The notes under the pieces: model-generated
Seen by the model: the letters and a program-made list of their open reading frames with translations, nothing else
Told to the model about the DNA's origin: nothing
Databases searched by the model: none
Source of the DNA: Athalassotoga saccharophila
Lineage (GTDB): Bacteria; Thermotogota; Thermotogae; Mesoaciditogales; Mesoaciditogaceae
Direction: 5' to 3'
Assembly (NCBI RefSeq): GCF_009936215.1
Contig: NZ_AP019551.1
Span: 434,001-498,000, forward strand
DNA length: 64,000 nucleotides
Made by a program: the position numbers and the translations under genes
Part shown: piece by piece, positions 1 to 64,000 of the stretch
Layout: every line of letters begins with the position of its first letter
Position numbering within the stretch: the stretch's first letter is position 1

Positions 1-919
1 TCCCAGCCAGTAAAAATGTTGGCATCAAAGCCATAAATACAAGCATTATTGCACCGATAGCCCTGACTCCAACTATGGTTTTGACGGTGCCAAAAAATTT
101 CGCGAGACGCGCAGATGATATAGAAGAAATTGCTCGTGCAATGTTGGACAGCACGTAAATTATGCTTATGAATTCGGTACCGACACCGTATCTTGCAAAA
201 AACCAATAAACAAGGATCGGCCCGCTGAAAAATCCCGTTCCAAGACCATTTACGGCATTGGTGATGGAAAATTTTCCAAGCAATTTCCACGAGATCTTGA
301 AAGTATTTCGACGCCTTGGCCTATTTTTGTCTTCATGAACGAATAAAGTTATAAAGAACGTAGAAATGTAGATGACGAATGCAACTCCCATCAAGCACAA
401 ATATCCTGTCCGCCATCCATCTTTGAAGGCATTCGAAATATATGGAAGAAATATCGTCAGGCCATACCCGATAGTGCTTCCTATAGCGCCAAAAAATGAA
501 AATGTCCCAAAGACATCATTTCGGAATTTCGAATCTGCGCTTTCGGCTATAAGTGCCTGTTGTGCCGCGCCGGCAGCACCACCGCCACCACCACCCCTTA
601 TTGTGCCTATAGAAACAAAAAGCATCAAGGGCAAAAAGTCCGTTGTAAAGAAAAAGCCCAGTACACTTATCGCATTTATTATGGTCATGACAAGAATGAC
701 GATCTTTCTTCCATGCTTATCGGCAAAGAATCCAACGCCTATTGAAAAAAGTATGCCGACAATCACTGACAAAGTGAAGGCTAAACCTATTTGAACGCCG
801 GAGAAACCCAATTTCGAAAGGTATATAGGCACGATAATCGTCAATGATGCCTGAGCAATGCTCCTTAAAAGTCTGCTTATCATAAGTAAGAATAGATCTC
901 TATTCAACCATTTTTTCAT
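1..919 (-). CDS. MFS transporter, C-terminus cut by window edge
   Basis: The reading frame starts at an ATG at 919, eight bases after a GGAGGAGA ribosome binding site, and stays open to the left edge, so about 306 N-terminal residues are visible. The protein begins MKKWLNRDLFLLMISRLLRS and shows repeated hydrophobic segments with the major facilitator motif A between helices 2 and 3 (GFFADKHGRK). An odd run of six glycines (RGGGGGGAAGAA) lies near residue 105. It follows the DHA2 transporter after a hairpin terminator and may be the last, partly uncoupled gene of the MarR locus. The substrate cannot be told. Confidence 0.8.
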   Translation of the reverse strand, partial: MKKWLNRDLFLLMISRLLRSIAQASLTIIVPIYLSKLGFSGVQIGLAFTLSVIVGILFSIGVGFFADKHGRKIVILVMTIINAISVLGFFFTTDFLPLMLFVSIGTIRGGGGGGAAGAAQQALIAESADSKFRNDVFGTFSFFGAIGSTIGYGLTIFLPYISNAFKDGWRTGYLCLMGVAFVIYISTFFITLFVHEDKNRPRRRNTFKISWKLLGKFSITNAVNGLGTGFFSGPILVYWFFARYGVGTEFISIIYVLSNIARAISSISSARLAKFFGTVKTIVGVRAIGAIMLVFMALMPTFLLAG

Positions 920-933
920 GTCTCCTCCAAATA

Positions 934-958
934 AAATGCCCCCTTAACGGGGGCATTT
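934..958 (-). terminator. Hairpin terminator between two MFS genes
   Basis: An inverted repeat (AAATGCCCCC ... GGGGGCATTT with a 5-base loop) lies directly downstream of the DHA2 transporter on the minus strand. It is followed on that strand by TTATTT and then the ribosome binding site of the next MFS gene. It probably ends most of the marR operon transcription while letting some read through. Confidence 0.7.
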
Positions 959-966
959 GGGCTTTT

Positions 967-2427
967 TTATTTTATGCTTTCTTTAGATAGAGATGAACTT
1001 GCATCTTTCCAAACAGGGGTTGGCCCTCTCATGTAGGAAATGACGGCTGCACCAATGCTTATTATGAAAGATATGAAAAATGCAAGACGCAAATCAGAAA
1101 TGAAGGTATCAACGAATATACCCTTTCCTCCGATCTGTGCACCTATAAAGAGTGCATCCATGGCTTGAGGAGTAAGACCCGAAGAAAGAATCGCGAATGC
1201 CATTGCAATGCTTACAAGAGAACCTGCGTTGTTCATCATTGTCCTTGTGCCAGCCGCTATGCCTCTTCTGTCTGGAGGCACCATACTCATTATGGTGTTT
1301 GTATTTGGAGAATTAAACATGCCCGATCCGAATCCCACGACAGTTCCCCATATTATAACCTCGGCAATCGACATGTCAACCCTTGTAAATACCGCAAAAC
1401 CAAGGAGACCGATACCAGTTATTAAAAGTCCAAGAGTACTTAACACTCTCGATCCATATTTGTCAGAAAGTCTTCCACTTATGGGCGCCATTATCATCAT
1501 GGCAACGGCAAATGGTATCAGATAGATACTCGCGGTAAATGGATCCATATTCTTGATACCGAGTAAGTAGAATATGAGCAAAAACATCAAAGCGCCCCTT
1601 GCGATTCCATTCATCAAATTCGAACTGTACGCGAATACCTGTACCCTTGTCTTAAAAAGCCTTAGATCCAGCATTGGGTATTTCACTTTGGATTCTATGT
1701 AAACGAACAAAGGCATAAGTATAGCCGCCAAAACAAAGAAAGTTATCACGATCGGAGATGTCCATCCGCCAAAGCCTCCCTCGGTTAAGGCGTAAAGCAA
1801 AAAGAACATGCCTGATGTGAAAGATATGGCACCAAGCCAGTCGAATTTTTCTCCTTTAGGTATTGGGGCGATATCCTTTATTTGAATCCACGCCCATATT
1901 GTTACAAGCGCGCCGAACGGTACGTTCATGTAAAAGATCCATCTCCATCCGATGGCCGTCGTCAACAATCCGCCTATTATAGGGCCGAAAGCAGATCCAA
2001 CCGCAAGAACCATTCCATTTATCCCAAGCGCCATCCCCAATTCTCCCTTCGGGAAGGCATCTGTAACTATTGCCGTACTGTTTGCCATCATCAAAGATCC
2101 ACCAACGGCTTGGATGATTCTCATTATGAGAAGTTCAACACCACTTTGAGACATACCTGCAAAAAGCGATGCAATGGTGAATATGGCTGCTCCAAGGACA
2201 AACAACCTTTTTCTGCCTATCATGTCTGCAACACGTCCAATGGACGGAACAAGCACCGTTGTTGCCAACATATAACTCATCAAAACCCAGATTATTATTA
2301 TCATCGGAGCGTTAAGACCCTCGGCAATGTTGGGAAGGGCTATCAAAAGCGCCGTTCCCGTCATAATACCAAGCAAAAGACCCAAACTTGTGGCCGAAAG
2401 TGCAAGCCATTTATACTGAATTTTCAT
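967..2427 (-). CDS. DHA2-family MFS multidrug efflux transporter (EmrB/QacA type)
   Basis: A 486-residue, very hydrophobic protein of the size and pattern of 14-helix DHA2 drug/proton antiporters. Visible family marks are motif A (GRVADMIGRKRLF, near residue 62) and the antiporter motif C stretch GSAFGPIIGGLL near residue 145. These proteins sit in the inner membrane and export drugs or toxic metabolites using the proton gradient. The ATG at 2427 follows AGAGGTGAT. It begins 10 bases after the metallo-hydrolase gene and is the third gene of a MarR-headed operon, so expression is probably controlled by that repressor. The drug specificity cannot be read from sequence. Confidence 0.88.
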   Translation of the reverse strand: MKIQYKWLALSATSLGLLLGIMTGTALLIALPNIAEGLNAPMIIIIWVLMSYMLATTVLVPSIGRVADMIGRKRLFVLGAAIFTIASLFAGMSQSGVELLIMRIIQAVGGSLMMANSTAIVTDAFPKGELGMALGINGMVLAVGSAFGPIIGGLLTTAIGWRWIFYMNVPFGALVTIWAWIQIKDIAPIPKGEKFDWLGAISFTSGMFFLLYALTEGGFGGWTSPIVITFFVLAAILMPLFVYIESKVKYPMLDLRLFKTRVQVFAYSSNLMNGIARGALMFLLIFYLLGIKNMDPFTASIYLIPFAVAMMIMAPISGRLSDKYGSRVLSTLGLLITGIGLLGFAVFTRVDMSIAEVIIWGTVVGFGSGMFNSPNTNTIMSMVPPDRRGIAAGTRTMMNNAGSLVSIAMAFAILSSGLTPQAMDALFIGAQIGGKGIFVDTFISDLRLAFFISFIISIGAAVISYMRGPTPVWKDASSSLSKESIK

Positions 2428-2437
2428 TTTATCACCT

Positions 2438-3109
2438 CTAACTGATGAGTGTTTTGTAAAACTCTTTGACCTTTTTTGATGCGTCAGGCCTCAAAGGTAC
2501 TCCATGACCGCTTAACATGATATCGTATTCGATCTTTGTAAGTTTCTCCATAGACTTTATCGCAAGTGCCATATCCGGTGTGAATTGTTCCGGAGGACCT
2601 TGAAGTTCATCAATGTATCTCAATTCGTCCCCAACAAAGATAACCTTTCTTTCTTTGCTGTAGAGTGAGATGCTGCCGGGCGTATGACCTGGATTGTGAA
2701 TAACCACAAAATCATCCACAGTATCTCCTTCTTTGAGCAACACATCTGGCTCGACGTAATTCATCTTCATGAATGTGGATGCAACCTTCATCGCGGCACC
2801 TGTAAATCCTTTTGGCGATGGAAGTTTTTCCTTTCCTGTTACGTAGGGTGCATCCTTTTCGTGAACGTACAACTTCGCATTGGTTATTTTCTTCAACTCG
2901 TAGGCATTTCCCATATGATCCATGTGACAGTGTGTAAGGACTATCTTTGAAATATCAGATGGATTTTTACCAATCGATTTTACGTAATCAAGGATCTTGT
3001 TTAATTGACCCGGCATGCCGGTATCTATTACCGTCAAATTATCCCCTAAAACGATATAAACATTTGCATTCGTTCCATCTACAAGATGAATGCCATTTGT
3101 TATCTCCAT
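2438..3109 (-). CDS. Metallo-beta-lactamase-fold hydrolase
   Basis: A 223-residue protein of the MBL superfamily. The metal-binding motif HxHxDH is present as THCHMDHMGNA near residue 60, followed by further ligands in the NPGHTPGS motif near residue 138 and the final SGHG region near residue 200. Members hydrolyse thioesters, lactones or similar small substrates with two metal ions; this one has no recognisable substrate domain. Position between the MarR regulator and the efflux pump suggests a detoxification role (an inference). The ATG follows GGAGGAAATATGAAAT, with an 11-base spacing. Confidence 0.85.
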   Translation of the reverse strand: MEITNGIHLVDGTNANVYIVLGDNLTVIDTGMPGQLNKILDYVKSIGKNPSDISKIVLTHCHMDHMGNAYELKKITNAKLYVHEKDAPYVTGKEKLPSPKGFTGAAMKVASTFMKMNYVEPDVLLKEGDTVDDFVVIHNPGHTPGSISLYSKERKVIFVGDELRYIDELQGPPEQFTPDMALAIKSMEKLTKIEYDIMLSGHGVPLRPDASKKVKEFYKTLIS

Positions 3110-3139
3110 ATTTCATATTTCCTCCTTTTTACCTTTATT

Positions 3140-3580
3140 TTAGAAATTCTTTAAAATCTCGACAGTCTCCTTTATTATCGAAAAAGCATTAAGGAGTTTT
3201 TCAAATTGTTCATCCGAAAGTACGCTTAACTTTTCATTGACGTATTCTCTCATTGCCTTCTCTATCTCGGCGGCCTTCTCCATTCCCCTTTCGGTTAACT
3301 CTATGAAAACAGCCCTTCTGTCCTCATCCGTTCTGTACCTTTTAACATACCCCTCCCTGACAAGAACATCGGTTGCGGCCGTAATTGTACTTTTAACGAA
3401 TCCATATTTGTTTTCTATTTCAGACATCTGGGCACGATTTTGAGAATGCCTTCTCATAAAAATGAGAATGGACGCGGATGTCTTTGGAAGTTTTGTTTTG
3501 GAATAATCAAAACTCTTAAAAACGATCTTAGAAAAGGACGAATAAGCCATCAAAAGGTCTTCCGGAACTTCACGTTTCAT
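3140..3580 (-). CDS. MarR-family transcriptional regulator
   Basis: A 146-residue winged-helix regulator. The central helix-turn-helix and wing (KSTITAATDVLVREGYVKRY, then DRRAVFIELTERG) match MarR proteins, which as dimers repress their own operon and release DNA on binding small aromatic or drug-like ligands. I chose the ATG at 3580 because GGGTGGTGA lies just upstream; an in-frame ATG at 3610 has no ribosome binding site. It heads the operon with the MBL hydrolase and the DHA2 pump. Confidence 0.85.
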   Translation of the reverse strand: MKREVPEDLLMAYSSFSKIVFKSFDYSKTKLPKTSASILIFMRRHSQNRAQMSEIENKYGFVKSTITAATDVLVREGYVKRYRTDEDRRAVFIELTERGMEKAAEIEKAMREYVNEKLSVLSDEQFEKLLNAFSIIKETVEILKNF

Positions 3581-3623
3581 TTTTTCACCACCCATTTCAA
3601 TATCATACAATTCATTTTTGAAC

Positions 3624-3668
3624 TTTTTGATTTTGTATTATTTAACTTTGTATTAAATTATGATTTAA
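3624..3668 (-). promoter_or_regulatory. Possible MarR operator/promoter region
   Basis: Upstream of marR on the minus strand lies an AT-rich segment with an inverted repeat (TTAAAT TATG ATTTAA at 3653-3668) and two direct copies of TAATACAAA. Such elements are typical of self-regulated MarR operators, but no binding motif is established for this protein, so this is an inference. Confidence 0.4.
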
Positions 3669-3746
3669 ATTAAGGACTACCTTGACGATAAAGGCCACGA
3701 ACCACCCGAGCGTGTCATTATGGGCACCTTCTGGAACGAATATTCG

Positions 3747-3769
3747 GAATTTGAACTTTGTTTGGTATA
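3747..3769 (+). repeat. 23-bp element shared with the queF upstream region (copy 1)
   Basis: These 23 bases are identical to 37988-38010 on the minus strand, just upstream of queF. The match extends to 28 bases with one mismatch. The element starts GAATTTGAAC and ends TTTGGTATA, which resembles an extended -10 box. It lies about 50 bases upstream of the apt promoter. It could be a shared promoter or regulator site. Confidence 0.65.
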
Positions 3770-3788
3770 AAAGGTAAAACAAATGAAA

Positions 3789-3818
3789 TTGGAAGCGTAA
3801 AATTAAAACTGGTATAAT
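3789..3818 (+). promoter_or_regulatory. apt promoter
   Basis: A -35 box TTGGAA (3789-3794), an 18-base spacer and a perfect -10 TATAAT (3813-3818) with an extended TGG before it. It points at apt and is the only strong promoter in this gap. Confidence 0.65.
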
Positions 3819-3828
3819 CATCTCGTTT

Positions 3829-3849
3829 ATCACAAAAGATTTTTGTGAT
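3829..3849 (+). promoter_or_regulatory. Hairpin at the start of the apt transcript
   Basis: A 9-bp perfect inverted repeat ATCACAAAA / TTTTGTGAT with a 3-base loop begins a few bases after the predicted transcription start. It may be an operator or a 5' mRNA-stabilising hairpin. It lacks the T-run of a terminator. Confidence 0.5.
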
Positions 3850-3892
3850 ATCATATTTTATGTTCAAATTCGATCGGGAGGAAGTGTAAACT

Positions 3893-4408
3893 TTGGTAGA
3901 ACTCAAATCATACATACGTGATATCCAGAACTTTCCAAAAGAAGGTGTTGTTTTTAAAGATATAACCCCTCTTTTGAAAGATCCGGAGGCTTTTGCATTT
4001 GCCATAGAAGAAATGTCCAAACTGGCCGCACAATTCAATCCTCAAAAGATCGTCGCGGCAGAAGCGCGCGGTTTCATCTTCGCGGCTCCTATTGCTTACA
4101 ATCTAAAAGCGGGTTTTGTTCCAATAAGAAAACCAGGAAAGTTGCCTTATTTCACGATAAATGAGGAATATTACCTTGAGTATGCCAAATCGAAAATAGA
4201 AATGCACGTTGACGCGATCGATCCAAATGAAAGGGTCGTAATAGTCGATGATATACTTGCAACGGGTGGGACCTCTCTCGCTATGGCCCATCTCGTTGAA
4301 AAATTGGGTGGAATAGTCAGTGGAATGGTCTTCCTCGGTGAACTTTCTTTTCTTGAACCGAGAAAGAATCTTAGAAATTACGAAGTTAAAGCACTGTTGA
4401 CATATTAG
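3893..4408 (+). CDS. apt: Adenine phosphoribosyltransferase
   Basis: Converts adenine and PRPP to AMP in the cytoplasm (purine salvage). The 171-residue length is typical. The N-terminus ELKSYIRDIQNFPKEGVVFKDI is characteristic, ARGFIFAAPIA is the adenine-binding part, and the PRPP loop VVIVDDILATGGTSLA sits near residue 115. The TTG start at 3893 follows GGGAGG by 11 bases and gives the expected N-terminus; no in-frame ATG precedes it. It has its own promoter and is followed by pgi after 23 bases. Confidence 0.95.
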   Translation: MVELKSYIRDIQNFPKEGVVFKDITPLLKDPEAFAFAIEEMSKLAAQFNPQKIVAAEARGFIFAAPIAYNLKAGFVPIRKPGKLPYFTINEEYYLEYAKSKIEMHVDAIDPNERVVIVDDILATGGTSLAMAHLVEKLGGIVSGMVFLGELSFLEPRKNLRNYEVKALLTY

Positions 4409-4431
4409 TTTTCTGAAGGGAGGAATTTATT

Positions 4432-5802
4432 TTGAAATTCGATTTCACCAATGCTTTTGGTGAGAATTTGTCTGACGGTGTCAGATATGAAGATATAAAG
4501 GGAATAACCGGAAGATTACACGCCTTTCTCGAAAATTTCAGGCAAAATCCTCCAGGATTTGCGAAGGTATTCAACGATCAATCACACATAGACAGTATTC
4601 TTGAAATGGCAGAAAAATGCAAACATTTTGAGAATTTCGTGCTTGTAGGCATAGGTGGATCGGCTCTTGGAAATCAGGCAATCCAAGGAGCGTTACGTCA
4701 TCCAATGTGGAACAACTTATCCCGGGAAAAAAGAAATAACCTTCCAAGATTCTTCGTAATGGACAACGTCGATCCCGAACAAATCGGATCGATTCTCGAT
4801 GTCATCGATCCGGCCGAAAGCCTCTTCAACGTTGTAAGTAAATCAGGATCAACTGCCGAAACGATGAGCAATTATTTGATCGTAAGAGGACTTCTCGAAA
4901 CGCGCGGTCTAAATCCGAGAGATCACCTTGTCTTCACGACAGATCCTGTCGAAGGTGTTTTAAGGAAGATCGCCATAGACGAGGATATTCCCGTTCTTGA
5001 CATACCTCCAAATGTCGGAGGAAGGTTCAGCGTGCTCACCTCTGTCGGTCTCTTAAGTGCAGCATCATTAGGCGTTGATATAAAGAAGATGTTAGATGGT
5101 GCGCAGGAAGAACTCGATAGGTTCAAAGAAGAAGATGATACCTTTAAAAATCCAGTACTTTTGAATGCTGCCATTCATTACCTTTATTCTCAAAAAGGTA
5201 AGTCTATATCCGTCATGATGCCATATTCAAATGCCCTCTATACCCTTGCAGACTGGTACAGACAATTGTGGGCCGAATCTCTCGGAAAGGAAAAATCCCT
5301 TACGGGCGAGACTGTACATGCCGGACAGACCCCTATAAAATCCCTCGGAACGATAGATCAGCATTCTCAAGTTCAACTTTACATGGAAGGTCCAAATGAC
5401 AAGGTAATAACCTTCCTCAAAGTCGAAAATTTCAGAAGAAACTTAAAGATACCGGTAATTCATCAGGACAGAAAAGAACTGTCTTACCTTTGTGGTCATG
5501 AACTTGAAGAACTCATAAATTACGAACAGGAAGCGACATCACTTGCACTTTTGGAACATGGAAGGCCGAATCTTACGATCTCCTTTGAGTCTATAGACGA
5601 AGTGGAAATCGGGAGATTCTTTGGATATTACGAGATTCTCGTTACTGCCATGGGCCATTTGTACAACATAAACACATTCGATCAACCAGGCGTTGAACTC
5701 GGAAAGAAAAACACCTACGCTTTGATGAACAGAAAAGGATATGAAAATCAGAAGGCACATATTGAAGATCTAAAGAAAAACCTAAAAATTTTTAAAATTT
5801 AA
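4432..5802 (+). CDS. pgi: Glucose-6-phosphate isomerase
   Basis: Interconverts glucose-6-phosphate and fructose-6-phosphate in glycolysis. The 456-residue size fits the shorter bacterial PGI group. Visible motifs are the phosphosugar loop LVGIGGSALGNQA (about residue 72), VVSKSGSTAETM (about residue 137), GGRFSVLTSVG, the catalytic QLWAESLGKE region and GHLYNINTFDQPGVELGK near the C-terminus. The TTG start follows GAAGGGAGG. The rnf operon starts 14 bases downstream, so glycolysis and Rnf energy conservation may be co-transcribed. Confidence 0.95.
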   Translation: MKFDFTNAFGENLSDGVRYEDIKGITGRLHAFLENFRQNPPGFAKVFNDQSHIDSILEMAEKCKHFENFVLVGIGGSALGNQAIQGALRHPMWNNLSREKRNNLPRFFVMDNVDPEQIGSILDVIDPAESLFNVVSKSGSTAETMSNYLIVRGLLETRGLNPRDHLVFTTDPVEGVLRKIAIDEDIPVLDIPPNVGGRFSVLTSVGLLSAASLGVDIKKMLDGAQEELDRFKEEDDTFKNPVLLNAAIHYLYSQKGKSISVMMPYSNALYTLADWYRQLWAESLGKEKSLTGETVHAGQTPIKSLGTIDQHSQVQLYMEGPNDKVITFLKVENFRRNLKIPVIHQDRKELSYLCGHELEELINYEQEATSLALLEHGRPNLTISFESIDEVEIGRFFGYYEILVTAMGHLYNINTFDQPGVELGKKNTYALMNRKGYENQKAHIEDLKKNLKIFKI

Positions 5803-5816
5803 GGAGATGAGAGATC

Positions 5817-7118
5817 TTGTTGGTCTGGAGGTTTAAAGGAGGAATCCATCCTCCCACCAAAAAACTGGCAAAAGATTCCAAGATCGAGAATTTGAAACCG
5901 TCAAAGACGTATTCTCTTTTTGTGGCCCAAAATTCTGGAAATCCTCCGAAACTAATAGTTCAGGTCGGAAGTGAAGTAAAGACCGGTCAAAAAATAGCGG
6001 AGGCAGATGGTTTTGTTTCCGTTCCCCTTCATTCTCCCGTGACGGGAAAGGTAATCGAGATAAAAAAGGAAAAGCATCCCGTTACCGGAAGACCGGCAGA
6101 TATCGTCGTCATCGAGAGAACTTCAGATGATGAATGGGTAAAGTTAAGTGCCAAACCGTACACGGAATACACCCCAGAAGAGATCAAAAAAAGAGTTGCC
6201 GAGGCTGGCATTGTGGGTCTTGGAGGGGCAACCTTTCCAACTCATGTAAAACTTTCCCCTTCAAAAAAGGTGGATACCGTTATACTCAATGGCGCCGAGT
6301 GCGAACCATATTTGACAATAGATCAGCGCATGATGGTTGAATATGCCGAAGAGATATGTAAAGGTGGCATTGCAATCGCAAAATCTGTCGGGGCGACGAA
6401 GATCTTTGTAGGAATAGAAGAGAACAAACCAGACGCGATCGAAAGTATGAAAAAGGCCGGCAGCGCCTTCGGAATCGAGGTTGTTGTGCTTCCAACAAAA
6501 TATCCTCAAGGATCTGAAAAACATCTTATCTACGCCATAACAAAAAAACAGGTACCATCCGGTGGACTTCCAATGGATGTCGGCGTTGTGGTTGACAACG
6601 TCTCGACGGCGAGGGCAATTTATCGGGCGCTTGAATTTGGAGAGCCACTCATAGAAAGAGGCCTGACATTAACGGGAGAGGGCGTAAAAAATCAAAAGAA
6701 CGTTTTTGCAAGGATAGGGACACCTATCTCCGATCTTTTGGATTACGCAGAGGTAACGTCAGAAAGTGGAAGAGTTATACTTGGCGGTCCAATGACAGGA
6801 GTCGCCGTAGAATCTATTCAGATGGGCATTTCAAAGGGTACGTCTGGAATAACCGTTTTGCCCGAAGAAATTGTGAAAAAACCCGCAGAGACGAATTGCA
6901 TAAGATGTTACAGGTGCGTTGAGGCCTGCCCAACACAACTTGAACCTTATTTGCTTTACAAGATGTTTAAGAAGAAGATGTTCAACGAGATGAAAGAAGC
7001 ACATCTCATGGATTGTATAGAATGCGGATCTTGCGCCTACGTATGTCCTGCAAATATAGATCACGTTAAGGCATTTAAAACCGCCAAACTCGTTGTTAGA
7101 ACTCTCGGTAGGAGATGA
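5817..7118 (+). CDS. rnfC: Rnf electron transport complex subunit C
   Basis: RnfC is the peripheral FMN/NADH-binding, iron-sulfur subunit of the membrane Rnf complex, which couples ferredoxin:NAD+ electron flow to sodium or proton export. The 433-residue protein has the N-terminal GGIHPP motif, a Rossmann-like NADH site (VGLGGATFPTHVKL) and two C-terminal 4Fe-4S motifs (CIRCYRCVEACP and CIECGSCAYVCP). The TTG start follows AAGGAGATG. It opens an operon whose six genes overlap or touch, in the order C-D-G-E-A-B. Confidence 0.95.
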   Translation: MLVWRFKGGIHPPTKKLAKDSKIENLKPSKTYSLFVAQNSGNPPKLIVQVGSEVKTGQKIAEADGFVSVPLHSPVTGKVIEIKKEKHPVTGRPADIVVIERTSDDEWVKLSAKPYTEYTPEEIKKRVAEAGIVGLGGATFPTHVKLSPSKKVDTVILNGAECEPYLTIDQRMMVEYAEEICKGGIAIAKSVGATKIFVGIEENKPDAIESMKKAGSAFGIEVVVLPTKYPQGSEKHLIYAITKKQVPSGGLPMDVGVVVDNVSTARAIYRALEFGEPLIERGLTLTGEGVKNQKNVFARIGTPISDLLDYAEVTSESGRVILGGPMTGVAVESIQMGISKGTSGITVLPEEIVKKPAETNCIRCYRCVEACPTQLEPYLLYKMFKKKMFNEMKEAHLMDCIECGSCAYVCPANIDHVKAFKTAKLVVRTLGRR

Positions 7119-7122
7119 TCTT

Positions 7123-8112
7123 ATGAAATTACTGACAGGGCCCGCCCCTCACATCCATGATACCATCTCGACAAGAAGGATAATGTTAGATGTGCTCATA
7201 GCCCTAACTCCTTCGGCGATTCTTGCAGTCTTGATGTGGGGATGGTACATGTTACTCTTAGAAATTGGATCGATGGCTTTTGCCGAATTTCTCGAATTTT
7301 TTGTCATGAGAGTCTTTAGAAAGAAGAAGGATTTTGTCCCCGATCTTTCGGCCTCGGTCACAGCGCTTTTACTTGTGTTCAATGTTCCAGCCGGTATATC
7401 GTGGTGGACTATGGCCTCGGGCATTTTGGTTGCGATAATCATAGGAAAGGAAGTATTCGGAGGCATAGGGAACAATCCCTTCAATCCCGCGCTGGTTGGA
7501 CGTCTTTTTATGTACATATCATTCCCGGTCGCCATGATAACATGGCCACAGGTTAATTGGCTCCACTTCTGGACCCCGGCGTACGACGTGGCCACAACTG
7601 CAACGCCTCTGGGAGAGGCAAAATTGCACGGAGTTGCTGCCGCAACACAACTTTTTCATAATCTGACATGGACATCATTCCTTGGAATAATTCCGGGTTC
7701 GGCAGGTGAAACGAGTGCTTTGCTTTTGATAATAGGATTCCTTTATTTGTGGTGGAGAAAGATAGTGTCGTACGAAATACCTGTGGCATATATAGGAACA
7801 ACCTTTGTACTTTCTGCGATCTTTTGGCTTGCCAATCCCTCGGCCTATTACGATCCGTTGACCTCGATAATGGTCGGTGGATTAATGTTAGGCGCACTCT
7901 TTATGGCAACAGATCCAGTCACAAGCCCTGTTACGCCGATGGGAAAATGGATCTTCGGAATAGGTGCTGGTGTTATAACGGTACTTATAAGATATGTAGG
8001 AGCATATCCTGAAGGCGTTAACTTTGCCATAATCCTCATGAATGCGCTTGTACCATTCATAAACCAGTTTACAAAAAGAAGGGTCTTCGGGACGATGAAA
8101 GAAAATGTCTAA
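7123..8112 (+). CDS. rnfD: Rnf complex subunit D
   Basis: A 329-residue integral membrane subunit with about ten hydrophobic segments. RnfD carries a covalent FMN on a threonine; the stretch PLTSIMVGGLMLGALFMATD near residue 255 is the conserved region before ATDPVTSPVT. The start at ATG 7123 sits after TAGGAGA inside the end of rnfC. An upstream in-frame TTG (7093) would give an atypical N-terminus. Its end overlaps rnfG by 8 bases. Confidence 0.93.
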   Translation: MKLLTGPAPHIHDTISTRRIMLDVLIALTPSAILAVLMWGWYMLLLEIGSMAFAEFLEFFVMRVFRKKKDFVPDLSASVTALLLVFNVPAGISWWTMASGILVAIIIGKEVFGGIGNNPFNPALVGRLFMYISFPVAMITWPQVNWLHFWTPAYDVATTATPLGEAKLHGVAAATQLFHNLTWTSFLGIIPGSAGETSALLLIIGFLYLWWRKIVSYEIPVAYIGTTFVLSAIFWLANPSAYYDPLTSIMVGGLMLGALFMATDPVTSPVTPMGKWIFGIGAGVITVLIRYVGAYPEGVNFAIILMNALVPFINQFTKRRVFGTMKENV

Positions 8113-8824
8113 CCACATCAAGGTTGCCTTAATTCTAACAGTTGTAATGGTCATAATAGGAATAGGGCTGGCTGGAATATACCTTATGACCTACGCGCCC
8201 ATCGCAAAGGCCGATTTGAATGCCGATCTTGAGGCAATAAAATTCGTACTGACAGATCAAACGACGGGACAGTTACTTGTCAGTCAAAGCCAGATTCCCC
8301 AAACTATGGCAGAACTTAACGCTAAAATATGGAAATCAGATTCTTCCGGCGTGCTCTATTCCAATCCCAAATTGCCCGGTTATGTGCTTTCTCCAGCATA
8401 CCTTTTTAAGGGAAAGGACGGAAGCAACATCTACGTCTTAACCGGTTATGGCATAGGATTTGGAGGCAGAGTTGTAACCGTTGCATCTTTTATTCAGCAG
8501 AAGGATGGGAGTTTCCTTGAAAACTCAATAGATGTAATAGATTATTCAAATGAAACTCCGGGGCTTGGCGCAAAGATAAATGATCCGGATGTCAGAAGCA
8601 GATTTTTCGATATACCCAATTCCGGCCTAAAAGATGGTGTAAAGGTTAACAAGGATGCGGGACTCTTTCCTTTGCCAGCCAATTATTTGTCAAAAATCAA
8701 CCAGTACAAGGCAGAAGGAATAGTCGTTACAAGCGATGTCATGACAGGAGCAACTATAACACCGAGATCCGTTGCAAATACTCTGAATGCCATGTATGAA
8801 TTCCTTGAAAAGGAGGTAAAGTGA
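8105..8824 (+). CDS. rnfG: Rnf complex subunit G, FMN-binding
   Basis: A 239-residue protein with one N-terminal membrane anchor (residues 5-27) and an extracytoplasmic FMN-binding domain. The covalent flavin motif S/TGAT is visible as MTGATITP near residue 216, where the second threonine carries FMN. It passes electrons within the Rnf complex between the cytoplasmic modules and RnfD/E/A. It overlaps rnfD by 8 bases, and its stop overlaps the rnfE start (TGATG), indicating translational coupling. Confidence 0.93.
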   Translation: MSNHIKVALILTVVMVIIGIGLAGIYLMTYAPIAKADLNADLEAIKFVLTDQTTGQLLVSQSQIPQTMAELNAKIWKSDSSGVLYSNPKLPGYVLSPAYLFKGKDGSNIYVLTGYGIGFGGRVVTVASFIQQKDGSFLENSIDVIDYSNETPGLGAKINDPDVRSRFFDIPNSGLKDGVKVNKDAGLFPLPANYLSKINQYKAEGIVVTSDVMTGATITPRSVANTLNAMYEFLEKEVK

Positions 8825-9459
8825 TGGCCGAAAACAAACTTTCAGATTGGGCCGTTTTAACGGCGGGATGGATAAAACAAAATCCGACCTTTGTTCAGGT
8901 TTTAGGTATGTGTCCCGTGCTCGCCGTTTCAACGAGCGCCGAAAATGCGCTCGGCATGGGCCTCGCAACTTTAGGAGTGCTTGCGATTTCGAATTTGTTC
9001 ATCTCATTCGTAAGAAATATAATTCCCAACGAGATAAGAATACCGGTCTATATATCAATAATAGCCGCATTTGTCACGATGGTAAACCTTTTGATGCATG
9101 GATACACATATAGTTTGTGGGTAAGCCTTGGAATATACATACCTTTGATAGTCGTCAACTGCATTCCGCTCGGGCGCGCTGAAGCCTTTGCCTCAAAACA
9201 TGGTCCGTGGCAATCATTCTTAGATGGACTTGGTATGGGTATAGGTTTCCTTGGTGCCATAATGCTTATAGGAATAACGAGAGAATTGTTCGATGCCGGC
9301 ACTATCTTTGGGTACAGAATATGGCCAGAGGCTTACAATGTGTTTGTCGTTGCACTTCCTCCGGGAGCCTTTTTAGTCATAGGACTTTACATGGGATTAT
9401 TCAGATATATAGGAAAAATAAGAAGTGAAAAGAAACCACAGGGAAGTGAGAACAAATGA
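8824..9459 (+). CDS. rnfE: Rnf complex subunit E
   Basis: A 211-residue integral membrane subunit with six predicted helices, paralogous to RnfA. The typical N-terminus (NPTFVQVLGMCPVLAVSTSA) holds the cysteine that in RnfA/E and NqrD/E ligates a membrane-embedded iron centre. NCIPLGRAEAFA is the second conserved cysteine region. The ATG at 8824 lies 7 bases after GGAGG, better spaced than the GTG at 8821. Confidence 0.93.
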   Translation: MAENKLSDWAVLTAGWIKQNPTFVQVLGMCPVLAVSTSAENALGMGLATLGVLAISNLFISFVRNIIPNEIRIPVYISIIAAFVTMVNLLMHGYTYSLWVSLGIYIPLIVVNCIPLGRAEAFASKHGPWQSFLDGLGMGIGFLGAIMLIGITRELFDAGTIFGYRIWPEAYNVFVVALPPGAFLVIGLYMGLFRYIGKIRSEKKPQGSENK

Positions 9460-10046
9460 GCGCGAATTTTGGTGAATTATTTGCTTTGATGTTTTCTGCG
9501 ATGTTAGTTTACAACTTTTTGCTCTCCCGTTTTCTTGGCATGTGCTCCTTCTTTGGAGTATCGCAGAAGATAGATACGGCAGTCGGAATGTCGATAGCGG
9601 TTATATTCGTAATGGTTGTTTCCGGTCTGGCCGCATGGATACTTAACCTTTTACTTGTGGCATGGCACATCGAATTTTTGCAGATTCTCGTTTTTGTGCT
9701 TGTAATAGCGGCCCTTGTTCAGTTCATAGAGATCTTCGTCAAAAAGACAAATCCAGTACTTTACAACGCGCTTGGAATATATCTTCCACTCATAACAACA
9801 AACTGCGCCGTTCTCGGAGTTGTGCTTTTGAATTTGAACCAGAATTACGATTTTCTCCAAACGCTTTTCAACACGGTCGGTTCCGCTCTCGGTTACGCTC
9901 TCGCTATAATTCTCTTCGCATCGATAAGAGAAAGACTTAGCATAGATGAGCTTCCTCCCGTCTTTGAGGGAATGCCTGCCGCCTTCATAACGGCATTTGT
10001 ACTTTCGATGGGCTTTATGGCCTTTAACGGAATGATAAAGGTGTGA
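9456..10046 (+). CDS. rnfA: Rnf complex subunit A
   Basis: A 196-residue membrane subunit with six predicted helices. The family motifs NFLLSRFLGMCSFFG and TTNCAVLGV contain the conserved cysteines predicted to hold the intramembrane iron cluster with RnfE. It starts at an ATGA overlap with rnfE and ends just before rnfB. Confidence 0.94.
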   Translation: MSANFGELFALMFSAMLVYNFLLSRFLGMCSFFGVSQKIDTAVGMSIAVIFVMVVSGLAAWILNLLLVAWHIEFLQILVFVLVIAALVQFIEIFVKKTNPVLYNALGIYLPLITTNCAVLGVVLLNLNQNYDFLQTLFNTVGSALGYALAIILFASIRERLSIDELPPVFEGMPAAFITAFVLSMGFMAFNGMIKV

Positions 10047-10051
10047 TTCAA

Positions 10052-10357
10052 ATGATAACGGTGATTTATTCGATAATTTTACTTGGAATAATGGGATTTG
10101 GAATAGGTTTGGCACTTTCTGTGGCAGCCAAAAAATTCGAGGTTAAAGAAGATCCAAAAGTTGAAGAGATAATCAATGCTCTCCCGGGCGCCAACTGTGG
10201 CATGTGTGGATACGCCGGCTGTGCTGCCTATGCTCATGCCATCGTCGAACAGCACGCGTCCTTTGATCTTTGCGTACCGGGAAGAAAGGCTGGTGTGGCC
10301 GATAAAATAAAGGAGATAATGTCGGCCCCTCAGAATGAAAAAGTCAGTGAGAAATAA
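10052..10357 (+). CDS. rnfB: Short RnfB, membrane anchor plus one Fe-S domain only
   Basis: RnfB normally takes electrons from ferredoxin through an N-terminal anchor, a 4Fe-4S 'Fes' domain and two or more ferredoxin-type clusters (about 190-350 residues). This protein is only 101 residues. It has one transmembrane helix (residues 3-25) and the Fes motif GANCGMCGYAGCAAYA with a fourth cysteine in DLCVPG, then stops. No ferredoxin domain follows in any frame before the hairpin at 10364. The ATG at 10052 follows AAAGGTG. The frame looks intact, so the shortness seems genuine, not a frameshift. Confidence 0.85.
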   Translation: MITVIYSIILLGIMGFGIGLALSVAAKKFEVKEDPKVEEIINALPGANCGMCGYAGCAAYAHAIVEQHASFDLCVPGRKAGVADKIKEIMSAPQNEKVSEK

Positions 10358-10363
10358 TTGAAG

Positions 10364-10387
10364 GGAGGACAGGATATCCTGCCCTCC
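10364..10387 (+). terminator. Hairpin after rnfB
   Basis: A long near-perfect inverted repeat (GGAGGACAGGAT / ATCCTGCCCTCC, one mismatch) follows the rnfB stop. There is no T-run after it, so it may act as an mRNA 3' stabiliser or a weak terminator before the next gene. Confidence 0.5.
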
Positions 10388-10415
10388 GTGCTAAATTTTC
10401 AACGGGGTGATACAG

Positions 10416-10787
10416 ATGTCAAAACTTGAAGAGTTCAAAATTTACCGACAAAAAATGAATGAAAAGATCCTGAATCAAGGAACAATTTCAACCAAAAGAT
10501 TTTTCAATCTCGATTCTGCAGTTTATGAGAATGGCGCTCTCTCTAAAAAGACAAAGGAACTTTTAGGTCTTGTCGCTTCAATGGTTTTAAGGTGTGATGA
10601 TTGCATAACATATCACATAATCGAATGTGTAAAGGAAGGATTGAGCGATGCAGAGATCTTCGAGGCTTTTGACGTCGGGCTTGTTGTGGGAGGTTCTATA
10701 GTCATTCCGCATCTTAGAAGGGCCGTCGAGACTCTTGAAGAGGTAAGAAAATACAATGAATCATCGCTCGATTTTGACGATCAATAA
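10416..10787 (+). CDS. AhpD-like / carboxymuconolactone decarboxylase family protein
   Basis: A 123-residue all-helical protein of the CMD/AhpD family. The peroxidase-type CxxC with a downstream histidine is present as RCDDCITYHI near residue 60, followed by the conserved GLSDAEIFEAFDVGLVVGG segment. Members are thiol-based peroxidase partners or decarboxylases; the CxxC favours a redox role. The ATG at 10416 lies behind GGGGTGA. Its last 27 bases overlap the convergent clamp-like gene. Confidence 0.8.
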   Translation: MSKLEEFKIYRQKMNEKILNQGTISTKRFFNLDSAVYENGALSKKTKELLGLVASMVLRCDDCITYHIIECVKEGLSDAEIFEAFDVGLVVGGSIVIPHLRRAVETLEEVRKYNESSLDFDDQ

Positions 10788-11783
10788 AGACTGGAGGCCT
10801 TTAAAGACGAGGTATTCGTGATTGATGCCGACCTTTACGTACTTTTCATTTAAGCGCGAGAAAAACCTTTGAAATTTCATAGGACTTATGGCCACCCTTA
10901 ACATCTTACCACACTCGATGGGGTAATTGTATTCGTATGCCGAAATTGCGGAGATAACGATGAATTTCATCGTGTTCGAAAGTTCTAAATATCCTCTCCC
11001 CCCGTTCCTCCTTTGAAATCTCGCCGCAAGCGTTGACCCTTCTTTGATCGCTTTTGTCGGGATTTCAAAGTCGCCAGCCTCAAAGTTAAGCAATTCATTT
11101 ATTTTACCTATATCGGAAGGCGTTGAACAGATCGACATCATCCCATCTGAAAATCTTATTCCGATTCCGCTTGTATATCCGATCTCAATTTTGTCCTCTC
11201 TTACCGCGTCAAGGGCTTTTACAAGATGTCTTACGCTCTCGTAAGGAATCTCTGCGGAAAATGGTCCACCCTTGAATTCGGTAAAGGCTATACCTGTATG
11301 GCCGTAATCTTCGGAGGCACAGAGTAATTTCTCACCTATACCGACAAAGATCATCTGACCTTCTCTCGAGATTATGCTTCCCAAATCGAGCACCTTTTTG
11401 AACTGAGAGGTGTATATTTTTTCCTCGGTCTCGATGCGATCGAACTTTCTCGGGTTTTGAACTAATGGATGGAGTATGGATATTATCTCCGTTCCACTCG
11501 AAATGTAGAGATTAGATCCAAAATTCATTCTTACCTCTTCGCTTTTTTCTCTCAAAAGCAATTTCAGATCATCGAGAGGAACAGTGTAAAATCCATCAAA
11601 TGAATCGATAGAGCCGAGTTCAAGATCGATCGAGAGACATCCATCTGTACCGTAGGCCATAAGTTTAGAAAGGTTTGTGTAAAAATACACCCTTCTCATT
11701 GAAGGCTCTATCGTACCACTTACCCTGTCGAAAATCCTTACGAATCTTTTGAATTTAGATTGATCTATTCTTATCTCTGGCAC
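10761..11783 (-). CDS. Divergent DNA sliding-clamp (DnaN)-like protein, tentative
   Basis: I do not recognise this 340-residue protein with certainty. Its layout resembles bacterial beta clamps (about 366 residues, three repeats). The first third has a YGTDGCLSIDLELG stretch followed by FYTVPLDDLKLLLR, mirroring the clamp ATDLEISI ... VPARKL pattern. The C-terminus (VGINHEYLVFKGLQSLLIVKI) mirrors the clamp NARYLLDAL ... MPMRL region. The usual C-terminal MPMRL binding pocket is not conserved, so it may be a diverged paralogue or an accessory clamp. It is the last gene of a minus-strand operon with YchF and ribokinase, and its 3' end overlaps the AhpD-like gene by 27 bases. Confidence 0.5.
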   Translation of the reverse strand: MPEIRIDQSKFKRFVRIFDRVSGTIEPSMRRVYFYTNLSKLMAYGTDGCLSIDLELGSIDSFDGFYTVPLDDLKLLLREKSEEVRMNFGSNLYISSGTEIISILHPLVQNPRKFDRIETEEKIYTSQFKKVLDLGSIISREGQMIFVGIGEKLLCASEDYGHTGIAFTEFKGGPFSAEIPYESVRHLVKALDAVREDKIEIGYTSGIGIRFSDGMMSICSTPSDIGKINELLNFEAGDFEIPTKAIKEGSTLAARFQRRNGGRGYLELSNTMKFIVISAISAYEYNYPIECGKMLRVAISPMKFQRFFSRLNEKYVKVGINHEYLVFKGLQSLLIVKIER

Positions 11784-12198
11784 GTTCTCGATCCCTTAAG
11801 GCTATTGGAATTACGATAAGGCCAATAACTATGGCCAGAATCATAGAACCAAATCTCTCGTACATGAGCAGGAATATCGTGATTCCAACCAAAGTCCAGC
11901 CAGATATTTTAAAAAGTAATTTCAAAAAAAGATCGGAAAGCACAAAGGATATAACGGCAAAACTCAAAAGATAGATGAATTGAGGAGCAAGAGAGAGTCC
12001 TTCTTTCGCCCAAAGCAAAAAGATTATGAGGTAAAGGAAGATAAATGTTATCTGGGAAGTTCTGAAATGATTTCCCTTGTGAAATACGAGTGATAATATC
12101 TCGGCAATGACAAAAACTATCCATACCGTCCATTCAAAGTGAAAAAAAGATATGGCAAAATACAAAAAAACGCCAGCAAGGACTCCCGAAAGGATCAC
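11755..12198 (-). CDS. Hypothetical membrane protein, about five helices
   Basis: A 147-residue hydrophobic protein with about five predicted membrane segments (first near residues 2-16, then after WTVWIVFVIAEIL, ITFIFLYLIIFLLWA, FIYLLSFAVISFVLS and the C-terminal ILAIVIGLIVIPIAL) and a basic tail RDRERARDKNRSI. No family recognised. The GTG start overlaps the ychF stop (GTGA), and its 3' end overlaps the clamp-like gene by 29 bases, so the three genes are translationally coupled. Confidence 0.6.
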   Translation of the reverse strand: MILSGVLAGVFLYFAISFFHFEWTVWIVFVIAEILSLVFHKGNHFRTSQITFIFLYLIIFLLWAKEGLSLAPQFIYLLSFAVISFVLSDLFLKLLFKISGWTLVGITIFLLMYERFGSMILAIVIGLIVIPIALRDRERARDKNRSI

Positions 12199-13241
12199 AC
12201 GCTAAACCTCACATTCACAATATCTCCATCTTCGACTATCGAATCTTTTCCTTCAAGTCTCATAAGTCCATTTGCCTTTATTTCCTTCATAGACCCAAGT
12301 TTTTTGAGATCATCGAACTTCACAACTTCGGCCCTTATGAACCCTCTTTCAAGGTCTGTATGGATCTTGCCGGCCGCCTCTTTAAATGTCGTGCCACGCT
12401 TTATGGTCCATGCCCTTACCTCATCCTCTCCTGCCGTAAAGAAGGAAATAAGGCCAAGGCTTGAATAAAGGACCTTAGAAAGTCTTTCAATTCCGCTCTC
12501 CGTAAGGCCAAGATCCTTTAGAAATTCGTACTTTTCATTCTCGTCAAGTTCATTTATCTCCATTTCGAGTTTTCCGCAAACCTCTATCATGGCAAAGTTA
12601 TTTTCGTTCGCTATCCTTTGAATTCCCTCTTTTCCTTTGTAATCGTGCGATCTGAAAGATTTTTCATCGAGATTGACCACGATAACGGATTCGAGAAGTG
12701 TAAAAAAGGAGAAGGAATTCAAGATCTTCCTCTCTTCATCATTTAAATCTGCAAGTTTTACGAACTTTCCCTCATTCAGAGCATTCAAAGATTTTTCAAG
12801 CGCCTTAAGTTGGAGTTCTTCATTTAGAGATAACTTTCTCTTGGCGTTTTTCAATTTTTCGACGTTAGACTCGGCTATTTCAAGATCTCTCACTAACAAT
12901 TCGTCTCTTAAGTATTCGCACTCCTTTGCCGGATCTCCAAAGTAAGATGGCACAGATTCATCTTCAAAGGCTCTTATGACCCACAGAATCGCGTCTACAT
13001 TCTGGATCTTCATCAATATCTGGTTCTTATCCTTTCTCGACAATTCGGGAGAAAGGCCCGGCAAATCGACGAGTTCGATCGTCGCGTAGGTCGTCTTTTT
13101 GGGATTGAACATCCTGGAGAGAAAATCTATCCTCTCATCGTGAATCTTTGCAATGCCCACATTTTCCGTTTGACTTCCAACGAGCAACCTAAAGACCGTC
13201 GTTTTCCCGGAATAAGGTGCGCCGTATATTCCAACTTTCAA
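12195..13241 (-). CDS. ychF: YchF/OLA1-type ATPase/GTPase with TGS domain
   Basis: A 348-residue Obg-like P-loop protein. The Walker A motif is GAPYSGKT at residue 8 (family usually GxPNVGKS), G3 is DLPGL at about residue 63, and the G4 motif is NLDE, the NxxE form that makes YchF prefer ATP. The C-terminal TGS domain is clear (AWTIKRGTTFKEAAGKIHTD, FIRAEVV and the final VEDGDIVNVRFSV). YchF binds ribosomes and affects stress responses. It starts 4 bases before the end of the S4-protein gene. Confidence 0.88.
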   Translation of the reverse strand: MKVGIYGAPYSGKTTVFRLLVGSQTENVGIAKIHDERIDFLSRMFNPKKTTYATIELVDLPGLSPELSRKDKNQILMKIQNVDAILWVIRAFEDESVPSYFGDPAKECEYLRDELLVRDLEIAESNVEKLKNAKRKLSLNEELQLKALEKSLNALNEGKFVKLADLNDEERKILNSFSFFTLLESVIVVNLDEKSFRSHDYKGKEGIQRIANENNFAMIEVCGKLEMEINELDENEKYEFLKDLGLTESGIERLSKVLYSSLGLISFFTAGEDEVRAWTIKRGTTFKEAAGKIHTDLERGFIRAEVVKFDDLKKLGSMKEIKANGLMRLEGKDSIVEDGDIVNVRFSV

Positions 13242-13483
13242 TTTTTATCACCTCGGTATATCTCGAAGTAATTTCCCTTTTCGTTCTTTTCAGGGAGGGC
13301 CGTTACCCTTATCGTTACGGTTTCATTTTTTGTCTTTATCGTGAGAATATCTCCAACCTTCACATCGTAAGAAGGCTTTAGAGTCCTTCCATCCTTCGTA
13401 ACTCCGCCAAGTTCTATTATCTCCTGAGAGACCGTTCTTCTTTTTATTATTCCACAAACCTTCAAGAATTTATCAAGTCTCAT
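13238..13483 (-). CDS. S4-domain RNA-binding protein (RqcP/YabO-Hsp15 type)
   Basis: An 81-residue protein that is essentially a single S4 fold (MRLDKFLKVCGIIKRRTVSQ, then GGVTKDGRTLKPSYDVKVGD). The small S4 proteins RqcP/YabO and Hsp15 bind ribosomal 50S subunits with stalled nascent chains in ribosome quality control. It overlaps ribokinase upstream by 11 bases and ychF downstream by 4, and YchF is also a ribosome-bound ATPase, so a shared translation-quality role is plausible. Confidence 0.8.
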   Translation of the reverse strand: MRLDKFLKVCGIIKRRTVSQEIIELGGVTKDGRTLKPSYDVKVGDILTIKTKNETVTIRVTALPEKNEKGNYFEIYRGDKN

Positions 13484-14372
13484 GAGTTTTCAAAAACTCC
13501 TCTATTTCCTTCCTCGATGGAAATGAAGATCCGGCGCCTCTTCTCGTTACCGAAATGGCAGAGGCTGCCATCGCAAAATAACATGCCATCTCAAGAGCCT
13601 TTCCTTCAGAAAGTCCAACGGCCAAAGTCCCGTTAAAGCAATCTCCCGCTCCCGTCGTATCGACTGCATTTACCCTGAAGGCCTTAAGATTGAGGATCTC
13701 GCCATCTTTTAAAATATATACACCCTTTCGGCCGGCCTTGACTATGACCTTAGGCCCCATCTTTTCGATGGCAATAATCCTCTCTTTTAAATTCTTCCCA
13801 TCGACGATCTGGGTGATCTCTATTTCATTCGGGGTTATGTAATCAACGCATTTTAAAATATCATCAGAAATTTGAAAGGCCGGGGCAGGATCGAGTATGA
13901 CCTTTACACCGAGATCGTGGGCAAGACGGGCGGCGTATCCGACGACGTCTTTTGAAATCTCAAACTGGATCAAAAGGAAATCAGATCTCCTTACGATATC
14001 AAAATTTTTCTCGACAAATCCTTTATCTATTTTATCATTCGCGCCACCATCGAGAATTATCGAATTCTCACCATTTCCATCTACCCATATACTCGCAACG
14101 CCAGATGTCCCTTCGAATTTTGAAATTCTTTCGGTCTTGACACCTGACTTTTTCAGAGAGTCAATCAAAAAATCTCCGAATATATCCTTTCCGACGGCGC
14201 CCAACATAAAAACATCCCCGCCGCTTTTTGCCGCGGCAACTGCCTGATTTGCGCCCTTTCCTCCCTGATGAATTTCAAATCCATCTCCCCTTATAGTCTC
14301 GCCGGGATCGGGAAATCTCTTTGTAAAACTCACAAGATCGACATTGATACTTCCAAGAACCGCTATCGACAT
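13473..14372 (-). CDS. rbsK: Ribokinase (PfkB family)
   Basis: A 299-residue sugar kinase of the PfkB fold, phosphorylating ribose to ribose-5-phosphate. The N-terminal signature GGKGANQAVAAAKSGGD (about residue 38) and the C-terminal catalytic motif DTTGAGDCFNGTLA (about residue 240, Asp as base) are intact. The ATG follows GGAGGTTTTAT. It leads a five-gene minus-strand operon and no ribose transporter is adjacent, so the ribose probably comes from nucleoside breakdown. Confidence 0.88.
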   Translation of the reverse strand: MSIAVLGSINVDLVSFTKRFPDPGETIRGDGFEIHQGGKGANQAVAAAKSGGDVFMLGAVGKDIFGDFLIDSLKKSGVKTERISKFEGTSGVASIWVDGNGENSIILDGGANDKIDKGFVEKNFDIVRRSDFLLIQFEISKDVVGYAARLAHDLGVKVILDPAPAFQISDDILKCVDYITPNEIEITQIVDGKNLKERIIAIEKMGPKVIVKAGRKGVYILKDGEILNLKAFRVNAVDTTGAGDCFNGTLAVGLSEGKALEMACYFAMAASAISVTRRGAGSSFPSRKEIEEFLKTHET

Positions 14373-14463
14373 ATAAAACCTCCATTTCCGTGAAATTATA
14401 ACACATCTACAGAAAACAAAGTTTTTTCTACTCGTCCCCCGTAATGGGCCGTCTGCTTATTTA

Positions 14464-14579
14464 TTTTACGAAAAATATGATATGATTATCTCAGCGATAA
14501 AAAGAGAAGGATCCCAGATCAAAGCGGAGGCTTAACCCTTGTAATGTAAGTCAAAATAAAATGAAAGGGGGTAAGTCTC
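14464..14579 (+). promoter_or_regulatory. Promoter and possibly structured leader of the HD-GYP operon
   Basis: An AT-rich promoter-like stretch (TATGATATGAT near 14476) is followed by a purine-rich leader. Its segment CTTAACCC (14531-14538) can pair with GGGGTAAG (14568-14575), which contains the ribosome binding site of the small ORF. GTAAGTC occurs twice (14545 and 14571). This could be an SD-sequestering leader. It does not match the c-di-GMP riboswitch consensus that I know. Confidence 0.35.
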
Positions 14580-14669
14580 ATGAAAGGAAAGATATTCAAA
14601 CTCGCTATCGTGGCAGGTGGACTTCTCAGTTTGATCCTTGCCGCCGTCGGCAGCTCGAAATGGTGGTAA
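14580..14669 (+). CDS. Small hydrophobic peptide of 29 residues
   Basis: An ATG at 14580, 8 bases after AAAGGGGG, opens a frame coding for one short, basic-then-hydrophobic helix (MKGKIFKLAIVAGG followed by LLSLILAAVG) ending SSKWW. It ends 17 bases before the HD-GYP gene and is on the same strand, so it may be co-translated. The strong ribosome binding site and signal-like composition support a real membrane peptide; no family is recognised. Confidence 0.55.
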   Translation: MKGKIFKLAIVAGGLLSLILAAVGSSKWW

Positions 14670-14686
14670 TCTGAAGAGGTGAAGAT

Positions 14687-15958
14687 GTGTCATTATCGCT
14701 GAAGTTTTACATAGCAATTATCGCAATTATTGCCGGGGTGCTAATTGGCACCCTCCTCTTCTTTGAACCACTCGAGCCGTGGTGGATTATAGTCGTATGG
14801 GGCTTAAGCGGATGGTTTGCCGACGCCTTTCCGGTTGAAGTCAGAAAGATAAATGGAAACAAATGGATCATAGGATTGAGTATGACCTTTAACCTTTCTG
14901 CGGCCATTCTCTTTTCTCCAATAAGTGCCATGATAATAGGCGCAATTGCCTCAACATCCCTAAATGAAATGAAAACTACACAGTGGTACAAAATGGTCTT
15001 TAACATTTCACAGATTTCCACAGCGACCTTTGTTGCCGCCTTTGTATACAGGATCTTTCCGGTTAGTTCTGAAATAGTTAAGATCTTTGCAATAGCGATA
15101 GCGATAGGAATCTATGCGATAATAAACAACTCATTCGTTGCCGGTGCGATAAGTCTTGCGACAAAGAAAAAGTTCAAATGGATCCTAAAGGATGTCCTCA
15201 TAGACTTTTTTGGGCTTAGCATCTTCATATCCCTTGGGATCGCCTACCTTGCCATCTACCTTTATCCATTCGTTCACTTCTACGTGATCTTCATCATACT
15301 CGGACCATTGCTGGGAATAAGGTTTGTAATAGATCTCTACAGAAAATTTCTTCACACGAAACTTGAGGCCATGTACGCCCTTACAAAAGCGCTCGAGGAA
15401 AAGGACCCTTATACGGCCGGCCATGGCGAGCGCGTGAGTTTGTACTGCGAGGTCATTGCCGAGAAGATCGGCATATACGGAAAGCACCTCGACGATTTGA
15501 AGATCGCGGCCCAATTACACGATGTCGGCAAGATCGGCATAAGAGACATAGTTTTGAACAAGCCTGAAAGGCTTACTATCACAGAATACGAGGAGGTAAA
15601 AAGACACCCTATAGATGGCGCAAATGTGATCTCTCAAATACCCTCATTTGAAAGAATCGTTGGATGGGTCAAGTACCACCACGAAAGATGGGATGGTACG
15701 GGCTATCCGGAAGGATTAAAGGGAGAGGATATCCCTTTAGAGGCGAGGATAATAGGAATCTGCGATGTTTACGATGCATTGACTACCAAAAGGGCTTATC
15801 GAGAAGAATTCTCCCACGCCGAGACTTTGAAGATGATACGTTCTGAAAAAGGAAAGGCCTTCGATCCAAAACTCGTCGATGTACTCATCGAAAGCGCCGA
15901 CGAATTCGACAAAATAAGGATAGAAAATGCGCCTGTCTATCCCGAAATGAAAAAATGA
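14687..15958 (+). CDS. Membrane-bound HD-GYP domain phosphodiesterase
   Basis: A 423-residue protein. Residues 5-205 form an N-terminal sensor module with about six to seven membrane helices. Residues 220-400 form an HD-GYP domain with HDVGKIGI, the HHERWDGTGYPEGLKGEDIP stretch and ICDVYDALTTKRAYR. HD-GYP enzymes hydrolyse cyclic di-GMP (or related cyclic dinucleotides) with a bimetal centre; all HD and GYP residues are present. The GTG start follows AGAGGTGA. It overlaps the DUF5317 gene by 4 bases. Confidence 0.9.
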   Translation: MSLSLKFYIAIIAIIAGVLIGTLLFFEPLEPWWIIVVWGLSGWFADAFPVEVRKINGNKWIIGLSMTFNLSAAILFSPISAMIIGAIASTSLNEMKTTQWYKMVFNISQISTATFVAAFVYRIFPVSSEIVKIFAIAIAIGIYAIINNSFVAGAISLATKKKFKWILKDVLIDFFGLSIFISLGIAYLAIYLYPFVHFYVIFIILGPLLGIRFVIDLYRKFLHTKLEAMYALTKALEEKDPYTAGHGERVSLYCEVIAEKIGIYGKHLDDLKIAAQLHDVGKIGIRDIVLNKPERLTITEYEEVKRHPIDGANVISQIPSFERIVGWVKYHHERWDGTGYPEGLKGEDIPLEARIIGICDVYDALTTKRAYREEFSHAETLKMIRSEKGKAFDPKLVDVLIESADEFDKIRIENAPVYPEMKK

Positions 15959-16479
15959 TATACATATACGTGATAGTTGCGGCGATCGTAACCTCTTTGA
16001 TCTTCAAAAGAAATGTCTGGAACCCTCTCAATACCAATTTTAAATGGTTTTATCTCATCTTCATTCCTTTTATCCTTGAATTGATTGCGGTCTTTGGAAA
16101 TTTTGATTTTTCGAATTACCTGACATCCATTGCTTACATCATCTTGATAATCTTTTGCATTGCAAACTGGAAGATAAAGGGTTTTCCCTTCATAACTTTA
16201 GGGGCGATTTCGAATACAGTCGTGATACTTTTGAATGGAGGAAGGATGCCACTCTCAAAAGAGACTCTTGTGCTTGCGGGACTCCCACCCGATACAATGG
16301 ATCCCAAACACATTTTGATGGGACAAAATACCATCTTGCCATTTATGGGAGACATAATTCCGGTGAACTTTTTGGGTCTTCACTATGCCTGCAGCGTAGG
16401 AGATCTCTTTGTTTACACGGGACTTTTTCTTTTGATATATCTCAACGCAAAGAGAGGTGTTAAAAATGGCAAGGCCTAA
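15955..16479 (+). CDS. DUF5317 family membrane protein
   Basis: A 174-residue protein with about five membrane segments and the family features NGGRMPLS (about residue 94), KHILMGQNTILPFMGDIIP and a late SVGDLFVYTG segment. Its function is unknown. It starts at an ATGA overlap with the HD-GYP gene, and I recall such proteins near HD-GYP genes, so it may help the membrane sensor. Its end overlaps the DUF134 gene by 14 bases. Confidence 0.75.
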   Translation: MIYIYVIVAAIVTSLIFKRNVWNPLNTNFKWFYLIFIPFILELIAVFGNFDFSNYLTSIAYIILIIFCIANWKIKGFPFITLGAISNTVVILLNGGRMPLSKETLVLAGLPPDTMDPKHILMGQNTILPFMGDIIPVNFLGLHYACSVGDLFVYTGLFLLIYLNAKRGVKNGKA

Positions 16480-16870
16480 AAAATACAGGATGGTCGAATA
16501 CGTGTTGAAATCCTTGGAATTTTCTCCCGATAACCCAACCGGAGAGGTTGAGATCTCGATGGACGAACTCGAGGCAATGCGTCTTGCCGACATCGAAAAG
16601 ATGTATCAAATAGATGCCGCCAAATTAATGGGCATATCCCGCCAAACCTTTGGAAGGATTCTCGACTCGGCCCACTCAAAGATCGCCGACGCCCTTATAA
16701 ATTCAAAAAAGATAAAGACGGGAAATGACGGCAGATGCAGGGTCGTGAAGTTGATGAAGTGCGATGATTGCGGCAAGGTCTTTCGAACCCCTGTCGATTA
16801 CACCGGTCATGAGTGCCCGTACTGTCACAAAGAACATGCCCACCCTCTAAGTTCAGATCCTGTCGAATGA
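16466..16870 (+). CDS. DUF134 (UPF0251) putative DNA-binding protein
   Basis: A 134-residue protein with the family opening RPKKYRMVEY, the conserved ELEAMRLADIEKMYQIDAAK helix-turn-helix region followed by GISRQTFGRIL, and a C-terminal zinc-ribbon-like set of cysteines (CDDCGKVF ... CPYCHKEH). It is predicted to bind DNA, but its targets are unknown. The ATG at 16466 follows GAGAGGTG. It closes the HD-GYP/DUF5317 gene set and may regulate it. Confidence 0.8.
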   Translation: MARPKKYRMVEYVLKSLEFSPDNPTGEVEISMDELEAMRLADIEKMYQIDAAKLMGISRQTFGRILDSAHSKIADALINSKKIKTGNDGRCRVVKLMKCDDCGKVFRTPVDYTGHECPYCHKEHAHPLSSDPVE

Positions 16871-16924
16871 TTCAGACTTTGTTTCGTCCTACGCGCACAT
16901 TCGGATCAAGCGAGCCGAGTATAG

Positions 16925-16930
16925 TATAAT
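16925..16930 (+). promoter_or_regulatory. metG promoter -10 box
   Basis: TATAAT within GAGTATAGTATAATAATG. No good -35 is visible (TTCGGA at 16900, 19 bases upstream). A transcript starting here favours the TTG at 17005 as the metG start. Confidence 0.5.
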
Positions 16931-17004
16931 AATGATCGAAAGTGAATACTTCAAAGATGCGCTTCGTGCGCAAGGATGTGTATTTAATCGAAGAGGTGAA
17001 AGAC

Positions 17005-18891
17005 TTGTCGAAGACTTTTTACGTTACAACACCCATATATTACGTTAATTCCGATCCACACATAGGATCTGCTTACACTACCATAGTCGCGGACGTTGTT
17101 GCACGCTACAAACGCATGATGGGATACGATACCTTTTTCCTTACCGGAACCGATGAACATGGCCAAAAGATAATGAGGGCGGCAAAAGAGAAGGGCATGG
17201 ACACTAAGAAATTCGTTGACGACCTTGCTCAGAGGTTCATTCAACTGTGGAAAGACCTTGAAATTTCGAATGATCTCTTCATAAGAACGACAGATGATTA
17301 TCACGTAAAGACAGTTCAGGAATTCTTTCAAAAGATGTACGAAAAGGGAGACATATACCTTGGAAAGTACGAAGGATGGTATTGTGTTCACGATGAGACC
17401 TTTTGGACCGAAAAGGACATAGGGCCCGATAAACTTTGTCCGGTCTGTCATAGACCTTTAGAGCATGTTGAGGAGGAAAATTATTTTTTTAGATTGTCGA
17501 AATACACAAAGCCACTTCTCGATCATTTCAGGTCCCATCCGGACTTCGTCGAGCCGGATTTCAGAAGAAATGAGATGATAAAGATTCTCGAAGAAGGTCT
17601 TGAGGACATAAGCGTTTCGCGCACCTCTTTTGATTGGGGAATTCCTCTGCCTTTCGATAAAAAGCATGTCATATACGTATGGTTTGACGCTCTTATAAAT
17701 TACGTCTCGGCCGTAGGATATGGAAGAGACGATGAAAAATTCAAAAAGTATTGGCCTGCCGATGTACATTTTGTCGGAAAGGAGATAAATCGCTTTCATT
17801 CCCTTATATGGCCTGCAATGCTCATGAGCGTGGGACTTCCACTGCCCAAAAAGATTTTCGCCCATGGATGGCTAACGGTCAACGGAGAAAAGATTTCAAA
17901 ATCAAAGGGAAATGCAGTCGATCCGCGCGTGCTTGTCAAAGCCTACGGACTCGACGCGGTCAAATATTACCTGTTAAGAGACATAACCTTTGGAAATGAT
18001 GGAGATTTTTCCGAGGACAATTTGATAGTTAGAATAAATGCCGATCTGGCAAATGATCTTGGAAATCTTGTCCACAGAACCCTATCAATGGTAAATCAAA
18101 ATTTCGAAGAAATTCCAGATCCTTCCAAAGAGGAAAAAATAGACGACGATTTAAAAGACCTGCTTTCAAGAACGATAAATGATTATTTTTCTTACATGGA
18201 CAGTTTCAAATTCACCGAGGCGTTAATTTCGATATGGAATCTTGTTAAATTCTCTAACAAATACATAGACATGACCGAACCATGGCTTCTCGCAAGAGAT
18301 CCATCGAAAAAAGAAAGACTCGGGACCGTCCTTTACAATCTCGTTGACGTTATAAGAAACATATCTATAATGATCTCTCCGATCATGGTAAAGACCTCCA
18401 AATCACTTATAGATAGAATAAATCAGGATTTAGACGTTAACATGCTTGGATGGCATAAGACAGAGAAGGCGAAGATAGAGGTTGGAGAGCCCCTCTTTCC
18501 GAGAATAGACACAAAAGTATGGAAAAAGGTGATAAAGATGGCAGAAACGGAAGAAAACCAAAAAAAGGCAGAAATAAGCATAGAGGATTTTGCAAAGATC
18601 GATTTGAGAGTTGCAAGGATAAAAAAGGCAGAAAGAATTCCAAAATCCGAAAAACTCGTGAAATTAATCTTAGATGTCGGAGGAGAAGAAAGACAGATCG
18701 TCACCGGCATAGGATTGGTCTACACACCAGAGTCTTTGATAGGACGGGAAATAATCATCATCTACAATCTTAAACCGACGAAGTTGATGGGCGTTGAGTC
18801 AAATGGAATGCTTCTGGCGGCGAAGGATGGAGAAAAATTGAGAATTTTAACCGTCGATGGCTTTGTAGAGACCGGAGCAAAAATATCTTGA
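17005..18891 (+). CDS. metG: Methionyl-tRNA synthetase
   Basis: Charges tRNA-Met. The 628-residue protein has the class I signature TPIYYVNSDPHIGSAYT, where HIGS is the HIGH box, a zinc-knuckle insertion with CPVCHRP near residue 150, the KMSKS loop as KISKSKGN (about residue 298) and a C-terminal tRNA-binding EMAP-like domain from about residue 525 (FAKIDLRVARI ... GIGLVY). I chose the TTG at 17005 because GAGGTGA lies just upstream and it gives the family N-terminus MSKTFYVTTP; the upstream in-frame GTG at 16942 adds 21 unrelated residues. Confidence 0.95.
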   Translation: MSKTFYVTTPIYYVNSDPHIGSAYTTIVADVVARYKRMMGYDTFFLTGTDEHGQKIMRAAKEKGMDTKKFVDDLAQRFIQLWKDLEISNDLFIRTTDDYHVKTVQEFFQKMYEKGDIYLGKYEGWYCVHDETFWTEKDIGPDKLCPVCHRPLEHVEEENYFFRLSKYTKPLLDHFRSHPDFVEPDFRRNEMIKILEEGLEDISVSRTSFDWGIPLPFDKKHVIYVWFDALINYVSAVGYGRDDEKFKKYWPADVHFVGKEINRFHSLIWPAMLMSVGLPLPKKIFAHGWLTVNGEKISKSKGNAVDPRVLVKAYGLDAVKYYLLRDITFGNDGDFSEDNLIVRINADLANDLGNLVHRTLSMVNQNFEEIPDPSKEEKIDDDLKDLLSRTINDYFSYMDSFKFTEALISIWNLVKFSNKYIDMTEPWLLARDPSKKERLGTVLYNLVDVIRNISIMISPIMVKTSKSLIDRINQDLDVNMLGWHKTEKAKIEVGEPLFPRIDTKVWKKVIKMAETEENQKKAEISIEDFAKIDLRVARIKKAERIPKSEKLVKLILDVGGEERQIVTGIGLVYTPESLIGREIIIIYNLKPTKLMGVESNGMLLAAKDGEKLRILTVDGFVETGAKIS

Positions 18892-18901
18892 GGTGTAAAT
18901 A

Positions 18902-21331
18902 ATGGAGGAAATAAAAAGATCTATTTCTGAAGAACTCGTCGAGTCTTACATGAATTACTCGATGAGTGTAATAATAGGAAGGGCCATCCCTGACGTGAGA
19001 GATGGACTAAAACCTGTCCAGAGAAGAATTCTCTTTTCGATGAACGAGTTAAACCTTAAAAACAGTGGTCCTACCAAAAAAAGTGCGAGGATAGTCGGAG
19101 AGGTCATGGGAAAGTACCATCCTCATGGAGATATGGCAATATACGATGCCCTTGTGAGAATGGCACAGGATTTCACGATGAGATATCCCCTCGTACATGG
19201 TCAGGGAAATTTCGGATCGATAGACAGAGATCCGCCGGCGGCTTCGAGGTACACCGAGGCAAAACTCTCAAAGATCGCCGAAGAAATGCTCGAGGACATA
19301 GAAGAAAATACAGTCGATATGGTACCTAACTTCGATGAAACTCTTAAGGAACCGGTCGTACTGCCGTCCAAAATCCCGCAGTTATTGCTTAACGGGGCAT
19401 CTGGGATCGCCGTTGGAATGGCAACCTCTATACCTCCCCACAACATAGGAGAGGTGGCAGATCTCATTTCGAAATTCATAGACAATCCCGAAATGACGGA
19501 CGATGAGGTTGCATCTCTTTTGAAAGGGCCCGACTTCCCGACCGGTGGCATCGTAATGGATTCCGAAGCGATAAGGAATATATACAGAACCGGACGCGGC
19601 TCGATCGTTATAAGATCGAGAACATCTATAGAAGATCACAAAAACAGAAGCAGAATCATCGTGACAGAGATCCCCTACGGTGTATCAAAGGCGTCTTTGA
19701 TAGAGCAGATCGCCGAATACGCCAAAAATTCAAAAGAAAATATAATCTCAGATATACGAGACGAATCTGACAAGGAAGGACTTAGAATCGTCATAGAAAT
19801 AGCGAGAAATGCCGATGCGAATATAGTTCTAAATAGGTTACTTAAACATACAGCCCTTGAGACTCACTTTGCAGTTCAGATGCTTGTCATAGATCACGGA
19901 AAGCCGAAATTGATGAATTTAAAGCAGATAATAAAGGCTTTCATAGATCACAGGTACGAAGTAATAAAAAGAAGAAGCGAATACGAATTCGAAAAATTTT
20001 CCAAGAGGGCCCATATAGTCGAGGGATTGATAAAGGCATCGAGAGCGATTGGAACGGTCGTTGACATAGTAAAAAATTCTCGAGACCTCGAAAGCGCAAT
20101 AGATAGCCTTACGAAGATACTGGAAGTTTCGAGAGAACAGGCCGAGGCAATAATGGATATGAAACTACAAAGACTTACAACGCTCGAGCATGCAAAACTC
20201 GACGAAGAATACAAAAATCTCATAGAAAGTATGGGCAGACTCCACGCGTTGCTCGGATCTGATAGGATGATAATGGAAGAGATAAAGAAGGACATGGAGT
20301 ACATAAAGTCAAAGTACGGGGACGCGAGAAGAAGTGAGATCTCACAAAGCACAGAAAATATAAACATAGAAGATCTCATCCCCGACGATGAGATAGTCGT
20401 CACGATAACGCATAACGGTTATGTCTCGGCCACAAAACTCGAAAGTTATAAGATGCAGTCAAGAGGCGGAAAGGGAAATATCTCGATTCGCACCCGAGAG
20501 GACGATTACGTAGAACATACCTTTGTAACGACCAAGTTGAGTTATACGGGTTTCATAACCAATCTTGGAAAATTCTATTTCATAAAGAATTACAACTTTC
20601 AAGAGAATGAAAAGGGATCCAAGGGAAAACTCATATTGAATTATTTCAATCTTTCTCCCAATGAAAAGGTCAAATCGGTCATATCGATAGGCCACACCCT
20701 TGATCCTTCAAAGGATATGTGGATAGCGACAAAATCGGGAAAGATAAAGAGGATCTCTCTGAGTGAATTTTCATTCAAGTCAAATGGTGTGCTTGCGATA
20801 AAACTCGAAGATGGAGACGAGGTTGTCGATAGCGCCCTTACAGACACGAATGAAAAGAACATAATAGCGCTTTCAACTTTGAAAGGCTTTGTAAACGCAT
20901 TCAAGGATGAAGACGTCAGAAAGATGGGAAGAATGGCCATGGGGATCAGGGGCATAAGGTTGCACGAAGGAGACGAGGTAGTTTCGATGATAGTTTTAAA
21001 AGCAGACGAGGCAGATAAGGTCCAGTTATTGACCATAACTGAAAAGGGACTTGGAAAGAGGAGTCCATTCTCGGATTATCCGATTCATAAAAGAGGATCG
21101 CAGGGCGTAAGAAATCTAAGGTTAACGGCAAAAAATGGACTCGTCGTATCGACGGCCAAAGTCGTAGAAGATGATGAGATAATAGCCGTAACTGCCAATG
21201 GAAAGGCAATAAGATTCAAGGTTTCCGATCTTTCTGTAACGAGCAGAAACACGCAGGGCTTTAGATGTGTTGATCTCGATCCCGAAGACAAGGTCGTTGC
21301 ATTCACGCCCTTGAGGGGGATAGATTCTTGA
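18902..21331 (+). CDS. gyrA: DNA gyrase subunit A
   Basis: The 809-residue cleavage subunit of DNA gyrase. It has the catalytic tyrosine in [11 protein letters not shown] (about residue 116), the QRRIL and GKYHPHGD motifs, and a C-terminal six-blade DNA-wrapping domain. The GyrA box near residue 520 reads QSRGGKG, which supports gyrase over topoisomerase IV. The ATG follows GAGGTGTAAATA. Its stop overlaps the truA start. Confidence 0.94.
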
Positions 21332-22107
21332 AGGTTGTGTGTGTCGTCGAATACGATGGAACGAATTTTCACGGTTCACAGTTCCATCCGAATGTCAGAA
21401 CCGTTCAGGGAGAATTCGATGATGCCCTCGAAAAGATATTGAAAGTGCGACTAAGAACAGATCTTGCCGGAAGGACAGACACCGGAGTGCACGCGAATTG
21501 TCAGGTATTTTCATTTGACTACATCAACAAAAGGATGAATGAAAAGAACTTCAAAGAGGCCTTTAATTCTTTGCTTCCTTCTGACATGAGAGTTAAAGAG
21601 GTTTGGTTCGCGTCGGACGATTTCAATCCAAGAAATAGCGCGATCAAAAGAATATACCATTATTTCATACATAACTCGAAGGAAAGAAGCGTGTTTTTAA
21701 GAGACAGAATGTGGTGGTTTCCCTACCCTTTAGACGTTGGTAGAATGCGGCAGGCGGCCGTATATTTTGAAGGAATACATGATTTTACATCCTTTGCATC
21801 GATAGACAAAGATGATGACAGAAGCCCTGTCAGAACGATATACAGAGTTAGAATTCTGAAAAAGCACGACTACATACTTTTGAGATTTGAAGGGAAGTCT
21901 TTTCTGAGAAGAATGGTAAGAAACATGGTGGGAACCCTTGTAAAGGTTGGAACCGGAGATTGGCCGCCTGAAAAGGTCAAAGAATTGATCGAATTGAAAG
22001 ACAGAAGCAAGGCGGCCGCCACGGCCCCATCACATGGTCTTTACCTTTACAAGGTCTGCTTTGAACAAAATAAAAAAGGGCAGGTCTATGAAGAAGAGAC
22101 TCGATGA
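21328..22107 (+). CDS. truA: tRNA pseudouridine(38-40) synthase
   Basis: Makes pseudouridine at positions 38-40 in the tRNA anticodon arm. The 259-residue protein has the catalytic aspartate in [10 protein letters not shown] (about residue 50), the N-terminal [12 protein letters not shown] motif and [14 protein letters not shown] near residue 192. The TTG start overlaps the gyrA stop (TTGA). Its last 20 bases overlap tlyA. Confidence 0.93.
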
Positions 22108-22873
22108 ATTGTTACTTTCTCGTGGCCTATGTGAGACGAGAAGCAAGGCAAGGGATGAAATACTGCGCGGGAAGGTTTATGTAAATGGCGTCCAAGCCTC
22201 AAAAGGTGGGAAAATGGTGGAAGAGGACGCGGTCATCACTCTCGAAGACAAAGTATACGTTTCCCGTGGCGCGTACAAACTCTTAAAGGCACTCGATGAA
22301 TTCGAAATAACGCTTGACGGAAAGATATGCTGCGATATTGGATCGTCAACGGGAGGATTCACGCAGGTGATGCTGGAACGTGGCGCGGAAAGAGTTTACG
22401 CCATAGATGTCGCAAGAGGCGAGTTTAGACTTAAAGATCCTAAAATAGTGCTTATGGAAGGAACAAACGCGCGTTTTTTAAAAAAAGCAGATTTCGATCT
22501 CTTGCCAGATTTTATAGCCTGTGATTTGTCTTTTATATCTTTGAAAAAGATTCTACCAGTGATAAAGGAAATATTGAAAGAAGACGGGATAGCCGTTTGC
22601 CTTTTGAAGCCGCAATTTGAAGTTGGGCCAAAAAATGTCAGAGATGGAATTGTTAAATCGAAAGATTTACATTTAGAAACGATAAGGGATATTTTGAACT
22701 TTGCAAAGGATTTGAACTTTAAAGTCAGCGGACTGACATTTTCACCGATTAAAGGAGGTAGTGGTAACATAGAATTTTTGATCGAGTTGAACGGAAAGGT
22801 TAAACCTTTCGATATCGAAAAGGTAGTTGAATTTGCTTGGAAAATGGAGGGAAGTCAGGATGTCCATTGTTGA
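22088..22873 (+). CDS. tlyA: TlyA-type rRNA 2'-O-methyltransferase
   Basis: A 261-residue protein: an N-terminal S4 RNA-binding domain (residues 1-60, [20 protein letters not shown]) and an FtsJ-like SAM methyltransferase domain (CDIGSSTGGFTQVMLERGA at about residue 83, then ACDLSFISLKKILP). TlyA proteins methylate ribose of cytidines in 16S and/or 23S rRNA. I chose the ATG at 22088 because it gives the family N-terminus; earlier in-frame codons lie deep in truA. It overlaps both truA and secA. Confidence 0.9.
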   Translation: MKKRLDELLLSRGLCETRSKARDEILRGKVYVNGVQASKGGKMVEEDAVITLEDKVYVSRGAYKLLKALDEFEITLDGKICCDIGSSTGGFTQVMLERGAERVYAIDVARGEFRLKDPKIVLMEGTNARFLKKADFDLLPDFIACDLSFISLKKILPVIKEILKEDGIAVCLLKPQFEVGPKNVRDGIVKSKDLHLETIRDILNFAKDLNFKVSGLTFSPIKGGSGNIEFLIELNGKVKPFDIEKVVEFAWKMEGSQDVHC

Positions 22874-25328
22874 TAAGATTTTCGATCCAAACAAAAGATT
22901 TTTGAAAAGGGCATCAAAGATCGTTGAGCATATAAATGAACTTGAAGAGGATGCTAAAAAACTTAACGATTCGGATTTTGCAAATAAGACAAAAGAATTC
23001 AAAGAAAGACTTTCTAAGGGAGAGACCTTAGACGATCTTTTGCCCGAAGCCTTTGCGATCGTCAGAGAGGCATCGAGAAGGGCAATAGGCATGAGGCCAT
23101 TTGATGTTCAATTGATGGGAGCGATAGCACTTCACGAAGGCATGGTGGCCGAAATGAAGACGGGAGAGGGAAAAACCCTCGTTGCGGTCATGCCAGCCTA
23201 TCTTAACGCACTTGAAGGAAAAGGCGTCCATGTTGTGACGGTCAACGATTACCTTGCAAAAAGAGATGCCAACTGGATGAAGCCTGCTTACGAACTGCTT
23301 GGTCTTAGCGTAGGATTCTTGCAATCCGAGATGGATCAGGATCAAAGGCGGGCCCAGTACAACTGCGATATAACATACGGTACAAATACAGAAATGGGCT
23401 TCGATTATCTCAGAGACAATCTCGCCTACCTTCCCGAGCAAAGAGTTCAGAGAGGCCACAATTACGCGATCATAGATGAAGTAGATAGTATTTTGATAGA
23501 TGAGGCAAGAACTCCTTTGATAATCTCGGGTCCGGCCGAAAACTCTTCGAGACTTTACAAACAATTTGCCTCCCTTGCCAAAAAACTGAAAAGAGACGAG
23601 GATTTCAAAATAGACGAAAAACAAAGAACGGTCTCTTTAACCGAAGAGGGGATAAAAAAGATAGAAAATTTGCTTGGAATTCAAAATCTTTACGATCCTT
23701 CAAATATAGAATACAACTTCCACATATTGAACGCACTCAGGGCACTCCACCTTTACAAAAAAGACGTTGATTACATAGTGCGTGGAAATGAGGTTGTCAT
23801 AGTCGACGAATTCACAGGTAGAATACTCGAGGGTAGAAGGTATAGCGAAGGTCTTCACCAGGCGATAGAGGCCAAGGAAAATGTCCAGATAAAGGAAGAA
23901 TCTATAACCTATGCTACGATAACTCTCCAGAATTACTTTCTCATGTACAAAAAGATAGCCGGTATGACAGGAACGGCTTACACGGAACGAGAAGAATTCG
24001 ATCAGATTTACAAGATGAAAGTCGTCATCATACCGACGAACAAGCCAATGATAAGACGTGACATGGACGATCTCATATACAGAACTGAAGAGGAAAAGTA
24101 CAACGCCATAATAGAGGAAGTAACAAAAAGGTATCAAAAGGGCCAGCCTATACTTATAGGAACAACTTCAATAGAAAAGAACGAAAAACTCAGTGCCATG
24201 CTGAAAAGAAAGGGTATACCGCACGAGGTGCTAAACGCCAAAAATCACGAAAAAGAAGCGGAAATAATAGCAAAGGCCGGTCAAAAGGGAGCCGTAACGG
24301 TCGCAACCAACATGGCGGGACGCGGTGTTGACATAAAACTCGGAGAAGGCGTCGTCGAGTTGGGAGGGCTCTTTGTGCTCGGTACCGAAAGACACGAATC
24401 GCGCCGTATAGATAACCAGTTGCGCGGTCGTTCTGGGCGTCAGGGAGATCCGGGAGAGTCAAGATTTTACATATCGACAGAGGATAACCTTTTGAGGATC
24501 TTTGGCGGAGACAGAATGAAATCCTTGATGAACACGCTGAAGATCGCTCCGGGTCAACCCATAGAGCATCCCATGCTTTCAAGGCTTATAGAGCAGGCTC
24601 AAAAAAAGGTCGAGGGAATGCATTTTTCCATAAGAAAGCATTTGCTCGAACTCGATTCGGTTCTTGACAGACAGAGAAATGCGGTTTATTCTCATAGAAA
24701 TTGGATTCTTGACGGTACAGACGTTAGAGAACACCTTATGGAAATCTTCGAAGATGTCGTTGACAGAAGAATCCAAAATTATCTTTCTTCTAAAGATCCA
24801 GACGAATGGGACTGGGAAAGTTTCTCCAACGAACTTTCGGCGATCTTTCCATTTTTCTCTTTAGATGGTAAATCAAAAGAAGAGGTAGAAGAGTTAAAAT
24901 CACAAATAATGGAAGATTTGAAGAAGAATTACGATGCAAAGGTTTCGGAAATCGGTGAGGAGAGATTCCCACAAATTCTCAAATACGTTATGCTCAAGGT
25001 TATAGACGAGAGATGGAGATTACATCTACAAGAAGTTGACATGCTAAAAGAATCGATAAACTTGCGTGCCTATGGACAAAAGGATCCGGTCATAGAGTTT
25101 AAGAAGGAGAGTTACCAAAGGTTTGAAGAAATGGTCGACGGAATGTATGATGACATCTCTTCGATAGTCTTCAGAATCGTCATGGTAGACGAACAAAAAG
25201 AAAAGGAACGTGCAAAGAAGAGATTTTCAGTGCTTCAAACGCAGCATTCTGATTTCACGCTCTCCAACGGTAAAAAAGACGAAAAGGTCGAAGAGGCAAA
25301 AAAGAGAAGAATGCGTGTTAAAAGGTGA
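22860..25328 (+). CDS. secA: Preprotein translocase ATPase SecA
   Basis: The motor of Sec protein export. The 822-residue protein has Walker A MKTGEGKTLVA (about residue 99), the DEAD-like box IIDEVDSILIDEARTPLI, motif III TGTAYTERE, motif V/VI GRGVDIKLG and RGRSGRQGDPG, and the helical scaffold/wing. The C-terminal zinc-binding tail (CxCxSGxxxxxCH) found in many SecA proteins is absent; it ends in a basic KKRRMRVKR. The ATG at 22860 follows GGAGGGAAGTCAGG and overlaps tlyA by 14 bases. Confidence 0.95.
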   Translation: MSIVDKIFDPNKRFLKRASKIVEHINELEEDAKKLNDSDFANKTKEFKERLSKGETLDDLLPEAFAIVREASRRAIGMRPFDVQLMGAIALHEGMVAEMKTGEGKTLVAVMPAYLNALEGKGVHVVTVNDYLAKRDANWMKPAYELLGLSVGFLQSEMDQDQRRAQYNCDITYGTNTEMGFDYLRDNLAYLPEQRVQRGHNYAIIDEVDSILIDEARTPLIISGPAENSSRLYKQFASLAKKLKRDEDFKIDEKQRTVSLTEEGIKKIENLLGIQNLYDPSNIEYNFHILNALRALHLYKKDVDYIVRGNEVVIVDEFTGRILEGRRYSEGLHQAIEAKENVQIKEESITYATITLQNYFLMYKKIAGMTGTAYTEREEFDQIYKMKVVIIPTNKPMIRRDMDDLIYRTEEEKYNAIIEEVTKRYQKGQPILIGTTSIEKNEKLSAMLKRKGIPHEVLNAKNHEKEAEIIAKAGQKGAVTVATNMAGRGVDIKLGEGVVELGGLFVLGTERHESRRIDNQLRGRSGRQGDPGESRFYISTEDNLLRIFGGDRMKSLMNTLKIAPGQPIEHPMLSRLIEQAQKKVEGMHFSIRKHLLELDSVLDRQRNAVYSHRNWILDGTDVREHLMEIFEDVVDRRIQNYLSSKDPDEWDWESFSNELSAIFPFFSLDGKSKEEVEELKSQIMEDLKKNYDAKVSEIGEERFPQILKYVMLKVIDERWRLHLQEVDMLKESINLRAYGQKDPVIEFKKESYQRFEEMVDGMYDDISSIVFRIVMVDEQKEKERAKKRFSVLQTQHSDFTLSNGKKDEKVEEAKKRRMRVKR

Positions 25329-25340
25329 AAGGGTGATTAG

Positions 25341-26453
25341 GTGATAAATTACGATCTAAAAGTCAAAATAGAGGACATTCAAAAAAGATTCGGCGAACTT
25401 GTAAAGGTCTTCGATGAAAAAAAGATAAAGGGCGAGATAGAGAGTTTGGAGAGCAAAACCACGGCAGATGGTTTCTGGAATGATTCCAAATCGGCCCAGG
25501 AGATCCTCAAAAATCTGAAAGATCTCAAGGAAAAATACGACTTGTTTCAAAAGATGAAGTCAAAGATGGAAGAGGTAGATGTTGGCCTTGAACTCGCAGA
25601 TGAAGATGAAGAATTTGCACAGAATCTTGAAGAGGTCGTTGAGGACGCAAAGGAACTCATAGAAAGATTCGAACTCATCATGATGCTCAATGGCAGATTT
25701 GACGATCTTAATTGCTACCTTTCAATCCATCCCGGAGCGGGAGGAACGGAATCTCACGACTGGGCACAGATGCTTTTGAGGATGTACACGAGATGGGCCG
25801 AAAGAAAGCATTTTGAAATAGAAGAGATAGATATCCAGCCCGGCGAAGAGGCCGGTATAAATAGCGCGACATTACTTATAAAGGGTGAATACGCCTATGG
25901 CTTTCTGAAATATGAAAGGGGTGTTCACAGGCTTGTAAGGATCTCGCCATTTGACGCGGCAAAAAGAAGGCATACCTCTTTTGCCTCTGTCAATGTTTTA
26001 CCTGAATTAAAGGAAGACATAGAAGTCGAAATAAAAGATGAGGATCTAAGGATAGACACATACAGGGCCTCTGGTGCTGGAGGCCAACACGTCAACAGAA
26101 CTGATTCAGCAGTAAGAATCACACATATTCCAACCGGAATAGTCGTGGAATGTCAGAATGAAAGATCTCAATTTCAAAACAAAGAGACGGCAATGAGAAT
26201 TTTAAAGGCGAGGCTTTATCAATTGGAAGTTGAAAAGAGGCAGGCCGAACTTCAAAAGATACAGGGCACGTTGAAAGAAATAGGATGGGGAAGTCAGATA
26301 AGGTCCTACGTTTTTCAACCATATACCATGGTCAAAGATCACAGAACAGACTACGAAACCGGTAATATTCAGGCAGTTATGGATGGGGAAATAGACGACT
26401 TCATCTATGCAGAACTCGTCTTTTTCGCAAGAAATGGGGGTAACGAATTTTGA
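25341..26453 (+). CDS. prfB: Peptide chain release factor 2, without programmed frameshift
   Basis: Terminates translation at UGA and UAA. The 370-residue protein has the codon-recognition tripeptide SPF (in VRISPFDAAKRR, about residue 196), typical of RF2, and the catalytic GGQ in SGAGGQHVNRTDSAVR (about residue 240). In many bacteria RF2 is made by a +1 frameshift near codon 25 (CTTTGA); here the frame is continuous from the GTG start at 25341, so that control is absent. It lies 12 bases after secA. Confidence 0.94.
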   Translation: MINYDLKVKIEDIQKRFGELVKVFDEKKIKGEIESLESKTTADGFWNDSKSAQEILKNLKDLKEKYDLFQKMKSKMEEVDVGLELADEDEEFAQNLEEVVEDAKELIERFELIMMLNGRFDDLNCYLSIHPGAGGTESHDWAQMLLRMYTRWAERKHFEIEEIDIQPGEEAGINSATLLIKGEYAYGFLKYERGVHRLVRISPFDAAKRRHTSFASVNVLPELKEDIEVEIKDEDLRIDTYRASGAGGQHVNRTDSAVRITHIPTGIVVECQNERSQFQNKETAMRILKARLYQLEVEKRQAELQKIQGTLKEIGWGSQIRSYVFQPYTMVKDHRTDYETGNIQAVMDGEIDDFIYAELVFFARNGGNEF

Positions 26454-26490
26454 AATATTTTTATTTCTATCTGACCAATTCAAGAATAGA

Positions 26491-27408
26491 ATGAAAAAAG
26501 TGATCGTAATGGCTGGCCAAAACGATGAAGATTACGGCCAGCGCTTGACTCATGTGAAGGTAAGAGAAGTCTTAAGATCCAGGAATATCGAAAGTGTATA
26601 CCCTAAGTTTTCCATTCATACTATGACGATAATACCATTTTACGATGGTTTAATTGTCAGTGGGAAGTTAAACAGATACATTGATAATTCTGCGATAATA
26701 GATCTTGCTCTTGAATTCGGTAAAGAGGTGTTTTTATTTGGACTCAACCTTGAAGAGTCTGACAGAAGAATGGTAAAGCATCTGACAACTCAAATAATGA
26801 GCCCTCTTGTAAAAGGATTCGTAACGGATGCCGTTGGACAAAGATGGGCCTCTTTGTGGGCCGGATCAAGAATAAAGGCTGGAGTAGACATTGCGAATGT
26901 GTACCTTCTTGAAAGGTCTGAATATGAGAGAGGCAAGTTCGTTGTAATAGCGCCTTCAAAGGATGGAATTTTAAGCAAATGTACCGAAGAAAAATGGTTT
27001 CCAATGATGGATGCAAGGGTAATAGTTGAAGATCCACAGGATTCAAAGACAGCCGTTCAATTCGCTTCAAAACTTAAAGTCGACGATGTTTCTTTGATCT
27101 TTAAAATAAACGATATTATGGATGCAATAAAGAATGCGAGATTTGTCATATCTGAAAAATTTTACACAACCCTTACGGCTATTTCCTTTGAAACGCCTTT
27201 TGTTCACGTCGGAAAAAAGATATTAAGGTACATAGGAAAGGATTTCTCAAATTACGTATGCGATCCGGACATGACAGAACTTGGACTTGCCTTTTCAAGG
27301 TTGAACGAATTTGATTTTGATGCCATTAAAAATTTCAATTCTCGTGTAAGGTCGGTATACAACGACATGGAAAGAGAATTAGATGCTTTTACGGGAAAAA
27401 ACTCTTAA
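26491..27408 (+). CDS. Polysaccharide pyruvyl transferase (CsaB)-like protein, tentative
   Basis: A 305-residue protein starting near KKVIVMAGQND. Its two-domain layout, with a central YLLERSEYERGKFVVIAP region and a C-terminal NARFVISEKFYTTLTAISFETPFVHVG segment, resembles CsaB-type pyruvyl transferases (usual form RFVIGMRLHALIFA ... VPF). The family histidine is replaced by tyrosine or threonine here. CsaB modifies cell-wall sugars for S-layer attachment. The ATG at 26491 has only a weak ribosome binding site; an ATG at 26434 inside prfB is the alternative. Sure of the gene, not of the function. Confidence 0.5.
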   Translation: MKKVIVMAGQNDEDYGQRLTHVKVREVLRSRNIESVYPKFSIHTMTIIPFYDGLIVSGKLNRYIDNSAIIDLALEFGKEVFLFGLNLEESDRRMVKHLTTQIMSPLVKGFVTDAVGQRWASLWAGSRIKAGVDIANVYLLERSEYERGKFVVIAPSKDGILSKCTEEKWFPMMDARVIVEDPQDSKTAVQFASKLKVDDVSLIFKINDIMDAIKNARFVISEKFYTTLTAISFETPFVHVGKKILRYIGKDFSNYVCDPDMTELGLAFSRLNEFDFDAIKNFNSRVRSVYNDMERELDAFTGKNS

Positions 27409-27429
27409 GGAAGCATCGGGAGGAAAAAG

Positions 27430-28506
27430 ATGATCAAAGATTTAATCGCTCTTGCAACCGTGATGTTTTCTATGAGAAGATGGAACAACAGGCCAACATT
27501 TGAATCTATAAGTGAGGCCTCAAATAGTGGTTTTATCCTTCATGTGGCACACCTGATGGGCATGCTTGAAATCTCAAATGGTAAAAAAGTCGATATGTCA
27601 AAGTTGATAAATCGCATCATATTGAAAGATATGCCCAAGTGCATAATCTCGGACATATCCCTTTCGACAAAGAGAATGATCCAGACGCTTTCCCCTTCGG
27701 CGTGGGACAGAATGTACAAAAGTTCAATAGATGATATCCTCAAGGACGTGCCTGACAAATTCAAAGCACAGTTTGAAGACGCGATGATCAACTCGAGAGA
27801 TGAATCAATTGAGGGAAAAATAGTCAATGCCGCTGATCTTTACGCCGCATTCAAAGAGGCCGAAACAAATGTGAGATTCTTTCCAGAATACTTCAAGGAG
27901 CCTTTTGAATCAATCAAGAAGGCGATGTATAAGATCGATCTTGAATCCTTCCATAATATACTCGAAGATGAAAAACTTAAAAATTACCTTACCCAAATAG
28001 CGGCTTTGATGTACGCGGTAAGATGGAACCAACATCCAAGAACCGTTCCAACGACCGTCGCTGGCCACACATTTTTTGTCACATTCACATCTTATCTTAT
28101 CGCCCTCGAAATGAACGAAATCAACATGCTTGACGTCCTTGAAAGGTCTATCTTTCACGATGTGCCAGAAGCATTAACGGGAGACATAATCTCACCGACC
28201 AAAAGAAGGGTAGAAGGGTTCGAGACCGTTGTCGAAGAGGTAGAATCAAAAATGGTAAACGAAATATTGCTTCCACTTCTGCCATCGGAGATCGCAAAAT
28301 ACTATTCGCCTTTGATGCTAAAGCCCTTCGATGGAGGCATCGAGGGAAAGGTCGCCCGTGCTTCCGACCTCATGGGCAGTCTTGTCGAGTGCAAGATGGA
28401 GATAGTCAACGGAATGCAAATAGACTTTTTCAGAAAGAGTTATGAATCCATAAAACAACAGATAAAATTTATGAATTTAGAGGTGGTCAATCAAATGATA
28501 GTTTGA
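27430..28506 (+). CDS. Tandem HD-domain protein (YfbR-like nucleotidase repeat)
   Basis: A 358-residue protein made of two similar halves. The second half (residues 185-358) has a full HD set: WNQHPRT, AGHTFFVTF, FHDVPEALTGDIISPTKR and a late KVARASDLMG aspartate, close to YfbR 5'-deoxynucleotidases. The first half repeats the plan (WNNRPT, LHVAHLMGML, KDMPKCIISDISLSTKR, KIVNAADLYAA), but the HD pair reads KD, so its metal site is probably lost. The ATG follows GGGAGGAAAAAG. It sits before a nucleoside-type binding protein, which suggests nucleotide or nucleoside turnover. Confidence 0.8.
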   Translation: MIKDLIALATVMFSMRRWNNRPTFESISEASNSGFILHVAHLMGMLEISNGKKVDMSKLINRIILKDMPKCIISDISLSTKRMIQTLSPSAWDRMYKSSIDDILKDVPDKFKAQFEDAMINSRDESIEGKIVNAADLYAAFKEAETNVRFFPEYFKEPFESIKKAMYKIDLESFHNILEDEKLKNYLTQIAALMYAVRWNQHPRTVPTTVAGHTFFVTFTSYLIALEMNEINMLDVLERSIFHDVPEALTGDIISPTKRRVEGFETVVEEVESKMVNEILLPLLPSEIAKYYSPLMLKPFDGGIEGKVARASDLMGSLVECKMEIVNGMQIDFFRKSYESIKQQIKFMNLEVVNQMIV

Positions 28507-28526
28507 CCAAACGGGGAGGTGCAAAG

Positions 28527-29534
28527 GTGAAAAAGTTTTTTGTGTTGTTGATTTTGGCACTTATTGCGGGTATAGGGTTATCGCTGACCGTTACATTCGT
28601 TACGGATACGGGCGGCATAGGAGACAAATCCTTCAACGACAGTGCATGGAATGGAGTCGAGATGGCCGTCAAAAATCTCGGTGTTACCGCAAATCTGATT
28701 CAATCCTATGAGCAGGCCGACTACATTCCAAATCTTTCGGCAGCGGCACAGGTTTCAGACGTGGTTGTTGCGGTTGGATTCTTGATTCAGGATGCAGTTA
28801 TAAAGGTGGCACCGCAATTTCCAAACACGAAATTCATCTTCATAGACGGATCGATAAATGGGATACCAAACGTTGAAAGTTACATCTTTGCCCAGCAGCA
28901 AGGAGGATTTTTGGTCGGCTACATAGCCGCAGCAATGACAAAAACTGGAAAGGTTGGAGTAGTTGCGGGAATGCCAATTCCTCCCGTTGACAGTTACATG
29001 TATGGATATGAAGCGGGCGTTGAAACTTACAACGTGCTTCATGGAACAAATGTGCAGGTTATCTCCGGTTACGTTGGGAGTTTCGATGATCCGGCAGCAG
29101 GAAAGGCGATGACCGAAAGCCAAATTGCCGCCGGTGCCGATATAGTATACCAACTCGCGGGTCTTAGCGGACTTGGAGTCATAGATGCGATGAAGAACCA
29201 GCCGGCCGGATATTACGCGATAGGAGCAGACATGGATCAGGATTATCTTGCACCGGGCCATGTACTTGTGAGTTCTTTAAAAAGAGTTGATATAGGCGTT
29301 TACGACGGGATAAAATCGGTCGTCGATGGAACATTCAAAGGAGGAACGATTTTACTTTCTTTGAATAACGGAGGAATAGGAATAAGTCCGATGACTTACA
29401 CGAAACAACTTGTTCCTCAATCCGTTATGAAAGAGGTAAAGGTCCTCGAGCAGATGATAATCGATGGTAAGTTGAATATTCCACAGACAAAAGAGGAATT
29501 TCAAAGTTTTCAGGTTCCACAGATCACTTTCTAA
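28527..29534 (+). CDS. BMP-family (basic membrane protein) substrate-binding protein
   Basis: A 335-residue periplasmic binding protein of the BMP/Med group that feeds nucleoside ABC importers. An N-terminal signal peptide (MKKFFVLLILALIAGIG) is followed by VTFVTDTGGIGDKSFNDSAW, the family opening. No lipobox cysteine is present, so it is likely soluble or anchored by its leader. The GTG at 28527 follows GGGGAGGTG. No permease or ATPase genes are adjacent, so the rest of the transporter must be elsewhere. A terminator follows directly. Confidence 0.88.
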   Translation: MKKFFVLLILALIAGIGLSLTVTFVTDTGGIGDKSFNDSAWNGVEMAVKNLGVTANLIQSYEQADYIPNLSAAAQVSDVVVAVGFLIQDAVIKVAPQFPNTKFIFIDGSINGIPNVESYIFAQQQGGFLVGYIAAAMTKTGKVGVVAGMPIPPVDSYMYGYEAGVETYNVLHGTNVQVISGYVGSFDDPAAGKAMTESQIAAGADIVYQLAGLSGLGVIDAMKNQPAGYYAIGADMDQDYLAPGHVLVSSLKRVDIGVYDGIKSVVDGTFKGGTILLSLNNGGIGISPMTYTKQLVPQSVMKEVKVLEQMIIDGKLNIPQTKEEFQSFQVPQITF

Positions 29535-29555
29535 AGCCCCTAACGGGGCTTTTTT
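29533..29555 (+). terminator. Terminator after the BMP-family gene
   Basis: AAGCCCC TAAC GGGGCTT followed by TTTT, overlapping the stop codon; a standard intrinsic terminator. Confidence 0.85.
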
Positions 29556-29569
29556 GCCGAGGTGAAATT

Positions 29570-30292
29570 ATGTTGGTGTACGGTCATAGAGGATACAGCG
29601 CAAAATATCCCGAGAACACGCTTTTGGCCTTTCAGAAGGCGATAGAATACGGCGCAGATGGGATAGAATTAGATGTCCATCTGACAAAAGACAAGAAAAT
29701 AGTCGTATGTCACGATGAAACGATAGACAGAACCTTTAACGGTTCCGGCCTTATTTCAGAGATGACGCTCGAAGAACTCAGAAAGTACGATTCACACGGC
29801 CAGAAGATTCCCACACTCGAGGAAGTATTCGATCTTATAGGTCCATTATTCAAAATAAACGTGGAACTCAAAACTGACGTCATAGAATCTGACGAGTTGG
29901 TCTTTAGAACTGTAAAACTCGTCAAAGAGAGAAATCCTGACAGGGTAATAATATCTTCATTCAACCACAAAAGCATACTTTACGCAAGAGAACTGGATAA
30001 GAATTTAAAACTCGCCTTTCTCTTTGGAGATCAACACATAGGAAAAACAAAAGAGATAGAAAAGCAGAGTGTCGAGGCGGGAATCTTTTCCTACAATCTG
30101 CCGGTTTACGCCAAGGGAATGGCCGAAATGGACGAATTGATCGATTTTGCGAAGGATCAGGGGATAAAGATAGTCTTTTGGACAGTTAATGACAGAGAAG
30201 ATATGGAATACGCGATAGAAAAAGAAGCCTACATCGTTATAACGAATGAAATTGAAAAGATAAGAGAGATTTTGATATCTCGTTTGGAATAA
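29570..30292 (+). CDS. Glycerophosphodiester phosphodiesterase
   Basis: Hydrolyses glycerophosphodiesters to glycerol-3-phosphate and an alcohol. The 240-residue protein has the family signature HRGYSAKYPENTLLAFQKA (about residue 5), GIELDVHLTKDK with the metal-binding Glu and Asp, and the catalytic HDETIDRTFNG. It has no signal peptide, so it acts in the cytoplasm (UgpQ-like). The ATG follows GAGGTGAAATT. It starts 15 bases after the terminator of the previous gene. Confidence 0.92.
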   Translation: MLVYGHRGYSAKYPENTLLAFQKAIEYGADGIELDVHLTKDKKIVVCHDETIDRTFNGSGLISEMTLEELRKYDSHGQKIPTLEEVFDLIGPLFKINVELKTDVIESDELVFRTVKLVKERNPDRVIISSFNHKSILYARELDKNLKLAFLFGDQHIGKTKEIEKQSVEAGIFSYNLPVYAKGMAEMDELIDFAKDQGIKIVFWTVNDREDMEYAIEKEAYIVITNEIEKIREILISRLE

Positions 30293-30293
30293 A

Positions 30294-31173
30294 TTGAAAA
30301 GATACTTTCATCTCTACCACCTTTTCTCGAATAATTTCTCGATTCTCTCTTATCTTTTAACTTCGGCCATAAATTCTGTTGCCGCCGAATGGAACCTACC
30401 GTTTTTCATGATAGGTTTGATAAATTTTGCCGGTGCCATCTCCTACGTGACGGCAAGTTTGTTTTTTGGAAGACTTGGCGATCTTTTCGGTCAGAAAAGG
30501 ATTTTAATCTTTATAACGATTATCTTTGCATTTTTTAACGTGCTCGGTTTCTTCTGGTCGAATGTCTTTGAACTTTTCGTCTTTGCCATAGGAGTGAACC
30601 TCTTCTTTGGAACATTTTTCCCCCAGATCGAAGGATTACTCTCAAAGAGGGAAAAGGCATTAAAGATAGATCCTGCGAGCACCGTAAATAGATTCACCCT
30701 TTCGTGGAGCACGGGAAATATAATAGGGATGGCGCTCGGACCCTTTTTGATAATCAAGTATCCTTACATAACATTTGGGTATGGAATAGCGCTAAACATC
30801 ATTGCCTCTTACATAATAAGGCGGGATCTTTTGAAAAATGGTGAGGCCATAAAGTTTAAACCATCTTACAGACTTACCGTTGCACCAAAGAATATAGATT
30901 TTCCACGCATAAAACTTTACAGACTCGTGTACAGAACGACTCTTTTCCTTTCAGGCCTTGTTTATTCTGCCGTCCTTTCATTATTTCCAAAGGTTATAAG
31001 CATGAATGGATTGCCCGTAAGAATAAGCGGATTTCTTATAGTAGGCGCCAACATAGGCGTTTTGATCGTTTTTTTAGCGCTCGGAAGGATAAAGATATGG
31101 GTTGGAAATCCAATCCTATCGACGATCTTCCTCTCCGTCATTCCGGTTGAAACCATTCTACTTTTCTTACCAC
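30294..31173 (+). pseudogene. MFS transporter, 5' part of gene broken by IS insertion
   Basis: From a TTG at 30294 (2 bases after the glycerophosphodiesterase) runs an MFS frame with motif A GRLGDLFGQKRI near residue 59 and about nine helices. It stays open until 31253, but from 31174 it reads insertion-sequence DNA. The rest of the gene continues at 33022. Joining the two parts at a single copy of CCAC gives an intact 388-codon frame across the ILLFLPPSPVLFFLISF helix. The transporter is therefore recently inactivated. Substrate unknown. Confidence 0.88.
31170..31173. repeat. Target-site duplication, left copy (CCAC)
   Basis: CCAC directly left of the insertion sequence matches CCAC at 33018-33021 directly right of it. 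Removing one copy restores the MFS reading frame. Confidence 0.7.
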
Positions 31174-31189
31174 CCCACTTTCCGCAGAT
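31174..31189 (+). repeat. Left terminal inverted repeat of the IS
   Basis: CCCACTTTCCGCAGAT; pairs with the complement of 33002-33017 with three mismatches. Confidence 0.8.
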
Positions 31190-31341
31190 AAAAAACAGTT
31201 TTTTGGATTTATTTGAAACTCATGTTTTAAAATTGAAAGTGGGAAATGATTAGAGTCAGTAATAGCCAAAGAAGCATTTGCTGTAACCTTGACGCACATC
31301 ACAAAGATTATACCACTATTTACCGTTTCGGATAGAGTCCA

Positions 31342-31369
31342 TTGATTTATGCCTTTCTGCTGCTATGAT
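31342..31369 (+). promoter_or_regulatory. Transposase promoter
   Basis: -35 TTGATT (31342-31347), 16-base spacer, -10 TATGAT (31364-31369), 30 bases before the transposase start. Confidence 0.55.
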
Positions 31370-31399
31370 CTATTTGAAAAAGACAGCGGAGGTAGAAAA

Positions 31400-32995
31400 A
31401 TGGAAATCACTACAAAGCAACTTGATCACCATGGACTTGTGGCTGGGACATTTGATAAATTTGAAATGGGAGAGGTCATTGAAAAGAGAATACCGAAAGT
31501 CCGGAACTTCAATCTTTCAACGTCTGCGATAATAAAAGCGATGATCATACTCGGGCTTGGTTTTGTTGACAGGAGATTGTACTTTGCAGGGAGTTATTTT
31601 GAGAACTGGGATGTTGAGAAACTTTTAGGCGAAGGAACTAAACCGGAAGATCTTAACGATGACGCTCTCGGCAGAGTGCTTGACAAGATTTATGATTACG
31701 GTCCAACGGAATTATTTCAAGAGATAGCGGCGCACGCTTTGAACAAACTTGAAATGGATGTTCACCTCGTTCACACCGATACCACAAGCGTGAGTGTAAG
31801 CGGCAATTACGAGATGGAAGACGGGACGAATGGTTTTAAGATCACCTTCGGTCATTCGAAAGATCACAGACAGGATTTGAAACAATTCGTGATAGGGATG
31901 GTTGTAAATCAGCATGGAATGCCGATGTTTGCCAAAACATACAACGGGAACGAATCGGATAAAGAGTCGATCAAAGAAATGGTCAAAGCAATCAGGAAGA
32001 ACATTGACAAAGACAAGAAAGTCTATCATGTGGCAGACAGTGCTTTCTACACTGCGGAAAACATTAGCGAACTCAGAACAACATACTGGATAAGCCATGT
32101 GCCGTCTACGATAAAAGAGGCTGAAGAAATGCTAAATAAAGAAGTTGAATTTCGTCCGACCAAAATTGAAGGATATGAAGTGTATTCCGAAATAAGCAAT
32201 TACGGCGGGATAAAACAAAAATGGATAATGGTGAATTCGAAATATCTTAAAGAACAGGAACTGAAAACATTTGACAGGCATTTGAAAAAAAGCAAGACAG
32301 AAGCGGAAAAGTCATTGAAAAAGACTGTGACGAAAGAACGGTATTTTTGTTCTGAAGACGGAATAAACAAGTCCAGACAATGGATGGAAGCTCATCCTCT
32401 TTTCAAATACGACAAGTTTGAGATAAAGAGCGTAAGAGTCAGAACTGACGGGAAAAGAGGAAGGCCTAAAGATGGGGATCCGACGATAGAAATGTATGAA
32501 ATAGATGCTGAGATAGGTCTGAATGAAGAAGCGGTTGAAAAGGCCAAAGCAAAACTCGGAAGATTCATACTTTCAACGAACGACATTGAACTTGAAGATG
32601 AAAAAGTGCTCGAATATTACAAAAACCAGACAACGGTCGAAAGAGGATTCAGGTTTTTGAAAGACAAAAGTTTCGGAGTAAGCGATGTGTATCTGAAAAA
32701 GCCCGGACGGATTCAGGCACTTGTGATGATAATGGTATTGACGTTATTGGTGTACTCGCTTTCGGAATGGGAAATAAGGCGCACATTGAAAGAGACAGGG
32801 CAAACATTTCCGAATCAGTTGAAAAAGCCGACAAACAGGCCGACATTCAGGTGGATATGTCAGAACTTCATGAACATAACCGTTGTAAATGTGGTTACAG
32901 ATGGGCAAACAACCACACAGATAGCGAATTTAAAAGATTTGCAGATCAAAGTGATAAGACTTTTGGGAGTTGAATATGAAAAATATTATTTCTGA
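31400..32995 (+). CDS. IS1634-family DDE transposase
   Basis: A 531-residue transposase that cuts and joins the element ends. The DDE catalytic residues are visible: the first Asp in VHTDTTSVSVSG (about residue 128), the second in YHVADSAFYTA (about residue 213), and the Glu in the IS4-type TTVERGFRFLKDKSF motif (about residue 413), with the conserved Y/R/E context. It is full length with no frameshift. The ATG at 31400 follows AGCGGAGGTAGAAA; an upstream in-frame ATG at 31349 lies in the promoter. Confidence 0.92.
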   Translation: MEITTKQLDHHGLVAGTFDKFEMGEVIEKRIPKVRNFNLSTSAIIKAMIILGLGFVDRRLYFAGSYFENWDVEKLLGEGTKPEDLNDDALGRVLDKIYDYGPTELFQEIAAHALNKLEMDVHLVHTDTTSVSVSGNYEMEDGTNGFKITFGHSKDHRQDLKQFVIGMVVNQHGMPMFAKTYNGNESDKESIKEMVKAIRKNIDKDKKVYHVADSAFYTAENISELRTTYWISHVPSTIKEAEEMLNKEVEFRPTKIEGYEVYSEISNYGGIKQKWIMVNSKYLKEQELKTFDRHLKKSKTEAEKSLKKTVTKERYFCSEDGINKSRQWMEAHPLFKYDKFEIKSVRVRTDGKRGRPKDGDPTIEMYEIDAEIGLNEEAVEKAKAKLGRFILSTNDIELEDEKVLEYYKNQTTVERGFRFLKDKSFGVSDVYLKKPGRIQALVMIMVLTLLVYSLSEWEIRRTLKETGQTFPNQLKKPTNRPTFRWICQNFMNITVVNVVTDGQTTTQIANLKDLQIKVIRLLGVEYEKYYF

Positions 32996-33001
32996 TCAAA
33001 G

Positions 33002-33017
33002 ATGTGCGAAATGTGGG
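33002..33017 (-). repeat. Right terminal inverted repeat of the IS
   Basis: ATGTGCGAAATGTGGG on the plus strand; the complement matches the left end at 13 of 16 positions. Confidence 0.8.
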
Positions 33018-33308
33018 CCACCATCACCTGTTTTGTTCTTTTTGATCTCCTTTTTTGCCGGAATGAGTTATGCCGTCCCCTATACCTATGCTATCTTCTA
33101 TGGACTGAACTCTCAGGATGAGGATGAAGGAAAACAAGGGGGCTTTCACGAAGCGATAATAGGCATGATATTCGGAATAGGACCTTTGATTGGCGGATTG
33201 GCAATTCAGATGTTGAATTTAGCGGGCCTTGGAATAATGTCGGCAACAATTCTAATTGCCGTCGCGATAATTCAGTATTCATTCATAAAATCTCTCACAA
33301 AAAAATAA
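33018..33308 (+). pseudogene. MFS transporter, 3' part of gene broken by IS insertion
   Basis: After the right CCAC duplication (33018-33021) the MFS frame resumes at 33022 and codes the last two to three helices (VLFFLISFFAGMSYAVPYTYA and HEAIIGMIFGIGPLIGG), ending at the TAA inside the terminator. It has no start signal of its own; a chance in-frame ATG at 32970 lies in the transposase end. It belongs with 30294-31173. Confidence 0.88.
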
Positions 33309-33328
33309 AGGCCACAAGGCCTTTATTT
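33303..33328. terminator. Bidirectional terminator
   Basis: An 11-bp perfect stem AAATAAAGGCC / GGCCTTTATTT with a 4-base loop. The stop codons of both convergent genes (MFS remnant and DUF1844) lie inside its arms, so it serves both strands. Confidence 0.85.
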
Positions 33329-33598
33329 GAATTGATTGACAAAGTTGAGTTGAAGATTGACGATGTGATTTTTTATCTCTTTTATTTCATTTTCATCTAA
33401 CCTTTTGTCGAGTACTTCTGACATTTTTTCGAGCAAATCTATTAAGAATTTTGCGTCTTCTTTTGATTTGTGAAATTCTCCGTCAGTGTCTTTGATAAGG
33501 CCAAGAGATATCCATGCTTTTTCTTCAAGAAGTCCAAAGACAAAAGAGACAAATTCCGCTGGAGAGAGATAATTCTTCTGTTTGTCCTCTTCTGCCAT
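33323..33598 (-). CDS. DUF1844 family protein
   Basis: A 91-residue protein with the DUF1844 pattern: PAEFVSFVFGLLEEKAWISLG, then HKSKEDAKFLIDLLEKMSEVL and ENEIKEIKNHIVNLQLNFV. Predicted all-helical and cytoplasmic; function unknown. The ATG follows GGGAGGAGTT. It is the last gene after the aldolase, 21 bases away and in the same direction, so probably co-transcribed. Confidence 0.8.
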   Translation of the reverse strand: MAEEDKQKNYLSPAEFVSFVFGLLEEKAWISLGLIKDTDGEFHKSKEDAKFLIDLLEKMSEVLDKRLDENEIKEIKNHIVNLQLNFVNQFK

Positions 33599-33619
33599 AA
33601 CTCCTCCCTATGGAATTGT

Positions 33620-34519
33620 TTACTGGTTAAAGGCCTTCATAGCCTCATCTACACTTTTTCCCTCAACGGTTATATCGTATATCGCGTTACACATTCTTAT
33701 AGCCTCATCGAGTGGTTTTTGATGAATATTTCTCCCCGTTGCGTTTCCGGCCGCACCACTTATGAAGATCTGATCGTGAAGTCTTTGGAGAAAGGCCCTT
33801 ACGTCTATGCTTGGACCGCCGGCGCACAGCACCTTTGTCCTGCCCGCCGCCATAACGGCCTCTTTGAACATCTCGGCGACATTTCCTTCTTTGACCTCAG
33901 GATAATTAACCTTGACAAAATCGCTTCCCAACGCTGCCACAATGCCTGTTGCCCCCGCTATAAGGTGAGGATCGAGTTCATCGGCGATGGAGATACCGCG
34001 CGGATATGCCCATATAACCGTCACAAGACCATTTTCGTGGGCTTTGTACACGATTTGGGCTGCCTGTCTGAACATTTCGGCCTCGTATTTACTTCCCGGA
34101 TATATCGTATAACCGACTCCGAGTATCTTAAGACCGCTTTCCTTTTTGAATTTGACAACCTGATCGACATCGATCCATTGGTTACTGAATGGATCCATCT
34201 GATCCGCTTTGATCAAATTCGTCTTGGAGTTCAATTTGACAAGATAAGGAACCTCTCTGTAATCCATTCCATATCTCGATATCAATCCAAGTTGTGTTGC
34301 AAAAACACCTATCTTGGCCTTGCTTGCGATTCTAAAAAGGTGTTCAGGATCCGCGTCATCAGGTGCAATGCCTTTGCCAAAAAAATCCTTGTTAAGATGT
34401 TCTACCTTCTGATCGCCAGCAAACAACATCAGTCTTCCAACGCCATGGGTAATCTCTTCGTAATTTCTCGAATATTCGGCACGCTTATCCTTTGGGACAT
34501 CAAGAGGAATCTTTTCCAT
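33620..34519 (-). CDS. Class I fructose-bisphosphate aldolase, archaeal (DhnA) type
   Basis: A 299-residue TIM-barrel aldolase of the DhnA/DeoC family. The Schiff-base lysine is in SDFVKVNYPEV (about residue 198). Other family marks are RLMLFAGDQKVEH near the start, VIWAYPRG, and the phosphate-binding AGGPSIDVRA and ISGAAGNATGRNI loops. It cleaves fructose-1,6-bisphosphate or a related ketose phosphate; a transaldolase-like substrate cannot be excluded. The ATG at 34519 follows AGGAGGTGA with good spacing. It has its own promoter. Confidence 0.85.
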   Translation of the reverse strand: MEKIPLDVPKDKRAEYSRNYEEITHGVGRLMLFAGDQKVEHLNKDFFGKGIAPDDADPEHLFRIASKAKIGVFATQLGLISRYGMDYREVPYLVKLNSKTNLIKADQMDPFSNQWIDVDQVVKFKKESGLKILGVGYTIYPGSKYEAEMFRQAAQIVYKAHENGLVTVIWAYPRGISIADELDPHLIAGATGIVAALGSDFVKVNYPEVKEGNVAEMFKEAVMAAGRTKVLCAGGPSIDVRAFLQRLHDQIFISGAAGNATGRNIHQKPLDEAIRMCNAIYDITVEGKSVDEAMKAFNQ

Positions 34520-34556
34520 TACCTTCACCTCCTTCTAAAGATCACTTATCACTAAA

Positions 34557-34562
34557 ATTATA
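34557..34562 (-). promoter_or_regulatory. Aldolase promoter -10 box
   Basis: On the minus strand TTTGGTATATAAT: an extended -10 with TATAAT. It shares the TTTGGTATA core with the repeated element upstream of apt and queF. The -35 is weak (TACTGT, 17 bases upstream). Confidence 0.55.
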
Positions 34563-34683
34563 TACCAAATCGTAATTTAACAGTAAAAGACTTTATTGAT
34601 TACGGAGCGTTACATGCCATATCTCTGTTTTTTCTATGTGACACGCGCTGTGCTGACACCTGCCGGAGCGATTCGGATACGGT

Positions 34684-35724
34684 TCAGTATATAACATTGT
34701 ATATCTTGGGGAAACGCTTTATAAAGATTCCCACCCCAAGCGCTACAAGTGATGAGACAAAGCCGGCGAAGATCTGAATGTAAAGGTTCGCACCCTTTGA
34801 GACATCAGCAAAGGGAAAAAAGGCCGCGAATGTGAGCCCTATTATCAAAATATGATCCGCGTATATATCAAATGAATGGTTCCCAAAGAGTGCGAGTACA
34901 CCGGAATATCTTTTTTCCTTTACAAGGTGGGACACCCATAAAAAGACTGGAAGTGAAAAGCAGTAAAAAAGGTATTCAAAAGGACCAAGGGCCGAGTATG
35001 ATTCGTAATCCTGTAAAAGTTTTGGAACGGTTATTATCATCGCAACGGATCCTGCATAGGAAAGCAGAAAACCAATCCATACCCAAAAAGATGGCTTTTT
35101 GAGCCATAAAAAGTCTCCATTTTGTGCAACGTACATTCCCCAAAGGTAAAAAAAGGCCCAGATCAAAGGATTTCGGTAAGTTATCGTCGAATTGACGATG
35201 GAATAATTCCAGTACTGGGGAATATAATACAATGCGGTAAAGAAAAGACCGGTTATCAGAGAGAATGCCATCAAATGTTTTAAATTCGTCTTGAAAATAA
35301 AAGGTGTTAAAACGTAAAAGATCAAAAGCACGAAGATAAAATAAAATGGAAGGTAGATAGTTGCGAAAAGATATCCGTAAATCAGGTTTGGAACGCTTAA
35401 CTGGTAAGATCCAGAAAGATAATTAGAAAGTCCTACTTGAATTAAAAGATAAATCGTAGACCATAAAAAATAAGGGGGAAGAAAGGTCTTGAGTTTTTTT
35501 GATACAAAATGAGAGGGCGATCTTTTGTAACTTCTGTATGCTAAGAATCCTGAAACAAAGAAAAAAATCACCACTACAGGTGTTCCTAAAGGGCCAAAAA
35601 AATAAAGCACATTCTGTATTTTTTCATCGTAAGTTTGAAAATTGTAAAAAATGGCATGAAAAAAGACGACCGTTAATATCCCGAACCCCTTTAAAAGATC
35701 GAATTCCTTTATTCTTTCATCCAT
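34684..35724 (-). CDS. Acyltransferase 3 family membrane protein
   Basis: A 346-residue protein with about ten membrane helices. The N-terminal family motif FDLLKGFGILTVVFFHAIF contains the catalytic histidine, and VVIFFFVSGFLAYRSYKR follows. Such enzymes (OafA/ExoZ type) acylate surface sugars. The start overlaps the TM0106 nuclease stop by 8 bases, so it ends the long queuosine-containing operon. Its substrate is unknown; a cell-envelope glycan is likely. Confidence 0.85.
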   Translation of the reverse strand: MDERIKEFDLLKGFGILTVVFFHAIFYNFQTYDEKIQNVLYFFGPLGTPVVVIFFFVSGFLAYRSYKRSPSHFVSKKLKTFLPPYFLWSTIYLLIQVGLSNYLSGSYQLSVPNLIYGYLFATIYLPFYFIFVLLIFYVLTPFIFKTNLKHLMAFSLITGLFFTALYYIPQYWNYSIVNSTITYRNPLIWAFFYLWGMYVAQNGDFLWLKKPSFWVWIGFLLSYAGSVAMIITVPKLLQDYESYSALGPFEYLFYCFSLPVFLWVSHLVKEKRYSGVLALFGNHSFDIYADHILIIGLTFAAFFPFADVSKGANLYIQIFAGFVSSLVALGVGIFIKRFPKIYNVIY

Positions 35725-36883
35725 TTTTCATACTGGCAAGCGCATCTTTTAAAACCTTCAATGCCCTGCAATCATCCTCGTTGTAGTTCAAAAGTTCCTG
35801 CATTGCCGAGTAATCCCTCTCTTTTCTCCACTTTGAAAGTGCCATCATGGCATTGTACCCGTTAAAATCTTTATTTCTCCAGTTAAATCCAAAGTTCCTC
35901 GCAACGTCTTTAAGAGAGTAAAATCTGACCGGCATCGTTACGCTATTCCTTATGGTGGAATAAAGGTCTACAAATCGTGGAAGCAAGAATTTTAGATCCG
36001 TATTCGATATCTTTCCAAATTTTTGCATAACATCTTTGTCAAACCTGTCATAGTGGTAGATGGGAGCATCGGGATAAAGGGATAACATTTTTATAAAATC
36101 GAACCATTCATTCCAGTTCTCGTTGCTAAGCATAAAATGATGGTAAGTATCATCGACCAAAAGTCCAAAAAGGTAAAGATCCTCATCGTCCTTTTCCACA
36201 TCAAAGAAATACTCATGATCTGAATGAGGAAGGATCACTCTCTTTACCATTATGGGTTTGTGATCTTTAAGGGACTTTGCTTGCTTTACAATCGAATTTG
36301 CCTCATCCAAACTTATGCCCACATATTTTGCTATCTCGTAAGGGTTGGCATTTGAAAGAGAATCAACGTCTTTGAATCCGGCCTTGATGAGAACTTTCTT
36401 TCTTTTCTCTCCCACACCATTTATGAGAGATAGATCCTCCTCTTTTTGACTTAAATCAAGGCATTCTTTGTAAAATGGGCATTCCTTACATTCGTAACCA
36501 AAGGAAGGCTTTGGAGGGGAAGCATTTTCAAAAGTCTCTTTCATAACATCGATCATCATTGAAATGAGTTCATCTCGAGGTTTTACAAATTTTTCGCCCC
36601 TCAAAAACTCGATCTTAACCTGCGCATCTTCTCCCCTAAGATGAAGAACAAAGTACAAAAATGAAGACTCAATTATGTGCCTTTCTCTTACATTCTTGGA
36701 CGTTCTGCGCAGTATAAATGTGCTTTGTCCATTTTCTTCGCGTTCTTCATCTGCAAAAGCGATGAGACGAAACCCTTTGTATTCGGCTTGGATGCCATTA
36801 GAATTTTGAATTTGATCTTTGAGAAGATAGGCTTTTCTGTGACAGGTGTAAAAGGTTGTAAAAAAATCCTGACTTATATCCAT
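35717..36883 (-). CDS. TM0106-family RecB-like nuclease
   Basis: A 388-residue protein of the TM0106 group: a RecB-like region with a cysteine set FGYECKECPFYKEC (residues 128-142) that can hold a 4Fe-4S cluster, a helix-hairpin-helix-like part (INGVGEKRKKVLIKAGF), and a C-terminal RNase H-fold exonuclease domain with FDVEKDDEDLYLFG, IYHYDRFDKD and LLNYNEDDCRAL acidic residues. The N-terminal RecB core seems shortened versus full RecB nucleases. Its role is unknown; related proteins sit near DNA repair or CRISPR genes, but none are here. The ATG follows AAAGAGG. Confidence 0.8.
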   Translation of the reverse strand: MDISQDFFTTFYTCHRKAYLLKDQIQNSNGIQAEYKGFRLIAFADEEREENGQSTFILRRTSKNVRERHIIESSFLYFVLHLRGEDAQVKIEFLRGEKFVKPRDELISMMIDVMKETFENASPPKPSFGYECKECPFYKECLDLSQKEEDLSLINGVGEKRKKVLIKAGFKDVDSLSNANPYEIAKYVGISLDEANSIVKQAKSLKDHKPIMVKRVILPHSDHEYFFDVEKDDEDLYLFGLLVDDTYHHFMLSNENWNEWFDFIKMLSLYPDAPIYHYDRFDKDVMQKFGKISNTDLKFLLPRFVDLYSTIRNSVTMPVRFYSLKDVARNFGFNWRNKDFNGYNAMMALSKWRKERDYSAMQELLNYNEDDCRALKVLKDALASMKNG

Positions 36884-36884
36884 T

Positions 36885-37571
36885 TTAAAAATCCTCTTTT
36901 GAAATGACGGGACTATACCTCTCTCCGTAATCGTAAGTGTCGATTTTCTCTATCTGCTTTATCTTAAAGACGATAAGATACGTTAACGGAGTGGCAATTG
37001 TCTCATAGGCAACCTTGAAGATGTACTGGGCAAGGATAAGAAAAAGCAACTCTTTAAGATCCATAAGACCAGCAAAGGTTCCTGTGATGAATATCAGAGT
37101 ATCTGCGCCTTCACCTATGACAGTTGATCCTATGGTCCTTGTCCAGAGGAACTTTCCTTTAGTCAGTATTTTCATTCTGCTCATGACGACGGAATTAAGG
37201 TATTCTCCGATGAAATACGCGATAACGGAAGAAATCACAGACCTTGGAGCAAGGCCAAGGACGATCGAATAGGAATTTGCCTGAGACTGCCACCATACCG
37301 GCGCTGGAAGGGCATTTATCAAAAGAAAGAAAAAGGCCATGAACAAATTGGCTCCGAGGCCAAGCCATATGACAAGTCTCGATCTTCTAAATCCGTAAAC
37401 CTCGGTCAAAATGTCTCCGAATATATAAGATACGGGAAAGATCAAAACGGCCCCTGGCAATACGATTCCCCAGAAGTTCACAAGCCTTCCTGCCGTAACA
37501 TTTGCTATTATAAGGCACGTAACAAAGGCAACGGCCAGAAAAACATATAGAGGCGTTATCTTTCTTTCCAA
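36885..37571 (-). CDS. Queuosine precursor transporter (YhhQ/QueT type)
   Basis: A 228-residue membrane protein with six to seven helices of the VUT/YhhQ family, which imports preQ0, preQ1 or queuine. Typical features are TCLIIANVTAGRLVNFWG, FPVSYIFGDILTEVYGFRR (about residue 47) and the late GEGADTLIFITGTFAG. The TTG start directly follows the queF stop. Its link to queF and queD supports queuosine salvage. Confidence 0.85.
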   Translation of the reverse strand: MERKITPLYVFLAVAFVTCLIIANVTAGRLVNFWGIVLPGAVLIFPVSYIFGDILTEVYGFRRSRLVIWLGLGANLFMAFFFLLINALPAPVWWQSQANSYSIVLGLAPRSVISSVIAYFIGEYLNSVVMSRMKILTKGKFLWTRTIGSTVIGEGADTLIFITGTFAGLMDLKELLFLILAQYIFKVAYETIATPLTYLIVFKIKQIEKIDTYDYGERYSPVISKEDF

Positions 37572-37964
37572 CTATCTTTCACCCTTTTCTATAATCGTTG
37601 TGGCATCTATTCCACCGCGAGTTTTGTAAACGACAGTTATCTTCATCCAGATAGGCTTTAGAAGTTCAAAAAGATCGTCAAAGATCCTTTGCGTGGCCTT
37701 TTCCTGGTAAATTCCAACATTTCTAAAGGATACGAAATAATACTTCAAGGACTTTAACTCTATTATTTTGTCAGAAGGAATGTACTCTATCGTAACCTTA
37801 CCTATATCGGGAAGACCGGAAAAAGGACAAACTGCCGAAAATTCATCCGTTTCGTACCTGACGAATTCTCTTTCTTTATTATGAAAATCTATAGTCTCAA
37901 GGATGCCGGTCTCTATGGCATCTTCTCCAAGAAAAGAAAAGGTCTTTCCTTCGGCCTTTGGCAT
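37572..37964 (-). CDS. queF: preQ1 synthase (7-cyano-7-deazaguanine reductase)
   Basis: Reduces preQ0 to preQ1 with NADPH in queuosine synthesis. The 130-residue unimodular form has the nucleophile Cys in [12 protein letters not shown] (about residue 48, with the catalytic Asp nearby) and the NADPH-binding QueF motif ELKSLKYYF (about residue 71). The ATG at 37964 follows GGGAGATGAT; a longer in-frame start at 38045 would run through the promoter. It has its own promoter with the shared 23-bp element. Confidence 0.93.
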
Positions 37965-37987
37965 TCTATCATCTCCCAAAAAGATTA

Positions 37988-38010
37988 TATACCAAACAAA
38001 GTTCAAATTC
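37988..38010 (-). repeat. 23-bp element shared with the apt upstream region (copy 2)
   Basis: Identical over 23 bases to 3747-3769, and 28 bases with one mismatch. On the minus strand it runs directly into TATAATC, so here it carries the queF promoter (-10 at 37985-37990), about 20 bases before the start codon. Confidence 0.65.
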
Positions 38011-38052
38011 AGAATGATCGGCAGGTGATTTGGCACATAGTACATGCATCGA

Positions 38053-38415
38053 TTATTCTTCTTGTCCTTTGTAGGTTACAAACGCACTTTCAGTCTCCCA
38101 AAGGTCTACCGAATACAATCTGTAATTCGGACCTTTTAGAGGTGTCTCGAGCACCTTCCATATCCACATCGCTATGTTCTCGGCAGATGGCTGGGTAATT
38201 ATCTCATTTATGTAATTGTGATCGAGTCTTGATATGACAAGATCATTTACGATTCTTTTGAGTTCGGCAAAATCGATGATCATTCCTTCATCGTCAGGCT
38301 TTCCCTCTAATGTAACTCTTAATTTGTAAGTATGACCGTGAAGTTTTTCACACTTTCCGTGATAGTTAACAAGGTTATGTGCGGCATCAAATTTGAATTC
38401 CTTTGAAATCAACAA
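38053..38415 (-). CDS. queD: 6-carboxy-tetrahydropterin synthase
   Basis: Converts 7,8-dihydroneopterin triphosphate to 6-carboxy-tetrahydropterin, an early queuosine step. The 120-residue protein has the zinc ligands in FDAAHNL and LHGHTYKL, the catalytic Cys in GKCEKLHGH (about residue 21), and a late [10 protein letters not shown] glutamate. The TTG start at 38415 follows GGGGTGG. queC and queE are not in the window, so the pathway is completed elsewhere or by import of preQ0. Confidence 0.92.
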
Positions 38416-38433
38416 ATTACCACCCCATTAGGT

Positions 38434-38775
38434 TTAATCATTGAACCACTCTTTTTTGATGTGGATAAACCTTTTTCCAAAGAAAATCTGCAATCCTATT
38501 CCTATAAGATAGGAGGCCACAAATCCCAAAAACAACTGGCTGAAAGACGCATTTATTCCAAAAAGTTTAAAGGCCCTTAAAAATAGAAAGATACCAAAGA
38601 GCAAACTTCCAACTCCTATGAGCCTTCTTCCAACGAGTTCCCTTAGTCCTTCGAAGCAGAAAAGAATGGCAAAGAATATGCCAATTATGAAGCCGAAGGT
38701 AAGGTTCATGAATCCAAAGACTCCAAGAAAGGCAAGAACTCCCAAAAGAATCAAAAACACGGCAAATGCTTTCAT
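38434..38775 (-). CDS. Small membrane protein (LiaI/LiaF N-terminal-like)
   Basis: A 113-residue protein with four predicted membrane helices and a basic cytoplasmic tail (GKRFIHIKKEW). The helix pattern, with a GRRLIGVGSLLFGIFLFLRA segment, resembles the membrane part of LiaF/DUF5668 proteins that accompany DUF4097 proteins in envelope-stress operons. It lies 1 base after the MFS gene. Identity is tentative. Confidence 0.6.
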   Translation of the reverse strand: MKAFAVFLILLGVLAFLGVFGFMNLTFGFIIGIFFAILFCFEGLRELVGRRLIGVGSLLFGIFLFLRAFKLFGINASFSQLFLGFVASYLIGIGLQIFFGKRFIHIKKEWFND

Positions 38776-38776
38776 T

Positions 38777-40003
38777 TTAAACCTCCTTTACACCCGGTAC
38801 GAGATAGAACAAAAACGAGCAAATCGTTACAACGCTTCCTAAAACCGTGAAGATCAGAAAATTCGAAAAGGAAGCGGACAAAAATCCTACAACTGAAAGA
38901 GAAATGGGCTGGAAGATCGTCTCAAAGGTTAACATAACGCTAAAGACCCTTCCTCTCTTTTCATCTGGCACTAACCTTTGTATTATAACCTGAAAGAGCA
39001 CATTAACAAAAGCGAGTGCAAAACCTATCAAAAGTGCTACTATCAAAAAGGCAATCAAGTTAGGAGCGACTCCGAACATGGCATAAAGTATTCCCGTCGA
39101 TACCGCCCCAAGTATTATGAAATTGTGCTTTACATTTATCTCGGGAATTATCGAAAGTACAACTGATCCGATCATCATCCCTATGGCAAAGGCGCTGAAT
39201 GTATAGCCGAGTTCAAGTGCACCAAGATGGTATACCTCCTTTATCTGCTTTGCTATGAGTATATCGATCGGAGAAAAGGCAAAGTTCAAAACTGAAACGA
39301 TGATCATCGACCAAAAGATCAATTTTTGATCGTAGAGAAATTTGAATCCATCCTTGAAATCCGAAAAGAAAGAACTGTCTTTATTCCTTGAAATTGACTG
39401 TTTGAAATTTATAAAGATCTCGGTGCCGGCAGATATTATAAAGGAAAAACCATTAAGCATGAAGACAAAAAATGGCCCAAAGAAACCTACAAGAAGGCCT
39501 CCAATGGCAGGACCTATTATTTGAGTGAATTGCATTCCGGTCTGGTAAAGGCTGTTTGCACGGGTCAAATTTTTGTCCGGTACGATGTTTGGTATGGTGG
39601 ATTGAATGGCGGGATTAAAAAACGCACTGCCTATGCCCATTAACGCGGAGATAAGGTATATCAAAATTGCGGTCAAAGTATTCGTGTACGCAAGATAGGC
39701 CATCCACAAAATCAAAAGTCCTCTCAAAAAATCGGAAAGTATGACGATCGATTTTCTGCTTACCCTATCGTTAAGAACTCCAGCAAACGGGCCTATGACC
39801 GCCATTGGAATCACGCTGAAGGTAAACATCAACCCCATAACAACGCCAGATTGTGAACTTGAAAAATGGTTCATTACCCACCACATGACCGCGATGTATT
39901 GAATTGAATTTCCAATCGATGAAACTACCTGTCCCGACCACAAAAGTATAAAATCCTTGTTAAAAAGGCCTTTTTCTGTGATGACCTTTTGATCCATATT
40001 CAT
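38777..40003 (-). CDS. MFS transporter (DHA3 / macrolide-efflux type)
   Basis: A 408-residue protein with 12 predicted helices. Family features are FILLWSGQVVSSIGNSIQYI, motif A-like GVLNDRVSRKSIVILSD, and IGSAFFNPAIQSTIPNIVP, all typical of the MefA/BcrB-like DHA3 group of exporters. Its ATG overlaps the end of the DUF4097 gene by 4 bases. In an operon with a DUF2089 regulator it may export envelope-active compounds (an inference). Confidence 0.85.
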   Translation of the reverse strand: MNMDQKVITEKGLFNKDFILLWSGQVVSSIGNSIQYIAVMWWVMNHFSSSQSGVVMGLMFTFSVIPMAVIGPFAGVLNDRVSRKSIVILSDFLRGLLILWMAYLAYTNTLTAILIYLISALMGIGSAFFNPAIQSTIPNIVPDKNLTRANSLYQTGMQFTQIIGPAIGGLLVGFFGPFFVFMLNGFSFIISAGTEIFINFKQSISRNKDSSFFSDFKDGFKFLYDQKLIFWSMIIVSVLNFAFSPIDILIAKQIKEVYHLGALELGYTFSAFAIGMMIGSVVLSIIPEINVKHNFIILGAVSTGILYAMFGVAPNLIAFLIVALLIGFALAFVNVLFQVIIQRLVPDEKRGRVFSVMLTFETIFQPISLSVVGFLSASFSNFLIFTVLGSVVTICSFLFYLVPGVKEV

Positions 40004-40956
40004 TTACCTGATAAAAACTCTTCTATCTTCTCTTTGCTGTAGCCGAGAGTCTCCATCAATTCCCTTATTTCGTCCTTCGTCGCTCTTTTAGATTTTAAAA
40101 TTTCCTCAAAAATTTTCAACCTTTCATCATCTTTTGAGTTTACAATATCAAATCCGAACTCCAAATGCGCATCTCCAGAAATGCTTTTGAACTTCAACGT
40201 TGACGATGGCTTGCCGACATCAAATGAACCTTTGACGATTCCCTTTACCTTCACATCGGATCTTATGTTCCCGCTTACAGTGTCAATTTCGACGTGGGTG
40301 TTCGGCCTTGATTTAAAAGAAATGGAAAAATCTCCCGATATCGTTCTAACATCTAAAGTTTCAAAATCAGGATCCATTCCCGTGATCTTTATGTCTGAAG
40401 AGGTAGTTTTTATAATTCCCAACCTGAATGAAGGATTTGAAAATTCAAGATCTCCCGATATCGACTGAACATCTATTTTTTCTATTCTTGACGATCCTCT
40501 GAAATTCAAATTGCCAGATGTGGTCTTGACAAAAAGATTTTTGACTTTCGAATCGATTTCTATCTCTCCCGAAACAGACGAGATCCTCAATTCGTCAAAG
40601 GAAAGGCCGTTAATGGAAAGATCACCAGATGTCGTATCTATTCCCGTTGAAAGATCGTCTGGAATTTTTAAATAAACATCCTCGATCTCAAGTCCTCCGA
40701 ATTTCATAAATCCAAAGGCAAAAAATCCATCTGGGAAAAACTGCGAATGTGGAAAAAGATCTAATTCGAATCTTTCTCCTTCTTTTCTTACCTTGGGTTC
40801 ATATTCTTCGATATCCTTTTTGAATCCCGAAAGTTCAACCTCTAATGATATCTTTCTTTCCACATTGCGAACAATTTTTACATCTGGCGAGATTGAATGT
40901 ACAAAAACCTTTTTGACCTGGGATATATCCCATTCAAATTTTTTGGCTTCCCTCAT
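40000..40956 (-). CDS. DUF4097 (beta-helix, adhesin-like) protein
   Basis: A 318-residue protein whose middle (residues 100-260) is made of short beta-strand repeats with the cycling motif TTSGDLSI, SVSGEIEI, TTSGNLNF, SISGDLEF, typical of DUF4097. No signal peptide is visible. The C-terminus (DERLKIFEEILKSKRATKD onward) is a SHOCT/UBA-like helical tail. Related proteins accompany LiaF-like membrane proteins in envelope-stress operons. The ATG follows AAAGGAGG inside the end of the DUF2089 gene. Confidence 0.8.
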   Translation of the reverse strand: MREAKKFEWDISQVKKVFVHSISPDVKIVRNVERKISLEVELSGFKKDIEEYEPKVRKEGERFELDLFPHSQFFPDGFFAFGFMKFGGLEIEDVYLKIPDDLSTGIDTTSGDLSINGLSFDELRISSVSGEIEIDSKVKNLFVKTTSGNLNFRGSSRIEKIDVQSISGDLEFSNPSFRLGIIKTTSSDIKITGMDPDFETLDVRTISGDFSISFKSRPNTHVEIDTVSGNIRSDVKVKGIVKGSFDVGKPSSTLKFKSISGDAHLEFGFDIVNSKDDERLKIFEEILKSKRATKDEIRELMETLGYSKEKIEEFLSGK

Positions 40957-41326
40957 CTTTTCCTCCTTTCAATTTCGAAATTGCCGTCGAAACATCTATC
41001 TCTCCATTTTTTAGTTTTTCAAGAATATCCCTTTCATTTTCCTTCACTTCATCTTCCACATCATATCCAAGAGTTTTCACGATCTCGTTTAACTTATTCC
41101 TCGCAGTTGGATAGGAAATATCGAGTTCTTTCTGAACTTCACTGAGATTCCCCTTGTGTTTTAGAAAAATCTTTACGAATTTCATCTGTTCTTCTGAAAG
41201 ATTGAAGAATTCATCAAGAACGAATTGACCCGTTACTCCTGTCCCGCACACGGGACATTTCAGAGCGACTACATCCATTTTGTGACCGCAATAAGGACAC
41301 CGACTTACCACAGATATTTTGATCAC
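40934..41326 (-). CDS. DUF2089 family regulator (zinc ribbon plus helix-turn-helix)
   Basis: A 130-residue protein: an N-terminal zinc ribbon (SRCPYCGHK ... CPVCGTG), a helix-turn-helix (LKHKGNLSEVQKELDISYPT) and a C-terminal short helix with a KNGEIDVSTAISKLKGG repeat like SHOCT tails. It is probably an autoregulator of the operon. The start is unclear: the GTG at 41326 lies within AAGGAGGTGATC, and a GTG at 41311 is the alternative, giving a protein that begins right before the zinc ribbon. Confidence 0.75.
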   Translation of the reverse strand: MIKISVVSRCPYCGHKMDVVALKCPVCGTGVTGQFVLDEFFNLSEEQMKFVKIFLKHKGNLSEVQKELDISYPTARNKLNEIVKTLGYDVEDEVKENERDILEKLKNGEIDVSTAISKLKGGKDEGSQKI

Positions 41327-41330
41327 CTCC

Positions 41331-41349
41331 TTAAAATTTTTAATTTTAA
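41331..41349 (-). promoter_or_regulatory. Palindrome overlapping the DUF2089 ribosome binding site
   Basis: A perfect inverted repeat TTAAAATT TTT AATTTTAA lies between the promoter and the start codon and could be an operator for the DUF2089 regulator (inference). Confidence 0.45.
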
Positions 41350-41364
41350 AATCAATTTTATTTA

Positions 41365-41393
41365 ATTATAAATCAAAAATTTTTAAATGTCAA
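41365..41393 (-). promoter_or_regulatory. Consensus promoter of the DUF2089 operon
   Basis: On the minus strand a perfect -35 TTGACA (41393-41388), a 17-base spacer and a perfect -10 TATAAT (41370-41365). It drives the nine-gene run from DUF2089 to the acyltransferase. Confidence 0.85.
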
Positions 41394-41401
41394 CAAAAAA
41401 A

Positions 41402-41425
41402 TAAATGCCCCTTCGGGGGCATTTA
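41402..41425 (-). terminator. Terminator after clpC
   Basis: AAATGCCCC / GGGGGCATTT hairpin, followed on the minus strand by TTTATTTTTTTG. It lies directly before the DUF2089 promoter and separates the two units. Confidence 0.85.
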
Positions 41426-41437
41426 TTCGAATAGAGT

Positions 41438-43852
41438 TCATTTCACAGTTGCCGGAGATTTACTTACAGAGAGGATGCCATCCTCTTCATCGACGATTAC
41501 CTTGTCTCCTTCTGACAATTCCTTAGAAATGATCATGTCCGCTATTTTATCCTCTACCTCGAATTCTATTAATCTTCTCAAAGGACGCGCACCAAATGCC
41601 GGATCGTAACCCTTTTCGGCAAGGTATTCTATCGCATTCTTCGTTATTTCCAGGGTTATATTCTTGTCTGCAAGGTTCGCGCGTATCTTGGATATGAACT
41701 TTTCAACGATACTTTCCATATGAGATTTTCCAAGGGGCCTGAAGGCGATCATTGCGTCTATTCTATTCAAAAACTCTGGCTTGAAATATTTCCTGAGTTC
41801 TTGGATCATTCCTTCATCGAGATAATCCATCTTACCGCTTTCGACGCTCTCGAGTATGTAATCAGACCCTATATTTGAAGTCATTATTATGACGGTATTC
41901 CTAAAGTCAACGGTATTGCCTTTTCCGTCAGTTAACCTCCCATCGTCGAGTACCTGAAGCAAGGTGTTGAAGATCTCGGGATGTGCCTTTTCTATTTCAT
42001 CGAGTAAGATGACACTGTAAGGTCTTCTTCTCACGGCCTCAGTTAACTGTCCTCCTTCTTCATATCCCACATAGCCAGGAGGCGCTCCTATGAGTCTTGA
42101 TACGGTATGCTTTTCTGAATATTCTGACATATCGATGCGTATCATCGCATTTTCGCTGTTGAACAATACCTCCGCAAGGGCTTTGGCGGTCTCTGTTTTT
42201 CCAACGCCCGTGGGACCGACAAAAAGGAATGTACCCATCGGCCTGTTCGGGTCTTTAAGGCCTGCCCGTGCTCTTCTTATAGTGGAAGAAACAACTCTGA
42301 CTGCCTCTTCCTGATCGACGATTCTTTTGTGTATCAACTCTTCGAGATTTGCAAGTTTATTCCTTTCATCTTCCATGAGTTTTGTAACAGGAATACCGGT
42401 CCATCTTTCTACAACCTTGGCTATCACATCTGAGTTGACCACCTTTGGAATCTTCTCCTGGCGTTTTTTCCATTCTTCCTGAATCTTGGCAAATTCTTTT
42501 TTTATCTTTTCAAGTTCGGCCTTCTTCATCGCGGCCTTTTCGTAATCTCCTGAAAGTGCCGCGTCATTTATTTCCTCTTCCAAGGCGGATATTTTATTCT
42601 GTCCTTCTAATATTTCGGAAGGCACAAATGAATTTTCAAATTTCACCCGTGATGCCGCCTCATCTATCAGATCTATAGCCTTATCGGGCAAAAATCTGTC
42701 GGATATGTATCTCGAAGAAAGTTTTACGGCCGTTTCTATCGCTTCATTCTCTATTTTGACACCATGATGAGATTCGTAAGAGTCCTTAAGCCCAAGCAAT
42801 ATCTTTATGGTTTCTTCCTCACTTGGCTCTTTTACATCTATTGTCTGGAACCTTCTTGCGAGTGCCTTATCCTTTTCTATATACTTTCTGTAATCTTCCA
42901 AAGTTGTGGCACCTATACATCTCAACTCTCCACGCGCAAGCGCTGGCTTTAACATGTTCGAAGCATCGAGACTTCCTCCTTCAACGCTTCCGGCGCCCAC
43001 AACTGTGTGTAATTCATCTATAAAAAGTATCACATTGCTATTTCCCTTGACCGCGTCTATGAGAGATTTAAGCCTTTCTTCGAATTCTCCTCTGAATTTG
43101 GTACCGGCAACGAGCCTTCCCATATCGAGAGAAAGAATTCTTTTGTTCATCATGTAGTCAGGCACTTTCCCGCTAACGACAAGTTGGGCAAGTCCTTCGA
43201 CTATGGCCGTTTTCCCAACGCCGGGGTCTCCTATGAGAACAGGGTTATTCTTTCTTTTCCTCCCAAGGATCTCTATCATTCTCTCGATCTCTTCTTCACG
43301 TCCTATGACTGGATCGAGTTTTCCTTCTTTTGCCTGCTGTGTAAGGTCTACCGTGAATTTCGCAAGGGCATCTAAATTTTCAGATTCTTTTGATTTTCCA
43401 CTTTTCCTAATAGAAAGAATCGCATTGTATACCTTCTCATCACTGACACCAAAACGTAAAAGTACGCGTGCCGCCATCGAGTCCGGTGTTTTGACCATTC
43501 CGAGCAAAAGATGCTCAGTTCCTATTTTTTCGTCTCCCATGCGTGTAGCCTCACTCTTGGCACTTTCGAGCACATGCCTTGCATCGGGAGTTATATACAT
43601 CTGTTTTATCCCGCCAGAGGAAACCTGACTACCACCGTATTCTTTGACAAGATCCTCTGTTTTATCTTTTAATTTAGCAATATTAACCTTCAAATTCTTA
43701 AGGGCATCTATCGCGGCATTTTCTTCATCTTCTATAAGGGCAAGCAATATATGCTCGGATCTCAATTGATCTTGACCGTACCGCGAAAGTATATCCTGTG
43801 TTGACATCATGACATTTGCCGCTTTTTCCGTGTATTCTTCAAGATTAAACAT
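41438..43852 (-). CDS. clpC: ClpC-type AAA+ unfoldase/disaggregase without a visible ClpP loop
   Basis: An 804-residue Hsp100 protein: an N-domain with two repeats (residues 1-145), a first AAA+ module (GDPGVGKTAIVEGLAQ near residue 209, FIDELHTVVGAG), a short middle region with a UVR-like NDAALSGDYEKAAMKKAELE segment, and a second AAA+ module (GPTGVGKTETAKALAE near residue 543, VILLDEIEKAHPEIF). The short middle domain fits ClpC, not ClpB. The loop after TSNIGSDYIL lacks the LGF/VGF tripeptide that docks ClpP, so it may act without a protease. The ATG follows GGAGGTGTTAT. It lies in a cluster with hsp20 and dnaK. Confidence 0.88.
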   Translation of the reverse strand: MFNLEEYTEKAANVMMSTQDILSRYGQDQLRSEHILLALIEDEENAAIDALKNLKVNIAKLKDKTEDLVKEYGGSQVSSGGIKQMYITPDARHVLESAKSEATRMGDEKIGTEHLLLGMVKTPDSMAARVLLRFGVSDEKVYNAILSIRKSGKSKESENLDALAKFTVDLTQQAKEGKLDPVIGREEEIERMIEILGRKRKNNPVLIGDPGVGKTAIVEGLAQLVVSGKVPDYMMNKRILSLDMGRLVAGTKFRGEFEERLKSLIDAVKGNSNVILFIDELHTVVGAGSVEGGSLDASNMLKPALARGELRCIGATTLEDYRKYIEKDKALARRFQTIDVKEPSEEETIKILLGLKDSYESHHGVKIENEAIETAVKLSSRYISDRFLPDKAIDLIDEAASRVKFENSFVPSEILEGQNKISALEEEINDAALSGDYEKAAMKKAELEKIKKEFAKIQEEWKKRQEKIPKVVNSDVIAKVVERWTGIPVTKLMEDERNKLANLEELIHKRIVDQEEAVRVVSSTIRRARAGLKDPNRPMGTFLFVGPTGVGKTETAKALAEVLFNSENAMIRIDMSEYSEKHTVSRLIGAPPGYVGYEEGGQLTEAVRRRPYSVILLDEIEKAHPEIFNTLLQVLDDGRLTDGKGNTVDFRNTVIIMTSNIGSDYILESVESGKMDYLDEGMIQELRKYFKPEFLNRIDAMIAFRPLGKSHMESIVEKFISKIRANLADKNITLEITKNAIEYLAEKGYDPAFGARPLRRLIEFEVEDKIADMIISKELSEGDKVIVDEEDGILSVSKSPATVK

Positions 43853-43866
43853 ATAACACCTCCAAA

Positions 43867-43892
43867 AGAAAAGGGGCCAAAGCCCCTTTTCT
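43867..43892 (-). terminator. Hairpin between hsp20 and clpC
   Basis: AGAAAAGGGGC / GCCCCTTTTCT (11-bp stem, 4-base loop) followed on the minus strand by TTTTGGAGG. The T-run merges into the clpC ribosome binding site. It probably attenuates transcription from hsp20 into clpC. Confidence 0.8.
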
Positions 43893-44347
43893 CATTTTAT
43901 TTCTATTTTCCTCTTTGCACTCTTTGCCTCAGGGCTTTTTGGTATGGATATGTTGAGAACTCCGTTTTCGAATTTTGCCGTGATGTTCTTTTCGTCTACA
44001 TCAGATGGCAAAGAGAAAGATCTTTCGAATTTGCCATAACTTCTTTCGATTTTCTTGTATCCTTTCTTTTCTTCTTTCTTTTCTTCTTTCTTTTCGCCTC
44101 TGATTGTCAGAACTCCGTCGTCGATTTCGATATTGACATCTTCCTTTTTCATGCCGGGCAGTTCTACTTCAAATTCATAACTCTTGTCCGTTTCAGAAAT
44201 GTCAACTGCCGGCACGAAGGTTTCTGCAGAGAGTGTTGTTGGCCAAATTCTCGGGAACTCCTCGAAGAACCTGTCAATGACTTTTTGCATCTCCTCAAAA
44301 GGTCTGTAAATGTCAAGTTCCTCTTCTCTTCTTTTTTCAATGGCCAT
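43892..44347 (-). CDS. Small heat-shock protein (Hsp20)
   Basis: A 151-residue alpha-crystallin-type chaperone that holds unfolded proteins. The crystallin domain (about residues 45-140) shows AVDISETDKSYEFEVELPGM, KEDVNIEIDDGVLTIRGEKK and the C-terminal GVLNISIPK with the I-x-I/V-like anchor. A repeated basic/acidic patch EKKEEKKEEKKG occurs near residue 90. The ATG follows GGGAGGTGGTCTT. It lies 32 bases after dnaK. Confidence 0.92.
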   Translation of the reverse strand: MAIEKRREEELDIYRPFEEMQKVIDRFFEEFPRIWPTTLSAETFVPAVDISETDKSYEFEVELPGMKKEDVNIEIDDGVLTIRGEKKEEKKEEKKGYKKIERSYGKFERSFSLPSDVDEKNITAKFENGVLNISIPKSPEAKSAKRKIEIK

Positions 44348-44379
44348 AAGACCACCTCCCGTTTATTTTAAATTTTCAT

Positions 44380-46194
44380 TTATTTTCCTTGGTATTCAGC
44401 GTTAACGGTATCATCATTTGTCGATGAATTGTTCGATCCGTTACCGCTCGTCGCACTTTGATAAAGTTTCTGACCTATAGTCTGAGACTTCTTCTGCAAA
44501 TCATCCATGAGAACCTTTATGCGTGCGTAATCGTTCTTTTCTATGGCATCCCTGAGATCCTTTATAAGACTCTCAGTTTCACCTCTCAAGGAAGGATCTA
44601 TCTTCGATCCCTGTTCGTTAAGCAACTTTTCCATCTGGTAGACAAGGGAATCGGCCTGGTTCTTCATCTCAACCTGCTGTTTGCGTTTTGCGTCTTCTTC
44701 TTGGTATCTCTTGGCCTCTTCGACCATTTTCTTTATCTCTTCTTCCGAAAGGTTCGAACTTCCCCTTATCACGATGGATTGTTCCTTACCAGTCGCTTTG
44801 TCCTTTGCAGAAACGTGTACAATTCCTTCGGAATCTATGTCAAAGGTAACCTCGATTTGCGGAATTCCCCTTGGCGCTGGTGGAATCCCGGTGAGTGTAA
44901 ACCTTCCAAGAGATTTGTTGTCGCTCGCAAGTTCACGCTCTCCCTGCAAAACATTTATCTCGACTTCTGTCTGACCATCTTCCGCGGTCGTGAAAATTTC
45001 AGATTTCTTCGTTGGTATCGTGGTATTTCTCGGTATTATCCTGTGCATAAGACCGCCTTTGACCTCCACACCGAGAGAGAGCGGAGTAACATCGACAAGT
45101 ACAACCTCTCTTTTGGTTTCTCCGGCAAGGATCGATGCTTCGAACGCAGCACCTATCGCAACGGCCTCATCTGGATTGACGGCCCTAGAAGGTTCTTTAT
45201 GGAAAATGTTCTTCAAAAATTCCTGAACTATAGGCATCCTTGTCGGTCCACCAACGAGCAATATCTCTCCTATATCTTCAACAGTTATCTTTGCATCGTT
45301 TAAAACCGTCTCGATTGGTTCCCTCATCTTCTCAACGAGATCGCGTATTAAACTCTCCAATTTGGCCCTTGTCAAAGATGTCTGAAGATGTTTTGGCCCA
45401 TTCGCGTCTGCTGTTATATAAGGAAGATTTATCTCCGTCTCCATCTTCGTCGTGAGTTCTATCTTTGCCCTTTCGGCGGCATCCTTTAACCTTTGCATCG
45501 CCTGTTTATCACCGCTAAGATCGACTCCGGTCTCCTTTTTGAAGTTATCGATGAGCCAGTCAATGATCCTTTGATCGAAGTCATCTCCTCCGAGATGATT
45601 GTTTCCGCTTGTGGCCTTAACCTCTATGACCCCGCCGCCTATCTCAAGCAGTGAGACATCGAAGGTTCCTCCGCCAAGGTCACAAACTATTACCATCTCG
45701 TCTTTGCTCTTGTCTATTCCATATCCCAATGCGGCCGCCGTCGGTTCATTTATGATTCTCATGACTTCGAGTCCCGCTATACGTCCGGCATCCTTTGTAG
45801 CCTGACGCTGGGCATCTTCGAAGTATGCCGGAACCGTTATGACAGCCTTCGTTATTTTGCCGCCCAAAAAGGCTTCGGCATCGTTTTTCAATTTTCTGAG
45901 TATGAAAGCGCTTATTTCTTGAGGAGTGTATTCTTTGTTGTCTATTTTGATCCTCGTATTTGTTCCCATTTGACGCTTTATAGATCTTATAGTCCTTTCG
46001 GCGTTGAGTATTGCCTGCCTTTTTGCAGGCTCACCAACCAAAACTTCCCCCGTTTTTGTAAAAGCAACAACGGAAGGAGTGAGTCTCGAGCCTTCGGCGT
46101 TGGGTATAACTTCGGGCTTGCCATTTCTGATAACCGCTATTTCCGAGTTAGTCGTTCCAAGGTCTATCCCAACCACATATTCTCTTTCAGCCAT
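44380..46194 (-). CDS. dnaK: Chaperone protein DnaK (Hsp70)
   Basis: A 604-residue Hsp70. The ATPase domain starts with [14 protein letters not shown] and includes [15 protein letters not shown] (about residue 170) and [11 protein letters not shown] (about residue 310); the substrate domain follows from about residue 360. The C-terminus is Ser/Thr/Asn-rich and lacks the EEVD-like end, as in bacteria. The ATG at 46194 follows GGAGGTGAC. grpE and dnaJ are not adjacent in this window. It has a perfect consensus promoter. Confidence 0.96.
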
Positions 46195-46222
46195 TCATGT
46201 CACCTCCATAATTTCAATTCAA

Positions 46223-46251
46223 ATTATAATCAACTTTATCGGCCTTGTCAA
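46223..46251 (-). promoter_or_regulatory. dnaK promoter
   Basis: On the minus strand a perfect -35 TTGACA (46251-46246), 17-base spacer and perfect -10 TATAAT (46228-46223). No CIRCE inverted repeat is seen around it. Confidence 0.85.
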
Positions 46252-46484
46252 GAGTCAAAATCAAATTCCTATAAAGTTTTTAATCCTTCAAATATCTAAT
46301 ATTTCATGATTTAAATTTATAATTTACTAAAAAATTAAGCAATCTTAATCACAGACTGATAAGCAACTCTCTCTTTCATTTTTGAGATTGGTAACAAATT
46401 ATTTCCACACTAAGGTGAAAAAATTCACATCTAAAAAAAGAATACTTAACCACGATGCTATAAAATGAGAATGGAGGTGAAAAT

Positions 46485-46922
46485 ATGCCAGTTATGAAAT
46501 TTTCTGTGAGTGGAAAGTCTGAGAATCCAACGAAATTGGTCGTTAATGCCGGTAAGTTCAAGATGATAATCGATGAGCCACCGAACCTTGGTGGAACAAA
46601 CGAAGGCCCAAATCCAGTTGAGTACGTTTTGGCTGCTCTCGGTGGATGTATAAACGTTGTGGGTCACCTTGTTGCAAAAGAGATGGGAATAGAATTGAAA
46701 GGACTTGAAATGACGATAGAAGGAGATCTCGATCCTTCCAAATTCATGGGTAAGCCTACAAATGAGAGAACTGGATACAAAGAGATAAGGGTGAATCTCA
46801 AGCCTGTTACAAATGCAGACAAAGCAACGCTCGATAAGTGGATAAAGGCAGTCGAAGAGAGATGCCCTGTGAGTGACAATCTTAGAAATCCAACTCCTGT
46901 AAAGATAAGTATTTCGAAATAA
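46485..46922 (+). CDS. OsmC/OHR family peroxidase-like protein
   Basis: A 145-residue protein of the OsmC fold, which reduces organic hydroperoxides with two cysteines. The first is in LAALGGCINVVGHL (about residue 47), the second in VEERCPVSDNL (about residue 127). The spacing of 80 residues fits OsmC. The ATG follows GGAGGTGAAAAT. It is transcribed away from dnaK and ends in a terminator, so it is a single-gene unit. Confidence 0.9.
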   Translation: MPVMKFSVSGKSENPTKLVVNAGKFKMIIDEPPNLGGTNEGPNPVEYVLAALGGCINVVGHLVAKEMGIELKGLEMTIEGDLDPSKFMGKPTNERTGYKEIRVNLKPVTNADKATLDKWIKAVEERCPVSDNLRNPTPVKISISK

Positions 46923-46943
46923 GGCCGCTAAAGCGGCCTTTTT
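46923..46943 (+). terminator. Terminator after the osmC-like gene
   Basis: GGCCGCT AA AGCGGCC followed by TTTTTG. Confidence 0.85.
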
Positions 46944-47040
46944 GATCCACATCCTTAATGATTTCTTCAAAGAGAGTATAAAATAAAGACAAATCTTACA
47001 GGTATACTTGAATAAACGATCCAAAATGGAAGGTGATTTG

Positions 47041-47208
47041 ATGAAGTTTAAAAATGTTCTAAATAATCCAAGGATCGCCTCTCAATTTGATCTGCTCAAG
47101 ATGATAAGACTCAAAAACAATGAAGCACAAGTCGAATTCGTCAAACGTTCCCTCGAAGGATGTGCGGATCAAAAAATAGAACGGGAAAATGGAAAATCCT
47201 CTAATTGA
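47041..47208 (+). CDS. Small hypothetical protein, 55 residues
   Basis: An ATG at 47041 follows GGAAGGTGATTTG and opens a basic, helical 55-residue frame (MKFKNVLNNPRIASQFDLLK ...). It overlaps the start of the degenerate ABC ATPase by 20 bases, and a promoter-like TATAAAAT sits about 60 bases upstream. No family recognised. The good ribosome binding site and the coupling to the next gene support it. Confidence 0.5.
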   Translation: MKFKNVLNNPRIASQFDLLKMIRLKNNEAQVEFVKRSLEGCADQKIERENGKSSN

Positions 47209-47896
47209 ATTTAGAAATTTTTCCCTAAATCTTGACGGCAAACAATTACTCGATGACATATCTTTAAAAGTTGAAGAAAAAAGTGTACTTTTGATTTACG
47301 GGCCCAGAAGTTCGGGCAAATCTGCTCTGCTTAGAAGTATCGTTCACCTTAATGAAGAATTGTTCGATAAAATAGAGTTTAAGGGAGATATATTTTTCCA
47401 TGGTCAAAGCATAATCAACGCGGACAGAAAATCTTTAAGACGAAAAATTGCCTACATAGACACTTCCTTCATTGAAACTCTTTCCCCTCTTACCGTTAAC
47501 CAGATAATCACCCTCGTCAAGGGACGAAATGTCGATCTTTATTCCGATGAAATGATAGGCCTTCTTAAACAGTTGGGACTCATAAACATCTTAAAAGAAG
47601 GACTTCATACCTACGTTGAGGATCTCCACGGAAATGTGAGAGTTCTCTTTTTGTTGTTGCTTGCGATATTGAGAGAACCAGAGGTCATTTCTCTCGATTG
47701 TATAATAGATCATCTCGATGACGAGGCAGTTTTGAACATACAAAACATTGTGCTATCATTGAAGAAAAAGTACACGTTGATCCTTGCCACAAGAAAGTTA
47801 CCTCATTTCTTACCAATAGCCGATAAGATCATCGTGATGAAAAACGGAAAGATAGAATTCGAGGGTACAAAAAAAGAATTGGTTTTTGATTTATAA
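47189..47896 (+). CDS. Degenerate ABC-type ATPase (PstB-like, catalytic motifs lost)
   Basis: A 235-residue protein with the size and start (IEFRNFSLNLDGKQLLDDIS) of a phosphate-type ABC ATP-binding protein. Walker A is present as YGPRSSGKSALLR (about residue 38). The signature LSGGQ is replaced by DLHGNVRVL, and the Walker B LLLDEP motif reads EVISLDCIIDHLDD, lacking the catalytic Glu. The H-loop region also reads TRKLPHFL. It probably binds but does not hydrolyse ATP normally. No permease is adjacent; it sits before mtaB, perhaps as a regulator. The ATG overlaps the previous small gene. Confidence 0.75.
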   Translation: MENPLIEFRNFSLNLDGKQLLDDISLKVEEKSVLLIYGPRSSGKSALLRSIVHLNEELFDKIEFKGDIFFHGQSIINADRKSLRRKIAYIDTSFIETLSPLTVNQIITLVKGRNVDLYSDEMIGLLKQLGLINILKEGLHTYVEDLHGNVRVLFLLLLAILREPEVISLDCIIDHLDDEAVLNIQNIVLSLKKKYTLILATRKLPHFLPIADKIIVMKNGKIEFEGTKKELVFDL

Positions 47897-47907
47897 AAGA
47901 GGTCAAA

Positions 47908-49131
47908 ATGAAATATCACGTTTACACGCTCGGGTGTAAATTTAACCTGTATGAAAGTGCCAGAATCTCCGAGATCCTTGACAGGGCTGGGCACCAAAAA
48001 TCCGATCCTCAAGATTCTGATTTAATAATAATAAACAGTTGTGCGGTTACGTCTGAGGCCAAAAGGCAATCCCTTCAGATGGCAAGACATTTCAAAAGAA
48101 TATCGCAAGCAAAGATAATCTTTACCGGATGTGCCGTACACGATGACAAAATCGAGGATTTTGATCTTGTTCTCGGCAACGGAGAAAAGATGAGAATACT
48201 TGATTTTATAAATAAAAATGGAAAGATATGCGATAATGCCTATTTTCTTCACGATGATATCAATTACGCAGTTGAAAAGATTCCCGAAAGAACGCGCGGA
48301 TTTTTGAGTATCGAAAATGGATGCAACTGGGGCTGTACTTACTGTGCGATACCTCATTTTAGAGGCACAAAGATAAGGTCAAAGCCGATCGATACAGTTA
48401 TAGAAGAAGCGCAAAAGATGGTAAGATCCGGGATAAAAGAGATAGTCATAAGCGGGATAAATATCGCCCTTTACGATGACAATGGGCTTGATCTTGGAAA
48501 GGCACTCGATTTGATTTCAAAAATAGATGGTGATTTTAGAATAAGAATAGGGTCAATAGATCCAATCAATGCCATTAAAATCGCATGGGTTTTCTCTGAG
48601 AATCAAAAGATGTGCCATCACATTCATCTTTCTCTTCAAAGCGGTTCAGACAAAGTACTCAAAGATATGGGGAGACCTTACAGATCAGATGATGTCATCA
48701 GGTTAGCCGAAAAGATGAGAGAAATAGATAGATTTTTTGCTTTCTCAACCGATGTGATATGTGGTTTTCCGACAGAAGATGAAAATGATTTTTTAGAAAC
48801 TGTTGAACTTCTTAAAGAGATTGAGGTAATGAGAATTCATGCATTTCCATTCTCACCCCGACGCGGAACTAAGGCGGCAAGTCTAAAATCGATAGATGGC
48901 AAAGAAAAGAAGAGAAGGGTCAACATTCTAAGATCGCTCTCAAATGAACTCGAATACGATTCAAGAAAAAAGATGAAATTCAAACAGAGGATTCTTGTCG
49001 AAGAAAAATCAGGCGATCTTTGTAGCGGCTTTAGCGATTATTATCTTAAATATACCTTTAAGGATCCTGAATCTAAGGTTGGAGATTTCGTTGAGATAAA
49101 GGAGGGGGATGCTTTTGAAGATATATCTTAA
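47908..49131 (+). CDS. mtaB: tRNA t6A37 methylthiotransferase
   Basis: A radical-SAM enzyme that adds a methylthio group to t6A37 in tRNAs. The 407-residue protein has the three N-terminal cluster cysteines (TLGCKFNLYE, INSCAVTSEAK, FTGCAVHDD) and the radical-SAM triad in ENGCNWGCTYCAIPHFRG (about residue 131). A TRAM-like tail follows. The LGCK/NSCAVT/TGCA pattern favours MtaB over MiaB and RimO. The ATG at 47908 lies 11 bases after the ABC gene behind AAAAGAGG. Confidence 0.92.
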   Translation: MKYHVYTLGCKFNLYESARISEILDRAGHQKSDPQDSDLIIINSCAVTSEAKRQSLQMARHFKRISQAKIIFTGCAVHDDKIEDFDLVLGNGEKMRILDFINKNGKICDNAYFLHDDINYAVEKIPERTRGFLSIENGCNWGCTYCAIPHFRGTKIRSKPIDTVIEEAQKMVRSGIKEIVISGINIALYDDNGLDLGKALDLISKIDGDFRIRIGSIDPINAIKIAWVFSENQKMCHHIHLSLQSGSDKVLKDMGRPYRSDDVIRLAEKMREIDRFFAFSTDVICGFPTEDENDFLETVELLKEIEVMRIHAFPFSPRRGTKAASLKSIDGKEKKRRVNILRSLSNELEYDSRKKMKFKQRILVEEKSGDLCSGFSDYYLKYTFKDPESKVGDFVEIKEGDAFEDIS

Positions 49132-49942
49132 TTCAAAATGGTACGATGAGGACGTGAAAATAAGCGTTACAGATCGGGGATTCATGTACGGCGAGGGAAT
49201 ATACGAATCTTTGAGAACGTACAATGGTTCTCTTTTTGCGCCTCTGAAACATTTCGAAAGATTCAAAAGATCCGCTCAATTGCTCGGTATAAACTGCAAA
49301 ATGAATTTCGAAGAGTTCAAATCAATTCTTCTCGAGGGGATAAAAGATGAAAAAGAGGATTGTACAATACGTGTCATGCTTACCACGGGAAATGGAAAAG
49401 AACCTCTTTTCATCGCTTATATCATGAAATTGCAGGCCCCATCTGAAGATCTGTATAATTATGGAGTAGATGTTGGTATATCAAAAGTAAGAAAAATAGA
49501 CGAATCTGCCCTCCCAAATCTCCTAAAGACAACCTCGCATGCAAATCTTATGATCGCTAAAAGGGGAAAGGAAAGTTTTTACGAGGTATTGATGCTCAAC
49601 AGTCGTGGGTATGTGGCTGAGGGAATAATGAGCAATATCTTTCTTGTAGAGAATAACGTGCTTGTGACCCCTTCGATAGAGACTGGAATCTTGGACGGAA
49701 TAACGAGAGAGATAGTCATCGATCTTGCCAAGTCTCTCGAAATACAGGTCTCAGAGAGATTCGTAAATGTCGATGAACTTTTCAATTGTTCTGAAGCCTT
49801 TCTGACTCGAACAAGCGCCGGAATAATCCCCATAAGAAAGATAGAAAATCGAACGCTTTTTGGAGAAGAACCTGGCAATATAACACAAATCCTGATGGAA
49901 AATTTCAAACCTTACATATTCCACAGAGCCGATCTATGGTAA
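49115..49942 (+). CDS. Class IV aminotransferase (branched-chain/D-amino acid type)
   Basis: A 275-residue PLP enzyme of fold type IV. The early motif VTDRGFMYGEGIYESLRTYNG (about residues 16-36) and the later LKTTSHANLMIAKRG with the PLP-lysine, plus GYVAEGIMSNIFLVENN and TPSIETGILDGITRE, fit the family. IlvE, D-alanine transaminase and aminodeoxychorismate lyase cannot be separated here. I chose the TTG at 49115, 9 bases after GGAGG; an ATG at 49109 is only 3 bases after it. It overlaps mtaB by 17 bases. Confidence 0.85.
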   Translation: MKIYLNSKWYDEDVKISVTDRGFMYGEGIYESLRTYNGSLFAPLKHFERFKRSAQLLGINCKMNFEEFKSILLEGIKDEKEDCTIRVMLTTGNGKEPLFIAYIMKLQAPSEDLYNYGVDVGISKVRKIDESALPNLLKTTSHANLMIAKRGKESFYEVLMLNSRGYVAEGIMSNIFLVENNVLVTPSIETGILDGITREIVIDLAKSLEIQVSERFVNVDELFNCSEAFLTRTSAGIIPIRKIENRTLFGEEPGNITQILMENFKPYIFHRADLW

Positions 49943-50081
49943 TAAAAAATCATCTGATTCGTCTGGCCGAAAATAACCCAAAATCAACCTTTATAGACAT
50001 TTAAAGGTTTTTATTATATTGTTCCTTTTGCTATTTCATTTTTGCTTCAATTTGTGTCATAATACATTAGAAGGTGATCCC

Positions 50082-50954
50082 GTGAAAAGCATGACAGGTT
50101 ATGCCAAGGTAAGCAAAAATCTAAACGGAAATCTTTACACCGTGGAAATAAAGAGTGTGAACCACAAATTCATAAATATATCCTTTTTAATACCTTATCT
50201 TTTTTCATCATTCGAACAAAGATCGTTGCCATTAATTCAGTCCAAGGTAAAAAGAGGAAATATATCCATAAAGGCCGATATAAGGGGAGAATTCGAAAGC
50301 GACTTAATAGTGCCAGATCTCGAACTTGCAAAATCCTACTTTAAAGCCTTCAAAGAAATAGAGAAGGAGATTGGAGTTCAGTTAAGACTTGACCTTGGCC
50401 AATTGTTAGAGATAAAGGATATATTCAAGATGTCTCTCGATGCCCAAAAAGAAGATCAAATATGGAATGATTTCAGCCAGATACTATCTGAGGCACTTGA
50501 AAATTACGATAAAAGTAGAAAAATAGAGGGAGAAAAACTAAAATCATATTTTGAAGATCAGATAAAGACGCTCGAAGAGATCATCAAAGAGATGGAAAGT
50601 TATGAATCAGAAAACAGAGAGAAGTACAAAGAGTTGCTTTTGCAGAGCCTTCAAGATAATTTTTCAGAAATAAAGATGGATCCTGAAAGAATTGAGCAAG
50701 AAGTTGTAATGACAATACAAAGATCGGACATAGGAGAGGAAATATCGAGAATATTTGCACACATATCAAGATCAAAAGAACTCATGAATTCGGATCAGGA
50801 TGTGGGGAGCGAACTTGACTTTGTATTTCAAGAAATAGGCAGAGAAGTTAACACCTTAAGCGTCAAATCCAAAATACCTGAAGTTTTGAATCTCGTGGTA
50901 AGGGCGAAAACTATTGTCAAAAAGTTAAGAGAACAAGTCCAAAATATCGAATAG
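50082..50954 (+). CDS. yicC: YicC-family endoribonuclease
   Basis: A 290-residue protein of the YicC/YloC family, reported to act as RNA-degrading enzymes. The start [26 protein letters not shown] and the C-terminal [15 protein letters not shown] are the family signatures. The GTG at 50082 follows GAAGGTGATCC and gives the standard N-terminus; longer in-frame starts read the promoter region. It opens the conserved run yicC-remA-gmk-rpoZ-coaBC. Confidence 0.9.
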
Positions 50955-50971
50955 ATACGGAGGGAGGAAGT

Positions 50972-51289
50972 ATGTACGGACTTATAAACATAGGGTTTGG
51001 AAATGTTGTGATCGGAGATCGTGTCATAGTGATAGTTAACCCCGAGTCTGCGCCTTTGAAACGTCTCAAGGATGGTGCCAAAGACGATGGCAAACTCATA
51101 GATGCCACATACGGAAGAAGAACGAGATCTATCCTTATAACAGACAGCAATCACGTCATTTTAAGTGCTATCCAGCCAGAAACGATATCCGAGAGATTCC
51201 AGGCTTCATTTAGAGAAATGAAAGAAATAACAGAAAAAACACCGGAAAAAACGCCAGAAAGCAAAACCAAAACTAAAGCAAAATCATGA
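50972..51289 (+). CDS. remA: RemA-like regulator (DUF370)
   Basis: A 105-residue protein with the DUF370 core ([47 protein letters not shown]) and a Lys/Thr/Glu-rich tail. In Bacillus RemA forms DNA-binding rings that control matrix genes; in other phyla it is found between yicC and gmk, as here, with role unknown. The ATG follows GGAGGGAGGAAGT. Its end overlaps gmk by 4 bases. Confidence 0.88.
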
Positions 51290-51894
51290 GAGGCCTGATT
51301 TTCGTGATGAGTGGCCCTTCGGGGGCCGGTAAAACTACAATCGTTAAAATGGCACTTTCACAAATAGAGGGAATGGAATTTTCCGTCTCATACACAACAA
51401 GGCCCAAAAGAGAAAATGAAGTGGAAGGTGTTGATTATTTTTTTGTGGATGAAAAAACATTCAGAGAACTCATAAAAAAGGGAGAATTCCTTGAATGGGC
51501 CGAAGTCCATGGCCATCTTTACGGCACTTCGAAAAAATTCGTCGAGGAAAGGCTTGAAAAAGGCAAAAATTTGCTTTTAGACGTAGACGTAAAAGGAGCG
51601 CTGAATATCAAAAAGATATACAAAGATGGCATATTCATATTTGTGGCTCCCCCTTCCTTTAAAGAGTTGAAAGAGAGACTTTTAAAAAGGCACACGGAAA
51701 GCAAAGATGATTTTGAAAAAAGAATAGAAGATGCGAAATTCGAACTTTCTCAAATATCTAAATTCGACTATCTTATAGTTAACAGAGAGATAAACACGGC
51801 GGTCAAAGAACTTGTGTCGATAATCATCGCCGAACAATTGAAGGTTTCAAGGTTAAGTGAGTTCATAGGAAAGTATAATTTTATAAAGGGATGA
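51286..51894 (+). CDS. gmk: Guanylate kinase
   Basis: Phosphorylates GMP to GDP. The 202-residue protein has the P-loop [13 protein letters not shown], the GMP-binding [19 protein letters not shown] with Arg and Tyr residues, and the [10 protein letters not shown] region. It starts at an ATGA overlap with remA and overlaps rpoZ upstream sequence; typical of this conserved gene run. Confidence 0.95.
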
Positions 51895-51899
51895 TAAAA

Positions 51900-52139
51900 A
51901 TGAAAGATGGTATTTATGAAACTCTTATGAACAGATACGGAAACAAATACGCTATATCCATGGCTGTGGCAAAAAGAGCGGAATCTTTGAATGAACTTTC
52001 AAAACCACTTGTAAAGACAGAAGAATCCAATCTTGTAACAATCGCACTTCAGGAAATGGCGGCCGGATACGTTGAGATAAAGAATTCAGAAATGTTAAAA
52101 GCGCTTACCGCGAATGTCAAAATTTCAAAGAAAAGATGA
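51900..52139 (+). CDS. rpoZ: RNA polymerase omega subunit
   Basis: The 79-residue omega subunit that stabilises beta-prime. The sequence MNRYGNKYAISMAVAKRAE and the later ALQEMAAGYVEIKN fit the family. The ATG at 51900 lies 9 bases after AAAGGG; an ATG at 51891 sits on it. Located between gmk and coaBC as in many bacteria. Confidence 0.88.
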   Translation: MKDGIYETLMNRYGNKYAISMAVAKRAESLNELSKPLVKTEESNLVTIALQEMAAGYVEIKNSEMLKALTANVKISKKR

Positions 52140-53314
52140 GAGTTCTTCTTGCCATAACTGGCGGGATAGCGGCATACAAGGCCGTTGATCTTGCGAGCAT
52201 TTTGAGAAAGAGAAAAGATGAATTGAAAATAATCATGACAGAAAATGCCATGAAATTCGTCTCTCCTCTTACATTTGCCGCGGTGGGTAACGCTGAAGTT
52301 TACACGGACGAGTTCGAATACAGAGGGTTGATCTCTCATACGGGACTTTCTTCTTGGGCCGACGTTATGATCATAGCACCTGCAACTGCAAACACGATGG
52401 CAAAGATAGCAAATGGGATCGCAGACAACATAGTGACGGCAAGCGCTCTTGCCTTTAAGGGACCAAAAATTTTGGTGCCTGCGATGAATGTAAGAATGTA
52501 CGAAAATCAGGTAACGCAAGATAACCTTGAAAAATTATCCAAATATGGATGGAAAATAGTAGAGCCCGAAATTGGACACCTTGCCGATGGAGAAGAAGGA
52601 AAGGGAAGGTATCCAGAAAATGCAAGGATAATCTTTGAAATGGAAAGTCTTTTTACAAAAAAAGACATGGATAATTTAAAAGTGCTTGTTACCGCCGGTC
52701 CAACTCGAGAGGCAATAGATCCGGTCAGATACATATCGAACAGATCCTCGGGAAAAATGGGATATGAAATAGCGAAAGCGGCCGTTTTGAGAGGCGCAGA
52801 TGTGCATCTTGTTAGCGGACCTGTGAACATTCAATCGCCCTTTAATGTCAAAAGATATGACGTTGAAAGTACACAGGAGATGGCCCAAAGGGTTTTAGAT
52901 ATCTTGAATCAAGTCGATATAGTCATAATGGCTGCCGCTGTTGCAGATTATAAACCATTGGAAACGGCACAGCAAAAGATAAAAAAGGGCCTCTCTTTGG
53001 ACTTAAAACTCGTAAAAACGACGGATATACTTTCTGAGATTTCAAAGGTTAAACGTCCGGATCAATTCGTTGTTGGCTTCGCCGCCGAAACCCAAAACCT
53101 TCTTGAAAATGCGAGACATAAATTCGAATCGAAATCTCTCGACATGATAGTCGCCAATGACGTCTCGAGAAAGGATATAGGGTTCGAGTCAGACTACAAC
53201 GAAGTTACCGTAATAACGAAAAACGAAACCGTGCATCTTGAACGAATGACTAAAAATGAAATTGCAAATTCATTGCTTGACATTCTTCTAAAAGAAATTG
53301 TCAAGAAAAATTAA
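52136..53314 (+). CDS. coaBC: Bifunctional phosphopantothenoylcysteine decarboxylase/synthetase
   Basis: Makes 4'-phosphopantetheine from phosphopantothenate in two steps of coenzyme A synthesis. The N-terminal flavoprotein CoaC part has the GGIAAYKAVDLASIL start and the PAMNVRMYEN motif (about residue 117). The C-terminal CoaB synthetase part has VTAGPTREAIDPVRYISNRS and SGKMGYEIAKAA (about residue 205). It is 392 residues and starts at an ATGA overlap with rpoZ. Confidence 0.95.
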   Translation: MRVLLAITGGIAAYKAVDLASILRKRKDELKIIMTENAMKFVSPLTFAAVGNAEVYTDEFEYRGLISHTGLSSWADVMIIAPATANTMAKIANGIADNIVTASALAFKGPKILVPAMNVRMYENQVTQDNLEKLSKYGWKIVEPEIGHLADGEEGKGRYPENARIIFEMESLFTKKDMDNLKVLVTAGPTREAIDPVRYISNRSSGKMGYEIAKAAVLRGADVHLVSGPVNIQSPFNVKRYDVESTQEMAQRVLDILNQVDIVIMAAAVADYKPLETAQQKIKKGLSLDLKLVKTTDILSEISKVKRPDQFVVGFAAETQNLLENARHKFESKSLDMIVANDVSRKDIGFESDYNEVTVITKNETVHLERMTKNEIANSLLDILLKEIVKKN

Positions 53315-53378
53315 ATTCAGATACTCGATAAATATAGTATTATATTGGTACCCGTAAAGGGTAATTCGGAGGTGGATT

Positions 53379-54047
53379 ATGGCAGCATTACTTTCAGAAG
53401 AGGACAGGAAATACCTTGTCGATCTATTCGAGAAGGAATTAAAAGGAGAAGTTAAAATACTCTTTTTTGGCAGCAAAAGAAAAGAAGAGTGCGAGTACTG
53501 CGATCTTACGGAACAGATTCTTCAGGAACTTGCCGAAACAAACAACAAAATAACGATAGAAACGCATGATTTTGATGAAGATGCTTTGGTCAAAAAGTAC
53601 AACGTCGAAATGGTTCCTGCGATTCTGATGTTGGATTCAGAAGGCAATGACATGAGAATAAGATATTACGGAATACCTTCCGGTTATGAATTCTCATCCC
53701 TCATAGAAGACGTCATAGCGACTTCTAAAAAAGGAGAAGTTGACCTTTCTTCTTCGACTTTGAAAAAACTCGAAGAGATTAAATCTCCTTTGAAATTGCA
53801 GGTATTCGTGACGCCAACATGTCCGTATTGTCCAAGAGCGGTTTTAATGGCCCATAAACTTGCGATGAAGTCACCTAACATAATTGGAGAGATGATAGAG
53901 GCCAATGAATTTCCGGATCTTTCGATGCAATACAACGTTTCTTCCGTTCCTCACATAATAATAAATGAGGGAGAAGGAGAATTCGTGGGTGCCCTTCCTG
54001 AAGATGCATTCGTTGAACAAATAATGAGTGTGGTAAAAGGAGTTTGA
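53379..54047 (+). CDS. Protein disulfide oxidoreductase with two thioredoxin folds
   Basis: A 222-residue PDO of the thermophile type with two thioredoxin-like units. The first active site is CEYC (about residue 34, in EECEYCDLTEQI) and the second CPYC (about residue 148, in TPTCPYCPRAVLM), followed by cis-proline regions MVPAILML and SVPHIIIN. It forms, shuffles or reduces protein disulfides in hot cytoplasm. It is 4 bases before trxB and likely its reduction partner. Confidence 0.92.
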   Translation: MAALLSEEDRKYLVDLFEKELKGEVKILFFGSKRKEECEYCDLTEQILQELAETNNKITIETHDFDEDALVKKYNVEMVPAILMLDSEGNDMRIRYYGIPSGYEFSSLIEDVIATSKKGEVDLSSSTLKKLEEIKSPLKLQVFVTPTCPYCPRAVLMAHKLAMKSPNIIGEMIEANEFPDLSMQYNVSSVPHIIINEGEGEFVGALPEDAFVEQIMSVVKGV

Positions 54048-54051
54048 TAAC

Positions 54052-54999
54052 ATGCCTCTTTTCAACCTCTCGAACGTCTCGAAGCCAAAAGAAACGAACT
54101 ACGACGTTGCAATAATAGGAGCAGGCCCAGGCGGACTGGCAAGTGCTATATACGCAGGTCGTGCAGGTTTAAAAACGATAGTTTTTGAAAAATCAACCGA
54201 GGGTGGTCAGATACTTCTAACTGACATGATAGAAGATTACCCGGGTTTCGTTTCTATAAGCGGAAATGCACTGGCCGAAAATTTTCTGAATCACGCCAAG
54301 GCATTTGGATCAAATTTCACGAATGAAGAGATAATAGAGGCTGATTTAACTTCAAAGATCAAGAGGTTGAAAACGGACCTTGGAAATGAATACACGGCTA
54401 AAACCGTTGTAATCGCAACCGGAAGTAATCCAAGGAAACTTGGTGTTCCGGGCGAAGAAGAATTTATGAATAGAGGTGTCTCTTATTGCGCCGTTTGTGA
54501 TGGAAGTTTCTTCAAGGATAAAAGGGTTGTAGTTGTTGGTGGTGGCGATAGCGCCGTGGAAGAAGGACTTTACATGACGAAGATCGCAAAAGAAGTAACC
54601 CTAATCCACAGAAGAGACAAATTGAGAGCGCAAAAGATAGCCCAAGAAAGGGCCTTCAAGTCAAAGATGAAGTTCATCTGGGACAGCGTTGTTACAGAGA
54701 TAGGCGGTTCCAAAAACGTCGAGTACGTGATGATAAAAAATTTGAAAACAAATGAAACAACAAAGTATCCCACTGATGGTGTCTTCATATACGTAGGCTT
54801 GATTCCAAACACACAAATATTCAAAGATCAGATAAAAACGGATGAAAACGGCTTCATACTCACAGATGAGCACATGGAAACAAATTTAGAGGGTGTGTAT
54901 GCGGTGGGAGATGTCAGAAAAACACCGCTAAGGCAGATAGTAACTGCGGCAGCAGATGGAGCGATAGCCGTAATAGATATGACAAAGTACTTTGACTAA
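54052..54999 (+). CDS. trxB: Thioredoxin (PDO) reductase
   Basis: A 315-residue FAD/NADPH flavoenzyme. The FAD-binding GAGPGGLASAIYAGRAGLKT (about residue 24), the redox-active CAVC (SYCAVCDGSFF, about residue 146), the NADPH loop VGGGDSAVEEG and the late AVGDV region are all present. Its partner is probably the adjacent PDO. It ends in a strong terminator. Confidence 0.95.
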   Translation: MPLFNLSNVSKPKETNYDVAIIGAGPGGLASAIYAGRAGLKTIVFEKSTEGGQILLTDMIEDYPGFVSISGNALAENFLNHAKAFGSNFTNEEIIEADLTSKIKRLKTDLGNEYTAKTVVIATGSNPRKLGVPGEEEFMNRGVSYCAVCDGSFFKDKRVVVVGGGDSAVEEGLYMTKIAKEVTLIHRRDKLRAQKIAQERAFKSKMKFIWDSVVTEIGGSKNVEYVMIKNLKTNETTKYPTDGVFIYVGLIPNTQIFKDQIKTDENGFILTDEHMETNLEGVYAVGDVRKTPLRQIVTAAADGAIAVIDMTKYFD

Positions 55000-55002
55000 A
55001 GC

Positions 55003-55030
55003 AAAAAAGACCGCAAAAGCGGTCTTTTTT
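55003..55030. terminator. Terminator after trxB
   Basis: A 12-bp perfect stem AAAAAAGACCGC / GCGGTCTTTTTT with loop AAAA; works in both directions. Confidence 0.9.
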
Positions 55031-55031
55031 G

Positions 55032-55061
55032 TTGATCTCTTATCATTTAATATGCTATACT
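55032..55061 (+). promoter_or_regulatory. tRNA-Arg promoter
   Basis: -35 TTGATC (55032-55037), 18-base spacer, -10 TATACT (55056-55061), 12 bases before the tRNA. Confidence 0.65.
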
Positions 55062-55073
55062 CTTCAAGATATC

Positions 55074-55148
55074 GCCTCTATAGTTCAATGGATAGAACGG
55101 TGGATTCCTAATCCGCAAATGCAGGTTCGATTCCTGCTAGGGGCACCA
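55074..55148 (+). tRNA. tRNA-Arg (anticodon CCU)
   Basis: A complete cloverleaf of 75 bases including an encoded CCA end. The acceptor stem GCCTCTA pairs with TAGGGGC (one G-T), D stem GTTC/GAAC, anticodon stem GTGGA/TCCGC (one G-C, one T-G pair) with loop TTCCTAA, and T arm GCAGG TTCGATT CCTGC. The anticodon CCT (55107-55109) reads AGG codons, which are common in this genome. An accessory island starts right after it. Confidence 0.95.
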
Positions 55149-55154
55149 GATATA

Positions 55155-55337
55155 TATTACTTGGTAACCGTGTAATGGACGGGCACCAAGAAATGGTAAA
55201 GAAGTTTAAATCCTCAATCTCACGATGGCCGTAATAAATCTATAAGGCTGTGCCGCCGGCAAGATAAAAATCATCAACAAATGGTGCGGATCTATTACTT
55301 TGGGCGTTTTAAGGGGAATACCGTTGAGAACATGCAT
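55155..55337 (-). pseudogene. Broken AbiEii-like nucleotidyltransferase (toxin) remnant
   Basis: Downstream of the DUF6922-like gene the minus strand still codes HVLNGIPLKTPKVIDPHH, then after a frameshift FVDDFYLAGGTAL, then an in-frame TAG and IYYGHREIEDLNFFT, where it stops short near 55190. FYLAGGTAL and the D-x-N/DFF pair are the nucleotidyltransferase active-site signature of AbiEii/MenT-like toxins. It has at least one frameshift, one stop and lacks the whole C-terminal part, so it is dead. Confidence 0.75.
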
Positions 55338-55614
55338 ATACCTCCTCGGTAGGTATATCAAGAATGGTAGACCAAAACGTTGCGACACGTTTTGAGATGT
55401 TCCTTGAATTTTTAACAACGTATCTTATTTCATCGTCCGAATAGATAGTTCTCAATTCTTTAATCTGCTCCATGACGCCGTACTCAAGCACTCTGGCAAT
55501 TATGAAATTTTTATCTTTGATGATATCCAGTTTAGACGCATCAACATCCCAGAAACAGTTGTTAAAGGAAGCGAATTGAAATGGGGTAGAAATTGAAATC
55601 ACCTTCTTTTTCAT
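55309..55614 (-). CDS. DUF6922-like protein, partner of the broken nucleotidyltransferase
   Basis: A 101-residue protein. The middle FWDVDASKLDIIKDKNFIIA and VLEYGVMEQIKELRTIYSDD followed by RNISKRVATFWSTILDIP fit the small helical DUF6922-type proteins found directly upstream of nucleotidyltransferase toxins, where they may act as antitoxin or adaptor. The frame is intact while its partner is broken. The ATG at 55614 has no clear ribosome binding site. A TATAAT-like box lies about 25 bases upstream. Confidence 0.65.
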   Translation of the reverse strand: MKKKVISISTPFQFASFNNCFWDVDASKLDIIKDKNFIIARVLEYGVMEQIKELRTIYSDDEIRYVVKNSRNISKRVATFWSTILDIPTEEVYACSQRYSP

Positions 55615-55659
55615 GGAGAAATCTTTTTATGCATTTTAACAATTATAACATGGAACAGC

Positions 55660-55747
55660 GCATGGCCAATGGCAAATGGCTTATAGCGTATGGCGAATAG
55701 CAAAGACCGAGATTAGGCGTTAGGGATTAGACATTAGAGGTTAGAAA
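55660..55747. repeat. 7-bp-periodic degenerate repeat tract 1
   Basis: A noncoding tract that can be read as heptads: first six units of the form NATGGCN (CATGGCC AATGGCA ...), then five of the form NNTTAGN (GATTAGG CGTTAGG ...). It separates the DUF6922-like gene from the ATPase operator. Confidence 0.75.
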
Positions 55748-55750
55748 AAC

Positions 55751-55787
55751 ACTTCCGCCCTCGGAAGTAACTTCCGGTACCGGAAGT
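55751..55787 (+). promoter_or_regulatory. Two tandem 18-bp palindromes before the ATPase gene
   Basis: ACTTCCGCCCTCGGAAGT (55751-55768) and ACTTCCGGTACCGGAAGT (55770-55787): two copies of the inverted repeat ACTTCCG N4 CGGAAGT, 19 bp centre to centre (about two DNA turns). They end 2 bases before the -10 box TATAAT (55790-55795). This is the layout of a repressor operator covering the promoter. Confidence 0.75.
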
Positions 55788-55789
55788 GA

Positions 55790-55795
55790 TATAAT
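55790..55795 (+). promoter_or_regulatory. -10 box of the ATPase promoter
   Basis: TATAAT directly after the second palindrome; no good -35, which suggests an activator or overlap with the operator. Confidence 0.55.
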
Positions 55796-55811
55796 CACTC
55801 TGGGTGATAAA

Positions 55812-56906
55812 ATGCTTTTTGATCTAAAGCCAAAAGAGGATATAAAAAGTTTTTTTGACAGAGAAGAAGAGATAAATGATCTTGTTGATTCAATAGAAAA
55901 GTATCCGCTTACGATGGTTACGGGGCTGAGGAGGATCGGAAAATCTTCTCTTGTGCGGACGGTCATAAAAGATAAGGAATATCAAAGTGTATTTTTGGAC
56001 GGAAGAGCGATGTATGCAAACAGTGGTGGAAATATAAAGAAGGCGGATTTGATCCAAAGATTGCAAAATGCCCTTTCTGAATTTTCAAATTTTGAGAAAT
56101 TAAAAATTTTTCTGACAAATTTAAGGGGAATATCCGTTAAAGATCTTTCGTTGTCGATGAACTGGAAAGAAGTGGACCTGCTCTCTTTGATAGAAAAGAT
56201 CGAGAAATTCAGTGAGAAAGAAAACAATTACACCATCTTTTTCTTTGACGAGGCACAATACTTAAAGTATTACGGAACAAAAGGAGGCAATGATTTACTT
56301 TCGCTTTTTTCTTACATGTACGATAATTTCAAGTTCATAAAGATAATAATTTCCGGATCGGAAATAGGCCTTCTCCACAATTTTTTAAACGTGGATGATT
56401 ACAAATCACCACTTTACGGAAGATATATAAGGGAAATTTCTTTGAATCCATTCGATAAATTAACATCGATTTCATTCCTTGAAAAAGGGTTTGATGAAAT
56501 AAAGGTAAAGATCGATCGGGAAGATATTCGAAAAGCAGTTGAGATTTTAGATGGCATTCCGGGCTATCTTGTTGAATTTGGAAACCGGTATGCTCAATTT
56601 AAAGATCTTGATATGGCCATAAAAAGCACATTTCAAGGCCTTTCCGGAATGGTAGAAGGAGAGATAAAAGAGTTAGAAAGGAAGAGTCCAAGATATGTTC
56701 AGACGCTTGCGTACATCTCAAATGGAATAAATACGTGGTCCGGTTTAAAAAATGCATTTTTTGCGAAAGGTGACACGATATCCGATTCAAGGCTTTACGA
56801 GATACTTAAAAATTTGGAAAAGATGACATGGATAAAGCAAGAAAATACCGGTGAAAAATACAAAATAATAGATAACGTTTTAAAAGAAATATTGAAAAAA
56901 CGGTGA
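55812..56906 (+). CDS. Archaeal-type P-loop ATPase (MNS/STAND-like)
   Basis: A 364-residue ATPase of the 'archaeal ATPase' family. The FFDREEEINDLVDSI motif precedes Walker A GLRRIGKSSLVR (about residue 43). Walker B is FFFDEAQYL (about residue 147), sensor 1 IIISGSE, and a C-terminal winged-helix part follows (residues 285-360, LAYISNGINTWSGLKNAF). These genes are abundant in mobile parts of thermophile genomes; their role is unclear (defence, transposition or self-maintenance). The ATG follows GGGTGA. It is preceded by tandem palindromes and followed by heptad repeats. Confidence 0.85.
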   Translation: MLFDLKPKEDIKSFFDREEEINDLVDSIEKYPLTMVTGLRRIGKSSLVRTVIKDKEYQSVFLDGRAMYANSGGNIKKADLIQRLQNALSEFSNFEKLKIFLTNLRGISVKDLSLSMNWKEVDLLSLIEKIEKFSEKENNYTIFFFDEAQYLKYYGTKGGNDLLSLFSYMYDNFKFIKIIISGSEIGLLHNFLNVDDYKSPLYGRYIREISLNPFDKLTSISFLEKGFDEIKVKIDREDIRKAVEILDGIPGYLVEFGNRYAQFKDLDMAIKSTFQGLSGMVEGEIKELERKSPRYVQTLAYISNGINTWSGLKNAFFAKGDTISDSRLYEILKNLEKMTWIKQENTGEKYKIIDNVLKEILKKR

Positions 56907-57085
56907 TGCGTAACGAGTAATCAGCAAAAAAGCAGAGATTAGAGACTGGACATTAGAGATTAGGGGAAAAACGGCAGGTGGCTCGTAGCGGGTAGCACGT
57001 AGAAAAAATAATAATGCGTGATCGGTAAACAGTAAGCAGTGACAGGTGAGCAATCAGCAAATGACACATTGCCAATAGCAGGTGA
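56907..57085. repeat. 7-bp-periodic degenerate repeat tract 2
   Basis: A noncoding tract between the ATPase and Fic genes with runs of heptads such as GCGTAAC GAGTAAT, then GATTAGA-type units, then GCTCGTA GCGGGTA, then CGGTAAA CAGTAAG CAGTGAC. Units change gradually along the tract. Confidence 0.7.
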
Positions 57086-57102
57086 AAAAACAAAACAACG
57101 TC

Positions 57103-57123
57103 ATCCCGCATCACGTGCGGGAT
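57103..57123 (-). terminator. Hairpin after the fic gene
   Basis: ATCCCGCA / TGCGGGAT (8-bp stem, 5-base loop); on the minus strand it is followed by GTTGTTTTGTTTTTTC, a T-rich tail. Probably the fic terminator. Confidence 0.65.
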
Positions 57124-57136
57124 CACATTGAGGCCC

Positions 57137-58309
57137 TTAAAGGCGATTCTCGTTTTTGTTTAAAAACTCAGGAATAAATTTCTCACTTTCCAAAGACTTG
57201 ATTATACCCCTAAGAAGGTAATTATTTGCAAAGTTGATTGTGTAAATCCTCTCTTTTGTTTCTATCGGCTTGATCATGTTTTTTTCTTTCATTCTTGACA
57301 TTGTACGAGATTTTTGAACAGAATTTGTGATACCGAAGATTTTCAATTCTTCTGATTTCATTGTCATATCGTCCTTTAAAATGAGGTATTTCAAAATTTG
57401 ATATTCTCTGTCCGTAATTTGCTTTCTATCAAGAGAAAATGAAATTGCCGGCAATAAAAGTGATTGTTGAACATATTTTTTAACGAGAAAGTGATCAATT
57501 TTTTCAATTTCATCTTTTAACCCAGACAAAAAGTATTCTGACCATTGAAGTAAATCTTCATCTTTTAGAGAATCTGCTCTTGATAAAAAGTTATAATATT
57601 TTTCCCTATCGTTGTAAAAGATGGAAGAAGGGTTTATGATTCTCAAATCTTTTACGCGAAAGCCAATTTTTATTAGCAAAGCATAATTAAGCAATCTACC
57701 CATTCTCCCATTACCATTATCAAAAGGGTGAATGTACGCAAATCTATGGTGCGCAATGGCTATCATAAGAAGTTGATACTGTTCTGGCCAACTTTGGTTG
57801 ATGAAATTCAAAAATGAATCGAAATGATCTCTCAATGCGGCCGCATCGGGAGGAATATGAGAAGATTTTTTTATATGAACATTATGTTTTCGCAATTCTC
57901 CTGGATACATTGAACCTTCCCCATGTGGCGGTGGAGTGAGTTCCTTCGTAATAATCTTGTGAACTTCGGAGATATATGCTCTTGTAAATTTTGTATTTTC
58001 ATCAGTTTGATCTTCAATCCATTTTATAGCTTCATCAAGGTTCTCTATTTCTTTTTGAGATTCATCTTTGTATGCTGATTTTTCGATTATCTTCTCAACG
58101 TATTCTGAAAGAGTGGTATTATTTCCTTCTATTCTTGCAGAACCAAATGTTTCAAGGATTTGGAAAATATCTTTCAATTGGAGAAATATCCATTTTGGAA
58201 CTTCCCCGACAGATTGGTTTGACCTCAATTTTTCAAGTTTCAAAATAATACCTGTAAGATTACTTCCCCATTTTGGTTCAGGGATTTTGATTTCTATGTC
58301 GTTTAACAA
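57137..58309 (-). CDS. Fic-family protein (AMP transferase type), class II
   Basis: A 390-residue Fic protein. The active-site motif HPFDNGNGRMGRL (about residue 195) is intact, and an inhibitory helix motif SARIEGNN lies near residue 58, so it is self-inhibited from its N-terminal side. The C-terminal part (residues 290-390) is a winged-helix-like domain. Fic enzymes AMPylate target proteins. I chose the TTG at 58309, 8 bases after AAGGTGG; a GTG at 58321 lies within that site. It stands alone, with a promoter carrying repeated boxes. Confidence 0.85.
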   Translation of the reverse strand: MLNDIEIKIPEPKWGSNLTGIILKLEKLRSNQSVGEVPKWIFLQLKDIFQILETFGSARIEGNNTTLSEYVEKIIEKSAYKDESQKEIENLDEAIKWIEDQTDENTKFTRAYISEVHKIITKELTPPPHGEGSMYPGELRKHNVHIKKSSHIPPDAAALRDHFDSFLNFINQSWPEQYQLLMIAIAHHRFAYIHPFDNGNGRMGRLLNYALLIKIGFRVKDLRIINPSSIFYNDREKYYNFLSRADSLKDEDLLQWSEYFLSGLKDEIEKIDHFLVKKYVQQSLLLPAISFSLDRKQITDREYQILKYLILKDDMTMKSEELKIFGITNSVQKSRTMSRMKEKNMIKPIETKERIYTINFANNYLLRGIIKSLESEKFIPEFLNKNENRL

Positions 58310-58333
58310 TTTACTTGCCACCTTACAAAAAAT

Positions 58334-58432
58334 TACTTATCATTATTATATCACTAAATCCTATTTTAAAAGTAAAAAATGAAAAAATAATTAATTGGTT
58401 ACTTATCATTATTTAAAAATACTACTTATCAT
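58334..58432. promoter_or_regulatory. Three TACTTATCAT boxes upstream of fic
   Basis: Three identical copies of TACTTATCAT at 58334-58343, 58400-58409 and 58423-58432. On the minus strand they read ATGATAAGTA; the first sits directly next to the fic -10 box TATAAT (58350-58345). They look like operator sites for an unknown regulator. Confidence 0.6.
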
Positions 58433-58450
58433 CGATCAGCAAAAAAGAGT

Positions 58451-58572
58451 ATGGCAAATGGCATATGGCAGATGGCGAATAGTAAAAAGAGATTAGAGAT
58501 TAAAAAAGGCCGTTATCAGTAACGCGTAATCAGTGAACAGCGGGAATTGACAAAAGCAACTTTTTATGATAT
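58451..58572. repeat. Direct repeat A: heptad tract ending in a promoter
   Basis: About 122 bases nearly identical to 59023-59143. It begins with ATGGCAA-type heptads, passes through GATTAGA and GTAATCA-type heptads and ends in TTGACA - 17 bases - TATCTT, a near-consensus promoter pointing to the antitoxin gene. Confidence 0.85.
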
Positions 58573-58575
58573 CTT
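58547..58575 (+). promoter_or_regulatory. Promoter at the end of repeat A
   Basis: -35 TTGACA (58547-58552), 17-base spacer, -10 TATCTT (58570-58575), 35 bases before the antitoxin start. Confidence 0.7.
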
Positions 58576-58610
58576 TAATTGTAAAGAATTAACATTACGA
58601 AGATGATTAT

Positions 58611-58862
58611 ATGCCAAGCAATACAAGGATTGTGAATATGTCTATTCCTTTAGATATTTACGATAAAGTGGATAAAATGGCAAGAAAGAGAAAAACTTCT
58701 AAAAGTAGCATCTTAAAAGAAGCCTTGGAACGTTATATTATAGAAGAAGAAAAATGGAACCTGATCTACAAGTGGGGCGAGGAAAAATCTAAATCACTTG
58801 GAATAAGAGATGAAAAAGATGTCGCTCAACTTATCAAAGACTTTCGTCAATATCATAAATAA
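58611..58862 (+). CDS. Ribbon-helix-helix (CopG-type) antitoxin
   Basis: An 83-residue protein. The N-terminal beta strand and helix pair (NTRIVNMSIPLDIYDKVDKM, then KTSKSSILKEALERYI) form a ribbon-helix-helix fold. The C-terminal acidic/basic tail would hold the PIN toxin. Its partner gene right after it is broken. Ribosome binding site weak. Confidence 0.8.
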   Translation: MPSNTRIVNMSIPLDIYDKVDKMARKRKTSKSSILKEALERYIIEEEKWNLIYKWGEEKSKSLGIRDEKDVAQLIKDFRQYHK

Positions 58863-59022
58863 TGATGAAAGTCGTCTTAGATACTAATGTTTTCATTTCT
58901 GCTATTTTGACTCCTGGGAACCCAAGAAAGATTTTGGAATTTGCAAGAAGAGACACTTCACTTACCATTTATCAGAATTCATTCTATGGGAAATAGAAAG
59001 GATTCTCAAAAGAAAAATTGGA
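58862..59022 (+). pseudogene. PIN-domain toxin remnant
   Basis: From the ATG overlapping the antitoxin stop the frame codes MMKVVLDTNVFISAIL and TPGNPRKILEFA, the start of a PIN RNase (Asp4-type acidic residue present). After about residue 30 a frameshift leads to a stop at 58996; the other frame continues HLSEFILWEIERILKRKIG and then runs into repeat B. The gene is thus frameshifted and truncated by the repeat. Confidence 0.85.
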
Positions 59023-59143
59023 ATGGCCAATGGCAGATGGCAGATGGCGAATAGTAAAAAGAGATTAGAGATTAAAAAGGCCGTGATCAGTAACGCGTGA
59101 TCAGTGATCAGCGGGAATTGACAAAAGCAATTTTTTATGATAG
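59023..59143. repeat. Direct repeat B: heptad tract ending in a promoter
   Basis: Nearly identical to repeat A (58451-58572), including the TTGACA - 17 - TAGTAT promoter at its end. It starts exactly where the PIN reading frame is lost. Confidence 0.85.
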
Positions 59144-59146
59144 TAT
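59118..59146 (+). promoter_or_regulatory. Promoter at the end of repeat B
   Basis: -35 TTGACA (59118-59123), 17-base spacer, -10 TAGTAT (59141-59146), about 175 bases before the lipoprotein gene. The stretch 59147-59320 holds no other gene. Confidence 0.6.
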
Positions 59147-59323
59147 TTGCTAAATTGAACGGTAATCAATTCTATTTTGGGGTTTAAAAATTGAGTAAGT
59201 GTCAAGTACATTGAATTCACGAAGTACTTTACCAGATAATTCAAATTACAATGGAAGCCCACTTCTTGTGTTTAGAATTTATTTTACATAGATAACTTGC
59301 ATTGGGAATGAGGTGGGGTAATG

Positions 59324-60286
59324 ATGAAAAGATACATCTTTTTGTTGGTTTTGGTCGTTTTGGTATCTTTGATCTTAAGTTCCTGCGCGATTAACGTATT
59401 TAAAGGATTAAATACACCTGCGAATACACAAAATCTTTCCCAAATCGCCATCAATGAAGCAAACAGTGGAAACTTTAAAGAGGCCATTTCTGCTTCTGTT
59501 CAGGTTTTAAATGCTGTTAGCAATGGCACAATTCCTTCAACCAACATCTACAGTGCCGTTGTACTTTCCGATACTTCTACTTCTGCAAGAAATACCCTTG
59601 CCACAGTCACAAATTTCTTAAATACAACCCAGTCAACAAGTGTGGCCCTCAAAAACGCCGCTGAGGCTATGCTTAGTTCAATAAATGGCACTATGAGATT
59701 GAACGCCATAACACTTGCAAGCAGTTTCATATCGATCTGGCAAAGTCAAAATCTTTCCGTTCTGTCTAACACCTCTTCAATTTCTACTGCCTATATAACC
59801 TCGGCAATAAATTTGATCGTCTCTTCTTCACACAACATCCAACTAATGCAACTTCTTGAGGCATTATCGAGCACACTTAACCGTTTCGATCCATCTAACC
59901 CGAACTGGCTTATATCCAAAGGAATATATGCAGCGTTACAAATCCCAATAATTCTTTTTGACTCAAATGGAAACAATGTGCTCGATTCACAGGATCAGAT
60001 CTTCAAATATCTTCCCGCAGATTATAACGGTATTTTGTACAAGGTTCAACTTCAAACCTATAACAACATTCAAAAGTCAAATGAACTTCTCGCAGACCTT
60101 TCAACGGCATTGACCTCTCTCGACTCAGGACTCAATGAGATGTCTCAATCTAACCCACAAATGGCACAAACTCTTACAATGATAAGAAGTTATATTGTCC
60201 AGATAGAGACCGCACTCTATGTTGTGAATGCCGAGATGATATCCCAGATCCAGTATCTCGGAGATATTCAAAAAATAAGTCTGTGA
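59324..60286 (+). CDS. Predicted lipoprotein, unknown function
   Basis: A 320-residue protein with a clear lipoprotein signal: MKRYIFLLVLVVLVSLILSS then Cys at the lipobox (LSSC, about residue 21). The mature part is rich in Ser, Thr, Asn and Gln helices with tetratricopeptide-like spacing (ISQIAINEANSGNFKEAISA-like start reading LSQIAINEANSGNFKEAIS). The ATG at 59324 lies 7 bases after AGGTGG; ATG 59321 is possible. It is followed after 9 bases by a beta-barrel protein, so the two may form an envelope pair. Confidence 0.75.
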   Translation: MKRYIFLLVLVVLVSLILSSCAINVFKGLNTPANTQNLSQIAINEANSGNFKEAISASVQVLNAVSNGTIPSTNIYSAVVLSDTSTSARNTLATVTNFLNTTQSTSVALKNAAEAMLSSINGTMRLNAITLASSFISIWQSQNLSVLSNTSSISTAYITSAINLIVSSSHNIQLMQLLEALSSTLNRFDPSNPNWLISKGIYAALQIPIILFDSNGNNVLDSQDQIFKYLPADYNGILYKVQLQTYNNIQKSNELLADLSTALTSLDSGLNEMSQSNPQMAQTLTMIRSYIVQIETALYVVNAEMISQIQYLGDIQKISL

Positions 60287-60295
60287 TTGATAAAT

Positions 60296-61330
60296 ATGAA
60301 AAAGATCACGATTGGAATTCTTATTGTGCTTTTGTCAGTTTCTATCTTTGCGTTTGATACTGGTTTTTACAGATCAGTTCAAACTCTCGAGATGGGCGAG
60401 ACATTTACGGGAATTGCAAACAATCAAAATGCTATCTTTTACAATCCCGCAGGAATTGCAAATTCAAAAGGTTTCTTCTTTTCACTTCCAGAAGTAAATG
60501 TGGGAATGAGTGAAGGGCTCGGAAATGCGGTTCTAAAGGCGCTATCCAACTGGAACCAGATCCAATCTTTGATCCAGAGCGGGAATTCGACAGCCCTTAC
60601 GATTTATTTGATTCAGAACTATGGACCCTACCTTCAAAACAGCAATTCTTTGCTAATAGGATCAGATGCGCTAATAGGATATGGTTTTGGAAACTTTTCA
60701 ATAGCGGGTGGTGCCTTTGGTCAATTGTGGGGACAATCCATTCTTACACAATATAACACGTTGTCTTTAAATGCACTGGCCGGAGGTTACGCATTTGGAA
60801 TGGCAGCATTCTCATTTAACGTTGGAGATTTGAAGTTGAATGTCGGTGGAACTTACAGATATGGATACGTATTTCCTCAAATATACAGTATAAACAATGA
60901 ATTTTTACTCGTTGCAGATTTTAATCCAAATCTTACTTACGAATCAACATCCAACGTTGATTTAGGCACAATGATCTCTTACGGTAACCTTTCTTTTGGT
61001 ACGCTATGGCACAATGTATTGAATCAATCAACACCGGATGTAAGAATTGGCCTTGGCTATAAAAGTGATAAATTTTCTGCAGGCGTAGATTTAGAAAATG
61101 TCTTTAACGAGAATTACACGATATACAGGAAACTTCATGCGGGCATTTCCTACAAAATCTTTGATTTTCTTACGCTCTACGGTGGAATTTCCGCCGGATG
61201 GTTTACCGGAGGAATTGAGGCAAATTTAGGACCCGTGTTTTTAAATTTAGGAACTTACGTTCTTAATTACGGCAATTACGCCGGATATAATTACCAGAGG
61301 ATGTACACCGTACAAGTGGGAATTCAGTAA
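60296..61330 (+). CDS. Predicted outer-membrane beta-barrel protein
   Basis: A 344-residue protein with a signal peptide (MKKITIGILIVLLSVSIFA) and a start FYRSVQTLEMGETFTGIANN, QNAIFYNPAGIANSKG that matches the FadL/PorV-like barrel opening (YNPAGIA). The rest alternates glycine and aromatic beta strands (GNFSIAGGAFGQLWG, GTYRYGYVFPQIY). The end is ...VQVGIQ, without a terminal Phe. Likely in the outer sheath. Coupled to the lipoprotein gene. Confidence 0.75.
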   Translation: MKKITIGILIVLLSVSIFAFDTGFYRSVQTLEMGETFTGIANNQNAIFYNPAGIANSKGFFFSLPEVNVGMSEGLGNAVLKALSNWNQIQSLIQSGNSTALTIYLIQNYGPYLQNSNSLLIGSDALIGYGFGNFSIAGGAFGQLWGQSILTQYNTLSLNALAGGYAFGMAAFSFNVGDLKLNVGGTYRYGYVFPQIYSINNEFLLVADFNPNLTYESTSNVDLGTMISYGNLSFGTLWHNVLNQSTPDVRIGLGYKSDKFSAGVDLENVFNENYTIYRKLHAGISYKIFDFLTLYGGISAGWFTGGIEANLGPVFLNLGTYVLNYGNYAGYNYQRMYTVQVGIQ

Positions 61331-61345
61331 CACATAAATGAAAGC

Positions 61346-61375
61346 AAAAAGCGCGTGATATACGCGCTTTTTTTA
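61346..61375 (+). terminator. Terminator after the beta-barrel gene
   Basis: AAAAGCGCGT GATAT ACGCGCTTTT followed by more T residues; a 10-bp stem. Confidence 0.9.
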
Positions 61376-61387
61376 TTTCTAATTTTC

Positions 61388-61482
61388 AATTAGTCAACTA
61401 TTCCCACTTATAGAAGTGGGATCTTCCCTCTTCAATGAATGATAACTCGTAGACTGAAGGTAGAGACTTCTTGCTAATTATT
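61388..61482 (-). mobile_element. IS200/IS605-type right-end relic
   Basis: On the minus strand there is a frame with a TnpB-tail-like SLKREDPTSISGNS followed by a stop, overlapping a hairpin CCCACTT / AAGTGGG and then TAGTTGAC, the layout of IS605-family right ends (hairpin before the cleavage site). No tnpA or tnpB gene remains. It is an inferred solo end, possibly the 3' part of an omegaRNA-like transcript. Confidence 0.45.
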
Positions 61483-61566
61483 GTTAAAGATAATTAAAAA
61501 TCAATATTTGATTGAAGAACGGAGGTATGAAATTAATTTGAAATATTTAAGAAATGTAAAATACAT

Positions 61567-61638
61567 AATACATGTATTGACATAAAAATTGTTAAGAGTT
61601 AATATATGTATTAAGTTGTAATTCTAATTACGTAATTA
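61567..61638 (+). promoter_or_regulatory. Promoter with palindromes before the binding-protein gene
   Basis: A consensus promoter (-35 TTGACA 61577-61582, 17-base spacer, -10 TAATAT 61600-61605) is wrapped in palindromes: AATACATGTATT (61567-61578) overlaps the -35, AATATATGTATT (61601-61612) overlaps the -10, and TAATTACGTAATTA lies at 61625-61638. ATACAT/ATGTAT half-sites recur. This looks like a strongly regulated promoter. Confidence 0.65.
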
Positions 61639-61692
61639 TTAATACATGAAAAAGTTATTTTTCCATCTAATTTTGAAGGGAGGTCTTTTGCA

Positions 61693-63549
61693 GTGAAAAG
61701 AGTGCTTGCATTATTATTGATTGGTACCATCTTCATTGGAATGGCACTCGCAGGCGGAGTTGTGAATTTCGGAATGTATTCTGATATCACATCTCTGAAC
61801 ATCTGGTCCATGTTAGGACCAAACGCAACCTCGTGGAACTTTTATCCGGCGATCGATAAATATGGATCACTTTACGGTCTGTCGGATGTCACAAATCAGT
61901 TAGTTCCTTCTTTGGCAGACGGCTTCTGGTCAACATTCCAAGCGACAACAGTCGATGGAACATCGGCGTACGTTACAACCATCCATTTGTTAAAAGGTGT
62001 AAAGTGGTCCGATGGAACTCCGTTTACGGCAAATGATGTGGTCTTCTCCTATGAGGTGCCATTCAAACTCAACATGCCCGGAAACTGGGGCGGAGATTAT
62101 CCACCGGCTCCTTACAACTTCATAAAGGCAACAAAAATCAACGATTACACAGTCGATCTTTACGTCAAACAGCCGAGCGGAGAATTCATATACGATACGC
62201 TTATGGCTCCAATAGTCCAAGAAAAATTCTGGGAACCAGTCTATGAGGCGGCCCTTAAAACTTCCAATCCTTCCCAGTACATGATGAATTACGATAAAGA
62301 TCTCTACAATGAACCATCGATAGGACCTATAACGGTCTCTCAATGGCAACAGGGTGCATTTATAAAAGATACGGCCATTCAAAATTATTCCTTTAAAGGC
62401 GAGCAGGAAATAGAGTATGCCAATGGCGCCATCCAATACATCGATCCAGCACTTGGAATAAATGCAACGTATTACGGCACACCAGAAGGTACGGTCTTAC
62501 ACAAGTTCGTAACGGGACCTTACGTTGACTCAATAGTTTACGATATTTACCAAAACCAAACAGCGGCCGTCGCCGCACTCATGAATGGTACTATCGGCTA
62601 CATGCTCAGTCCAAATGGTCTTGAGAAGGGATTTGTTCAAGAATTACAAACGAATCCAAATGTCAAGATAGTCCAAAACCAGGACCTTGGCTTTGATTAC
62701 ATAGCCTTTAACATGAGAAGATACCCGATGAACATAAAGGCATTCAGGGTCGCCATAGCCTATTTGATAGACAGGCATTTACTCGCAGACAAGATAATAC
62801 CCGGCTCGATCGTTCCACTTGCCTCTTTGGTGCCTCCCGGAAATGCTTTCTGGTACGATCCAAACCTTAAATATTACGGAGAGGGTATGGACACAGCCCA
62901 AAGATACGAGGCAGCCATAGATGTGCTCAAGAAGGCCGGATTTACATGGCTTATCCCGCCAAAGATAGAAAATGGTCAACTCGTCCAGCGTGGAGAAGGG
63001 CTCATTGGACCTGACGGGAAAATCATAAAGCAAATAACGATGCTTGCACCGTCTGCAGGATACGATCCCATAAGGGCAACGATAGCTTTGTGGATAGAGA
63101 AATGGGCCAACGATATAGGCATTCCACTTTACGCCGATTTAACGAGTTTTAACAACATCGTCAACGCCGTATGGAATGAAAATTTCAATTTCGATATCTA
63201 CATGCTTGGCTGGGGTATATCGATATATCCAAGTTATCTCCACGACTTCTTTGCACAATCCCAAAATGTGCCGGGTGGATTTAACTCTCCAGGATACGAC
63301 AATCCTCAATTCGAGCAACTTGCACGTGAATTCATAGCACAGACCGATATGACCAAGGCACGCGAGTATGCATTCCAACTTGAACAGATCCTCGAAGACG
63401 ATGTTCCTTACGTTGTGATATACTCGTCAAATCTCATGGAGGCATACAGAACAGATAAGGTACAATTCGCTTACACACATACACTCGGTGGAATTCAGAA
63501 TGTTTACGGTGAGCAGGCATTCGTAAAATCAGTTGACACCGCCCAATAA
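61693..63549 (+). CDS. Oligopeptide/sugar ABC transporter substrate-binding protein (family 5)
   Basis: A 618-residue extracytoplasmic binding protein of solute-binding family 5. The signal peptide is MKRVLALLLIGTIFIGMALA. The mature start VVNFGMYSDITSLNIWSMLG and the KGVKWSDGTPFTANDVVFSY motif (about residue 103) are family marks; the second domain has FRVAIAYLIDRHLLADKI. In Thermotogota such proteins often bind oligosaccharides. The GTG at 61693 follows GGGAGG. No permease genes follow; a terminator does. Confidence 0.92.
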   Translation: MKRVLALLLIGTIFIGMALAGGVVNFGMYSDITSLNIWSMLGPNATSWNFYPAIDKYGSLYGLSDVTNQLVPSLADGFWSTFQATTVDGTSAYVTTIHLLKGVKWSDGTPFTANDVVFSYEVPFKLNMPGNWGGDYPPAPYNFIKATKINDYTVDLYVKQPSGEFIYDTLMAPIVQEKFWEPVYEAALKTSNPSQYMMNYDKDLYNEPSIGPITVSQWQQGAFIKDTAIQNYSFKGEQEIEYANGAIQYIDPALGINATYYGTPEGTVLHKFVTGPYVDSIVYDIYQNQTAAVAALMNGTIGYMLSPNGLEKGFVQELQTNPNVKIVQNQDLGFDYIAFNMRRYPMNIKAFRVAIAYLIDRHLLADKIIPGSIVPLASLVPPGNAFWYDPNLKYYGEGMDTAQRYEAAIDVLKKAGFTWLIPPKIENGQLVQRGEGLIGPDGKIIKQITMLAPSAGYDPIRATIALWIEKWANDIGIPLYADLTSFNNIVNAVWNENFNFDIYMLGWGISIYPSYLHDFFAQSQNVPGGFNSPGYDNPQFEQLAREFIAQTDMTKAREYAFQLEQILEDDVPYVVIYSSNLMEAYRTDKVQFAYTHTLGGIQNVYGEQAFVKSVDTAQ

Positions 63550-63566
63550 AAATAAAGTAAAATATT

Positions 63567-63590
63567 GCCGGGCCAAAAGGTCCGGCTTTT
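63567..63590. terminator. Terminator after the binding-protein gene
   Basis: GCCGGGCC AAAA GGTCCGGC (8-bp stem, one G-T) followed by TTTTTATTTT. It also serves the convergent transporter gene. Confidence 0.85.
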
Positions 63591-63594
63591 TATT

Positions 63595-64000
63595 TTAAAC
63601 AAAGGAGAAGAAAAGCAACATTCCCAAAAACAAGGGGATCGAGTAGAGATGAAAATACTTAAGGTAATTAGATTTGAAATTCCTTTTGTATATCGAAAAG
63701 GCTATTATGTTTGCCAAAGAGCCGACCAAAGTTCCAAATCCACCAACACTTACTCCCAAAAGTAATGGCTTCCACAGGTTTGTAAAGGCCGAGATAACGA
63801 TGGCCGACGGCACATTGCTTATTATTTGAGAAAGCAGGGCAGAGGTAAGGAAGACATTTTTACCGCTGTTCAAAAATTCAGGCAAATTCTTAAGCCACGA
63901 CATTGATGATATCTCTCCGGAAAGAATGAAAAAAGCCACAAAGGTGCCGAGAAGAAAGTAATCAACGCTGCCAAGCAACCTTCTATCTGCAAGTATTATG
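63595..64000 (-). CDS. Ion transporter (ArsB/NhaD/SLC13-like), N-terminus cut by window edge
   Basis: The frame runs from the right edge to a TAA at 63595. About 134 C-terminal residues are visible, with three to four membrane segments and a conserved IISNVPSAIVISAFTNLWKP stretch (NVPS/A motif typical of ArsB/NhaD/citrate-type transporters) and GVSVGGFGTLVGSLANIIAF. It would carry anions or exchange ions across the inner membrane. The substrate cannot be judged without the N-terminus. Confidence 0.75.
   Translation of the reverse strand, partial: IILADRRLLGSVDYFLLGTFVAFFILSGEISSMSWLKNLPEFLNSGKNVFLTSALLSQIISNVPSAIVISAFTNLWKPLLLGVSVGGFGTLVGSLANIIAFSIYKRNFKSNYLKYFHLYSIPLFLGMLLFFSFV

Follow-up and report, generated by a model that had tools for sequence, protein, structure and literature searches.

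A 23-base sequence shared upstream of apt and queF is very probably the terminal repeat of a TA-inserting MITE family with a promoter-like tip

Introduction

The duplication of a TA dinucleotide on insertion is the signature of IS630/Tc1-mariner elements, and the RUP elements of Streptococcus pneumoniae are short, non-autonomous, IS630-related repeats that are found at TA. The Correia elements (CREE) of Neisseria are miniature inverted-repeat transposable elements (MITEs) of approximately 105-155 bp with 26-bp terminal repeats beginning TATA; they target TA, form hairpins, are often located 5' of genes and can create promoters at either of their ends (PMC2649163, PMC10969869). No paper on such elements in this lineage (Thermotogota) was found in the literature searched.

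An earlier note on the DNA examined here, made from its sequence alone, had described a 23-base sequence shared by the upstream regions of apt and queF, and suggested that it was either a shared promoter type or the site of a purine-linked regulator. What was overlooked is that the 23-mer is, very probably, a transposon terminal repeat. We consider it very likely that this sequence forms the right-hand terminal inverted repeat of a non-autonomous MITE family specific to the genus, which inserts at TA and whose tip would form an outward-facing extended -10 promoter element.

Materials and Methods

The window is the whole stretch of DNA that was analysed, 64,000 nucleotides in length (G000:C1:434001-498000), from a genome of 2.04 Mb (G000). 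Loci beyond the window were examined as stretches surrounding the matches. Genes were called with a home-made ORF script, with murJ (Pfam) and the tmRNA gene (Rfam) being assigned separately. Insertion sites were compared with those of G003, a genome of the same genus in which Apt is 98% identical.

Results

The description of the two sites in the earlier note was largely upheld. The same 23 bases, GAATTTGAACTTTGTTTGGTATA, are present at 3747-3769 (+) and 37988-38010 (-), and the identity is 27 of 28 when the five upstream bases are included (ATTCG vs ATTCT); the chance expectation for a shared 23-mer in the window was 0.00 in 100 dinucleotide shuffles. Both downstream genes do act on purine-type bases, Apt and QueF were each confirmed by NCBIfam models, and the -10-like TTTGGTATA is indeed also found before an aldolase gene, which is of the DeoC/LacD type. 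The regions surrounding the two copies were said to differ, and this is only partly correct, as the whole-element model stretches the apt match to 3720 and the queF match to 38027. This model (R1) matched the apt relic at model positions 103-152 (26.6 bits, E 2.8e-7) and the queF relic at positions 108-152 (16.0 bits, E 5.7e-4), and the right-end model (R2) matched them with 44.9 bits (E 4.5e-13) and 40.5 bits (E 1.1e-11) respectively. At queF, TTTGGTATA stops 23 nt short of the ATG and continues into TAAT. No Rfam family was matched by the window copies, and for the copies outside the window Rfam matches were to tmRNA and tRNAs only.

Table 1. Coordinates of the MITE-related features and associated genes in the window
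Feature	Position	Strand	Remarks
MITE relic at apt, right-hand terminal part	3720..3769	+	upstream of apt
Terminal inverted repeat (the 23-mer) in the apt relic	3747-3769	+	-10-like TTTGGTATA at 3761-3769
Candidate native apt promoter, TGGTATAAT	3810..3818	+	downstream of the element; conserved in G003 as TGATATAAT
apt, adenine phosphoribosyltransferase	3893..4408	+	NF002636 220 bits, TIGR01090 208.5 bits, both above cut-off
TTTGGTATA(TAAT) before the aldolase gene	34561..34569	-	opposite edge of copy 34561-34691
Degenerate MITE copy, right terminal repeat	34657..34691	+	CACCTGCCGGAGCGAT..GGTTCAGTATA type
queF, preQ1 synthase	37572..37964	-	TIGR03139 QueF-II 116 bits, above cut-off
MITE relic at queF, right-hand terminal part	37988..38027	-	upstream of queF

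The right end of a third, degenerate copy is placed between the aldolase gene and its upstream neighbour, and had a local alignment score of 20, where 2000 shuffles gave no more than 13.5. On the opposite edge of this copy sits TTTGGTATATAAT, and from this position and a weak similarity the TTTGGTATA of the aldolase gene may be the poorly preserved left end of the copy. The end TATACTGA (34684-34691) of the third copy overlaps the 34684-35724 (-) gene at its stop codon, which it appears to provide.

When the genome was searched for the 23-mer with up to 3 mismatches, 20 copies were found and none with the reversed control; a looser pattern gave 24 copies. Among 101 relatives searched, the only genomes in which the 23-mer was common were three of the genus's four members (21, 20 and 7 copies). 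It was absent (0 copies) from the fourth member, G001, and outside of the genus two genomes had 1-2 three-mismatch matches each. The whole-element model had 16 matches in G000, 33 in G001, 78 in G002 and 21 in G003, and the 43-bp right-end model had 35, 4 (weak), 41 and 23 in the same order. The elements of G001 form a separate subfamily with the ends TATACTAAATCT.. / ..GGTTTAGTATA. The degenerate motif had no exact match in the viral contigs searched.

A second conserved piece, TATACTGAATTCACTTTAAAAGCCGAAT, lies upstream of several copies and pairs imperfectly, in inverted orientation, with the 23-mer end; the terminal inverted repeats are TATACTGAATTCACTTTAAAAGCCGAAT on the left and CATTCGGAATTTAAAACTGGTTCAGTATA / ATTCGGAATTTGAATTTTGTTTGGTATA on the right. 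The units in which both ends are present measure 57-375 bp (approximately 55-375 bp for the family), with a canonical form of approximately 150 bp which could be aligned across three genomes and folds into a single long hairpin with its ends paired (z -3.5). The element is thus short, non-coding and dispersed in multiple copies in the four genomes, and its paired inverted ends, hairpin, dispersed copies and genus-limited spread identify it as a MITE family.

The interiors of individual copies vary. In six loci (L021, L036, L037, L041, L044 and L055) degenerate repeats, of the gtgaacagtgacgagtaaa and cacgtgctacgtgccacg types, replace or enlarge the interior, and the same pair of ends encloses very different insides. 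A near-identical locus (L021 and L044) is from the MAG FK4.bin83, and L015 and L021 have in common a 340-bp stretch of 86% identity upstream of the element, which contains a 26-bp inverted repeat.

Insertion at TA can be seen directly at rpsB and pepC, where the junctions are exact and the TA is single in G003 and doubled in G000. The rpsB site is uninterrupted in G003, CACTGG-TA-AAAATGTAGAC, and is filled in G000, CACTTG-TA-[ TACTGAATTC...TTTGGTA ]-TA-AGAATGTAGAC; the insertion is 149 bp counting one TA, i.e. the element and the TA duplication. The pepC site is empty in G003, ATTTGTTATA-GAATAAAA, and the same flanks enclose a 55-bp insertion in G000, an alternative alignment also existing to this one, which was chosen with its 10 identical flanking bases. 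Upstream of apt the element is absent from both G003 and G001, and the queF site lacks it in G003, G002 and G001; the queF intergenic region of G003 is shorter. As the apt site has no clean left junction, G003 is taken to be empty there on account of this absence and not of an exact junction, and at guaA rearrangement of the upstream regions has gone too far for a clean empty site.

An intact IS630-type copy (L033) is present in G000, and it encodes a DDE_3 transposase (PF13358, 89 bits) and has the TIR TATACTAAATCTCTTTTAAAA. Its ends, TATACTAAATCTCTTTTAAAAGTG, match those of the MITEs of G001, with the TIR TATACTAAATCT.TTTTAAAA being common to both. The family is related to this autonomous DDE_3 element, whose ends match, the match being weaker for the 23-mer subfamily: this single intact copy does not have the exact 23-mer type of TIR but one that is related and different, and the best likeness to this subfamily is a broken IS copy on contig C3 with the end GATTCGGAATTTAAACTTGGTTGAGTATA. 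In L025/L034 (G000:C3 about 15600-19100) an IS110-like element interrupts an IS630-type transposase gene and a Mutator-type transposase gene adjoins, the IS110-like and Mutator-type names being given by eye.

The genes downstream of the copies are functionally mixed. They comprise apt, queF, guaA, rpsB, thrC (two), thrS, trpS, pepC and murJ, genes for an ABC ATPase, an acyltransferase, a ferritin-like protein, a CoA-transferase subunit and TIGR00725 and TIGR00266 proteins, aldehyde dehydrogenase-like and TrkA-like genes (both named by eye), and ssrA. A diverged end of the 23-mer type (3 mismatches) lies directly before the tmRNA gene and after a tRNA cluster (L024, G000:C1 about 843734).

In G000, 20 of 23 ends face a downstream gene (one being the tmRNA gene) and three face none, and many lie 19-50 nt ahead of the start codon. 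The tip, TTTGG-TATA, resembles an extended -10 (a box like TGN-TATAAT, suitably spaced from the gene that follows), and the -35 region is poor (TTCGGA, 17 bp spacing). Pooled over G000, G002 and G003, ends with TTTGG were sense in 35 cases and antisense in 6, compared to 18 and 27 for the other family ends (Fisher p = 1.8e-5), a count in which not all sites are independent as a few are orthologous in two genomes; in G002 and G003 alone the bias of the TTTGG ends had p = 0.011. The flanking sequence completes TATAAT or TATATAAT in 12 of 22 G000 ends vs 5 of 37 others (p = 0.0012). At pepC the insertion is within a native -10-like TTGTTATAGAAT and converts it to TTTGGTATAGAAT, and at queF G003 has TTTTGGTATAATC and G000 TTTGGTATATAATC, either of which may be the ancestral state. 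These two sites suggest that the tip restores a promoter broken by the insertion. The earlier proposal of a shared promoter type is partly supported, by the extended -10-like tip and the sense bias. At rpsB, as at apt (Table 1), a conserved native promoter candidate is located downstream of the element, so the transposon end would at most be an additional promoter there and is not needed.

Discussion

The likely course of events is as follows. An element inserts at TA and duplicates it, having probably been moved in trans by a transposase of the IS630/Tc1-mariner type. The outer tip of this subfamily, TTTGG, together with its TA and the target TA gives TTTGGTATA, which with a flanking AT or TAAT could become an outward-facing extended -10 (TGG-TATAAT). 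If it lands ahead of a gene, or if its target TA belongs to a -10 box already present, the element may then supply or restore a housekeeping-type promoter, and such insertions could be retained as the interior is lost, until only single ends remain, as at apt and queF. It is predicted that sigma-A recognises these ends and that transcription starts from them. We also put forward, tentatively, the possibility that insertion is promoter-preserving, i.e. that because the TTTGG tip rebuilds an extended -10, hits in promoters are harmless or even beneficial, and that many of the housekeeping promoters of the genus have been replaced in this way by lone portable ends of approximately 28 bp.

Whether the ends have any function at all can be questioned, as the native promoters are still present at apt and rpsB, and an intergenic position is common for MITEs (general knowledge; PMC10969869). 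The copies would then be transposon relics, with the sense bias arising from intergenic landing and the loss of harmful orientations. We regard this as unlikely, since the remaining ends of the family in these genomes show no such bias (18 and 27 vs 35 and 6) and complete TATAAT less often, and the TTTGG ends are both kept where the remaining element is lost and conserved at orthologous loci of two species (L008/L051 and L010/L045). It is also conceivable that the motif is an ordinary promoter class conserved in the genus, either with an extended -10 preceded by a constant upstream element or read by an alternative sigma factor, and that the likeness to MITE ends is secondary. The strong sense bias before housekeeping genes fits with this, as do L008, L014 and L016, in which only the last 28 bp are present, directly after the stop codon of the preceding gene. 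However, complete elements with a pair of inverted ends terminate in this identical end, both rpsB and pepC have empty sites, with the TA duplicated when filled, and neither in G001 nor elsewhere in the class do the orthologous promoters contain the 23-mer, which makes this explanation very improbable.

The least probable explanation, and an extremely improbable one, is that a regulator responding to purines or deazapurines binds the 23-mer at apt and queF. Both window genes do handle purine-type bases, and a further copy lies at guaA, but most of the approximately 20 downstream genes have no link with purines (for example rpsB, thrC, thrS, trpS, pepC, murJ and ssrA), the element is missing at apt and queF in the relatives listed above, including at apt in G003, and the copies are the ends of transposon-like units. 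The mixed gene set means that there is no purine regulon, and a purine-regulator origin of the motif, contradicted both by these genes and by the empty sites, was rejected and is refuted. The earlier note had held that many copies at unrelated, non-promoter positions would count against its interpretation; the genes are indeed functionally unrelated, but the positions are mostly promoter-like.

With the 23-mer read as a MITE end, what appeared to be a regulatory coincidence becomes an example of transposon ends co-opted as promoter-like sequences before essential genes. As both empty and filled versions of the sites exist among close relatives, how an insertion becomes a promoter is directly testable. 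It is also a warning that motifs common to upstream regions can be transposon ends and not regulator sites.

Like IS630/Tc1-mariner elements, the family has short terminal inverted repeats and a duplicated TA target, and the DDE_3 transposase is that of the IS; in contrast, the elements at apt and queF are far shorter, encode no protein and have the TIR of a diverged subfamily. They resemble the RUP elements in being short, non-autonomous, IS630-related and associated with TA, and to our knowledge the RUP sequence is unrelated to that of the present family. The closest known kind is the CREE, to which the family is similar in size, TA target, hairpin, frequent position 5' of genes and ends that form promoters (here putative ones). 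The CREE terminal TATAG[CT]GGATTAAATTTAAACC resembles the TIRs described here in general pattern only, and the sequence, host lineage and subfamilies are different. When the TIRs TATACTGAATTC / TATACCAAAC / TATACTAAATCT were compared by eye with the published TATAG[CT]GGATTAA... patterns (PMC2649163), identity with Correia elements was rejected. The promoters of CREE have been tested experimentally, whereas those of the present family are predicted. Furthermore, unlike CREE, the present family has its promoter-like tip, TTTGGTATA, on one end and has many survivors that consist of a lone end.

Follow-up and report, generated by a model that had tools for sequence, protein, structure and literature searches.

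Heptanucleotide repeats are over-represented in bacteria, and their slippage has been proposed to be tied to the contact length of the polymerase (PMC4679880, PMC4692102). Known heptamers include GGGAATC in Xanthomonas, GGGGA(T/C)T in Nostoc, TAACTGA in Beggiatoaceae, the mixed heptamers of Microcystis and the cyanobacterial STRR; 7-nt indels occur between Cyanothece strains, and repeat length varies between Xanthomonas species (PMC4679880, PMC4692102). The word 'toxin' is absent from both papers, and we found no heptamer repeats described as borders of toxin–antitoxin (TA) modules in the open-access literature. The tracts analysed here work like heptanucleotide LSSR but in a degenerate, compound form. 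They have the tandem 7-bp periodicity, intergenic location and whole-unit change by which LSSR/STRR are recognized and, like them, are lineage-restricted and drifting or mixed, differ between relatives by 7-nt indels, sometimes form convergent pairs and have no known enzyme. Unlike in LSSR/STRR, a single short tract here strings together several alternating unit classes in a set order with A-runs between them, and tracts lie at the borders of TA modules and CRISPR arrays that vary in content or order from species to species. A single perfect or near-perfect unit along the tract, typical of many LSSR members though not of mixed-heptamer repeats (in Microcystis, for example), was not seen in the window, where the unit class shifts within each tract. 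Heptanucleotide repeats as such are already known; what appears to be new is their putative role as the seams along which defence modules are shuffled.

The window is a 64-kb stretch of the 2.04-Mb source genome G000 (G000:C1:434001-498000), and its tracts lie in an island of genes called with a simple script (Table 1). The original prediction held that drifting 7-bp repeats of the classes ATGGCNN, ATTAGNN, GTAANNN and GCNNGTA occupy the gaps of this island. All of these classes were present, and the match at a lag of 7 bp was 0.51–0.60 against ~0.28 in shuffled sequence (0.596, 0.513, 0.516 and 0.558 for tracts 1–4; dinucleotide-shuffle means 0.27–0.30, z 6–7.5), a value attained by 0 of 1,000 dinucleotide shuffles for each of the four tracts. 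Ranked by 90-bp segments, the top four period-7 sites of the whole window are the four tracts, of which a tandem-repeat finder caught only fragments (scores 30–47), because the unit changes along the tract. The starts of the second and third tracts are corrected to ~56.90 and ~58.37 kb. The tracts at 58.45 and 59.02 kb are near-identical copies (114/121 bases, 94%, between 58451-58571 and 59023-59142) and therefore not independent. These 121-bp direct repeats flank a broken TA pair, and the second copy interrupts the PIN-like frame. A role in RNA structure or as terminators was rejected for the window tracts, which fold no better than shuffles (z 0.39 to -1.29).

Table 1 Features of the island and its left edge (positions in the window)
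Feature	Position	Strand	Remarks
Whole island	55152..59321	.	Missing from sister genome G001
tRNA-like sequence (approximate ends)	55079..55148	+	Sequence reading and alignment; island's left edge
AbiEii-type nucleotidyltransferase relic	55195..55308	-	Intact relative in G003 (L086:608-1234)
DUF6922 gene, the nucleotidyltransferase's partner	55309..55614	-	PF21956, E 2.7e-18
Heptad tract 1	55636..55746	.	ATGGCNN/ATAGCNN block, then ATTAGNN block
ATPase_2 family gene	55812..56906	+	PF01637, E 1.9e-25
Heptad tract 2	56903..57081	.	Blocks GTAACGA/GTAATCA, AGAGATT, GTRGCNN, GTRANCA; A-runs between
Fic family gene	57137..58321	-	PF02661, E 8.7e-16
Heptad tract 3 and its 3′ neighbour	58366..58571	.	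58451-58571 is direct repeat copy 1
Ribbon-helix-helix antitoxin-like gene	58611..58862	+	PF01402, E 5.2e-7
PIN-like toxin relic, truncated by tract 4	58865..59021	+	Sequence reading, MKVVLDTNVFISAILTPGNP
Heptad tract 4	59022..59142	.	59023-59142 is direct repeat copy 2; start inside PIN-like reading frame

The periodicity extends beyond the island. In 633 kb of the source genome, 27 segments scored at least 25 at lag 7, and 0–2 did so at each of the remaining lags between 4 and 15 save the harmonic 14; this sample comprises the window and further stretches in which tract-bearing DNA is over-represented, and lags are compared within the same DNA. The autocorrelation check proposed with the original prediction thus returned the period-7 peak. 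Pattern searches and sampled stretches placed the family at ~22 loci dispersed over the 2.04-Mb chromosome, a count made by hand from overlapping searches with part of the genome read base by base. Reversed-pattern controls had no ATGGC-class or ATTGA-class matches and 1–2 chance matches for the two weaker patterns. About 13 of the loci, more than half, lie between core genes, and the family is therefore not peculiar to the island; nearly all tracts are intergenic, with a few overlapping gene ends or doubtful called ORFs. The statement that the tracts are always next to mobile-type genes is true of the window and fails genome-wide, because the same classes occur elsewhere, often beside core genes. 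The family is uneven in the genome rather than evenly spread in all intergenic DNA. The source genome was assigned to Thermotogota from its gene content and CRISPR repeat type. Across 103 genomes of that phylum, ATTGANA units matched 53 times in the source genome, 39 times in G001, 8 in G003, 13 in G005 and once in G004; it is nearly restricted to two genera of the same family, with one match each in three distant genomes. We take the tracts to be members of a family of degenerate heptanucleotide simple repeats that is intergenic, genome-wide and lineage-restricted.

Heptad repeats of many unrelated sequences are present across phyla, and a scan for five RTRGCNN units returned at least 117 stretches across many phyla and at least 120 in viral contigs. 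This breadth of unrelated repeats, as well as the tracts between core genes, speaks for neutral slippage as the only process, under which tracts would grow wherever intergenic DNA is unconstrained and TA and CRISPR modules would be their neighbours just because they too accumulate in such places. Three further candidates were rejected. A universal unit grammar across phyla (R-T-D-R, one stop codon per heptad) fitted 45% in tracts of other phyla versus 50% for shuffled units, and the uneven distribution of stop codons over frames and strands also counts against it. Four-helix-bundle IVP genes were considered as carriers, but the two genomes with most of the class-C tracts, G000 and G001, lack them. 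An association with TA modules in other phyla was dropped, the multi-tract loci read there lying mostly among ordinary genes. In L067 (G005) and L074 (G004), rml-type sugar genes are separated by long heptad tracts, and 23S rRNA intervening-sequence protein genes (PF05635) are inserted between rml-type sugar genes in these two genomes. A dispersed repeat of ~150 bp adjoins a heptad tract at L066 about 11190-11345 (G000:C1 about 1889.2 kb); it ends in the promoter-like stretch TTGAATTTTGTTTGGTATA. G003 has >20 copies of this repeat, and G002 has a 37-bp core of it.

Within tracts, the match fell from 0.63 at lag 7 to 0.54, 0.46, 0.35 and 0.32 at lags 14, 21, 28 and 35 (neighbouring lags ~0.29). 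Such decay per 7-bp step is the mark of local duplication with drift, adjacent units being most alike. Among ten dispersed near-identical copies of the CRISPR-side unit, three differ by exactly one heptad; the number of RTRGC units also varies, and substitutions in the RTRGC block cluster at the two free positions. Single-unit indels between recent copies indicate that slippage operates and, taken with the lag decay, suggest that units drift and change by slippage or unequal exchange. The family changes in 7-bp steps, and the original prediction was right to see in it an expanding 7-bp family of the kind known from cyanobacteria, dense beside selfish genes. Of the copying modes originally offered, slippage is borne out by the one-heptad indels and the lag decay, and a nearby copying element is not: we found no integron integrase above cut-off in ten genomes of the family, and no fixed ends or target duplications at the junctions read. 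Stepwise change and lag decay are also what neutral slippage alone would produce. However, non-orthologous loci share block order and junctions, which independent slippage would not yield: the order RTRGC block, RTAG-AAAA, ATTGA or ATTAG block is repeated at unrelated loci, and block-wise copying of composite tracts is therefore needed as well. From this order we infer that composite tracts (RTRGCNN block, A-run, ATTGANA/ATTAGNN block, A-run, GTRANCA block) have probably been duplicated as blocks to new sites. Tracts at junctions of changed module order, and modules surrounded by 121-bp and 48-bp direct repeats, also argue against neutral slippage on its own, which we judge unlikely, though a serious contender.

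In the window, the tracts surround the DUF6922 gene with the AbiEii relic, the ATPase_2 gene, the Fic gene, and the ribbon-helix-helix antitoxin with its cut PIN-like gene; the intact nucleotidyltransferase of G003 matches AbiEii (PF08843, E 9.5e-17). At 630–637 kb, tracts separate AT-PIN, ParE-like, nucleotidyltransferase, HicBA, DUF433-DUF5615, DUF2283-PBECR2 and second HicBA modules. All five CRISPR arrays found, which share one repeat, abut a tract block at one end; the other end carries a conserved 500-bp flank, interpreted as the leader. The 140-bp CRISPR-side unit folds better than shuffles (z -5.3), unlike the window tracts. Defence genes adjoin 9 of 22 tract loci against 6 of 61 control gaps of at least 100 bp (p 0.003); collapsing the five CRISPR loci, which share one duplicated unit, to a single locus leaves 5 of 18 (p 0.11). 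Because significance falls in this way, we regard the enrichment of tracts beside defence genes as suggestive. Control stretches at fixed positions, 357 kb in all, contained five TA modules, and no tract touched any of them. The arrays lie at L022 about 16.6–17.8 kb, L023 3.7–4.9 and 17.5–18.7 kb, L024 8.3–10.3 kb and L064 4.4–6.7 kb, and in all five the array, 500-bp flank and heptad tract were apparently duplicated together. A candidate cobalamin-riboswitch-like sequence was read downstream of a CRISPR flank at L064 about 6700-6900.

Comparison with related genomes, also proposed with the original prediction, revealed tracts gained and lost between sister species and different classes at orthologous sites; the sister genomes are drafts of 80–170 contigs, and most changes are unpolarised. 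The 4.17-kb island is replaced in G001 by 202 bp free of heptad tracts, between the tRNA-like sequence and a lipoprotein-like gene (flanks 89% identical), so a tract was not required there as a landing place. The tRNA-like sequence is kept in three sister species, and the DNA downstream of it differs among them. An AbiE-like module stands beside this sequence in G000 and beside a murJ-like gene in G003, together with tracts. Elsewhere in G000, a stretch of 888 bp carrying a tract and MazE-PIN is shared with G003, but G001 has 12 bp in its place and G002 has 22 bp. The gap between the udk-like and flagellar genes (udk-flgG) holds a tract, a 302-aa ORF and a second tract in G000, the two tracts sharing a direct repeat of ~48 bp; in G001 it holds a short tract only, the ORF being absent. 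This ORF gave no significant family match; it may be Rpn-like. AT-PIN, HicBA and DUF2283-PBECR2 are ordered differently in G000 and G003, with heptads on the junctions read. The events are few, and at the junctions read the module indels and re-orderings carry tracts; the tRNA-like site differs, G001 having none. A TnpB-like C-terminal fragment, identified by reading, adjoins the TA island of G003 (L071:6632-6829).

Because modules are gained, lost and re-ordered at tracts between sister species, the tracts look like recombination seams. The earlier interpretation is partly supported, and the best reading combines slippage, block-wise duplication and recombination. We consider it probable, if well short of certain, that a repeat family, block copying and recombination together make the tracts passive seams of defence-module islands, in which case they would be neither an autonomous element nor the site of a dedicated recombinase. 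Heptad units are gained and lost in 7-bp steps, and under this model composite tracts would be copied block by block to other sites. The dozens of similar tracts in the chromosome would then allow ordinary recombination, homologous or illegitimate, to capture, duplicate, delete and re-order the DNA between them. Much of the DNA so moved would be TA and other defence modules, including TA pairs, AbiE, Fic and CRISPR arrays. Counting against the model are the many tracts beside core genes, the five control TA modules that touch no tract, the loss of significance once the CRISPR loci are collapsed, and the tract-free empty site of G001. A stronger version is unlikely: an integrase-free cassette system, in which dispersed low-complexity homology might assemble, shuffle and duplicate islands of TA, CRISPR and other defence genes and continual 7-bp slippage might keep it recombinogenic. 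If the seam model is right, short, unit-changing repeats at module borders would offer a simple route by which defence islands grow with neither integrase nor transposase, providing homology in many places with no enzyme of their own, and heptanucleotide repeats, long without a clear role, would be seen to shape how genomes evolve. Close sister genomes show the empty, filled and re-ordered states, which makes the seam idea directly testable.

Two enzyme-dependent readings bear on the same comparisons. At several sites, tracts of about 45–250 bp show clean presence or absence between species, some giving way to a different class, and near-identical 140-bp units are dispersed, so the tracts resemble MITE or REP sequences as many short intergenic copies that come and go between species; a non-autonomous element of that kind would be moved by a transposase acting in trans. 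The junctions read between sister species, where empty sites have diverged, showed neither shared ends nor target duplications. Length and composition vary freely, different classes occupy orthologous sites, an internal 7-bp periodicity changes in copy number, and the window tracts fold like shuffles (z 0.4 to -1.3), with the CRISPR-side unit as an exception (z -5.3). We therefore hold a MITE-like or REP-like element to be improbable. Small TA modules in rows, mostly in one orientation, with related direct repeats between successive modules and evidence of re-ordering, recall the Vibrio chromosomal superintegrons with TA cassettes, in which case each tract would be an attC-like site of a dedicated tyrosine recombinase. 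However, 10 genomes of the family contain no integron integrase at the family cut-off, and the weak integrase matches are of the kind seen in 14 of 14 control genomes. Unlike superintegron sites, the window tracts have no attC-like fold, no conserved core site was seen, and tracts also occur alone between core genes. The integron-like reading is largely refuted and, in our estimate, very improbable. Two contigs of the source genome, C2 and C3, are near-equal in length (43.7 and 43.5 kb) and each contain a tyrosine recombinase match; they are possibly plasmids or related mobile elements.
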